Shown: positions 1 through 41,908 of the stretch, one piece after another
How positions within the stretch are numbered: position 1 is the first letter of the stretch
Layout of the letters: every line of letters starts with the position of its first letter
NCBI GenBank assembly: GCA_024643795.1
Contig: JAHEMF010000010.1
Location: 1 to 41,908, forward strand
Reading direction: 5' to 3'
Source: Bacteroidota bacterium
GTDB taxonomy: Bacteria; Bacteroidota; Bacteroidia; AKYH767-A; OLB10
DNA: 41,908 bases
The notes under the pieces: generated by a model
Database searches by the model: none
What the model saw: the letters and a program-made list of their open reading frames with translations, nothing else
What the model was told of the DNA's origin: nothing
Position numbers and translations under genes: made by a program

Positions 1-382
1 AATTCTGATCAACTCCTTTAAGGATGATGCCTTCGATATCTTCCTCAGCTTTGATTATACCAGCTTTTGAAGCAAATGGATGAATGCCTTTTATATCCGG
101 GTCCTTTGTGAGGTCATTTAAAAAGGAAGGGCTGGCACTGATTGGCGTTTCTTCATATGAGTAGTTATTGTCGAAGCTGGAGATCTGAATATGTGAGCCA
201 AACCCAATAACCTTATCTGTGATCTGCTTCCTGAACCCGGTAACAACCAATATTGAAACGATCATTACGGCCATACCCAGTGCAATAGCCGCAATGGCGA
301 TTCTTAACAGCGGGTTAGTGAACCGTATCCCTATTCCTTCCCCTTTTAATATCCGGCTGGCTATAAACCTTTCAAAATACAT
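1..382 (-). CDS. LolC/LolE-type ABC transporter permease (FtsX family), 5' part only
   Basis: This is the N-terminal 127 codons of a gene that continues off the left edge. The start is the ATG at 380-382, preceded by AAGGA about nine bases upstream. The protein begins MYFERFIASRILKGEG. A hydrophobic segment at about residues 25-49 (LLRIAIAAIALGMAV onward) is followed by VTGFRKQITDKVIGFGSHIQ, the usual opening of the periplasmic domain in LolC/LolE permeases. LolCDE extracts outer-membrane lipoproteins from the inner membrane. In Bacteroidota the FtsX/LolCE families are numerous and the C-terminal membrane segments are outside the window, so the exact subgroup is uncertain. It diverges from the downstream lipoprotein gene across 84 bases. 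Confidence 0.75.
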   Translation of the reverse strand, partial: MYFERFIASRILKGEGIGIRFTNPLLRIAIAAIALGMAVMIVSILVVTGFRKQITDKVIGFGSHIQISSFDNNYSYEETPISASPSFLNDLTKDPDIKGIHPFASKAGIIKAEEDIEGIILKGVDQN

Positions 383-407
383 TGAACATTTCCTTGATTC
401 TGCAAAT

Positions 408-415
408 CAAAATTA
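408..415 (-). promoter_or_regulatory. possible -7 box (TAATTTTG) for the LolC/E-type gene
   Basis: On the minus strand the sequence reads TAATTTTG, a full match to the Bacteroidota -7 consensus TAnnTTTG, 25 bases before the ATG. No convincing TTG sits at the -33 position, so this is only a candidate. The rest of the 84-base divergent spacer shows no other clear signal. Confidence 0.3.
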
Positions 416-466
416 CAACCTTCGCTTCATGATACCTAATTGTCACTGGCACACTGAAAAAAGAAA

Positions 467-1666
467 ATGAAAATTATCAATAAATACATACTGATCATTT
501 TACCCCTTGTATTCATTTGTTGCGCAAGTACAGAGAATACATATGTAATATGTAAGCCTCTGGAGGATACTCCGGTTGTAGGCGCAGCACAATTTGATGA
601 GTATCTGCCATTACTGAGATCAAAAGCCGTTGGTGTGGTTGCCAATCATACTTCAATGGTTGGGAATCTTCACTTGGTAGATACTTTATTAAAGAGGGGG
701 GTGGATGTGGTGAAGGCATTTGGTCCGGAACATGGTTTCAGAGGTACAGCGGGCCCAGGAGATCATGTTCAGTCAGACATTGATGCCGCTACTGGCATCA
801 GAATTATATCCCTCTACGGAGATCATAAAAAACCCACAGCTGAAGATGTGAAGGGGTTAGATGTAATGATCTTTGATATCCAGGATGTAGGAGCAAGATT
901 CTACACATATATTTCAACTTTGTTCTATGTGATGGAGGCTTGTGCAGAAAACAATATTCCCCTGATTGTTCTTGACAGACCTAATCCGAATGGATTTTAT
1001 GTGGATGGCCCGTTGCTTGAACCCGAATTCCGTTCATTTGTTGGAATATGCCCTATTCCGGTTGTGCATGGGTTAACAGTTGCAGAGTTTGCACAAATGG
1101 TAAATGGAGAAGGTTGGCTGAAGTCAAATGTAAAAGCAGAGCTTCATGTTATCAAGGTCAAAAACTATGATCATTCCGTTCTTTATGAGCTTCCGGTAGC
1201 TCCATCCCCGAATTTACCCGATATGGAATCTGTTTATCTTTACCCGACACTTTGTTTTTTTGAAGGTACAGTAGTAAGTGTTGGAAGGGGCACAACAATT
1301 CCATTTAAAACTATCGGGTATCCCGGAATGCTAAGTAGTGATACTTCATATACACCGGTCGATATACCAGGAGTTGTCACTAATCCGCCGTATAGAAATG
1401 AAATGGTGAACGGAATAAAACTTGACCATAAGGTAGACGAAATTCTCAGCTCAAAGCAATTAGATCTTGATATTCTTATTTCTACATACAATGATTATCC
1501 CGCCAAGGAAAAATTCTTCAAACCCTTTTTTGATAAACTAGCTGGTACTACCAGTTTGAGAGAGCAAATGCAGCAGGGATTGTCTTCAAAACAGATAAGG
1601 GATTCCTGGAGATCAGACCTGGACAAATTCAGGAAGATATCTCAGAAATACGTATTGTATAAATAA
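467..1666 (+). CDS. DUF1343 / NamZ-type exo-beta-N-acetylmuramidase, probable lipoprotein
   Basis: The 399-aa product matches the DUF1343 family, whose Bacillus member NamZ (YbbC, GH171) removes N-acetylmuramic acid from the non-reducing end of peptidoglycan fragments. Family blocks visible are FGPEHGFRGTAGPGDH, the segment MIFDIQDVGARFYTYISTL, and VLDRPNPNGFYVDGPLLE. The N-terminus MKIINKYILIILPLVFICC is a short hydrophobic signal ending in a Cys pair at residues 18-19, so it is probably a lipoprotein acting in the periplasm on cell-wall recycling; the lipobox is not perfect. The ATG follows an A-rich stretch without a strong Shine-Dalgarno. It is a single gene, diverging from the permease gene and converging on the large secreted protein. 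The family call is firm; the exact substrate is inferred. Confidence 0.88.
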   Translation: MKIINKYILIILPLVFICCASTENTYVICKPLEDTPVVGAAQFDEYLPLLRSKAVGVVANHTSMVGNLHLVDTLLKRGVDVVKAFGPEHGFRGTAGPGDHVQSDIDAATGIRIISLYGDHKKPTAEDVKGLDVMIFDIQDVGARFYTYISTLFYVMEACAENNIPLIVLDRPNPNGFYVDGPLLEPEFRSFVGICPIPVVHGLTVAEFAQMVNGEGWLKSNVKAELHVIKVKNYDHSVLYELPVAPSPNLPDMESVYLYPTLCFFEGTVVSVGRGTTIPFKTIGYPGMLSSDTSYTPVDIPGVVTNPPYRNEMVNGIKLDHKVDEILSSKQLDLDILISTYNDYPAKEKFFKPFFDKLAGTTSLREQMQQGLSSKQIRDSWRSDLDKFRKISQKYVLYK

Positions 1667-1672
1667 ACAAAA

Positions 1673-1692
1673 GCCCCACCAATTGGCAGGGC
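1673..1692 (-). terminator. Rho-independent terminator of the 1617-aa protein gene
   Basis: On the minus strand an 8-bp stem with two wobble pairs (GCCCTGCC / GGTGGGGC) and a 4-base AATT loop is followed by TTTTGTTT. It lies 27 bases past the stop codon of the leftward gene. The plus-strand side lacks a T run, so it serves mainly the leftward transcript. Confidence 0.65.
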
Positions 1693-1719
1693 ATCTGTTC
1701 ATTAATCAGAGGCATATTT

Positions 1720-4700
1720 TTATTGTTGGATATTGAATTTGAATCTTCCACTAAGTGCTCCTTTTTGGATAATGAGCATATATAATCCACTCGGCATTCC
1801 TATAAGGCTCAGATGATCACCTGTTAAACCTGCATTTGCAAATCTGTTTTGTGAAATAACTTCTCTGCCTGCCATATCGCAAACTTTTACCACATATTCA
1901 TCATCTTCATCGGATTCAAACACATAATTCAGTTTGTATATCGCCGGGTTTGGATATGCGTTCAGATGTATTAGTCCTGATTCAGGAGCATACCTCGGGT
2001 TTGGTGGGTCCAGTGTTGTAAATGTCAATGGAGCCCCCCACAAATCAAATGACCCATCTGAACAAATGGTACTTATCCATACATCATAACTGGTTGAAGG
2101 GTCGAGACCATAGATCCAGATTTGACCAGGATTTGGATTACCGGATATTTTTTTAGTAATATAATTTTGAGTTCCGGTGGGTGCATACCTGATACGTATA
2201 GTATCAACATTCAGACTTTGATTCCAACTAATGAATGCTTTATTGAACCCCAGATCTATGAGTGCTACCGGGCCCAACGAAGGACACGGACTAAGAGTGG
2301 TAAAGTATGATGAAGCGCTGTATAAGCTTATTTGGGCTCCGCAGTGGGCTCTAACCTGCCATTCATATGTGGTGCTGGGGTTCAGGTTTTGGAGTATACC
2401 TTCAGTGTTTGTGTTAAAGAAACGTCTTTTTTCCCAGGACTGAGTACCTACCTGCCGATATCGTACCACAAATTTATTAGCAGTTGTACTATACCAAGCT
2501 ATTTTGGCAAACATGCTGTTTATAAGTGTTGTCTCCAGGTTTTGAGGCGTTGAACCACATGGCAAGGGTCCTGATAAAGTGGTAAATAGCATGCTGGTAC
2601 TTATTTGTTGATTAGCTCCACAAATAGTAGTGACATTCCACTTATACGTAGTACCTGCGTTAAGCTCTGTTAATTCTGTGAACGAAGTATTACCCGGAAC
2701 ATTTACTGTTTGGATGCTTCCATTACCAACCACGTTATATTCTATACGAAATGTGTCAGCAGTGATAGCCGGATTCCATGATAGTGTTGCCTTTGCATCA
2801 GTAATACTATAGTGTGATAGCATATTGGGTCTTAAGCAAGGTTGTGCTGCAGGTTGTGTCACATTCATTGACTGAGCACCTGAAGTGCACCCCATGGAGT
2901 TAACTGCAATAACTGAATAAACACCACCGGTTGTTACAGTGATGTTTTTGGTTGTAGCACCGGTAGACCATTGGTATGAATGTGCTGTTGGTTCGTAAGC
3001 TGTTAATTGGTAGGCGGAATTTGGTATAAATCCTGTTTTTATCGCCGGTGGTCCGGGAGCATCAACTTCGTTAATAGTCACTGAAGCCGAGCTTGTTTGT
3101 GTTCCTGCTGCATCGCTAACAGTCACTGTATATAAGCCACCAACTGATACTGTGATAGATTGTGATGTCTGGCCACCCGGTTGCCACAGATAACTGTTTG
3201 CTGTGCTTGCCGTAAGTGTTACATTTTCGCCAGGACAAATCTGAGTATCTCCGCTGAGAGTTATGGATGCAGCAGGTATCTGTGGTTGAGTAACCGAAAC
3301 ATTTATAGTGTTGGATGTTGATGTACATCCATTGGCATCAGTGACTGTTACAACATAACTACCTGCAGTTCCTGTTGTGATTGATTGAGTTGTTTCACCG
3401 GTTGACCATAAGTATGATATACCCGAATTTGAATTTAAGGTCACGGTCTGGCCGGATGTTAAATTAGTAGAGCCTGACGGAGTTATTGTAGCTTGTGCAG
3501 ATGTGAGAACAGTAACCTGAACAGGTGATGAAACTGAAGAGCAACTTCCTCCTGTACCAACAGTTACGTAATAGTTTCCGGCACTTGCAACAGTGATGCT
3601 TTGTGTGGTCTCTCCTCCGGGGCTCCATAAGTAGGATGAACCTGCTGTAGAGGCAAGCACTACATTGTTTCCATTGCAAATAGTTGTACTTCCATTGGGA
3701 GTTACCGTTGCCGTAGAGACTCCACAACTTGGAGCAGCATTATTTAGTATCAGACCTGCATCAGAAGTGAGCAGTATCTGATCGATCTCCAGTTTTGGAT
3801 TGGTAGGAGTTATCTTCAATAAATGATTTTCAAGGTTCAGTCCCTGAAATTTGATGCCCTGTTGATCACATGCATCATATCTATACCATGTCCATGCCGT
3901 ATCAGATATGCAACCAATTGTTTGTGCGCTGTTATTATCTAACTGAATATTCATAGAAGTGGTTACCCCTCCACGTGAACGCGCCCTGATCCATAAATGA
4001 TATGTGGTATTGGAAGCGCTTCTTGGATTAAAGTTATATTCAACCGGGTTAGGATTGGTAGCACTGTCAGGCCAACGTACATATGTTGTGTAGTTAGTGA
4101 AGTCGCCGGGAGCTGTACCGGCAGGTACCACAGTTTTTATACTCAGCTGTGTATTTGTATTGTCGAACAATTCCGCTTCAATAGCAAAGTCAAAGGTCCA
4201 GTGCGAAGGGTGTGTTCTCTCATGCCATTTGTCAAGTTGATAGAAAACCGGTTCTGCCGGATTGGTATTATCATATATGTAGGTGCTTCCCTGACGTCTT
4301 ATCATGAATGATAAGGTTTGGCCACCAAGATTGATAGTTGCTTTTTTCTCATACTCAGCATTACCGGTCATATTTGAATTTGGTTGCACCGTACCTGTAA
4401 TGGCATACTTGTTTTGTGAATTATGCTTTCTTACAACAACCAGGTTTCTGAGATCACCAGACCAGAACTGGTAACCGGGTTGAGTTGGATTTACAAATGA
4501 ATTACCAATATCACCATCCATCAAATGACCATTACGAAGCAGATCTTCATACCGGCTGGTGATGCCTTGAGCATATGCAGGCATTACAGCTTGCCATATC
4601 CAATTCCTTGAATCAGGCCATGGAGATGAAAGACTGAAGAATCCGGTGTAGAAAAATTCTGCACCTGTCATGTTCAAACACTTAAGTAATCCGAGCCATT

Positions 4701-6573
4701 GACCGGGTCTGATATTCTGTTCCGGGTTTGCATCCCATCCCGCAGCCACAAAAGGTGAGTATAGATCATCTCCAACAGCAAGTTCATGATATCTTGATTC
4801 AACTATCCACTGCCAACCATGCCAGGCAGTACTCCAATATCTCCAGTTGTCGGGCCATCTGGGATAAAAATCAGGTGTTGAATAGTATTGTCCGTTTATC
4901 TGGTTATTTACTTTACGAGCTTCACTGTATTTGATCCTCCAATCGGGCTGGCCATCAATCGCATATTCAGTAAATACTGCTCCATTTAATTTTGGATTAC
5001 TTGTCATAAAAATATCACGGAATGATTGTGTTTCATTTTCCATGAATTTCTTGGCAAAGAATGTTTCATAGTCAAGTCCTGATGCATTTTTCGCATTGAC
5101 TACATCCGGATCTCTGGAGAGTGCTGCTGAACTTATGTGTGGGAATATTTCACCATTTTCATTTACAAGACTAATCGACCTGTTCAGCCTGGTGAACAGA
5201 TCAGCAAATTGTGCTTTAATATTTGCACCGTCGGCCTGATAACTAGAAGTGGGTGCTGTTGGTCGCCACACTTTTGTGCTGGAAGGATTACCATTTGCAT
5301 CCAAAAATCCACCTGAGGAATTTTGAAGATAATGTGAAGAAGGTTTTGACTGACTACTTAATTCAGGGTTGTTTCCATTGAGCTGTGCCCTGAAAGTTAT
5401 AATGGCAAGTTTAAAATCGGGATTAGCATTAGCTGTTGTTACCCATGCATTGTCCCATACATCCGTTCCGAAGTCGACATTAAAATAATAATTATATTTT
5501 TTCGCAAGTTCAGTTTGAATGATCACACTGTTGTCGGCTGACATTTGTGTGGAAACACCCGGTTGAAAAAGCCCACCCATATACCTGGGATCCATCCAAT
5601 TCACATTTGGTAAAAGTGTATGGCCCGGCTTATATCTTGGAGTTGGGAATTTGATAAGTTGTTCTACTGCAGGCACTGTTACCGCAGGATGCCCCGGAGC
5701 AAACTCAGAGGCATCTATTGGGCCTGAAGTTGGCGAAGTAGAAGGTATAGGCAAACTATAGTTATCTGTAAAACTATATGGTAATCCGGATTGTGACTCA
5801 ATAAAATGTTTGTAAATAAGCTTCTGTGGTATATCACTGGTATAGATGGCTAATTCATCGAGTCCGCCATGGTAGCGAACATAGCTTACAGTGTGGTTGA
5901 TATAAACACTGGTATTTCCGGAATTATTGAAAGTTCCTGAAGCTATTGATTTGCTGAATCCGGCAGGTTTTTCTCCATCAACCCAAACTTCTTTTGTTCC
6001 CGTTGCAGTATTGATCTTAAACACCATGTGGTGCCATTGGTTATCCATATAGTACCCATAAGATTTTCTTCCGATCCCATTCAAGTCAATAATAAGGTCA
6101 TCATTTATGTTTGACCCTCCTGATTGATGTGTTGTAGAAAATAAGATTCGAGGGTATTCAATTCGGATATTGAAAGCTCCGTCACCCCGGGTAATGATAT
6201 TAGCAGTGTTAAATGTATAACCAGGCTTGAATAAAAACTCGATGGTTAATTTATCAGTAATATTTAATGCTTTAGCATTTATAAGATTCGACTGTCCGCT
6301 AAGTTCGATGTACTTTCCAACCTGACCTTGAGTGCCTACTGTGTAATTACAGTTATAGGTGTTGAAATCAAGATTGTTTGATGATACAGAATCTCTTGTT
6401 ACATCTGTGTTGTTAAAGGTCCAGTATCTTGCCGGTGTATAGGTTGTTTGAGCATTTACGCCTGAACAATAAAGCAAGACCATACATGCCAAGGATCCTG
6501 CAAATATCAATGCAGGATATAAAGCCCTTTTAAACCGGATCGAACGATGCGATTTTGAATTAATTAAACTCAT
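1720..6573 (-). CDS. 1617-aa multidomain T9SS-secreted protein (LamG / unassigned enzyme-like core / CBM-like / Ig-like / Fn3 / type A CTD)
   Basis: A signal peptide (residues 1-42, ending SGVNAQ) leads into a LamG-like concanavalin fold (about 45-265; IEFLFKPGYTF, WHHMVFKIN, GGLDELAIY). An unassigned core (about 290-690) has conserved acids in ENGE (472, 475), DGQPDWR (540), VESR (592), GWD (614) and MTGAEFFYT (639); a beta-rich segment follows (700-790). A CBM6/35-like module starts at IEAEL (798) and ends EIDQILLTSD (929-938). Then come four Ig-like repeats with SYLWS-type cores (955-1240), three Fn3 domains (1246-1522) and a type A sorting domain with YPNP (1540) and GLYMLII (1596). It should cross the outer membrane through T9SS and be anchored or released. 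The core looks like a TIM-barrel glycosidase with a C-terminal beta domain, but I do not recognise a family. AGAGG lies five bases before the ATG. It is a tandem paralogue of the next leftward gene. Confidence 0.85.
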   Translation of the reverse strand: MSLINSKSHRSIRFKRALYPALIFAGSLACMVLLYCSGVNAQTTYTPARYWTFNNTDVTRDSVSSNNLDFNTYNCNYTVGTQGQVGKYIELSGQSNLINAKALNITDKLTIEFLFKPGYTFNTANIITRGDGAFNIRIEYPRILFSTTHQSGGSNINDDLIIDLNGIGRKSYGYYMDNQWHHMVFKINTATGTKEVWVDGEKPAGFSKSIASGTFNNSGNTSVYINHTVSYVRYHGGLDELAIYTSDIPQKLIYKHFIESQSGLPYSFTDNYSLPIPSTSPTSGPIDASEFAPGHPAVTVPAVEQLIKFPTPRYKPGHTLLPNVNWMDPRYMGGLFQPGVSTQMSADNSVIIQTELAKKYNYYFNVDFGTDVWDNAWVTTANANPDFKLAIITFRAQLNGNNPELSSQSKPSSHYLQNSSGGFLDANGNPSSTKVWRPTAPTSSYQADGANIKAQFADLFTRLNRSISLVNENGEIFPHISSAALSRDPDVVNAKNASGLDYETFFAKKFMENETQSFRDIFMTSNPKLNGAVFTEYAIDGQPDWRIKYSEARKVNNQINGQYYSTPDFYPRWPDNWRYWSTAWHGWQWIVESRYHELAVGDDLYSPFVAAGWDANPEQNIRPGQWLGLLKCLNMTGAEFFYTGFFSLSSPWPDSRNWIWQAVMPAYAQGITSRYEDLLRNGHLMDGDIGNSFVNPTQPGYQFWSGDLRNLVVVRKHNSQNKYAITGTVQPNSNMTGNAEYEKKATINLGGQTLSFMIRRQGSTYIYDNTNPAEPVFYQLDKWHERTHPSHWTFDFAIEAELFDNTNTQLSIKTVVPAGTAPGDFTNYTTYVRWPDSATNPNPVEYNFNPRSASNTTYHLWIRARSRGGVTTSMNIQLDNNSAQTIGCISDTAWTWYRYDACDQQGIKFQGLNLENHLLKITPTNPKLEIDQILLTSDAGLILNNAAPSCGVSTATVTPNGSTTICNGNNVVLASTAGSSYLWSPGGETTQSITVASAGNYYVTVGTGGSCSSVSSPVQVTVLTSAQATITPSGSTNLTSGQTVTLNSNSGISYLWSTGETTQSITTGTAGSYVVTVTDANGCTSTSNTINVSVTQPQIPAASITLSGDTQICPGENVTLTASTANSYLWQPGGQTSQSITVSVGGLYTVTVSDAAGTQTSSASVTINEVDAPGPPAIKTGFIPNSAYQLTAYEPTAHSYQWSTGATTKNITVTTGGVYSVIAVNSMGCTSGAQSMNVTQPAAQPCLRPNMLSHYSITDAKATLSWNPAITADTFRIEYNVVGNGSIQTVNVPGNTSFTELTELNAGTTYKWNVTTICGANQQISTSMLFTTLSGPLPCGSTPQNLETTLINSMFAKIAWYSTTANKFVVRYRQVGTQSWEKRRFFNTNTEGILQNLNPSTTYEWQVRAHCGAQISLYSASSYFTTLSPCPSLGPVALIDLGFNKAFISWNQSLNVDTIRIRYAPTGTQNYITKKISGNPNPGQIWIYGLDPSTSYDVWISTICSDGSFDLWGAPLTFTTLDPPNPRYAPESGLIHLNAYPNPAIYKLNYVFESDEDDEYVVKVCDMAGREVISQNRFANAGLTGDHLSLIGMPSGLYMLIIQKGALSGRFKFNIQQ

Positions 6574-6641
6574 TTTGCCTCTGTTAATTTTTAATCTCTC
6601 TGATTTTCTGTTTTAGCTGTTAATGATTCTGATTTAGAGGT

Positions 6642-6649
6642 CAAATGTA
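6642..6649 (-). promoter_or_regulatory. possible -7 box (TACATTTG) for the 1617-aa protein gene
   Basis: TACATTTG on the minus strand matches TAnnTTTG and lies 68 bases before the start codon. There is no exact TTG at the -33 spacing, so the call rests on the -7 box and the need for a promoter downstream of the terminator at 6881-6910. Confidence 0.35.
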
Positions 6650-6880
6650 CGGCAGCCCTCACGTGGGCACATTCACTTTGCTAGTACAGTGTGTCGCTTG
6701 TAAGAATTCAAGCAATTTCGAACGAATAAGAGGCTATCTAAAGTTTGTATATTGCTAAAACCCTGTAAAATGGACAATGAGATCGTTCTAAGATTGTGTC
6801 AGAAATACCCATGGAACAAATGAAATACCTACAGAAGGGTTCTGAATTTGGAAATGAATCCCATACCTCTTTCACAAACT

Positions 6881-6910
6881 AAAAAGCCCTCCGGTTTGGG
6901 AGGGCTTTTT
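6881..6910 (-). terminator. strong symmetrical Rho-independent terminator of the 1325-aa protein gene
   Basis: A perfect 12-bp stem, AAAAAGCCCTCC paired with GGAGGGCTTTTT, closes a 6-base loop. The T run makes it a classic intrinsic terminator 17 bases past the stop of the leftward gene. Because both arms carry A/T runs it could act in both directions. Confidence 0.9.
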
Positions 6911-6927
6911 AGTTGAGTATCAAAACG

Positions 6928-9900
6928 CTAATTTTTGATCACCTTGGTAGTCCAGATCCTGGACTGATTCCTTAGGGTTACCATGTACATTCCGGGATTC
7001 AGAAAGCTGATGTCAATATCCTGTAAATTAATTCCTGCAACAGCATTGAATACATCACTGTAAACAAGTTTTCCTGTTATGTCAGAAATATTAAGTCGAA
7101 GGTCTGATCCATCTTCCGTTTTGAGTGAAAGAGTAACAATTGATTTTGCCGGGTTTGGATGTGCAGAAAATTCAACAGCATCCATGTTAACTTCATTAGG
7201 GTTTTCATCATCAAGTCTGATAAGCGGTGTTAAGTCAGACGGTTGGTAGGGATCGGCGATCCGCTGATTAGTGGTGTTGAATGAAAGCCACCCTGCATAA
7301 GCCGACTTTTCCCAGTTTGGGCAACGTGATCTGACCCACCAACGATACTTGGTATTTGAAACGGTTCCAACACCCATTGAAGTGGTAGTATTAGGTACAA
7401 TTCCTGTTATGTATACATAACCAGTATTCATGTTCTTTAACTTCACATTGAATCCGGTCTCATTTGTATTGGGTGCTGACCAACTTAATTGAGCCCATGT
7501 GCTGGCAACATAATCTGTATTAAGGTTGAAAGGTGGATCGCAACTTGAAGTGCAATTGGAAACATTTATATTAACAGGTGAAGAAGTTTCACTGCACCCA
7601 ACTTTATTGCTCACGGTAACAGAGTAGGATCCGGCAGATGTTACATTGATTGATTTTGTTGTTTCCCCATTTGACCACAGGTAATAATTTGCAAAATCGG
7701 CTATCAGTTGTACTGAAGATCCTGCACATATAGTAGCAGATCCATTTACAGTAATGATTGCAGGCGGTGAAGAAATAGTGTAAATATCTACAGGTAATGA
7801 TGTACCTGGTGTACCATTTACATAAACAGTTACCCAGTAAGTTCCAGCGCTAGATACCGTAATTGATTTGGTAGTTGAGCCATTGGACCACAAGTACGAA
7901 CTTCCTGTGCTCGCTGTAAGTGTGACAGATTCACCCTGGCAAATTTTATTTGAACCGCTCAAGGTCACGTTGGGTACCTGTGTGCTGCACTGATTGGGCG
8001 TATTTCCATGAACTGAACCATTATCACCTGTTAACAGGATTTGATCAATGTCGAGGATGCCATTTAATGCGATCAACTGCAATGTGGCATTTTCTCCAAT
8101 TGCGAGTCCGGCAAACGAAACAGGCAAACTGTTCACATCAAACCTGTACCAATCCCAGCTTGTGTTTGTTATACAATCAAGAGTTGAGCTGCCTGAATTC
8201 AACATCCCGGCGGTAAATCCTGTGGAAGCACCAGTTCGACTTTTCGCTCTGACCCACAAATAATACTTAGTATATCCATACTTTCTAGGTTGGAATGTAT
8301 AGTTGATACGTGCACCACTACTTAACTCAATATAAGTTGTGTAATTAGTATAATCTCCTGCCAAAGTTCCGTTTGGAACTATGGTGCGGATGTTGGCTCC
8401 GGTACTGCCATTATCATACAGCTCAGCTTCAATATTGAAATTGTTAGACCAGTAAGAAGGGTGAGAGCTTTCGTGCCATCCGTCTACCTGATAAAAAATA
8501 GGATCACCGGATCTGGATTTGTCATAAATGTATGTACTGCCTTGCCTTCTTACATTGAATTTAAGTTGTTGGCCATCGAGGGTGATAGTTGCCAGTCCTT
8601 CTTCTTCAACTGCTCCAGCCATATTGGTATTGGGTTGTATGGTGCCGGTTATTGCGTACTTATTTTTAGAGTTATGCTTTCTGATCACGATCAGTTTTCT
8701 GAGGTCACCTGATTGAAATGAGTAGGCGTTCCAGGAAGGGTTGATATAGTCATTGGGAACATCGCCTTCCATCAGGTATCCGTCTCTAAAGAGATCTTCA
8801 TAGTGACTGCTAACAGCTTGTGCATATGATGGCATTACAACCTGCCATGCCCAGTTTCTTGAATCAGGAAATGGCGTGGTAAGATTAAAATATGCGGTAT
8901 AGAAAAATTCGGCACCGGTCATTGAAATAGCTTTCAGCATTCCAAGCCATTGTGCAGGACGCACATTTTTTTCTTCATCAATATCCCATCCCGGTGAAAC
9001 CGGTGGTGAATATAATTTATCTCCCAGAGGGATCTCAACATGTCTTGATTCAACCACCCACTGCCATCCGTGCCATGCACTGGTCCAATATCTCCAATTA
9101 TTCGGGTACCGCATATATATATCTCCGGTAGGGTAATGCTGACCATTAAGAAGAGTGTTGGTCTGGCGCATTTCATCATACTTAAACCTCCATGTGGGTT
9201 GGCCATCAACCTGGAAGTAAGCAAACTTGGTATTGTTGAACTGAGCAATAGACATGAACTGATCACGGTAGGCTAAAACCTTTTCTTTTGCTCTCTTGGC
9301 TTCATATGTTTTCCAATCAAGACCTGTAGAATTCTTATCAGAGTTCACAATAGGATCCTGAGACAGAACACTGGAGTTGTTATAAAAAGGAATTACTTCA
9401 CCATTTTCGAAAATGAGGTTTAGCGGTCGTTGTAATCGGTTCGCCAGTTGTTGTAAATAATAACGTTGTGTTTGTCCGTCAGATTTAATTGAGTCAGTAC
9501 TTGCTGCCGGGCTTAAATATTTTTGTCCGGTAACATTTCCATACATGTCAAGATATTGACCAGAACTGTTTCGCAGGTAATCGGTAGGATTCAGGCATCC
9601 ACAAGTAACATAAGGTTCACGTTGTTTAAAACCGGCTATTTCTGGATTTAACTGAGGCCAGAATGTAAAAATGCTTGTATGCCAGTTTGGGTTTTGATTG
9701 GCAAGTTTTAAAAAGTAACCTGCGAACTTTGTTGTGTCATCATAATAGATATACTCATGACTGTTACTTGAAATCAAAAGTGAATAATTGAAATTCGGGA
9801 TCAGGTCTTTTTGCTGTATTTTAGCATTTTCAAGTGCTTGCGTAGTGGATACTCCAGGCTGAAATAAACCTCCGAAATACTCTACTCCATACAAAGGCAC

Positions 9901-10905
9901 ATTTGGTAGGAGTGTATGGCCTAACTTATATCTCGGAACCGGGAAACTCAAGATCTGATCTGTAGCAGTTATATTCACGTTCGGGTGTCCGGGTGCATAA
10001 TCTTTAGTATCCATCCCTGCAGAAACATGGTCTGGAGTAGGAGGGTTGGTGGAAGATGCCTTGAACGTATAATGATTACCTTGTTTGAAATCCAGATAAT
10101 GCATATATATCTGATTGTCAGGAAGGGAATATTTATAGATGGCCATTTCATCATACTCCCCATAGTATTTCAGGTATTGTGATCCCGTGTTCAACAGGAG
10201 TTCTCTGTTTACACTTGTGTTATTGGTGAAGTAGCCAACGTCTGTAACTTTTGAGTATCCATCTGCAAGCTGGCCGTCGATCCAGATCTGTTTTTGGCCA
10301 TTGGCAGAATTGTATTTAAACACCATATGATGCCAGTTGTTATCCATGAAATAACCATAAGACCTTCTTCCTATCTGGTCAAGATTAACCGTGAACTCGT
10401 CTGCCAACCATCCGCCTGATGATTTATTGGTTTGAGTTATGAAGGTGATATAAGGGTATCCCATTCTTGCCTCAATAGCTCCATCTATCCTTTTGAAGAA
10501 AGTGGTGGTATTAAACAGATACCCTGGTTTGAAAAGAAATTCTATAGTGAACTCCCTGTCAACATCCAGTTCCCCTGCTCTTATCAATCCTGAAGTTCCA
10601 TCCAGCTTCAGGCATCTGCCTATGCCACCCTGGGAAGAGTTGCTGATGGAATAATTTGATTGATAATAATTAGGATCAAGGTTAAAGTTTCCAATTGAAT
10701 CGGAAAGCGGGTTGGAGCTTTCAAAGGTCCAATAGCTATAAGGAGTGTAATTTTGTGCCTTGCATTCAGAGCCCGATCCCGGAAGAATAATAATTGAAAG
10801 TATCACAATGATAATGGCTCTCACAACCTTCACGGTTGTCAGAGAATTCATGAAGGTTTTCTTCATTGATTGGGTTTTTTGGTATTGGTTACTATTTATT
10901 GCCAT
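6928..10905 (-). CDS. 1325-aa multidomain T9SS-secreted protein, tandem paralogue of the 1617-aa protein
   Basis: The order of domains repeats that of the left neighbour: signal peptide (1-51, ending SECKAQ), LamG-like fold (52-275; IEFLFKPGYLF, NWHHMVFKYN), the same unassigned core (300-705; FENGE 499-503, DGQPTWR from 567, VVESR with E619, GWD 641, MTGAEFFYT with E665), beta-rich segment (735-820), CBM-like module (IEAEL 825 to DIDQILLTGD 961), two Ig-like repeats, one Fn3 and a type A sorting domain (HPNPAKS 1249, GMYMVTL 1305). The tail is shorter than in the paralogue. I chose the ATG at 10905 because AAGGA precedes it and because the paralogue shares the N-terminal INS triplet; ATG 10866 (MKKTF) is an alternative. 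The acids conserved in both cores are E500, E503, D567, E619, D641 and E665, which supports an enzyme. The substrate is probably a polysaccharide, by inference from the LamG and CBM modules. Confidence 0.85.
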   Translation of the reverse strand: MAINSNQYQKTQSMKKTFMNSLTTVKVVRAIIIVILSIIILPGSGSECKAQNYTPYSYWTFESSNPLSDSIGNFNLDPNYYQSNYSISNSSQGGIGRCLKLDGTSGLIRAGELDVDREFTIEFLFKPGYLFNTTTFFKRIDGAIEARMGYPYITFITQTNKSSGGWLADEFTVNLDQIGRRSYGYFMDNNWHHMVFKYNSANGQKQIWIDGQLADGYSKVTDVGYFTNNTSVNRELLLNTGSQYLKYYGEYDEMAIYKYSLPDNQIYMHYLDFKQGNHYTFKASSTNPPTPDHVSAGMDTKDYAPGHPNVNITATDQILSFPVPRYKLGHTLLPNVPLYGVEYFGGLFQPGVSTTQALENAKIQQKDLIPNFNYSLLISSNSHEYIYYDDTTKFAGYFLKLANQNPNWHTSIFTFWPQLNPEIAGFKQREPYVTCGCLNPTDYLRNSSGQYLDMYGNVTGQKYLSPAASTDSIKSDGQTQRYYLQQLANRLQRPLNLIFENGEVIPFYNNSSVLSQDPIVNSDKNSTGLDWKTYEAKRAKEKVLAYRDQFMSIAQFNNTKFAYFQVDGQPTWRFKYDEMRQTNTLLNGQHYPTGDIYMRYPNNWRYWTSAWHGWQWVVESRHVEIPLGDKLYSPPVSPGWDIDEEKNVRPAQWLGMLKAISMTGAEFFYTAYFNLTTPFPDSRNWAWQVVMPSYAQAVSSHYEDLFRDGYLMEGDVPNDYINPSWNAYSFQSGDLRKLIVIRKHNSKNKYAITGTIQPNTNMAGAVEEEGLATITLDGQQLKFNVRRQGSTYIYDKSRSGDPIFYQVDGWHESSHPSYWSNNFNIEAELYDNGSTGANIRTIVPNGTLAGDYTNYTTYIELSSGARINYTFQPRKYGYTKYYLWVRAKSRTGASTGFTAGMLNSGSSTLDCITNTSWDWYRFDVNSLPVSFAGLAIGENATLQLIALNGILDIDQILLTGDNGSVHGNTPNQCSTQVPNVTLSGSNKICQGESVTLTASTGSSYLWSNGSTTKSITVSSAGTYWVTVYVNGTPGTSLPVDIYTISSPPAIITVNGSATICAGSSVQLIADFANYYLWSNGETTKSINVTSAGSYSVTVSNKVGCSETSSPVNINVSNCTSSCDPPFNLNTDYVASTWAQLSWSAPNTNETGFNVKLKNMNTGYVYITGIVPNTTTSMGVGTVSNTKYRWWVRSRCPNWEKSAYAGWLSFNTTNQRIADPYQPSDLTPLIRLDDENPNEVNMDAVEFSAHPNPAKSIVTLSLKTEDGSDLRLNISDITGKLVYSDVFNAVAGINLQDIDISFLNPGMYMVTLRNQSRIWTTKVIKN

Positions 10906-11061
10906 GAATCCTTGGAAAACCCCATTCCCGTAGTGTTTTTAAAGGTTCACCGGCGTTCAAAAATAAAAATCCCAATCACTTTTGTGGAGTCTAATATCAG
11001 TATCTAGTAAAATCAGCTGATGCTCAACACATTAAGATATTAACAGGGTGTTGATAACGTT

Positions 11062-11124
11062 CATTCACCAAAAAAAAAGATACGTTCACCCAAAAAAACA
11101 AGTCATTCACCCAAAAAAAGAGGC
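11062..11124. repeat. three tandem 21-bp units with phased A-tracts
   Basis: Three imperfect copies start at 11062, 11083 and 11104, each beginning C(A/G)TTCACC followed by an A-tract of 7 to 9 bases. The 21-bp period equals two helical turns, which would phase the A-tracts and bend the DNA. The last A-tract doubles as the T run of the adjacent terminator on the minus strand. There are too few copies and no spacer diversity, so it is not a CRISPR. Confidence 0.7.
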
Positions 11125-11150
11125 AGGCTTATCTTGTTTGAGCCTGCCTC
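11113..11150 (-). terminator. Rho-independent terminator of the 147-aa type B CTD gene
   Basis: On the minus strand GAGGCAGGCT pairs perfectly with AGCCTGCCTC (10 bp, 11-base loop) and is followed by seven T residues. It lies just past the stop codon at 11182 and separates this gene from the giant paralogue downstream on the same strand. Confidence 0.9.
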
Positions 11151-11181
11151 CTGAAATTGATTATAAAGTTTGATCAATTGT

Positions 11182-11625
11182 TTAATAAATGATGTTTACG
11201 GTTCCATTTCTGGATGTATTGTTACCTGATTCTTCCCGGGCGGTTACTCTATAAACATAGGTTCCCTCAGGAACATTCTTGCCATTATAGGTGCCATCCC
11301 ATTGTTCATTGATATTAGCCGATTCAAATACCTTTTCACCCCATCTGTTATAGATCTCCATACTGTATTGCTTTATGGATTCACCATACACTCCAAAGGT
11401 GTCATTGAGCCCATCTCCGTTAGGAGTGAATGAATTTGGAATAAATATTGTCATATATGGATTAACCTCGGTGGTGTTTGAAAGTGATTGAACCGAATTA
11501 TCTCCTTTTTTAAAGGCCGTTACCCGGTACTTCCTGGAAGAAAGAACCGATTGTGCGTTGGCCGAAAATACACAGGTGCCGGTTAAGATCATCACTGTAA
11601 TTGTCAGCCGGATATAACTTCTCAT
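11182..11625 (-). CDS. 147-aa secreted protein consisting almost only of a T9SS type B (CHU_C, gliding-associated) sorting domain
   Basis: A signal peptide (1-24, ending SANA) is followed by about 35 residues without a recognisable domain, then a complete type B sorting domain (61-147). Its hallmark blocks are FIPNSFTPNGDGLNDTF (61-77), IYNRWGEKVF (91-100) and WDGTYNGKNVPEGTYVYRV (109-127). Type B domains direct proteins through T9SS and normally sit at the end of large adhesins such as SprB, so a near stand-alone copy is unusual. The start is the ATG at 11623-11625; no strong Shine-Dalgarno is seen. It has its own strong terminator. It may be a small surface protein, a remnant of a larger adhesin, or a competitor or partner for the sorting machinery; function is unknown. 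Confidence 0.85.
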   Translation of the reverse strand: MRSYIRLTITVMILTGTCVFSANAQSVLSSRKYRVTAFKKGDNSVQSLSNTTEVNPYMTIFIPNSFTPNGDGLNDTFGVYGESIKQYSMEIYNRWGEKVFESANINEQWDGTYNGKNVPEGTYVYRVTAREESGNNTSRNGTVNIIY

Positions 11626-12058
11626 TGCATAAATAAGTTTAGGTACGGGACCAAAATACTATGCAGGAGAAGCCTATACTCGTCAATTCACCTTAAGTCA
11701 GTTCAAGTGTAAGACTTCAGCGTGAATATTGTAGAATTCCTTATAAATCTATAAGAATGATAACCATAATCTATTGATATGCAATATTATATAGCTATGT
11801 AAGCGTAATTTGACCTTCCGGATATGAAGTAAACTGACCACATATTTGAGCTCGAAAACCTTAATTATTCAAAAATCCAGATCATGGACAACCAAACATT
11901 ACCATTTCACAAAAAAAAGGAGACAGATATTAATTTAACTTTTATAATGTATACATTTATGAAACAGTACAGGTATTCTCCGTTCTTTGAGTGCTACAAT
12001 GCAGCTAATGCTGTAAGCTTCTAATAATTGCTTAAACAATTTTAAAATCAAACAGCCT
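11626..12058. other. 433-base AT-rich spacer with divergent gene starts
   Basis: The spacer separates the leftward type B CTD gene from the rightward coiled-coil gene, so it must hold two promoters. I see no full TAnnTTTG box with a correctly spaced TTG on either strand. A 46-codon ORF (11884-12024) is listed separately. A small AATTG/CAATT hairpin (12026-12041) lies just before the coiled-coil gene. Nothing else is interpretable. Confidence 0.5.
11884..12024 (+). CDS. possible 46-aa small ORF upstream of the coiled-coil gene
   Basis: ATG GAC AAC CAA opens a 46-codon frame (MDNQTLPFHKKKETDINL at the start, ending NAANAVSF) that stops 34 bases before the 129-aa gene. It has no recognisable domain and no clear ribosome site before its own start. 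A leader peptide for the next gene is conceivable, but the AT-rich base composition could easily produce such a frame by chance. Confidence 0.2.
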   Translation: MDNQTLPFHKKKETDINLTFIMYTFMKQYRYSPFFECYNAANAVSF

Positions 12059-12448
12059 ATGGACACAAATGAGCAATTGGCCGGTATGCATGATGAGCAT
12101 GCAAGCTGGCAAAATGAGATCCTTGGATATCGCAAGGAGATTGAAAACTTAAATAAAGACCTGGCACAGATGGTCCAAAAATCCACACCCCGGGAAATCT
12201 CGCCTTCTGTGGAACATTTTCAGAATCAGTTTATCAGGCAAAATGAGGTGCTTGACATCTTAAGGCACGATCTGAAACAATATGAGAATAAGATTGAGCA
12301 CCTTCAGGCTCATAAAGGATCAATAGATGAATCACTTACCAAAGAAAGAAAAGCCAACCTTGAGAGGTTGAGTGATTTCGAAAGGATATTCAATGAGTTA
12401 AAGCTTGAATTCAAAGAATTCGAAGCTTCTGAAGTGCTGCAATCCTGA
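12059..12448 (+). CDS. 129-aa cytoplasmic coiled-coil protein, function unknown
   Basis: The product is highly charged and rich in Glu, Lys, Gln and Leu, with heptad-like spacing over about residues 15-45 and 60-120 (YRKEIENLNKDLAQMV; EVLDILRHDLKQYENKIEHL; FNELKLEFKEFE). It has no signal peptide, no membrane segment and no catalytic motif, so it is probably a cytoplasmic coiled coil. I do not recognise a named family. The reading frame is intact and its final codons and stop lie inside a strong terminator hairpin, which supports a real transcription unit. It converges on a small membrane-protein gene 16 bases away. Confidence 0.7.
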   Translation: MDTNEQLAGMHDEHASWQNEILGYRKEIENLNKDLAQMVQKSTPREISPSVEHFQNQFIRQNEVLDILRHDLKQYENKIEHLQAHKGSIDESLTKERKANLERLSDFERIFNELKLEFKEFEASEVLQS

Positions 12449-12463
12449 TTGCAGCATTTTTAT
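12435..12463 (+). terminator. Rho-independent terminator overlapping the end of the coiled-coil gene
   Basis: TGCTGCAAT and ATTGCAGCA form a perfect 9-bp stem with a 4-base CCTG loop, followed by a T-rich run with one interrupting A. The stop codon TGA (12446-12448) starts in the loop. The minus-strand side lacks a T run, so it terminates mainly the rightward gene. Confidence 0.85.
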
Positions 12464-12464
12464 T

Positions 12465-12647
12465 TTATAGTGCCGTGACCAGCATAACTGCCAGCAGGGA
12501 TACTATGATGACCTCTTCGTAAACTACATACCAGGTGGTCAGGGCACGTTTTTCTTTGTCCATGCTTACATAATGGTTAACAAGACCTTCGAGTTTGTCT
12601 TGCATATGGTTATAGGTCATACCTGAATCGTTGTTTTTTGATTTCAT
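12465..12647 (-). CDS. possible 60-aa single-pass membrane protein
   Basis: The frame encodes a polar N-terminus (MKSKNNDSGMTYNHMQDKLE) and one C-terminal hydrophobic segment (EEVIIVSLLAVMLVTAL), which resembles a small tail-anchored protein. I prefer the ATG at 12647 because CCAGG lies a few bases upstream; an in-frame ATG at 12668 would add seven residues. No family is recognised. It converges with the coiled-coil gene and its stop lies two bases beyond that gene's terminator. The composition looks like a real protein, but the gene is short and has no independent support. Confidence 0.45.
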   Translation of the reverse strand: MKSKNNDSGMTYNHMQDKLEGLVNHYVSMDKEKRALTTWYVVYEEVIIVSLLAVMLVTAL

Positions 12648-12844
12648 ATTACCTGGGTTTTGTTGCATCCTCGCAATCTAACCTCTAAAAGATATTGAGA
12701 TGGGTAAAAAAGGCACTTATACTTACAACAACTTATCTGACCAATAAGTTAGCAGATTAGCTTGCAGAGATCAAAATAAACTAGGTTGCTTGCTGTGAAG
12801 GCCTTTAAAGCAAAGTGGTTCAGGGGAATCGCATGTGAAGGCGA

Positions 12845-13474
12845 TTACGGTTTATGGTCTGTGATCTTAAATTCTTTATTACAGAATTTAGTTTCAACTC
12901 TTACATTATTACTACAGACAACGAAAATTCTTTTGTTTTTGAATTCATCAATCAAACCTTCATACCAATCGTAACCCTGTTCATCAAGGTTAGATAATGG
13001 TTCGTCGAGCAATACAAGTCCGGTGTCAGAAATTAGTGCCAGCACTACCTTAAGTCTCATTTTCATTCCTGATGAAAAATTCCTTATAAGTTTGTCTTCA
13101 TTTCCCGTTAGCTCAGCTTTGCTTATGATCTGCTGAGGTGAAAGATCATTAATGATGGTTTTATGATTGGAATAAAAGGAAATGTGTTCCAATAACGTGA
13201 GTTCCTCAGGCATGTCCAGATAAGGTGCTGCAAGACTAATGTTTTGGTAGTAGAGCTGTTCGGTAACTGGACCTGATTCATTGAATAAGGTGACTGTACC
13301 TTCCGAAGGCATCAAAAATCCGGATACAATTTGTAAAAATGTAGATTTACCAGAACCATTGTTTCCGTATACTGCAAGGGCGTCACCTTGCTCGAGGGTT
13401 AACCCAACATTACGGAATATCCACTCAGTCCTGAACTTTTTACCCAGGTCATGTATGGTTATTGATTTAAGCAA
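12845..13474 (-). CDS. ABC-type ATPase subunit, atypical (no Q-loop Gln, no switch His), no permease nearby
   Basis: The 209-aa product is a single nucleotide-binding domain. Walker A is GNNGSGKST (37-45), the signature is FSSGMKMRL (133-141) in place of LSGGQ, Walker B plus the catalytic Glu is GLVLLDEP (152-159) and the D-loop is SNLDE. Two canonical residues are missing: the Q-loop position reads ISLAAPYLDM (79-88) with no Gln, and the switch region reads IFVVCSNN (183-190) with Asn where His is expected. It starts with TTG at 13472-13474; no ATG lies near. The gene is 25 bases behind lpxA and probably in the lipid A operon, yet no membrane subunit is encoded in the window. I recall similar ATPases in other Bacteroidota, so this may be a lineage-specific family; the transported substrate, if any, is unknown. 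Confidence 0.8.
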   Translation of the reverse strand: MLKSITIHDLGKKFRTEWIFRNVGLTLEQGDALAVYGNNGSGKSTFLQIVSGFLMPSEGTVTLFNESGPVTEQLYYQNISLAAPYLDMPEELTLLEHISFYSNHKTIINDLSPQQIISKAELTGNEDKLIRNFSSGMKMRLKVVLALISDTGLVLLDEPLSNLDEQGYDWYEGLIDEFKNKRIFVVCSNNVRVETKFCNKEFKITDHKP

Positions 13475-13499
13475 TTTGAAATTTTATTCGTGAAATAAA

Positions 13500-14294
13500 T
13501 CAGGCTTCGTTTTCATTTGAACTGTACCCTTTAAGTAATCCACGGGTAGAAAGTTCAATGAAATCCAGAATAGCTTTTCTTTGCGGGCTATCTGCAATTT
13601 GAACATGAACCTGTTCAATTGCCTTTTTTGTATTAAGGCCCGAAGTAAAAATGATACGGTAAGTATCTTGAATCACACCTATTTGTTCATTTGTATAACC
13701 GCGTCGGCGCAAGCCCACTGAATTAACACCTGCATATGTTAGTGGTTCCCTTGCAGCAGTTACAAAAGGGGGTACATCTTTTCTTACCAGTGAGCCACCG
13801 CTTATCATTACGTGGCTGCCAATTCTTACAAACTGGTGCACAGCAGAAAGTCCGCCAATAATTGCATGATCTTCAATTTCGATATGCCCTGCCAGGGTAA
13901 CTCCGTTTGCAAGGATAACATGATTTCCAATGATACAATCGTGTGCTATATGAACGTATGCCATTAGCAGGCAATCTGTTCCGACCACAGTTTTTCCGGC
14001 TGCAACTGTACCTTTGTTAATGGTCACAAATTCACGGATGGTTGTATTATCACCAACGTATGCGAATGTTTCTTCGCCGTTGTATTTAAGGTCTTGCGGA
14101 TCAGCAGATATAACTGCACCTGGAAAGATCCTGCAATTTTTTCCTATACGCGCACCGTTAAAAATTGTAACATTAGGTCCAACCCATGTTCCTTCTCCTA
14201 TCTCCACATCACCATAAATAGTTGTGAATGCATCGACCTTAACGTTGGGTCCGATCTTCGCTGAAGGGTCTATTACAGATAAGTTGGAGATCAT
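13500..14294 (-). CDS. lpxA: LpxA, acyl-ACP--UDP-N-acetylglucosamine O-acyltransferase
   Basis: The 264-aa product has the hexapeptide left-handed beta-helix (repeats such as IGPNVK, IGEGTW, IGKNCR) over about residues 8-190 and a helical C-terminal part (TNEQIGVIQDTYRIIF). YVHIAHDCIIGN at 113-124 carries the catalytic His at 118 (His125 in E. coli). It transfers an (R)-3-hydroxyacyl chain from ACP to UDP-GlcNAc, the first step of lipid A synthesis in the cytoplasm. The length is normal for the family. Its ATG overlaps the end of lpxC/fabZ by four bases, so translation is probably coupled. Confidence 0.97.
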   Translation of the reverse strand: MISNLSVIDPSAKIGPNVKVDAFTTIYGDVEIGEGTWVGPNVTIFNGARIGKNCRIFPGAVISADPQDLKYNGEETFAYVGDNTTIREFVTINKGTVAAGKTVVGTDCLLMAYVHIAHDCIIGNHVILANGVTLAGHIEIEDHAIIGGLSAVHQFVRIGSHVMISGGSLVRKDVPPFVTAAREPLTYAGVNSVGLRRRGYTNEQIGVIQDTYRIIFTSGLNTKKAIEQVHVQIADSPQRKAILDFIELSTRGLLKGYSSNENEA

Positions 14295-15691
14295 ACGTCG
14301 TCTTTCCTTACTATTTGAGCCATCATTTCGGCTTCCGTTACAACCTTATCTCCAACATATGCTTTACCGGTCATTTGAACTATACCTCTTCTGATAGGTG
14401 ATGCCAGATCAAGAACAAATACAACAGTGTCGCCCGGAACCACTTTACGCTTGAATCGAGCACTTTCAATTTTCAGAAAATAGGTCCAGTAGTTCTGTGG
14501 GTCGGGAACTGAATTCAATGCCAGTATACCCCCGGTTTGGGCCATGGCCTCTATTAATAAAACGCCAGGTAAAACGGGGTTCTCAGGAAAGTGTCCTTCA
14601 AAGAACCATTCGTTCATGGTCACGTTCTTTACACCCACAACATGCTCATCAGTAAGTTCAATGATCTTGTCTATGAAAAGGAATGGGTAGCGGTGTGGTA
14701 GGTAGCTGGTGATCTTTGCAATATCAAAAAGCGGAGGAGCATTGAGGTCGTATACAGGCACTACGGCCTTCCCCTTTTCTTCTTCTTTGATGAGTTGTTT
14801 TATTTTTCTGGCAAATTCAATGTTTGCAGCATGCCCCGGACGGGCAGCAAGAATGTGCGCTTTTATAGGTCGGCCTATCAGTGCAAGGTCGCCAATTATA
14901 TCGAGTAGTTTGTGACGTGCAGGTTCGTTCTGAAAATGCAGCTGTACATTATTCAATATACCTTTTTCTTTGACCTCTACATGTGGCTTATTAAAAAGTT
15001 CAGCCAGTTCGTCGAGCTTTTGTTGTGAAATGGGCCGGTCAACTACAACAATTGCATTGTCGAGGTCACCTCCTTTGATAAGATCATGTTTTACAAGTGC
15101 CTCCAGTTCATGAAGGAAGCAGAAGGTCCGGTTTGGTGAGATATCTTCCGGAAACTCGCTGATCATGTGCATCTGCGCATGCTGAGTTCCCAGCACCGGT
15201 GAGTTATAGTCAACCATTACAGTGATCCTGTACTCGTCGCTTGGAACGGCCAGCATCTCTACTTTCCTATCCGGTTCTTCATAAGTGAGATTCTGTGTAA
15301 GTTCAAAATAATTGCGATCTGCACTTTGCTCTTTGACACCTGCTTTACGAATAGCTTCGATGAAAGGCCTGGAACTACCATCCATGATAGGAACCTCTGG
15401 GCCGTCAAGATCTATCATCACATTATCGATCTGCATACCTACCAGAGCGGCCAGTGCATGTTCAGTTGTACTTACTTTGCCGCCGTTTTCACTCAGTGTT
15501 GTACCGCGTGCTGTATCAACAACATTGTCAACATCTGCATGAATAACAGGTTGGTTAGGCATGTCGATCCGCCTGAATACAAAACCATGGTTTTCGGGTG
15601 CAGGATGAAAGGTCATGTTCACCGGAGCACCGGTATGTAAACCGTGCCCTGATATTGTAACGGACCCCTTAAGTGTTGTTTGTTTACCCAT
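14291..15691 (-). CDS. lpxC/fabZ: bifunctional LpxC deacetylase / FabZ 3-hydroxyacyl-ACP dehydratase
   Basis: This is the fused form typical of Bacteroidota, 466 aa. Residues 1-305 are LpxC, the zinc UDP-3-O-acyl-GlcNAc deacetylase: zinc ligands are His78 (STTEHALAAL), His260 and Asp264 (ARHKLLDIIGDLAL), and the general acid is His287 (RPGHAANIEF). Residues 320-466 are FabZ, a hot-dog dehydratase: LPHRYPFLFID carries catalytic His333 and GHFPENPVLPGV is followed by Glu381 in LLIEAMAQ. The fusion ties the committed lipid A step to supply of the competing fatty-acid pathway in one polypeptide. Start at ATG 15689-15691, 12 bases after lpxD. Confidence 0.97.
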   Translation of the reverse strand: MGKQTTLKGSVTISGHGLHTGAPVNMTFHPAPENHGFVFRRIDMPNQPVIHADVDNVVDTARGTTLSENGGKVSTTEHALAALVGMQIDNVMIDLDGPEVPIMDGSSRPFIEAIRKAGVKEQSADRNYFELTQNLTYEEPDRKVEMLAVPSDEYRITVMVDYNSPVLGTQHAQMHMISEFPEDISPNRTFCFLHELEALVKHDLIKGGDLDNAIVVVDRPISQQKLDELAELFNKPHVEVKEKGILNNVQLHFQNEPARHKLLDIIGDLALIGRPIKAHILAARPGHAANIEFARKIKQLIKEEEKGKAVVPVYDLNAPPLFDIAKITSYLPHRYPFLFIDKIIELTDEHVVGVKNVTMNEWFFEGHFPENPVLPGVLLIEAMAQTGGILALNSVPDPQNYWTYFLKIESARFKRKVVPGDTVVFVLDLASPIRRGIVQMTGKAYVGDKVVTEAEMMAQIVRKDDV

Positions 15692-15703
15692 ATGAAGAGA
15701 CGC

Positions 15704-16741
15704 CTATTGTGACTGCTTGTAAAAAGCAAGTTCTTTTTCTAATTCACTGATCTTTTGTTCCAGTTCAGGAAGCTTCCTGAACATTACATAACTCCTGCGA
15801 TAATCGCTTACGCTGAATGCGGGTGAGCCTTGAAGAGTTTGCCCTGGTGAGGTTACACTGGATCCAACGCCCGACTGTGCCGCTATTCTGGTTTCATCAG
15901 CAATGGTGATATGGCCTACAATACCTACCTGTCCGCCTATCATACAGTTCTTGCCTATCTTGGTACTTCCAGCAACTCCTGTTTGAGCAGCAATAACAGT
16001 ATTTTCACCTACCTCAACATTGTGCGCGATCTGGATGAGGTTATCGAGTTTTACTCCTTTCCTTATGAAAGTGGATCCTAAGGTTGCTCTGTCAATTGAT
16101 GTACCTGCACCGATCTCCACATTGTCTTCTATCACTACATTACCGATCTGCGCAACCTTTTCAAAGGTGCCGGCGGCAGGTGAAAAGCCAAATCCATCAG
16201 CGCCAATAATAACCCCAGCGTGTAAAGTACAATTTGCACCAATAACACAATCGGAATAAATTTTAACACCCGGGTACAACGTAGTATTATCTCCTATCAT
16301 AACATTATCACCTACATATACCTGAGGGTATAATTTTACATTATCACCAATTTTGCAATTCTCTCCAACAAACGCAAAAGCACCTGCGTACAGATCTTTT
16401 CCTTTTGTTGTGGATGATGCAATGAATGAATGCGGGTCGATACCGGTTTTGTATTTTTTTATTCCGTCGTATATCTCCAAAAGTTTGGCGAAACTCTGGT
16501 ATGCATCTTTCACTTTTACCAGTGTTGTCTTTATCGGTTTATCTGGAAAAAAATCACTGTTCACTATCACTATCGATGCATTGGTCTCGTAGATGTAAGG
16601 GATATATTTTGGATTTGCCAGAAAGCTCAAAGAGCCTGTTTCGGCTTCCTCGATTTTAGCAAGTCGGCTAACCGTGGCTGCCGGATCTCCTTCAACCGTA
16701 CCTCTCAGCATTTCGCTGATCTGTTTTGCAGTGAATTTCAT
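15704..16741 (-). CDS. lpxD: LpxD, UDP-3-O-(3-hydroxyacyl)glucosamine N-acyltransferase
   Basis: The 345-aa product has the N-terminal uridine-binding domain (1-100; [17 protein letters not shown]), a hexapeptide beta-helix (about 105-310) and a C-terminal coiled helix ([16 protein letters not shown]). [18 protein letters not shown] at 233-250 holds the catalytic His at 240. It adds the N-linked hydroxyacyl chain after LpxC in lipid A synthesis. It is the first lpx gene of the leftward operon, 12 bases before lpxC/fabZ and 58 bases after the HD-domain gene. Confidence 0.97.
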
Positions 16742-16799
16742 TTAGTTAAAGCCGGATTCAGTCCTGTCCGGAGAGGCGCAAATTTACAAAAAAACGGCC

Positions 16800-18053
16800 T
16801 CAGTTACTGTAACTTAAGTCCCTTTTACTCAGTACAGGCTCAAAGGCACACAGGTAGTATTTCTTGATAGGGTCAGAAAGCACCGAAATATTCAGATTGT
16901 CTGATGCACTGGCAATATCCTTTACCTCTCCGTTCTTGTACAATATCTTTATTTTTTCGCTTGAACTGCTGTATGCGTTATTCTCAATAGAACCCGTAAA
17001 TGCATAATAATGAGCATCTTCTGGTTCAATCTGGTAAATTTCTGATGACCTTACCAGCAGATTCCTCACGGTTTCAGAATCGAATTCATTATAATTCAGG
17101 CGAATTTTATACAAATTCCTGTTTATCAGGGACTTGCATAAATAAGCAAGTGTTTTATCCTGATGTGAACACCACACCTTCACTGAAGCAAGTATATCTG
17201 AATCATCAAGTAATACGAACTGTTCAAGCAGGTCAGGGTTGTTCTCAAAATCATTGAGAGTATACTCATGATACAGAAATCCTGACATAGCGGGGGTAGA
17301 GAACAATGCTGCTCCCCGTAAGGCCAGCTCCTTGGCTCTGCTGATGATCTTGACCAATAGCATTTCGGCAGAGATCACCGTTTTATGTAGGTATACCTGC
17401 CAGTACATCAAACGCCGGGCAATGATGAATTTTTCAACTGAATAAATTCCCTTTTCTTCCACGGCAAGGTCGCCATTAGAGATCTCCAGCATTTTGATGA
17501 TCCGGTCTGAACTTATTACGCCTTCAGAAACCCCTGTGAAAAAACTATCACGGTTCAGGTAGTCGAGCCTGTCTACATCCAGCTGACTGGAAACCAGACT
17601 ATGCAGAAATTTTTTGGGGTGTTCATTCTTAAAGATCTTTACGGCTTCATTCATAACATCGCCATATTGTGAACCCAATCTTTTCATTATGAATGCCGAA
17701 AGATGTTCATGGGAAAGGTCACCTGCCAGCAGATGTTCCAATGCATGCGAGAAAGGGCCATGCCCTATATCATGCATCAGTATGGCTATGCAAGCAGCTT
17801 CTTTTTCTGCATCTGAAATATCATGACCTTTTGATCTTAATGTATCAATAGCTTCTGACATCAAATGCAATGCGCCGAGTGTGTGTTGAAACCTGGTATG
17901 AATGGCGCCCGGATATACCAGATACGTTAGCCCCAATTGTCTGATCCTGGTAAGACGTTGAAACCACGGGTGATTGATGATATCAAAGATCACACCCGAA
18001 GGGATAGTTATGAACCCGTAAACAGGATCATTGAATATTTTTTTTTTGATCAA
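16800..18053 (-). CDS. HD-domain phosphohydrolase (dGTPase-like family)
   Basis: The 417-aa product is a metal-dependent HD hydrolase with ligands visible as His57 in HTRFQHTLG, His94-Asp95 in LMHDIGHGPFSH and Asp159 in QLDVDRLDYLNRD. Proteins of this group resemble dGTP triphosphohydrolases, but the substrate of this Bacteroidota subgroup is not established. The start is TTG at 18051-18053, and no in-frame ATG lies near; ATT six bases upstream is another option. A run of ten A residues follows the start codon, which makes the first codons prone to slippage. It lies upstream of lpxD on the same strand and diverges from porX across 81 bases, an arrangement I recall from other Bacteroidota. Confidence 0.85.
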   Translation of the reverse strand: MIKKKIFNDPVYGFITIPSGVIFDIINHPWFQRLTRIRQLGLTYLVYPGAIHTRFQHTLGALHLMSEAIDTLRSKGHDISDAEKEAACIAILMHDIGHGPFSHALEHLLAGDLSHEHLSAFIMKRLGSQYGDVMNEAVKIFKNEHPKKFLHSLVSSQLDVDRLDYLNRDSFFTGVSEGVISSDRIIKMLEISNGDLAVEEKGIYSVEKFIIARRLMYWQVYLHKTVISAEMLLVKIISRAKELALRGAALFSTPAMSGFLYHEYTLNDFENNPDLLEQFVLLDDSDILASVKVWCSHQDKTLAYLCKSLINRNLYKIRLNYNEFDSETVRNLLVRSSEIYQIEPEDAHYYAFTGSIENNAYSSSSEKIKILYKNGEVKDIASASDNLNISVLSDPIKKYYLCAFEPVLSKRDLSYSN

Positions 18054-18134
18054 GACAATAGATTGCTAAGGGCAAACGATTATTATATGTACCTTTATAA
18101 AGGGTTGATAACAAAGCAAAATTAGGATTTTTAG

Positions 18135-19688
18135 ATGGACAAAACGAGTATTCTGTGGGCTGATGACGAGATTGAGCTGCTGAAGCCCCACATATTATTC
18201 CTTGAAGAAAAGGGATATGAAGTAATAACAGCCACCAACGGCCATGATGCACTGGATCTTATTGATAAAAATAACTTCGAGATCGTATTTCTTGACGAGA
18301 ATATGCCGGGTTTATCAGGATTGGAAACCCTCCAGCGAATCAAGAACAAGTTTGCCGATTTGCCGGTGATCATGATCACCAAAAGTGAGGAAGAGTATAT
18401 AATGGAAGACGCTATCGGGTCACAGATCACCGATTATCTTATCAAACCGGTAAATCCGAAGCAGATCCTTCTTTCTCTCAAAAAGAACCTTGAACACAAA
18501 AAGCTTATCTCTGCCAAAACATCTTCCGGATACCAACAGGAATTCAGAAACATAGGTATGACGCTGGGTGATAAGCTGAATCACGAACAGTGGGCTGATG
18601 TTTACAAGAAATTGATATACTGGGAACTTGAACTTGATAAGTCAAGTGATGAAGGAATGTACGACATTCTAACTATGCAAAAGAATGAAGCCAACTTACA
18701 GTTCAGTAAGTTTGTTGAATCAAATTACGTCCATTGGTTGAAGAATGAGGAAAGCTCACCGGTGTTATCACACCAGCTATTCCGCAGGAAAATTCTTCCG
18801 GTCATTGAAGCCACTTCAGATCCAGTGTTCTTTTTTCTTATAGACAACCTCCGTTATGATCAATGGAAAGTGATTGCACCTATGATAGGTGATTTTTTAC
18901 GAGTTAATACTGAAGAGTCTTATTACAGTATCCTGCCAACTGCAACCCAATATTCCAGGAATGCCATCTTTTCAGGTATGATGCCTTCCGATATTGAAAA
19001 AAGGCACCCGAAGCTATGGATGAATGATGACGACGAAGGGGGTAAGAACCTTCATGAGGAGGAGTTTCTGGCCGATCAGCTTCAGCGTTTACGCAAGGAT
19101 ATCAAGTTCTCATATACCAAGATCACCAACCTGAATGCAGGAAAAGATCTCGCCGATAATGTCATGAATTTGTTCAATAACAAATTCAATGTCATCGTTT
19201 ACAACTTTGTTGATATGCTTTCGCATGCTCGCACTGATATGCAGGTTATCAGAGAGCTTGCAGAAGATGAATCGGCGTACAGGTCTATCACTCGCAGCTG
19301 GTTTCAACATTCTCCTTTGATGGATGCGATGCAGAAGATTGCATCGAGAAAATGTTCGGTCATTATAAGTACCGACCATGGCACCATTCGTGTAAAAGAA
19401 CCATCCAGGATCGTGGGCGACAGAAATACAAATACAAATTTACGATATAAGCAGGGTAAGAATCTGAATTATGAAAAGCGTGATGTGTTTGAAGTGAAAA
19501 ACCCTTCAGATGCCATGCTTCCCAAAACTAATCTTAGCAGCACATATGTTTTTGCAAAACAAGATAAGTTCTTCGCTTACCCTAACAATTTCAATCACTA
19601 CGTAAACTTCTATCGTGACACATTTCAGCATGGAGGAATTTCTCTTGAAGAGATGATCATTCCTTTTATTTCGCTCACTAATAAATAA
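18135..19688 (+). CDS. porX: PorX, response regulator with PglZ phosphatase-like domain, T9SS regulator
   Basis: The 517-aa length matches known PorX. Residues 1-120 are a CheY-like receiver with acidic pair Asp10/Asp11, phosphoacceptor Asp54 (VFLDENMPG), Thr82 (MITKS) and Lys104 (YLIKPV). Residues about 220-510 are a PglZ domain of the alkaline-phosphatase fold: Asp237 (LIDNLRYDQW), the Thr pair in LPTATQYSRNA (269, 271), Asp360 and His364 (VDMLSHAR), Asp414-His415 (STDHGT) and His499 (FQHGG) are candidate metal and nucleophile residues. In Porphyromonas, PorX acts with the kinase PorY and with sigma SigP to control T9SS genes and also binds PorL; those partners are not in the window. It leads a rightward operon with tsaE eight bases downstream. 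Confidence 0.95.
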   Translation: MDKTSILWADDEIELLKPHILFLEEKGYEVITATNGHDALDLIDKNNFEIVFLDENMPGLSGLETLQRIKNKFADLPVIMITKSEEEYIMEDAIGSQITDYLIKPVNPKQILLSLKKNLEHKKLISAKTSSGYQQEFRNIGMTLGDKLNHEQWADVYKKLIYWELELDKSSDEGMYDILTMQKNEANLQFSKFVESNYVHWLKNEESSPVLSHQLFRRKILPVIEATSDPVFFFLIDNLRYDQWKVIAPMIGDFLRVNTEESYYSILPTATQYSRNAIFSGMMPSDIEKRHPKLWMNDDDEGGKNLHEEEFLADQLQRLRKDIKFSYTKITNLNAGKDLADNVMNLFNNKFNVIVYNFVDMLSHARTDMQVIRELAEDESAYRSITRSWFQHSPLMDAMQKIASRKCSVIISTDHGTIRVKEPSRIVGDRNTNTNLRYKQGKNLNYEKRDVFEVKNPSDAMLPKTNLSSTYVFAKQDKFFAYPNNFNHYVNFYRDTFQHGGISLEEMIIPFISLTNK

Positions 19689-19696
19689 TATGAGTT

Positions 19697-20128
19697 ATGG
19701 AGTCGGCCGTAACCCACACATATACTTGTTCCAAACCTGAAGAATTAGCAGCCATAGCTTCCGAAATTCTGTCTGAGGCTTCAGGTAGAAGAATATTCAC
19801 CCTGAAAGGTCCTTTAGGTGCCGGCAAAACAACACTTGTACAGTATTTGTGTAAATCGTTGGGGATCAGTGATAATGTTTCAAGTCCCACATTTACCATC
19901 ATGAATGAGTATTTGACAGGCACAGCAGATCCGGTATATCATTTCGACCTTTATAGGATAGAGTCTGAAAATGAATTATTTGATTTCGGTTATGAAGTGT
20001 ATTTTTATAGCGGAAACTATTGTTTCATTGAATGGCCCGAAAAAGCCAAAAACTTAATACCTGCCACAAGTGCGGTCATAGAGATCAAGCCTGAAGCAGA
20101 TAAACGTATCATCACACTCTCTCTATGA
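19697..20128 (+). CDS. tsaE: TsaE, ATPase subunit of the tRNA t6A37 threonylcarbamoyl transferase complex
   Basis: The 143-aa product shows Walker A GPLGAGKTTLVQ (38-49), the switch segment SPTFTIMNEY and the Walker B-like block VYHFDLYRI, followed by FIEWPEKA, all standard for TsaE. It works with TsaB and TsaD to place threonylcarbamoyl on A37 of ANN-decoding tRNAs. Start is ATG 19697-19699; its TGA overlaps the ATG of the next gene by four bases, so the two are probably translationally coupled. Nothing unusual is seen. Confidence 0.95.
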   Translation: MESAVTHTYTCSKPEELAAIASEILSEASGRRIFTLKGPLGAGKTTLVQYLCKSLGISDNVSSPTFTIMNEYLTGTADPVYHFDLYRIESENELFDFGYEVYFYSGNYCFIEWPEKAKNLIPATSAVIEIKPEADKRIITLSL

Positions 20129-21360
20129 GTAAACCTATACAATCTCAGAAACCAATGGAATCTATTGTCCATGAAGCAATGGCTGTACCACAGGAAATGC
20201 TTCAGGAAGTATCGGAAGGGCATAAAGAATTATTCATAGGAATACCCCGTGAAGTTTCATTTCAGGAGAACAGGATTGCTTTGGTACCCGATGCTGTAGC
20301 ATTGCTTGTGAATCGTGGCCATAAAGTCATCCTGGAATCAAATGCCGGAAAAAATGCAAATTTCACCGACACTGATTACAGCGAAGCAGGTGCACAGATA
20401 GCATATAGCAGCGAAGAAGTATATAAGAATGCCGATGTGATCCTAAAAGTGGCTCCACCTTCCAATGAAGAGCTCGACCTGATGCACGACAGACAGACAT
20501 TGCTCTCCGTGCTGCAGATAACTATGCAGCATAAAGATTTTGTCCCTAAATTAAAAGCTAAGCGTATCACCGCACTGGCATATGAATACATGAGAGATGA
20601 AACAGATATGCTACCCGTTATACAAGCTATGAGTGAGATAGTTGGCAGTACATCTATACTCATTGCTTCAGAATATTTAAGTAATGCAATGTCAGGCAAA
20701 GGCGAACTGCTAGGTGGAGTAACCGGTATTCCTCCCACCGAAGTGGTGATACTGGGAGCCGGTACCGTAGGAGAATATGCCGCCAAAACAGCTTTTGGAC
20801 TGGGTGCAAGCGTTAAGGTATTCGACAACAACATTTACAAATTACGAAGGCTGCAACAGAATCTGGGACAGAAACTTTATACATCTACAATAGTCCCCGG
20901 AATTTTGCATAAGGCATTAAAAACTGCCGACGTTGCTATTGGTGCCATTCATGCCAAAGAAGGTCGTACACCCTGCATTGTAACTGAAGAAATGGTGAGC
21001 GACATGCGATTCGGTTCAGTGATAATTGATGTAAGCATTGATCAGGGAGGGTGTTTTGAAACTTCAGAAGTTACTAACCATACTGATCCGGTCTTTAGAA
21101 AGTATGGTGTTGTTCATTATTGTGTTCCTAATATCGCATCAAGAGTTGCCCGGACAGCATCGCATGCTTTAAGCAATATATTCACACCTATAATATTGAA
21201 CATAGGAGAGCATGGAGGACTGGATGACTTTCTGTGGTCTAACAAGACCATACGTAGTGGTATCTATCTTTACAAGGGTACAGTTACTAACAGATATGTA
21301 AGTGAAATTTGTGGACTCCCTTATCGTGACCTCAGCTTATTGATGGCATCAAGGATCTGA
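20125..21360 (+). CDS. alanine dehydrogenase / PntA-family protein, substrate-site residues not conserved
   Basis: The 411-aa product has the Ald/transhydrogenase fold: N-terminal domain starting GIPREVSFQENRIALVP (39-55) and a Rossmann NAD site VVILGAGTVGEYAAKTAFGLG (217-237), with DVSIDQGGCFE and PNIASRVARTASHAL further on. Aligned by eye to mycobacterial Ald, Arg15 is kept (Arg50) and the DQGG Asp is kept, but Lys75 is Ala110 (LKVAPP versus LKVKEP) and His96 is Gln131 (SVLQIT versus TFLHLA). An extra 37 residues precede the usual start. It is commonly annotated as alanine dehydrogenase, but these changes make that activity doubtful. It is the last gene of porX-tsaE-ald; its stop directly abuts the stop of the convergent proline dehydrogenase gene. 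Confidence 0.85.
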   Translation: MSKPIQSQKPMESIVHEAMAVPQEMLQEVSEGHKELFIGIPREVSFQENRIALVPDAVALLVNRGHKVILESNAGKNANFTDTDYSEAGAQIAYSSEEVYKNADVILKVAPPSNEELDLMHDRQTLLSVLQITMQHKDFVPKLKAKRITALAYEYMRDETDMLPVIQAMSEIVGSTSILIASEYLSNAMSGKGELLGGVTGIPPTEVVILGAGTVGEYAAKTAFGLGASVKVFDNNIYKLRRLQQNLGQKLYTSTIVPGILHKALKTADVAIGAIHAKEGRTPCIVTEEMVSDMRFGSVIIDVSIDQGGCFETSEVTNHTDPVFRKYGVVHYCVPNIASRVARTASHALSNIFTPIILNIGEHGGLDDFLWSNKTIRSGIYLYKGTVTNRYVSEICGLPYRDLSLLMASRI

Positions 21361-22566
21361 TCAGGCTTTTAAACTGCGACGCCTTTTCTGTTCACCGATT
21401 ATCATCTTCAATTCCCTTCCCATTTGACCGGCAATGGATGTGTTTTCCTGAGCCCTGCGGATCAGGTAAGGCAAAACAGATTTAACCGGCCCATAAGGCA
21501 CATATTTGGCAACGTTATAACCCTTAGCTGCAAGGTTGTATGAAATGTGGTCGCTCATGCCCAGCAGTTGTGAGAACCAGATCCTGGGATCATTGACCGC
21601 CAATCCAAGTTTATTCATTTCATCAGCTAAAAGAATACAGCTTTTCTCATTGTGCGTTCCGGCACAAACCTCAGTCATGTTCAGGTGCTCCATACAATAT
21701 ACCAGAGCATCATCATAATCACGGTTGGTGCTTGCATGGTCGGGTTGAATAGGTGAGGGGTAGCCCATTTTTGCTGCACGGGCACGTTCCTTTTCCATGT
21801 AGGCTCCACGTACCAGCTTTACACCTAGTTTGTAGTTGTGTTGCTTTGCGCGACTCAACGAATCCTTTAAAAACTGCAACCTGTCAGTTCTGTATAACTG
21901 GATGGTATTGAATACTATGGCATGACCTTGAGTATTATATTTCTGCATCATGTCATCAGTAAGGTCATCAATAGCCTTCTGTATCCACGATTCTTCAGCA
22001 TCAATAAAAACTCTTACATTATTTTTGGATGCAAGGGCACAGATGCGATGTACCCGATCTGTCAATCCCTTAAATTCCTCTTCTTCATCAACAGAAAGCT
22101 TTGATTTCCTGCTCACTTTTTCAAGGATCTCAAAGCTGCCAACTCCTGTCATCTTAAAAACACAAAACGGAATTGCCGGATCGCCTTTCGACCGTTCTAT
22201 GGTATCGCAGATCTCATTACAGGTATGGTTAAAAGTACTTTCGTTTTCTTCTCCTTCAATGGAATAGTCCAGTACACTCCCTAATCCCTGACTTTGAAGT
22301 TTCCTGATAGTGATACCACAATCCTTAATGTTTTCTCCTCCGCAAAACTGTTTGAATATGGTAGACTTTATTATTCCCAGTACCGGGAGCCTGAGGGCGA
22401 GTGCCAGTTTTAGGATGGCAGGACCCAACCGCACCAGCAAATTGGAATTTATTGCTTTAAATAGCCAGTAGGCTCTGGTGATATCGCGATCGGTTTTTCC
22501 GCCAAAGGCAACCTCCAGTTCGTCAAATGAAAGGGCCGTATCGTGTGTCAATTCTGAATTTTGCAT
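21361..22566 (-). CDS. proline dehydrogenase (PRODH domain, monofunctional)
   Basis: The product (401 aa from ATG 22566) carries the FAD-binding PRODH barrel: FKMTGVGSFEILEKVS, NNVRVFIDAEESWIQ, GVKLVRGAYMEKERA, CAGTHNEKS and FSQLLGMSDHISYNLA are family blocks, with the closing YLIRRAQENTS conserved for substrate binding. It oxidises proline to pyrroline-5-carboxylate, passing electrons to quinone at the membrane. There is no aldehyde dehydrogenase domain, so the second step must be encoded elsewhere. An upstream in-frame TTG (22587) would add seven residues, but the ATG is preferred. It converges with the Ald-family gene with zero spacing and diverges from the aromatic operon. Confidence 0.93.
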   Translation of the reverse strand: MQNSELTHDTALSFDELEVAFGGKTDRDITRAYWLFKAINSNLLVRLGPAILKLALALRLPVLGIIKSTIFKQFCGGENIKDCGITIRKLQSQGLGSVLDYSIEGEENESTFNHTCNEICDTIERSKGDPAIPFCVFKMTGVGSFEILEKVSRKSKLSVDEEEEFKGLTDRVHRICALASKNNVRVFIDAEESWIQKAIDDLTDDMMQKYNTQGHAIVFNTIQLYRTDRLQFLKDSLSRAKQHNYKLGVKLVRGAYMEKERARAAKMGYPSPIQPDHASTNRDYDDALVYCMEHLNMTEVCAGTHNEKSCILLADEMNKLGLAVNDPRIWFSQLLGMSDHISYNLAAKGYNVAKYVPYGPVKSVLPYLIRRAQENTSIAGQMGRELKMIIGEQKRRRSLKA

Positions 22567-22653
22567 GTCATGCCAAAGAAGCTGCAAAGATATATAAAGT
22601 GGTACACCACAATTACATCGAAACTTTTTAGCTCTCCCCTCTGTTCGAAAATG

Positions 22654-22661
22654 TATCTTTG
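22654..22661 (+). promoter_or_regulatory. -7 promoter box (TATCTTTG) of the shikimate operon
   Basis: TATCTTTG fits the Bacteroidota consensus TAnnTTTG exactly and sits six bases before the ATG of the first operon gene. A TTA 23 bases upstream may stand for the -33 TTG, which is weak. If the box is used, transcription would start at or very near the ATG, giving a leaderless message. Confidence 0.4.
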
Positions 22662-22667
22662 TATATT

Positions 22668-23804
22668 ATGTTGGAAAACCATCCTTTTATTCCAATAGTT
22701 GATTGGGGATTTGGCGGTTCAAGGCCGTTCACCATCTCCGGACCTTGTAGTGCTGAAAGTGAAAAACAGTTAATTGAAACAGCTCTTGAAGTTTCTAAAA
22801 TAAAGAGTGTGAACCTGTTACGAGCCGGAGCATGGAAACCTCGTACCAGACCGGGTGCATTTACCGGAAAAGGAGAGGTAGCCCTGGAGTGGCTCAGCAA
22901 AGCAAAAGAACTGACAGGTTTGCCTGTTACTACCGAAGTTGCTTACCCTGCACATATAGAATCAGCATTAAAATATGGTATTGATGTATTGTGGATAGGT
23001 GCCCGAACCAGTGTAAACCCTTTTATGGTTCAGGAGTTGGCTGAGGCACTTAAAGGAATTGATATCCCTGTCATGATCAAAAATCCGGTAAATCCTGATC
23101 TGGAGTTATGGATAGGGGCTATTGAACGGATAGCGCAAACCGGAATCAGGCGAATAGCTGCCATACACAGAGGTTTTTCCAGTTATGAAAACTCTGTATA
23201 CAGAAATAAACCCAACTGGGAAATACCTCTTGAACTGAGGCGTAGTTTACCCGGTATTTCCATGATATGTGACCCAAGTCACATCTGCGGAAGCACAGAA
23301 CCTCTTTCTTACATATCACAGTTTGCATTAGACCTGAATTATGACGGTTTAATGCTGGAGTCACATATTGATCCGGGTTCGGCCCTGAGCGATGCCAGAC
23401 AGCAGTTGCATCCTGCCGATCTCAAAAAGCTGATCGATAACCTTATCCTACGCAGCCTGGAAGTTAATGATGTTATTCAGCTATCCAAGCTTGAGGACTT
23501 ACGTGATGAGATCGATGAAGTTGATGATACAATTATAAAAACCTTGGCCCATCGTATGGCAATAGCAAGAAATATTGGTGAATACAAAAGCCTGAACAAC
23601 ATAACCATTTTGCAACCTGAACGTTGGGATGAAATAATAAGGTCAAGAACCAGGTCAGGGGTAGAAAAAGATCTCACGATGAGTTTTTTGTTAAAACTAT
23701 ACAACCTCATTCACGAAGAATCGATATTGCAACAAACCAAAATGATGAACAATAAAAATGCCGGTGGAGAATTGAACAGTAAAAAAGCAATTCAGAATGA
23801 CTGA
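22668..23804 (+). CDS. bifunctional DAHP synthase / type II chorismate mutase
   Basis: Residues about 1-265 are a DAHP synthase of the KDOPS-like subfamily: TISGPCSAES, LLRAGAWKPRTRPGAFTGKG, PVMIKNPVNPD, AAIHRGFS and CDPSHICGS. Residues about 275-365 are an AroQ-type chorismate mutase: LEDLRDEIDEVDDTIIKTLAHRM followed by RNIGEYK. The fusion is common in Bacteroidota and lets the mutase part act as a sensor of pathway products for the synthase. It condenses PEP with erythrose-4-phosphate and also makes prephenate. I use ATG 22668; an in-frame TTG at 22659 lies in the promoter box. It is the first of three genes, overlapping aroB by eight bases. Confidence 0.95.
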   Translation: MLENHPFIPIVDWGFGGSRPFTISGPCSAESEKQLIETALEVSKIKSVNLLRAGAWKPRTRPGAFTGKGEVALEWLSKAKELTGLPVTTEVAYPAHIESALKYGIDVLWIGARTSVNPFMVQELAEALKGIDIPVMIKNPVNPDLELWIGAIERIAQTGIRRIAAIHRGFSSYENSVYRNKPNWEIPLELRRSLPGISMICDPSHICGSTEPLSYISQFALDLNYDGLMLESHIDPGSALSDARQQLHPADLKKLIDNLILRSLEVNDVIQLSKLEDLRDEIDEVDDTIIKTLAHRMAIARNIGEYKSLNNITILQPERWDEIIRSRTRSGVEKDLTMSFLLKLYNLIHEESILQQTKMMNNKNAGGELNSKKAIQND

Positions 23805-24882
23805 AAAAGATGAAGTGAAAATACATGATGTCAGACTTGGTCGCGACGTACTCAATGATCTGAACAAGTGGTTAGATGATCAAAAAATAACAAGAAAGAA
23901 CATTTATGTGATCGCCGATTCTAACACTGCCCGTGATTGCTATCCAATATTGGAAGCAGTAATAGGTACCGATGCCAAGCTCATCACGGTTGAACCTGTC
24001 GAATCTTCAAAATCCTTGGAAGTGGTAGGTCAATTGGTCTTCAAACTTTCTTATCAAATGGCTGATCGTGATTCATTGATCATCAACCTTGGTGGTGGCA
24101 TGATAACCGACCTTGGTGGTTTTGTAGCATCTGTTTATATGCGAGGATTAAGGTTTGTGCACATCCCTACTTCATTATTAGGAATGGCCGATGCATCTGT
24201 AGGAGGTAAAACAGGTATTAATGTATTAGGTATAAAGAATCTGATAGGAACTTTTGACTTTCCGCAAGAAGTATTCATACACTCGCCATTTTTGAAAACA
24301 TTACCTGACGAGGAGTGGATCAATGGTCTGGCTGAAGTGATAAAGCACGCAATTATAGGAAGTGCTGAATTGTGGGAATTCCTTGACAAGGCAAATATTG
24401 GCACCCGGATTTCTGATGACCAAAAGGATTCAATAATGAAGTTGATGCCTGAGATCATAAGAGTGAAAAGTGATATTGTTAAAGAAGATGTTTTCGACCA
24501 TGGTAAAAGGATGGCTTTAAACTTTGGCCATACTTTAGGGCATGCTATTGAAACTGCCGGGAATAATGGAAACACTCCCATATCTCACGGTCGTGCAGTT
24601 GCTGCTGGAATGATCTGTGAGCTTTATATTTCTGAGCAAATGGCCGGACTAGACAGTGCGATTCGTAAGAAGATTGAAAATATCATCACCAACATTTATG
24701 GAACCTGGCCTAATGTGGAGAGGTTCAAAGAACACATCCTTTTCAACATCCACAATGATAAAAAACGCCGGCAGGATAAAATAATGATGTCACTGCTTCG
24801 AAACATAGGTGAACCAATTGTAAATGTGGAGGTGCCAATGTACCAGATCATGGCATCAGTTGACTATTACACTACTCTTTGA
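23797..24882 (+). CDS. aroB: AroB, 3-dehydroquinate synthase
   Basis: The 361-aa product has the NAD-binding part (SLIINLGGGMITDLGGFVAS) and the metal/substrate site with GMADASVGGKTGINV, EVIKHAIIG, MALNFGHTLGHAIE and PISHGRAVAAGM, which provide the zinc ligands Glu and two His. It converts DAHP to 3-dehydroquinate. The start ATG overlaps the preceding reading frame by eight bases and its TGA shares one base with the aroA ATG, so the three genes are one coupled operon. Length and motifs are normal. Confidence 0.96.
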   Translation: MTEKDEVKIHDVRLGRDVLNDLNKWLDDQKITRKNIYVIADSNTARDCYPILEAVIGTDAKLITVEPVESSKSLEVVGQLVFKLSYQMADRDSLIINLGGGMITDLGGFVASVYMRGLRFVHIPTSLLGMADASVGGKTGINVLGIKNLIGTFDFPQEVFIHSPFLKTLPDEEWINGLAEVIKHAIIGSAELWEFLDKANIGTRISDDQKDSIMKLMPEIIRVKSDIVKEDVFDHGKRMALNFGHTLGHAIETAGNNGNTPISHGRAVAAGMICELYISEQMAGLDSAIRKKIENIITNIYGTWPNVERFKEHILFNIHNDKKRRQDKIMMSLLRNIGEPIVNVEVPMYQIMASVDYYTTL

Positions 24883-26123
24883 TGATCGCGGTTGTTGAGG
24901 CCCCTTCAATATCTATTTCAGGAGTAATTAAGTTACCCTCTTCAAAAAGCATAAGTAATCGCGTATTGCTCATCAAGTCATTATGCAGTTCAGATTTTAC
25001 TATCAATAACCTTTCTGATTCTGATGATACCACTTTGCTGGTGCAGGCGTTAAATAGCTCAGGTGAAATCATGAACGCAGGACTTGGAGGAACAACCGCC
25101 CGGTTTTTGATCGCGTATGCCGCACTAAAAGGAAACGGAATAAAAATAACAGGTGAAGAAGCACTCCTGGAAAGACCCGTCAAACCTTTGGTGGATGCAC
25201 TGATATCACTGGGTGCTGAAGTTGAATACGCCGTACAGGAAGGCCGCCTTCCTTTGATCTTCAAAAAAGCATTGACCAAAGGAGGATACATCAAAATAGA
25301 TGCATCCGTTTCTAGTCAATTTATCAGCGCATTGATGATGATAGCGCCCTTATTAATAGGTGGACTAACAATTGAACTCATAGGTGAACCTGTTTCAATG
25401 CCGTATATTTCAATGACAGCTGGTGTCATGAAGCACTTTGGTGTTGCGGTTGAAATGAAAAACAATCTTATAACGGTACCGGAATCAAATTATATTGCCA
25501 CTGATTATACCGTGGAGTCTGATTGGACAGCAGCTTCATACTGGTATGAACTTACTGCATTATCAACTAGAGCATCCCTCACTTTGGATGAACTTAATAA
25601 AAGTGATATGCAGGGTGACCTTGCAATATCTGGGTTCATGAAACAGTTTGGTGTAATTACCTCTTTTGAAAACAGAAAGGTGTTGATTGAAAAACAAATC
25701 ACCGCATCGGCTCATGATAATCTGATCCAGGATCTCACAGGTACCCCTGATATTGGTCCGTCACTTATTGTGGCAGCTGCAGGGTTGGGTGTTACAGCAG
25801 ATTTCCCGGGGCTAAAGAATTTCAGGATCAAAGAGTCAGACCGAGCAGCCGCTTTGCAACGTGAATTGTATAAGTTCAGGATACGCACTGATTTCTGTGG
25901 AGGTTCTAAATTCAAAGTTTACCCGTCTGCATCACTGACAGCTCCCTCCGATGTTTTATCAACTTACAACGATCATCGCATAGCCATGGCGTTAGCACCC
26001 ATGGCATTGAAGACCGGACAGGTTCGTATCGCCGATCCTCATGTAGTTAAAAAGTCTTACCCTCAATTCTGGAACGACCTTCAAAAGGTGGGCTTTACTA
26101 TCACCTTTGAAGAGGACTTATAA
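24882..26123 (+). CDS. aroA: AroA, 3-phosphoshikimate 1-carboxyvinyltransferase (EPSP synthase)
   Basis: The 413-aa product shows the two inverted domains of EPSP synthase: LPSSKSISNRVLLI near the N-terminus, AGLGGTTARFLIAYAAL (GTxxR phosphate site), SSQFISALMMIAPLL, then FRIKESDRAAALQREL and STYNDHRIAMALAPMAL. It transfers enolpyruvate from PEP to shikimate-3-phosphate. A TTG three bases upstream is in frame, but the ATG overlapping the aroB stop is the likelier start. The N-terminal GNAGT-type motif appears here as GLGGTT, a common variant. It ends 14 bases from the convergent phosphatase gene and no terminator is visible between them. Confidence 0.96.
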   Translation: MIAVVEAPSISISGVIKLPSSKSISNRVLLIKSLCSSDFTINNLSDSDDTTLLVQALNSSGEIMNAGLGGTTARFLIAYAALKGNGIKITGEEALLERPVKPLVDALISLGAEVEYAVQEGRLPLIFKKALTKGGYIKIDASVSSQFISALMMIAPLLIGGLTIELIGEPVSMPYISMTAGVMKHFGVAVEMKNNLITVPESNYIATDYTVESDWTAASYWYELTALSTRASLTLDELNKSDMQGDLAISGFMKQFGVITSFENRKVLIEKQITASAHDNLIQDLTGTPDIGPSLIVAAAGLGVTADFPGLKNFRIKESDRAAALQRELYKFRIRTDFCGGSKFKVYPSASLTAPSDVLSTYNDHRIAMALAPMALKTGQVRIADPHVVKKSYPQFWNDLQKVGFTITFEEDL

Positions 26124-26137
26124 TTTTGTCTGAAGTT

Positions 26138-27766
26138 TTACCGGCCCCGAAGATCAAATGTCCTTGCACGCCCTACCGACTTTTCCGGTATCGGAATGTT
26201 GCAGAGGTCACAAACGGTAGGTGTAATATCCACTATTGGAAAATATTCATCTGAATATCCTGACGGAACTCCTTTGCCATAGAATAACAGTGGCACATGA
26301 GTGTCGTAATCGTAATGCGAGCCATGAGTAGTGCCTGTTTTCTTACGTTCCAGCCATACAGGTTTTAGTACATATACAATGTCACCGGAACGGTCCTGAT
26401 AAAAACCCTTCCTAACATAGCTGATCACACCTGTATCAACTGAAGAAGTTAATATTTCATCCTTTGTAAACACATCCAGCACACCTTCTCTGGATCTTAT
26501 AGCATTAACTATTGTGGATTCAAGTTTGCCAACTTTTACATGCTTTTTATCAATATGGATTTGGTTAAGATACACCTGCTGATCCAGTATCGTATCTATC
26601 AGCAATGCATCTCCAAATTTCGATTTGCATATTTTTTTGAGTTCTGCCTGTAGTTTCACCGGATCAAAGTACCCTCCTTCTCGTCCCTCACTTATCTCGT
26701 ACGAAGGAGTAGGGCTGGCGCCATGGTCAGATGTTATAAACACTGAATAATTACCAACACCCACCATCTGATCAAGTTGCTTTAACAACACACCTATCTC
26801 TCTGTCGAGCCGCAGGTAAATATCTTCAACTTCCAGCGATTCAATACCAAATTTATGACCCACCTCATCAGTTGCCGCATAACTTATAGCAAGCAGATCA
26901 GGTATGGTGTCTGAGCCCAGCTGTTCATGTTGTATCGCTTGCAGGGCAAATAAAGTGGTGAGTGAGTTCCCAAACGGGGAGTACTTGAGGTTTTTATAGC
27001 GGAGTTCAGTGTATCCGTTCAGGGTATGTGGAAATGCCGTGCCTTTTTCACCCGGGAAGGGTTCTTCAAACTCGTTGTCATCAGCACGCTGGTTGGCGTA
27101 CATGGTCTTTGGAATAAGCAGGCTCCATGAAAGATTTATCAGATCACCCGGTATCCGGCGCTCGTTGAACTGTGCCACCCACTCCGGTACCTCTTTCATA
27201 TAGTAACTACTCGTTATCCAGTTGCCTGTCTCAATGTCAAACCACCAGGCAGCATCGGCATTGTGCCCACCCGAAAGAATGGCCGACCTATCTTTGAATG
27301 AAATGCTTATGATCTTTGATTCACCTCTTGTTTGTTCATCAAGCATATCGGTAAGTGTATGTGTTAACAGATACTGCGGTGAACAAAATTGATTCGATCC
27401 TGCATCACCTGTAGGGGGGGTGCTATGATCTTCTACACAATAAATAACCCTTTGCTCTGCTCTGTCATACCAGTCGTTCAAAACTATTCCATGCGTATCA
27501 GGCGTGCATCCGGTATAAATGGTAGCATGTCCGGGACCGGTATATGTTGGCGTGTAGCTGTAATGCGTGTTCCTGAAAGAGTAACCATCGTTCATTATCT
27601 TTCTGAAACCATCATCGGTAAAATTCCTGCCAAATTTTTCCAGGTAATCATAACGCATCTGATCTATCACTATCCCTACTACAAGTCTCGGCCGTTGAAG
27701 TGTCTGTCCCATCAGCAAGTTGCCCGAAAATAACAGCAGCAACATCAGGAGTATTTTTTTTCTCAT
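26138..27766 (-). CDS. PafA-type alkaline phosphatase / phosphodiesterase-fold enzyme, exported
   Basis: The product (542 aa from ATG 27766, MRKKILLMLLLLFSGNLLMG) has a signal peptide ending near GQ. The metal and nucleophile sites of the PafA group are visible: VIDQMRYDYL, YTPTYTGPGHATIYTG with the nucleophilic Thr, TPDTHGIVLNDWYD with the conserved Asn, FKDRSAILSGGHNADAAWW, ISYAATDEVGHKFG, FITSDHGA and THGSHYDYDTHVPLLFYG. It should act in the periplasm or outer surface to release phosphate from monoesters. An in-frame ATG at 27787 would add seven residues before the signal peptide and is less likely. It is a single leftward gene. Confidence 0.9.
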   Translation of the reverse strand: MRKKILLMLLLLFSGNLLMGQTLQRPRLVVGIVIDQMRYDYLEKFGRNFTDDGFRKIMNDGYSFRNTHYSYTPTYTGPGHATIYTGCTPDTHGIVLNDWYDRAEQRVIYCVEDHSTPPTGDAGSNQFCSPQYLLTHTLTDMLDEQTRGESKIISISFKDRSAILSGGHNADAAWWFDIETGNWITSSYYMKEVPEWVAQFNERRIPGDLINLSWSLLIPKTMYANQRADDNEFEEPFPGEKGTAFPHTLNGYTELRYKNLKYSPFGNSLTTLFALQAIQHEQLGSDTIPDLLAISYAATDEVGHKFGIESLEVEDIYLRLDREIGVLLKQLDQMVGVGNYSVFITSDHGASPTPSYEISEGREGGYFDPVKLQAELKKICKSKFGDALLIDTILDQQVYLNQIHIDKKHVKVGKLESTIVNAIRSREGVLDVFTKDEILTSSVDTGVISYVRKGFYQDRSGDIVYVLKPVWLERKKTGTTHGSHYDYDTHVPLLFYGKGVPSGYSDEYFPIVDITPTVCDLCNIPIPEKSVGRARTFDLRGR

Positions 27767-27810
27767 CGCTTGCAAAGGTAGCCACATTCACAATACTTGT
27801 ATGTTAATTC

Positions 27811-27918
27811 GGGCGTTCCCCACTTTCGCCATCAGCAATACCCCGGCTGCAGTGGGTCGGGTGCTCCCTGCTACTCCGCAGCAAGCTTTGCGGGGTAGGC
27901 CCGCTCGCCCCCTAACGC
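27811..27918. repeat. GC-rich GGGCGTT...AACGC element of the type scattered through Bacteroidota intergenic DNA
   Basis: A 108-base element opens with GGGCGTTCCCC and closes with GCCCCCTAACGC, with GCGTT/AACGC as the terminal inverted repeat. Inside, CTACTCCGCA (27871-27880) pairs along its whole length with TGCGGGGTAG (27889-27898), one pair being G-T, around an 8-base loop, and GGGTCGGG lies at 27854-27861. It is visibly richer in G+C than its surroundings. I recall similar GGGCGTT...AACGC sequences between genes in Flavobacteriia and relatives. There is no ORF or transposase. Its role is unknown. Confidence 0.6.
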
Positions 27919-27950
27919 ATGGTTTGCCTTCACCTCTAACAATTTAAACA

Positions 27951-27979
27951 AAAAAAATCCGGGGCCGTAAGGCCCCGGA
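27951..27979 (-). terminator. Rho-independent terminator of the rhodanese gene
   Basis: TCCGGGGCC and GGCCCCGGA form a perfect 9-bp GC-rich stem with a GTAA loop (TTAC on the minus strand), followed on the minus strand by seven T residues. It lies 24 bases past the rhodanese stop codon. Confidence 0.92.
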
Positions 27980-28003
27980 AAATTAACAACCATTAAACCT
28001 AAA

Positions 28004-28318
28004 CTACAAAAGCTTTTTCTGGAGACTGTTCCATCCGCCTCCATTATGTACTTCAGCAAACCCCTTTGCCTGTAAAATACTCTTGGCCGATGCACTACGC
28101 ATTCCTGATGCACAACAGGTAATAACCGGCTTATCTTTTTGGATCTTTGACAGATTGCTTTCCAGCACCTGCAACGGAATATTCACCGATCCTTTAATAT
28201 GTCCGTTCTTATATTCTTCCTTTGTTCTTACGTCAAGTATAACACCGCCTTTACTAACTACTTCTTTAAGGTCGGTGGCTGCACCCTGGCCCATTAAATT
28301 TTTGATGGCTTCAAACAT
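28004..28318 (-). CDS. single-domain rhodanese-like sulfurtransferase
   Basis: The 104-aa product is one rhodanese domain: VILDVRTKEEYKNGHIKGSVNIPL and the active loop CCASGMRS (68-75), in which Cys69 with Arg74 fits the C-x4-R pattern. It may carry persulfide sulfur between donors and acceptors in the cytoplasm; no signal peptide is present. The start is ATG 28316-28318. The 187-base upstream spacer (28319-28505) holds no gene; it has an imperfect GTGA...TCAC hairpin near 28351-28376 and no clear promoter box. The gene stands alone with its own terminator. Confidence 0.92.
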   Translation of the reverse strand: MFEAIKNLMGQGAATDLKEVVSKGGVILDVRTKEEYKNGHIKGSVNIPLQVLESNLSKIQKDKPVITCCASGMRSASAKSILQAKGFAEVHNGGGWNSLQKKLL

Positions 28319-28500
28319 AGATTTATTTATTAATTGAGTTTTAACTGTTAGTGACGTCCCGGTTTTACGGTCTCACGTCCTTAATCACAATGCAAATATC
28401 AGCACCATCGGCCACAGCCAACGGTAACATTAGTTACAAAACAGATTATTAAATAAAAATGGTTGTGAAGATCAATAAGTTGCAGAAACTGCCATTAAAA

Positions 28501-28517
28501 ATAGGTCAGTGTCCTAT
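28501..28517 (-). terminator. weak candidate terminator overlapping the crcB stop
   Basis: On the minus strand ATAGG pairs with CCTAT around a 7-base loop and is followed by TTTTTA. The 5-bp, AT-rich stem is weak, but its position at the end of the five-gene leftward operon fits termination. Confidence 0.3.
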
Positions 28518-28886
28518 CTGTTTACCGGCCATTATTCCCGCCACCAGAAATAGCAGGCAGAGTACTACACTCAGCAAAATATTGATCGCCATGGCTGTAA
28601 AGTTTCCATCTTTCATAAGCTGGTAGCTTTCTGCTGTAAAAGTTGAAAAAGTGCTGAATCCGCCACAGAAACCCACAGTTAACATCAACCTTACCGGCTC
28701 ACTTATATTGAAACGTTCGAGGCCTAAGGTAACCAGCAAACCCAGTATGAAAGAGCTTAAACAATTTGCGGTTAATGTGGCTAAAGGGAAGTTGGCAATA
28801 CGGTCCGACACTATCACTAAACTCAACAGATAACGGGAAACACTTCCCAAACCGCCACCAGCAAATATAAAGATCAGCTCTTTCAT
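28506..28886 (-). CDS. crcB: CrcB/Fluc fluoride ion channel
   Basis: The 126-aa product begins MKELIFIFAGGGLGSVSRYLLS and has four hydrophobic segments, with ANCLSSFILGLL and the family motif VGFCGGFSTFSTFTAE. Fluc channels are dual-topology dimers that release fluoride from the cytoplasm. A longer reading frame exists upstream, but the ATG at 28884-28886 matches the family N-terminus and overlaps the end of the PAP2 gene by four bases. A single-gene dimer is expected, since no second crcB is adjacent. No fluoride riboswitch is visible; the gene is at the end of an operon. Confidence 0.92.
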   Translation of the reverse strand: MKELIFIFAGGGLGSVSRYLLSLVIVSDRIANFPLATLTANCLSSFILGLLVTLGLERFNISEPVRLMLTVGFCGGFSTFSTFTAESYQLMKDGNFTAMAINILLSVVLCLLFLVAGIMAGKQIGH

Positions 28887-29458
28887 TTGTCTGTCGCTTT
28901 GGGAGGCGGGCCGGATATCATTACGTATATCAATACTGTTATAAGAGCGGAAAGTATACCTATTATCCAACCACCAAAAATATCGGCCGGAAAGTGTACA
29001 CCCATATAAACTCTGCTGTACGATACTATCAAAACGTATGCGGCCAGTATCCATGTAATGTATCTGAACCTGTTTCGGGTAAGGAGCAGAATGTAAGTGA
29101 ACAGCGCCATCACATTTGCTGCATGCGATGAAACAAATCCCCACGCACCACCACATTTGTTGTTAATGGTATGCACATCAAACATCAGACTAGGATCATG
29201 GCATGGCCTGTCACGCATCACAGTATTTTTTATCAATACCGACCCCTGGTCGCTGAAGGTGATCAGCACAGCTGCCAGCACAATCATGAGTATACTCTGG
29301 TTACCGAATTTCGAATACAAGAACCAGGCTAAAAATGCATACAACGGCATCCAGGTTATCTTGGCAGCAGCCCACCACATGATCACATCCATAAATGCAC
29401 AGTGTGCCCCGTTTATCATTCGGAACAGATCGTGATCCAGATTTATCAGAGTATCCAT
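28883..29458 (-). CDS. PAP2-superfamily membrane phosphatase
   Basis: The 191-aa membrane protein shows the three PAP2 signature parts: KNTVMRDRP (Lys77-Arg84), a variant of PSGH as FVSSHAAN (His112) and SRVYMGVHFPAD (Arg149, His155, Asp159). Several hydrophobic segments surround them. Related enzymes dephosphorylate undecaprenyl pyrophosphate or lipid A/phosphatidyl phosphates on the periplasmic side; the substrate here is not determined. Its ATG directly follows the obgE stop (TAAATG) and its own stop overlaps crcB. Confidence 0.9.
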   Translation of the reverse strand: MDTLINLDHDLFRMINGAHCAFMDVIMWWAAAKITWMPLYAFLAWFLYSKFGNQSILMIVLAAVLITFSDQGSVLIKNTVMRDRPCHDPSLMFDVHTINNKCGGAWGFVSSHAANVMALFTYILLLTRNRFRYITWILAAYVLIVSYSRVYMGVHFPADIFGGWIIGILSALITVLIYVMISGPPPKATDK

Positions 29459-30481
29459 TTAACGCATATCATCGTTGAGTGCATCCCATAGCAGATCTTT
29501 GAGCTGCACAATTCCTTTACCTGAGACTGAAGAGATAAAAATACAAGGAACTTTTTTACCATCGTTCATTTTATCATCAGGTAACTCCTTTTTCATGGCT
29601 TCTGTAAGCTCTTCGTCCAGCATATCGCTTTTGGTTATCGCAATTGCCCTGCGTTTATCAAGCAGGTCTGGGTTGTGTTGTAACAGTTCATTTTTCAGGA
29701 TCGCATATTCCTTTTTAAAATCGGCACTGTCGGCAGGTATCATGAACAACAGTACAGAATTTCGTTCTATATGTCGCAGAAATCTGAGTCCCAAACCTCT
29801 TCCTTCATGTGCTCCTTCAATAATGCCGGGAATATCGGCCATAATGAATGATTTATTATCGCGGTACGACACCATTCCCAGGTTAGGAACCAGCGTTGTA
29901 AAAGGGTAGTCGGCTATTTCCGGTTTAGCAGCAGATACAACACTCAGTAAAGTTGACTTCCCTGCATTGGGAAAACCAACGAGTCCCACATCGGCAATAA
30001 GTTTCAGCTCAAGAATTTTCCATTCTTCACCTCCGGGTTCACCGGGTTGTGCAAAGCGCGGCGATTGCTGTGTTGCCGATTTAAAATGAGCATTGCCCAT
30101 ACCACCGCGTCCGCCGGGAAGCAATACTTCGGTTTGGCCATCATGTTCTATTTCAAAAAGTAATTCGTTGGTATCAAAATCGCGGGCTATGGTACCTAAC
30201 GGTACTTCAAGTATGATATCCTCACCGTCAGCACCTGTTTTCAATGCCGAGCTTCCCGGTGTACCGGCACTTGCAATTACATGCTTACGGTATTTTAAAT
30301 GTAGCAGGGTCCATAGTTGTGCATTACCTTTTACAATAATATCACCGCCTCGTCCGCCGTTACCACCATCAGGTCCACCTTTCGCTGTAAGCTTATCCCG
30401 GTGAAAATGTACAGAACCAGCGCCTCCCGCTCCCGAACGGCAACAGATCTTTACATAATCAATAAAATTAGATTCAGCCAT
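29459..30481 (-). CDS. obgE: ObgE/CgtA ribosome-associated GTPase
   Basis: The 340-aa product has the glycine-rich Obg fold (1-160; [13 protein letters not shown]) and a GTPase domain: G1 GFPNAGKST (169-177), G2 FTT (194-196), G3 DIPG (216-219). The G4 motif reads TKSD (283-286) where NKxD is canonical. G5 is ISSVSGKG. Obg helps large ribosomal subunit assembly and responds to ppGpp. No C-terminal OCT extension is present. It lies between adk and the PAP2 gene in one leftward operon. Confidence 0.95.
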
Positions 30482-30507
30482 ACAGTGGTTGCAATATCAA
30501 CCTGTGG

Positions 30508-31086
30508 TTATTTTGCCACGGCATCTATTTGGCCGCAGATCCTGCTAAAGATCTCTTCAACCGTACCAATCCCGCTAATAGTGTGGTATTTCCCCTGGTT
30601 GTTATAATAGTCTGCAACAGGAGCAGTTTTCAGGTGATATTGTTTGATCCTGTTCTTAATGATCTCAGGATTTGAATCATCAGCCCGGCCGGAATCTTTT
30701 CCTCGGGCCAGCAGTCTTACTATCAATTCATCTTCAGGAACATCAAGTGCAACCATTTGTGTGATCTCCGATCCTACTTCCATCATCAGCTCGTCAAGTG
30801 CCCGGGCTTGTTCGTTGGTTCTTGGAAAACCATCGAAAATAAATCCTTTTGCTCCGCTATGTTCTTTAAGAAGGTTTCTTATCATGCCAATTACCACATC
30901 ATCACCCACAAGCATACCCTTATCCATAAGTTGTTTTGCTTTCATTCCTAACTCGGTTTGCGCTGCGATCTCACCTCGCAATATGTCACCAGTAGATAAG
31001 TGCTTGAGTTCATATTTCTTGATCAACAACTCTGATTGAGTCCCCTTGCCGGCCCCCGGTGGGCCAAATAATACCAGATTAAGCAT
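30508..31086 (-). CDS. adk: adenylate kinase, short-lid form
   Basis: The 192-aa enzyme shows the P-loop GPPGAGKGT (8-16), LSTGDILRGEI, GFIFDGFPRTNEQA and the lid segment LARGKDSGRADDS, followed by NRIKQYHLKTAPVADYY. The lid is short and without zinc Cys residues, giving the roughly 190-aa form. It interconverts AMP, ADP and ATP. The start ATG overlaps the end of hpt by eight bases, placing the two nucleotide genes in one transcript. Confidence 0.96.
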   Translation of the reverse strand: MLNLVLFGPPGAGKGTQSELLIKKYELKHLSTGDILRGEIAAQTELGMKAKQLMDKGMLVGDDVVIGMIRNLLKEHSGAKGFIFDGFPRTNEQARALDELMMEVGSEITQMVALDVPEDELIVRLLARGKDSGRADDSNPEIIKNRIKQYHLKTAPVADYYNNQGKYHTISGIGTVEEIFSRICGQIDAVAK

Positions 31087-31648
31087 GCTTTGATTGCGGT
31101 TTTAATACATAAATATCTTTCAGGTTCCTTCCTTCTCCATCGAAATCCATTCCATATCCTACCAAAAAGTCGGATCCTGTCTCAATTCCTATAAAATCAG
31201 GTTTAATATCCTGTTCAAGTTTTTCAGGTTTAAAAATAGCGGTGGCTATTTTAACTGAAGCAGGATGTAATTTTTTTAATTGTTCAGCAAGGTAAAATAC
31301 AGTGTTTCCTGTATCAACTATGTCTTCAACAATAATTACATGCCTGTTCTTAATATCAGTTCCCAACGACAGTTCTTCACGGACTTTCCCTGTAGACTCC
31401 AAACCTTCATAGCTTGAGAGTTTGGTGAAACTGATCTCACACTCCAGGTCTATCTCACGCGCCAGGTCCGATAAAAAAACAAAAGCCCCGTTTAGTACAC
31501 CTATCAACAGAGGTTTTTCGCCGCTGTAAGCAGCACTGATCTTGCTGCCCATAAGCTGTACCATTTCACGTAAGCGGGCTTCTGTGATACTTACCACGAA
31601 TTCCCTGCCGTGAATAATGATACTCCTATCTGTTGCTATTTGAGGCAT
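31079..31648 (-). CDS. hpt: hypoxanthine phosphoribosyltransferase
   Basis: The product (189 aa from ATG 31648) has the PRPP loop VIIVEDIVDTGNTVFYL, the N-terminal LIGVLNGAFVFLSDLARE and the closing FLVGYGMDFDGEGRNLKDIYVL, all typical of hypoxanthine/xanthine-type enzymes. It salvages purine bases with PRPP. An in-frame TTG at 31672 would add eight residues but fits the family less well. It heads the leftward operon and diverges from purK, so salvage and de novo purine genes share a 121-base promoter region. Confidence 0.94.
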   Translation of the reverse strand: MPQIATDRSIIIHGREFVVSITEARLREMVQLMGSKISAAYSGEKPLLIGVLNGAFVFLSDLAREIDLECEISFTKLSSYEGLESTGKVREELSLGTDIKNRHVIIVEDIVDTGNTVFYLAEQLKKLHPASVKIATAIFKPEKLEQDIKPDFIGIETGSDFLVGYGMDFDGEGRNLKDIYVLKPQSKHA

Positions 31649-31769
31649 TGAGGTGATTTTAAGAGGCCGCAAGATACGAAAAATGGGCCTTCGAGCCTTA
31701 TTTGAGCCGTAACCGTTGGGAATGTTGGCAGGGTATTACGACTTTTGTAGTCCTAACTATCAGTTATTT

Positions 31770-32899
31770 ATGGGGAATAAGATCCGGATACCATCATTAG
31801 CCATCCTGGGAGGCGGGCAACTCGGCCGTATGCTCATACAAAAGGCTATCGATTATAATATTCACACTTCAGTGCTGGACCCCGACCCTGATGCTCCATG
31901 TCGGGACTTGTGCAACCATTTTGTTAATGGCAGCTTTAAAGATCATGATACGGTTCTGGCATTTGGCAAGCAGGCTGATGTGATCACCGTTGAAATAGAA
32001 CATGTGAATGTGGATGCCCTTGAGGAACTTGAAAAAATGGGCAAAGCCGTTTATCCCCAACCCTCGGTTTTGAGGATCGTGCAGGATAAAGGGGTACAAA
32101 AGCAATTCTATAAAGATCATAATATCCCAACTTCAGAATTTGTGTTGGTGAAAGATAGAGCTGAAATATCGCAACACCAAGATTTTCTTCCGGCTATGCA
32201 AAAGTTAAGATTGTCGGGGTACGATGGACGAGGAGTAAAAGCTGTAAAAACAAAAGAACAAATCACAGAAGCTTTTGATGAGCCTTCAGTTCTTGAAAAG
32301 TTCGTCGATTTTCAGCGTGAGATCTCCGTGATCGTATCAAGGAATAAAGACGGACAAATAAAAACATTTCCGGTAGTGGAGTTGGAATTCAATGATGAAG
32401 CCAACCTCGTTGAGTACCTGTATTCACCTTCACAACTTGCAAGGGAGATCAACGAAAAAGCAACTGAGGTAGCAACCCGGGTCATCCGAGAGCTCAATAT
32501 GATAGGTTTGAAATGTTCGTCGACAAAAATGGTAATGTGTTGGTGAATGAGATCGCCCCGAGGCCACACAATAGCGGCCACCATTCTATTGAAGGCAACG
32601 TATCATCCCAATATGAAAATCATCTCAGGGCAATCATGAACTGGCCTGCCGGCGATACATCTGTGCTCTCTCCTGCAGTTATGGTAAATATTCTGGGTGA
32701 GAAAGGATTTACCGGCAATGCATTATATGAGGGTTTGGATGCAGTGCTTGATATTCCCGGTTCATTTGTTCACTTGTATGGAAAGAAAATAACCAAGCCA
32801 TTCAGGAAAATGGGACATGTTACGGTAATAGCACCTACATTAGAGGAGGCAAAGCAAAAAGCGCTGCAGGTTAAAGACGTGCTAAAGGTCGTTGCCTAA
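31770..32899 (+). pseudogene. purK: purK (N5-CAIR synthetase) interrupted by a frameshift, probably a 10-nt deletion
   Basis: The first frame (ATG 31770) encodes the ATP-grasp start LAILGGGQLGRMLIQKAIDY, KLRLSGYDGRGVKAV and VLEKFVDFQREISVIVSRN, then runs past NMIGL into an out-of-frame end at 32544. The second frame starts with MFVDKNGNVLVNEIAPRP at 32513 and completes the protein to 32899. Homologues carry four residues of type FAVE between L and MF; here only AA is left between TTG (32508-32510) and ATG (32513), so 10 bases appear missing. The lost Glu corresponds to the metal-binding Glu of the MECF motif in E. coli PurK. Both parts look under selection until recently. purE follows 96 bases later. 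An assembly error is possible. Confidence 0.85.
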
Positions 32900-32995
32900 A
32901 TGATATGATATGTTCACATGCTCAGAAGGTCATTTCCCTCAACAGCATTTGTTTATTAAACCACGAAATTCGAAATTGCAAACTGATTTAATGAT

Positions 32996-33502
32996 ATGAG
33001 CGGAACAAATAAAATACAGGTAGGTATCATCATGGGAAGTAAATCTGATCTTCCTGTTATGCAGCAGGCAGCAGATGTGCTGGATGTTTTGGGTGTGAGT
33101 TATGAAATATCTGTTGTTTCGGCGCACCGTACACCCGATCGTATGTTTGAATACGCAAGCAGTGCCCGCTCACGGGGATTGAAGACCATAATTGCCGGTG
33201 CAGGAGGAGCTGCACACCTTCCGGGGATGGTTGCATCGCTCACCACCTTACCCGTGATAGGAGTTCCGGTACTTTCATCCAACTCTATTGATGGTTGGGA
33301 TTCGGTGCTTTCAATTTTGCAAATGCCCAACGGGGTTCCTGTAGCTACTGTAGCCCTTAATGCTGCGCAAAATGCGGGCATCCTTGCGGCACAGATACTT
33401 TCAGTACATGATGAGGCATTGGCAGAACGACTCCTTGAATTTAAGAACAACCTGAAGAACAAAGTTATAGAGGCTGATGCCTCACTTAAGAATAAAGCAT
33501 AA
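32996..33502 (+). CDS. purE: PurE, N5-carboxyaminoimidazole ribonucleotide mutase
   Basis: The 168-aa enzyme has [29 protein letters not shown] with the catalytic His, [13 protein letters not shown] and [23 protein letters not shown], which are class I PurE motifs. It moves the carboxyl of N5-CAIR to make CAIR, the step after PurK. It begins at ATG 32996. With purK broken, this enzyme would lack its usual substrate unless carboxylation occurs spontaneously at high CO2 or another PurK exists. Only a weak 4-bp hairpin follows (CGGG/CCCG near 33519-33536). Confidence 0.96.
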
Positions 33503-33541
33503 TTATAAAAACAGTCACCGGGCTTTTCATTTCCCGCTTTT

Positions 33542-34375
33542 ATGAGATCTTTAATTAGTGCAGTAGCATTTATTATATGCTGTCTGCTGTCATTACAAGC
33601 ATTTTCACAGGAATTTATTTTCCCTTCCGGAGCCCAGGCACAGGGTTTGGCAGGCTGCATTGTTCTGACAGATCACTTTGCTGCAGAATCACTGTCCCCA
33701 CTGGCGCTGCAAAATGTAACTTCATTATCGGTAAGTACAACAGTAGAAAATAAATACCTGTTGCCTGAATTAATGTCAAGGTCTGTTGTGTTAGCTACAC
33801 CCCTTACACGTGGATCAATTGCATGTTCGTTCTCACGTTTTGGAGGCGAACATTATTCCAACAACCTGCTTTCGGTAAGCATCTGCAAACCACTAACTGA
33901 AAAAGTTGAAGCCGGTATTTCGCTGAAATATATTTCAGAAGATTTTTCAGATAACTATGAAGGTACTTCAGCTTCGGTTGGTGCGCTGGCGATGAGTTTT
34001 CCACTGTCGGCAAACATAAGCGGTGCATTTCAAATTGTGAATCCGTTTAATGTTTTTGCTTCCGGCAATGGTGACCTGAGAAAATTCAGGAAGATCATGT
34101 CAGCTATTTCATATGATGGAACCACATGCAGAGTGTCTGCTGCATACAATGCCAAAGCACATGATAAAGGAGAGGCGATCTTCGCTTTCCATTATGTGCC
34201 TCATCCTAGAATCGAATTCAATGCAGGAGTAACATCAGCTGCTCATCTGTTTTGCTTCGGCACCGGTTTATACCTGGGTCAATTCAGATTGGATATTGCC
34301 AGTTCTTATCATTCTAGGTTAGGGTATTCACCTGTAATAACATTAAGCTGGAACAAAAAAGCAGTGCAGCCATGA
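33542..34375 (+). CDS. 277-aa outer-membrane beta-barrel protein, PorV/FadL-like opening, function unknown
   Basis: A signal peptide (1-22, MRSLISAVAFIICCLLSLQA and on) is followed by SGAQAQGLAGCIVLTDHFAA and SLSPLAL. This resembles the start of PorV/PorQ/FadL-type barrels, where a Gly-rich first strand is followed by NPAxL. Alternating hydrophobic and polar residues run to the end, and the last strand is LGYSPVITLSWNKK. It should be an outer-membrane barrel. No family assignment is firm. Its stop overlaps the start of the next gene by four bases, so the two products are made together and may form a complex. Confidence 0.6.
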   Translation: MRSLISAVAFIICCLLSLQAFSQEFIFPSGAQAQGLAGCIVLTDHFAAESLSPLALQNVTSLSVSTTVENKYLLPELMSRSVVLATPLTRGSIACSFSRFGGEHYSNNLLSVSICKPLTEKVEAGISLKYISEDFSDNYEGTSASVGALAMSFPLSANISGAFQIVNPFNVFASGNGDLRKFRKIMSAISYDGTTCRVSAAYNAKAHDKGEAIFAFHYVPHPRIEFNAGVTSAAHLFCFGTGLYLGQFRLDIASSYHSRLGYSPVITLSWNKKAVQP

Positions 34376-36411
34376 TCAGCAGGATAGTTTTATTCATTCT
34401 TGGTTTGTCAGGACAAACATTATTAATGGCCCAAACTGAAATTACCCCTGAAACATTTGAAACAAAAGCAGAGCAGATTGCTGAGGAGAACGAGATAGAG
34501 GATGACGATCTGATTTTTGTACCTGATCTGGAGCAATTACGAAGATCGCCGATAAACCTTAACAAGTGTGATGTTGGTGAACTGTTAACATCAGGGCTGT
34601 TTACTCTCCATCAAGCTGAAATGTTAACTGTTCACATAAAGCAGTGCGGCTGGCTATTGGATGTGGAAGAGCTTCAGGCTATTGATGGATTTGATGTTTC
34701 ATTTATACGGTTCATTAGTCCTTTTATCATGATCAGTGATGCATCATCCATTTTACATCTGTCGTTCCGGGGGGTGGTTGCAAACGGCGATCATACAATA
34801 GTGATGCGGGGAACCACAATACTTGAAAAAAGCCGAGGATTTGCAGATGAAGGTATTAATCATTACCCCGGTACGCGTATGGCCATGCAGTTGAGATACC
34901 GCTTTAATTTCAGAAATAAATTGAAATTTGGCATCACTCTTGAAAATGATGCAGGTGAGAGTTTGTTCACAAGGTCAAACAAGATCGACTTCGCATCATT
35001 TTATTTGTATGGAAGCTTGAACAAATTAGTACATCGTTTAGCAATAGGTGATTTTTCGGTGATGTATGGTCAGGGTCTTGTCATCAATAGTGCAGGCCGG
35101 TCGGGATCACCGGTCTCGGCAACTGACCTGATGTTCTCTGGTACAGGTATCCTCCCATACACATCTGTTAATGAATCGGCGTATTTAAGAGGTCTGGCAG
35201 TATCACTTAATTTCAATAAAGTGATTACCGATGTGTTTGTATCGCACAAAAAAATTGATGGGAATGTAGCATTTGGCAATGATCAATTAACTCCGGTTTA
35301 TTTTACATCGATACTGCAATCGGGATTGCATCGTACGCCCGGTGAGTTGCAGGACCGTAGGTCGGTTGCTGAGTTCTTAACCGGTATTCATTCCAGCATA
35401 TTAGTTAGTAAATTAAAAATAGGTTTAAGTGCTTTGGCTGGAAAATATGACCTGCCACTCATACTTGACCGTAAACCCTATAACCGCTATTATCCTTCAG
35501 GTAGCGGCTTTTATAAAACGGGTATGGATATGAACTTCAGGATCAGAAATGTATACATGTTCGGAGAACTGGCAACATCAGACCTGGAGTCATATTCCGG
35601 TTTAGCCGGATGTTTGGTACAACTTGATAAAAAGATGAGTTGGTCTTTGCAGGTGCGAAAGTATGCGCGATCATTTAACGACAGGTTCACAGCTGTAAAT
35701 GCAAGTGGTGGCAGTGCTAGAAATGAAATGGGTTTGTTCTCAGGATTCACATTTAAACCGGGCATAAGGTGGGAGTTGTCATGCATGATGAATCACTATT
35801 CAAATGAATGGTTGCGATATTCAACCTCGGCACCCGGTTCAGGTTCAGGATATATCTTTTCAATCTTTTACCGTCCCGACAGGTCGCGGGAGATCTATTT
35901 CAGGTATAAGTTAAATCACAAAGAATCAAATTCGCCGGATGCTCAAAAAAATGAAATGTTGACCGATGTTGCCGGTCATCATTACCGGTTCCAATATCAG
36001 ATCCAGTTGAAGCAAAAAATAAAATTGCGCACAAGAGTAGAGTGGAGTAGCATTTATTCTAATAATTTTTCTGAGAAAGGGGTTATGGCTTTTCAGGATC
36101 TGATATATAAGCCATTGATGAAACCGTATAGTTTAACATTCAGATACGTGATGTTCAATACCGATAGTTATCAAACACGGATCTATGCTTATGAGAACGA
36201 TGTGCTGTATTCATATTCCATCCCTGCCTATTATTATCAAGGATATCGGTATTATGTATTGTTGAGATATAAAATCAGGTCGGGATTGGATCTTTGGATC
36301 CGTTATGCCCGCACAAGATATTTCAACAGGAATAGTGTTGGTTCAGGCTATGATGAGATACCGGGGAATAAAAAAACTGAGTTCAAGTGCCAGCTCAGGA
36401 TTCTTTTTTAA
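34372..36411 (+). CDS. 679-aa outer-membrane beta-barrel with N-terminal helix-hairpin-helix module
   Basis: A signal peptide (1-20, ending LLMA) leads to an acidic stretch (35-50) and then two helix-hairpin-helix units (about 60-119; PINLNKCDVGELLTSG and LLDVEELQAIDGFDVSFIRF), similar to ComEA-type HhH. Residues about 125-679 are rich in aromatic beta-strands and end with the terminal Phe typical of outer-membrane barrels (CQLRILF). I recall barrel proteins with an HhH start in other Bacteroidota, usually annotated only by the HhH domain. HhH modules often bind DNA, but this one is exported and may instead be a plug or protein-binding element. It overlaps the upstream barrel gene by four bases and the convergent flavoprotein gene by 17. 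Confidence 0.75.
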   Translation: MISRIVLFILGLSGQTLLMAQTEITPETFETKAEQIAEENEIEDDDLIFVPDLEQLRRSPINLNKCDVGELLTSGLFTLHQAEMLTVHIKQCGWLLDVEELQAIDGFDVSFIRFISPFIMISDASSILHLSFRGVVANGDHTIVMRGTTILEKSRGFADEGINHYPGTRMAMQLRYRFNFRNKLKFGITLENDAGESLFTRSNKIDFASFYLYGSLNKLVHRLAIGDFSVMYGQGLVINSAGRSGSPVSATDLMFSGTGILPYTSVNESAYLRGLAVSLNFNKVITDVFVSHKKIDGNVAFGNDQLTPVYFTSILQSGLHRTPGELQDRRSVAEFLTGIHSSILVSKLKIGLSALAGKYDLPLILDRKPYNRYYPSGSGFYKTGMDMNFRIRNVYMFGELATSDLESYSGLAGCLVQLDKKMSWSLQVRKYARSFNDRFTAVNASGGSARNEMGLFSGFTFKPGIRWELSCMMNHYSNEWLRYSTSAPGSGSGYIFSIFYRPDRSREIYFRYKLNHKESNSPDAQKNEMLTDVAGHHYRFQYQIQLKQKIKLRTRVEWSSIYSNNFSEKGVMAFQDLIYKPLMKPYSLTFRYVMFNTDSYQTRIYAYENDVLYSYSIPAYYYQGYRYYVLLRYKIRSGLDLWIRYARTRYFNRNSVGSGYDEIPGNKKTEFKCQLRILF

Positions 36412-37978
36412 CAAAGGCCGCTGCTGCTTCAGCGCATCGTTCACCATCCATGGCTGCCGACATTATTCCTCCAGCATATCCGGCACCTTCCCCGCAAGGG
36501 TAGAGGCCCATCACATCAGGATGCATCAGTGTATTACGGTCGCGTGGTATCCTCACAGGTGACGAAGTGCGTGATTCTGTTGCCACCAAAATGGCCTCTT
36601 CTGTAACAAAGCCTTTCATCTTTTTTTCGGTGAGTGCTATCCCCTTTTTAAGTGTTTCTGCAACAGCTATTGGTAGCACGTCATTAAGGTCGCAGGGTAT
36701 AACTCCCGGAATATATGAACAAGATGGAAGGGTGGACGATAATTTGTTATTCAAAAAATCAGTGATCCTGATAGCGGGAGCGGTAAGGTCAGATCCTCCT
36801 GCAACAAACGCTTTTTTCTCTACTTCTGATTGATATGCCATAGCACGTAGTGGTCCTAAAGTTGCGAAAGGTTTAAAATCATCTTCATCAACCGAAACCA
36901 CAAATCCTGAATTTGCAAATGGGTTGTTACGTTTGGAAGGTGACCATCCGTTGACCACCAGTTCGCCCGGTGCGGTGGATGCAGTAGTGATGATCCCTCC
37001 CGGACACATGCAAAATGAATACACACCTTTCTCACTCACCTGAACAGCTGTGTTGTAGGCAGCAGGAGGGAGGTTCACAGGCTTGATGCTGCATCGATAT
37101 CTGATGGAGTCGATCAGCTTCTGTGGATGTTCAACTCTCACTCCTAAAGCGAATGGTTTGGCTTCAATGGCAATATCGCTTTCATGTAATAAGGAATAAA
37201 TATCGCGTGCCGAATGTCCCGTAGCAAGTATCAAAGCTTTGCACTTATGATTTAATGGTGTTCCGGTTTCTCTCAAGGCTTTTACCACTACCTGTTTCAA
37301 CCCACCGGAGTCAAATTGGATGCCTGTTAAACGGTGGCCAAAATGTATTTCACCACCATGGTCCAGGATACATTGTCTTATGTTTTCTATAATGCCCGGT
37401 AATTTGTTGGTGCCAATATGTGGATGAGCATCAACTTTAATGTCATGTGATGCACCAAACTGAATAAAGCAATCCAGTAATTTTGATATCTGCTCTTTGG
37501 AGCCCGACCGTGTATATAGTTTACCATCAGAATAAGTACCTGCACCCCCTTCACCAAAACAATAATTGGAGTCATTATTCACTATCCGGTCGCGGTTAAG
37601 AATGGCAAGATCTCTTCTACGGTCGCGAACCATTTTTCCACGTTCAAAAATAACAGGTTTTACTCCCAGCTCAAGAAGTTTTAGTGCTGCGAATAATCCG
37701 GCCGGACCGGCACCAATTATAACAACCTCGTGACCGGATGATACGTTTTGAAATGATCTTGTAATGTTAACCTCCTCAAGGATGTCATTACCTGTTGTAA
37801 ATTGAACCTTCAATACAAAAACCGGGCGCTTGCTACGTGAATCTATCGATCTTTTTAGGATCCGATATCGTTTAATATCGGAAACCTGCAAACCCTGTGA
37901 TGAAGCGATCTTCTGTAATAAGAAATTTTCACCGGCCACTTCTTCAGGTGGCAGGGTGAGTTCAAGAATTTTGATCAT
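36395..37978 (-). CDS. COG2509-type FAD-dependent oxidoreductase, substrate unknown
   Basis: The 527-aa product has an N-terminal domain of about 90 residues without a recognised fold name, then the FAD dinucleotide loop VVIIGAGPAGLFAALKLLELG and ERGKMVRDRRRD. Further blocks are NYCFGEGGAGTYSDGKLYTR, ALILATGHSARDIY, SFCMCPGGIITTAST and GLYPCGEGAGYAGGIMSAAMDG. These match the uncharacterised FAD-dependent dehydrogenases of COG2509. No partner gene identifies the substrate. Its 3' end overlaps the HhH-barrel gene by 17 bases in the opposite direction. It lies ten bases downstream of porT on the same strand. Confidence 0.9.
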   Translation of the reverse strand: MIKILELTLPPEEVAGENFLLQKIASSQGLQVSDIKRYRILKRSIDSRSKRPVFVLKVQFTTGNDILEEVNITRSFQNVSSGHEVVIIGAGPAGLFAALKLLELGVKPVIFERGKMVRDRRRDLAILNRDRIVNNDSNYCFGEGGAGTYSDGKLYTRSGSKEQISKLLDCFIQFGASHDIKVDAHPHIGTNKLPGIIENIRQCILDHGGEIHFGHRLTGIQFDSGGLKQVVVKALRETGTPLNHKCKALILATGHSARDIYSLLHESDIAIEAKPFALGVRVEHPQKLIDSIRYRCSIKPVNLPPAAYNTAVQVSEKGVYSFCMCPGGIITTASTAPGELVVNGWSPSKRNNPFANSGFVVSVDEDDFKPFATLGPLRAMAYQSEVEKKAFVAGGSDLTAPAIRITDFLNNKLSSTLPSCSYIPGVIPCDLNDVLPIAVAETLKKGIALTEKKMKGFVTEEAILVATESRTSSPVRIPRDRNTLMHPDVMGLYPCGEGAGYAGGIMSAAMDGERCAEAAAAFVKKES

Positions 37979-37987
37979 GCAATGACT

Positions 37988-38737
37988 TTACTCGAAAGTA
38001 AAAGAAATCAGGAATGTTTTCGAACGTAATGACTCAAGTGATGAGCTGAAGATCTTTGGATCGTCGACCAGCAAGTTGTTAAGTCCGTTGTACATTTTTA
38101 TCTCAGGTGAGAATTTGAATCGTTCCAAATAAAAATCAAAACCAAAGCCGATCTCATAGCCATAATCCTGGCGTTTGAGTTTTACAAATTCTTTGTCTTT
38201 GTTCTCAACTTTGGCCTGTGATACCATATCTAAACTATACTTGAATCCACCTATCACATACACCCTGTAATTGTTAACCCGGTTCGATTTGAACTTTACC
38301 AATAGCGGGAATTGAAGGTAGGTACTTTCAATTTCTTTAGTAGTAGTACCAACAGGGGTCCCGTTATCATAAAACGTATAATCAACATTTCTTCCGGAGA
38401 AGGCAAGGTCAGGCACAAATCTGAGATCGAAATTTTCACTTAATCTTAGGTTAGCGATGATACCCAGGTTGAAACCTGACTGCTTTACTGCTTCGGCAAC
38501 ATATAATGAGTCGATCTGGTTGAATTCCGGTATGCGGGTAAGTTTGAATGTAGAGGTGTTTAATCCAAGGAGGAAACCAAAATGGATCTTTTGCTGATCG
38601 TATTTTGGAAGGTTCTTAACTTTCTGGCGTTGAGCTCGTGATTCAGTTGATGACAAAGCCAATGTTACCACAACCAGCAATAACATTGTGATGATACGAG
38701 ATAGGGAAGGCGATATTTTATTGATACTCTGATTCAT
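37988..38737 (-). CDS. porT: PorT/SprT, T9SS and gliding-associated outer-membrane barrel
   Basis: The 249-aa product has a signal peptide (1-36, ending SRAQ) and a small beta-barrel: IHFGFLLGLNTSTFKLT, FNLGIIANLRLSENFDLRFVPDLAF, TYLQFPLLVKFKSNRVNN, YVIGGFKYSLDM and GYEIGFGFDFYLERFKFSPEIK, ending in SFTFE. These blocks and the position directly after menG/ubiE are typical of PorT (SprT), which is needed for secretion by the T9SS. The ATG lies two bases past the upstream stop, so it is probably coupled to menG. Together with PorX and three CTD cargo proteins it gives the window a clear T9SS theme. Confidence 0.9.
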   Translation of the reverse strand: MNQSINKISPSLSRIITMLLLVVVTLALSSTESRAQRQKVKNLPKYDQQKIHFGFLLGLNTSTFKLTRIPEFNQIDSLYVAEAVKQSGFNLGIIANLRLSENFDLRFVPDLAFSGRNVDYTFYDNGTPVGTTTKEIESTYLQFPLLVKFKSNRVNNYRVYVIGGFKYSLDMVSQAKVENKDKEFVKLKRQDYGYEIGFGFDFYLERFKFSPEIKMYNGLNNLLVDDPKIFSSSLESLRSKTFLISFTFE

Positions 38738-38739
38738 TA

Positions 38740-39498
38740 TTATTTAACTACTTCTTTGATACCAGTATAAATAGAAGCGATGCCAAAGGTAAGGGCTTTT
38801 TGTTTACAATCACTGAAACCGGCATCCTGCATCTTTTGAAGGAATGCCTCCCCATCAGGGAATTGCCGCACCGATTCCGGTAAATAGCTGTATGCCGACC
38901 GGTCTTTGGATACCAGCTTGCCTACCAGAGGTAAGATATGGTCAAAATAAAGCCAATAGATATTTTTAAACGGAAATTTCGTTGGTTTTGAGAATTCCAG
39001 CACCATCACCATGCCACCGGGTGCAAGTACTCTTCTCATTTCAGATAATCCTTTATCAAGGTTTTCAAAGTTCCTGACTCCAAACGCAACGGTAACCGCG
39101 TCAAATTTATTGTCTTCAAATGGAATAGATTCTGAATCGGCTTTTTGTAACGTGATGAGTTCTGACAACCCTGCTTTTTGGATCTTCTCTCTTCCAACAT
39201 CAAGCATCTTGGCTGATATATCTATTCCGGTGACTGAGCCAGGGTTTAAAGAAGTGCTTGAGATTGCAAAGTCGGCGGTACCGGTAGCTACATCCAAAAT
39301 AGCATCTGGTTTTTGTTCAGCCAGAATTTTCATAGCTTTCTTTCTCCACCTTTTGTCTATACCCAGTGAAAGTATCCTGTTCAACAGATCATATTTACCT
39401 GAAATATTGTCGAACATGATCTCAACTTCTTCCTTCTTTGATTTGCCTTCAATATGATAAGGTGAAACAGGTTGGTTATGTTGTAAACTATCTTTCAA
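38740..39498 (-). CDS. ubiE: MenG/UbiE, demethylmenaquinone C-methyltransferase
   Basis: The 252-aa enzyme shows VEIMFDNISGKYDLLNRILSLGIDKRWR, the SAM-binding motif ILDVATGTADFAI and DAVTVAFGVRNFENLDKGLSEMRRVL, then VLEFSKPTKFPF, all of the UbiE/COQ5 family. In menaquinone-using Bacteroidota it performs the last methylation. The start is TTG at 39496-39498; the next in-frame ATG (the M of IMFDN) would cut into conserved sequence. It lies 16 bases after trkH and two bases before porT. Confidence 0.95.
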   Translation of the reverse strand: MKDSLQHNQPVSPYHIEGKSKKEEVEIMFDNISGKYDLLNRILSLGIDKRWRKKAMKILAEQKPDAILDVATGTADFAISSTSLNPGSVTGIDISAKMLDVGREKIQKAGLSELITLQKADSESIPFEDNKFDAVTVAFGVRNFENLDKGLSEMRRVLAPGGMVMVLEFSKPTKFPFKNIYWLYFDHILPLVGKLVSKDRSAYSYLPESVRQFPDGEAFLQKMQDAGFSDCKQKALTFGIASIYTGIKEVVK

Positions 39499-39514
39499 TT
39501 TATAAGTTTGATTT

Positions 39515-41326
39515 CTATCCTACCATGAAATGCGCATCCGGATACTTGTAATCTACTGAGATCACCCGTTTGCTCAGTGCAATGGCAAGCGTAAGTGTGC
39601 CTATCCGTCCAACGAACATGGAAACAATGATGAGGATCTTAGAGTTTATGGCAAGTTCGGAAGTTATACCGGTGGTAAGTCCTACCGTTGCAAATGCCGA
39701 TACTTCTTCGAATAAGAGATTCAACACATCAATACCGGGTTCAAATACTGTGAGCAGGAATGTTGCAATGAAGATAAATGAAGCTGAGAATATAAAAATG
39801 GAGAATGCCTTGTTAAGGATATCCCATTCCAGATTATGTTTGAATAGTTCAAGATTCTTCTTACCACGGATGGTTGCAAAAGCTGAAAGGATAATAATGG
39901 TGAAAGTACTGGTTTTGATTCCACCACCTGTTGAACCGGATGATGCTCCTATGAACATCAGGAATATCATAAGTATGAGTGTTGGGACTTGAAGGACACC
40001 TATATCAACAGTATTAAAACCGGTTGTTCTGCAAGTAACGGATTGGAAAATTGAAGTGATCCCCATTTCGGCCCCTCTATAACCTTGCATGCTATTATCT
40101 TTTTCGAGCCAGTAAAAAATAGCAGCACCAAAAATTATTAAGATTATAGAAGTATACAGAGAGATCTGACTACTTAGGCGGTATTTTTTCCATGGCAGGC
40201 GCATACGTTCACGCATTGCACGAATGCCGAATACATCTCTGATGGTACTGAATCCCAGGCTACCAAAGAAAATTAGTGCAGCAAATGCCAGATGTAAAAC
40301 GAATGAACCTTTGATATAGGTCTCAGTTAATCCATTGGTGAATAACGAGAACCCGGCATTGTTGAACGCTGAGATAGAGTGGAAGATGGAAAAGAAAACT
40401 TTTTGTCTTGTTGATGCAAATTCTATGGAAGGATCCCATAGTGAGAAGATGGTGATAGCCCCTATAGTTTCGATAAGGAAAGAAAGAAATATGATCTGAC
40501 GGAGCAGCGACTTTGCATCAAACAGGGAACCCGAGCTGAAATAATCTTTCATCATAGAGTGATGCTTGATGCTGGTACCTTTAGAATAGAATGAGGCAAA
40601 GAATGTTGCAAAAGATATCATATTCAAGCCGCCAAGCTGAATAAGAAACAAGATCACCAGCTGTCCTTTATAAGAAAAGAAAGTGGCGGTGTCTACTATT
40701 ATAAGTCCTGTAACACAGCTGGCACTTGTAGATGTGAATAAAGCAGTGAGAAAATCGGCGCCATATCCGTTAACGGTCATTTCCGGCATCATTAACAATA
40801 TTGCCCCTGAAAGGATCAATATTACAAATGAGAAAATGAACATGGATGACGGTTCAAGTTTTATAGAATCTAAGAAAGTACTCGCTTTTGCAAGGTCAAT
40901 GATCAATAGTACCAGCAGAATAAACTGTAGTATAAGGTGGTATGCCGAGATAAATCCACCATATCCCATAGCCATCATAAGGCTTCTTACAACCGGCTTA
41001 TTAAATATGAGCGTGCTGAGAGCTTCAAGAAGTAATAGGATTACCAACGCCAGTTCAAGCCAGGTACTTTTTATGAATTTGGCCGGTTCAAAAGTGTAAA
41101 GGAAGCGAATGGTATAGTTAAGAATGTAGAAACCGAACAGGAACTTCATTAAAAAGATCTCTACGGTCCGGTTCTCATCAGTTTGCGGAAATCCTATGCT
41201 GTAAACCAGTACACCAATGGCAAGAAATGCCACAATAAAACTTTGTATCCTGAATAGGAGAAGTACAGTGTCTTTACTACCAAATATCCTGAGATTTACC
41301 TTCTCACGGAAGGAGTCTATTGACAT
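39515..41326 (-). CDS. TrkH/KtrB-family potassium uptake membrane subunit
   Basis: The 603-aa membrane protein has four filter loops with the key Gly of each repeat: SASCVTGL, SAFNNAGFS, SVTCRTTGFNTV and SAFATVGLTTGI. Compared with bacterial KtrB, an N-terminal part of about 160 residues with several further hydrophobic segments (about 25-150) is added. The C-terminal repeat ends with FVGRIGTLTLAIALS. It should conduct potassium driven by the membrane potential and needs a TrkA/KtrA-type regulator, which is not encoded in this window. Start ATG 41324-41326 lies two bases past the upstream stop. Confidence 0.93.
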   Translation of the reverse strand: MSIDSFREKVNLRIFGSKDTVLLLFRIQSFIVAFLAIGVLVYSIGFPQTDENRTVEIFLMKFLFGFYILNYTIRFLYTFEPAKFIKSTWLELALVILLLLEALSTLIFNKPVVRSLMMAMGYGGFISAYHLILQFILLVLLIIDLAKASTFLDSIKLEPSSMFIFSFVILILSGAILLMMPEMTVNGYGADFLTALFTSTSASCVTGLIIVDTATFFSYKGQLVILFLIQLGGLNMISFATFFASFYSKGTSIKHHSMMKDYFSSGSLFDAKSLLRQIIFLSFLIETIGAITIFSLWDPSIEFASTRQKVFFSIFHSISAFNNAGFSLFTNGLTETYIKGSFVLHLAFAALIFFGSLGFSTIRDVFGIRAMRERMRLPWKKYRLSSQISLYTSIILIIFGAAIFYWLEKDNSMQGYRGAEMGITSIFQSVTCRTTGFNTVDIGVLQVPTLILMIFLMFIGASSGSTGGGIKTSTFTIIILSAFATIRGKKNLELFKHNLEWDILNKAFSIFIFSASFIFIATFLLTVFEPGIDVLNLLFEEVSAFATVGLTTGITSELAINSKILIIVSMFVGRIGTLTLAIALSKRVISVDYKYPDAHFMVG

Positions 41327-41328
41327 GG

Positions 41329-41908
41329 TCAGGAGTTTTTTGTTTCGTTGAGAGGTAACTTTAGTGATTGGGCTTCACGCATCAACTGTTGCCTGTTTAC
41401 AGGAGCTACCCCTACCGTTTCACATACCAGTCCGCCTGCAAGGTTGGAAAGTCCTGCGATCGCTTCTTTCGGTAGTCCTGCCGCTAATCCAAGTGATGCT
41501 ACACTTATAACAGTATCGCCGGCACCTGACACATCTGAAATGTCACGTATATGAGCAGGGATCAAACTATATGTTTCTTTGTCACAAATAAATACACCTG
41601 CCTCTGACAAAGTGATCATAACCAAAGCGTGTTCATTCCTGCTAATGAGTTCAAGAGCTGCATTATGAATACCGGTTATGTCACCCTTTTCCAATTCAAG
41701 TTTCAGGCCCATCTTTAACTCAATAAAGTTTGGCTTGAACAACTGAACATTTTTATAAGTAAGGAAATTCTTCTTTTTGGGATCAACGGTAACAGGTATA
41801 TTCAACTTGTTAGCATGCGAAATAATTTCATGTATCACCTGCTCACTCAATATTCCTTTGTCATAATCCTCCATGATAATCACATCCGGCGATTCATCTT
41901 TACAGATG
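41329..41908 (-). CDS. PfkB-family sugar kinase, HldE domain 1-like heptose-7-phosphate kinase, 5' end cut off
   Basis: Only the C-terminal 193 codons are present; the frame is open to the right edge and continues beyond it. Visible blocks are SPDVIIMEDYDKGIL, PVTVDPKKKNF, FKPNFIELK and the PfkB signature DVSGAGDTVISVASLGLAAG, whose GAGD holds the catalytic Asp. The EDYDKGIL and VDPK...NF pattern is typical of the kinase domain (HldE-N/RfaE1) that phosphorylates D-glycero-D-manno-heptose 7-phosphate for lipopolysaccharide or surface-glycan heptose. No nucleotidyltransferase domain follows, so this is the kinase-only form. It sits two bases upstream of trkH. Confidence 0.85.
   Translation of the reverse strand, partial: ICKDESPDVIIMEDYDKGILSEQVIHEIISHANKLNIPVTVDPKKKNFLTYKNVQLFKPNFIELKMGLKLELEKGDITGIHNAALELISRNEHALVMITLSEAGVFICDKETYSLIPAHIRDISDVSGAGDTVISVASLGLAAGLPKEAIAGLSNLAGGLVCETVGVAPVNRQQLMREAQSLKLPLNETKNS

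Follow-up and report, generated by a model that had tools for sequence, protein, structure and literature searches.

The only purK gene of this Bacteroidota genome is split into two reading frames at a junction where 10 nt carried by all 71 comparable relatives are absent. We lean towards a single recent 10-nt deletion as the explanation, carried by the sequenced strain itself or by the variant that predominates in its population.

Layout of the purK locus and size of the gap

The gene lies in the window, by which we mean the whole 41,908-nt stretch analysed (contig JAHEMF010000010.1), and occupies positions 31770-32899 on the forward strand, its two frames being split at 32505-32513. The first frame starts at the ATG at 31770 and runs to ...ELNMIGL at 32510, beyond which an out-of-frame tail (KCSSTKMVMCW, 32511-32546) lies outside every family match and meets a stop at 32544-32546, after 11 codons. 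The second frame, EMFVDKNGNVLVNEIAPRPHNSGHH..., continues from 32510 to a stop at 32899, with its first ATG at 32513. Profile searches assigned the pre-ATP-grasp domain and most of the ATP-grasp domain to the 5′ piece (31770-32510; PF22660, PF02222 positions 1-142, TIGR01161 positions 2-244), and the ATP-grasp remainder and PurK_C to the 3′ piece (32510-32899; PF02222 positions 145-179, PF17769, TIGR01161 positions 247/249-362). The TIGR01161 scores of the two pieces, 203.7 and 142.8 bits, both fall short of the curated cut-off of 318.4 bits, and a full-length match to the profile is required for PurK. The initial annotation had called purK broken at this position, and both the call and the placement hold, with the two frames matching adjoining stretches of the PurK and ATP-grasp profiles.

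In the usual family layout, adk and hpt lie back to back with purK, and purE follows purK in most genomes; synteny identifies as conserved neighbours an hpt-type phosphoribosyltransferase gene (31079-31672, reverse strand; PF00156) and adk (30508-31086, reverse strand; named from its own sequence). Downstream, purE (32996-33502, forward strand), the sole copy, is intact as had been claimed, scoring above the TIGR01162 cut-off. Relative to the PurK family (N5-carboxyaminoimidazole ribonucleotide synthase; TIGR01161, PF02222, PF17769; E. coli structure 1B6S), the window gene thus shares domain order, motifs and adjacency to purE, but is split by a 10-nt gap into pieces that score below the cut-off and lacks three residues that all relatives have.

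We sized the gap by tblastn of both purK pieces against related loci, which yielded 71 comparable relatives. The spacing between the two flanks was exactly 9 nt, or three codons, in every one of them, whereas the window pieces overlap by 1 nt (spacing −1); exactly 10 nt are therefore missing, the number originally proposed. In relatives the gap is filled by LAV (55 of 71), FAI (6), FAV (6), MAV (2), LSV (1) or YAV (1). The missing residues had been described as of FAVE type: the three residues before the glutamate are indeed lost, but F-A-V is a minority form and L-A-V the usual one. The window purK accordingly has no uninterrupted x-A-V/I-E strand leading into this glutamate.

The TTGAA retained at the junction could belong to the end of one flank or of the other, which would be compatible with deletion between two short TTG repeats. 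The codon that such a repeat needs, GTT, accounts for only 41% of valine codons in the window genome. A short direct repeat behind the deletion is plausible when judged from the flanks in this way, and replication slippage between short repeats would be the likely cause.

Coding capacity across the junction and the purine pathway

The metal-ligand glutamate was initially thought to have been deleted, a point on which the alignment disagrees: GAA at 32510-32512 is kept, shares the frame of the 3′ piece and lines up with residue 226 of E. coli PurK (PDB alignment). We take Glu 226 of E. coli PurK to be a metal ligand. Its retention bears on whether purK might still function, whether through translational frameshifting or as two polypeptides translated independently. 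Were the ribosome to slip by −1 near the junction, at GGT TTG, the frame would be restored and this glutamate kept, yet the product would still lack the three preceding strand residues, which are absent from none of the 71 relatives. The sequence at the junction, TTTGAAA, is no slippery heptamer of the standard X XXY YYZ form, and a search for a stimulatory RNA structure downstream of the junction found an unremarkable fold (z −1.34), so that heptamer, structure and family-matching product, the marks of programmed ribosomal frameshifting, are all wanting. The 3′ piece does possess its own ATG with an AGG six bases upstream, but translation as two separate chains would leave the glutamate out as well. 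We therefore regard a functional purK of either kind as very improbable. The likeness of the AGG (window 32504-32515) to a ribosome binding site is probably fortuitous.

Loss of purK function is by far the likeliest outcome. The proposed deletion would shift the frame, end the protein 11 codons later and remove three residues of the strand leading into the metal-binding glutamate, with the result that no active N5-CAIR synthetase would be made. AIR carboxylation might then proceed through non-enzymatic formation of N5-CAIR at high CO2 followed by PurE, or the cell might rely on purine salvage, as the literature on purK mutants suggests. High CO2 or overexpression allows PurE to dispense with PurK (PMC3261824, PMC10912719); additional PurE rescues E. 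coli purK mutants (PMC10912719, PMC3261824), cyanobacterial purK mutants require high CO2 for growth, and many Chlorobiota possess only PurE (PMC10880623). The window genome, with purE and no intact purK, resembles such purK-deficient, purE-keeping microbes (methanogens, PMC3261824; Chlorobiota, PMC10880623; laboratory purK mutants), but differs from them in that its purK is almost whole and its PurE is of the type paired with PurK.

The genome is a 2.88-Mb draft in 110 contigs that is 99.78% complete and whose nearest named genomes are ~60% identical. A profile search of the assembly for a second purK found none, in keeping with the original reading; the only other PurK-like match, on contig C28, was rejected as PurT, scoring 569 bits on its own model. 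An intact second purK allele was likewise absent from the other contigs of the assembly, and a search of viral contigs returned nothing. The genes purE, purC, purH, purL, purM and purT are present and open, with purL and purM named by the length and AIRS_C matches of proteins on C30 and C105. The match of a purF-like gene (635 aa) falls into two blocks and stays below the purF cut-off.

PurE types and the PurK-less lineage

Genomes with purE and no PurK above the cut-off exist in the same order, accounting for 5 of the 28 surveyed at a completeness of at least 95% (G014, G024, G028, G033 and G035). The PurK-like proteins tested in G024 and G033 were rejected as PurT, length and score make the ones in G014 and G035 PurT-like, and G028 has no PurK-like protein at E below 1e-30. 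In G014, G024 and G028, purE lies directly beside hpt-adk, and purK is absent there.

In a FastTree phylogeny, the PurEs of the five purK-less genomes (loci L126/L137 in G014, L133 in G024, L136 in G028, L134 in G033 and L135 in G035) formed one clade with the second PurE of G034 (L138), with a support of 0.94. Members of this clade are marked by Val 78, Leu or Ile 41 and Ala 81, whereas the 64 PurEs whose genomes also contain purK all carry Met 78 and Val 41, and 61 of them Ser 81. Because E. coli PurE also has Ala at the position equivalent to 81, this site alone is not diagnostic. The co-occurrence raises the hypothesis that the clade is PurK-independent. These proteins with their marker residues are a better lead than the purK break itself, one that would let the dependence of PurE on PurK be tested by gene swaps.

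The window PurE, with Met 78, Val 41 and Ser 81, falls outside this clade and belongs to the PurK-paired type. It contains both class I motifs (including SAHR), scores 217 bits against TIGR01162 and by its motifs did not come out as class II (AIR carboxylase). Its marker residues and its place outside the clade bear on the idea that the purK break is a natural step towards the PurK-less state of relatives, in which PurE would assume the role of AIR carboxylase. Five members of the order do keep purE without purK, three of them at the same adk-hpt-purE locus, but their PurEs form a lineage with residues of its own that the window PurE does not share, and we consider such a step unlikely. Equally doubtful is a broader scenario in which the purEK pair has repeatedly been replaced in the order by a PurK-independent PurE lineage and the window genome has just lost PurK while retaining its old PurE.

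Age and origin of the break

Outside the gap, the window purK keeps all 68 of the 68 sites conserved at ≥95% in 50 relatives, and no second break occurs in the gene. Few of the 51 root-to-tip distances compared are as small as that of the window gene, and accelerated evolution of purK was rejected on these grounds. The break is consequently very recent, confined to a strain, or an assembly error. In its single frame break at a repeat-compatible site and its premature stop, the gene resembles an ordinary pseudogene frameshifted by a short deletion, and it shows a defining feature of one, a frame break relative to intact orthologues as the sole lesion; it differs in showing no further decay and in being the single copy of a gene in a core pathway.

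The frame break is not a product of chance. A codon model was used to scan 437 kb of the window genome, a heuristic that overlooks breaks where genes are short or atypical. By the length of its out-of-frame tail the purK junction came out on top, and in none of the candidates ranked next did the two sides match successive parts of a single protein family. By family matches, the other leading candidates were ordinary neighbouring genes, apart from two that were uninformative, with one side matching nothing. A candidate second break in the window (28506-29458, reverse strand) was rejected, as it consists of PAP2 and CrcB-like genes that overlap in different frames, both domains being complete. 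The scarcity of frame breaks in the 437 kb, together with the family checks, argues against a generally error-ridden assembly; it says less about a local error.

Such a local fault is the main competitor to a real deletion: the assembly or consensus may be wrong at this site, or the assembler may have chosen a minority variant, the living organism having an intact purK. We assign this account a substantial probability, somewhat below even. The genome is a draft in 110 contigs, purK is without signs of decay, and purE and the other checked purine genes are present. The window PurE, moreover, is of the type that always occurs with PurK, and its mismatch with a broken purK casts some doubt on fixation of the lesion; judged from gene content and PurE type, a fixed loss would probably be costly. 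Against an artefact, errors in short reads or homopolymers do not typically produce a clean 10-nt loss, the sampled sequence otherwise contains few comparable breaks, and no alternative allele is found in the assembly. We favour a real deletion because all 71 relatives carry exactly 10 nt that the window lacks, the assembly holds neither another purK nor an intact second allele, the loss is unlike a homopolymer error, and other organisms survive without purK.

On either account we regard the break as an ordinary recent single-gene lesion or an assembly slip, and not as a new kind of feature. Should it be real, a requirement for purines or high CO2 is predicted for the strain despite a nearly complete-looking pathway, given that its PurE is of the PurK-paired type; automated reconstruction would miss this dependence, and beyond annotation the break would matter little.

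A separate observation concerns an aldehyde dehydrogenase gene (locus L116, 2854-3708; G000 contig C45, reverse strand), whose 285-aa product extends over no more than the first half of the Pfam profile; since the next gene encodes a methyltransferase, the catalytic half does not lie alongside.
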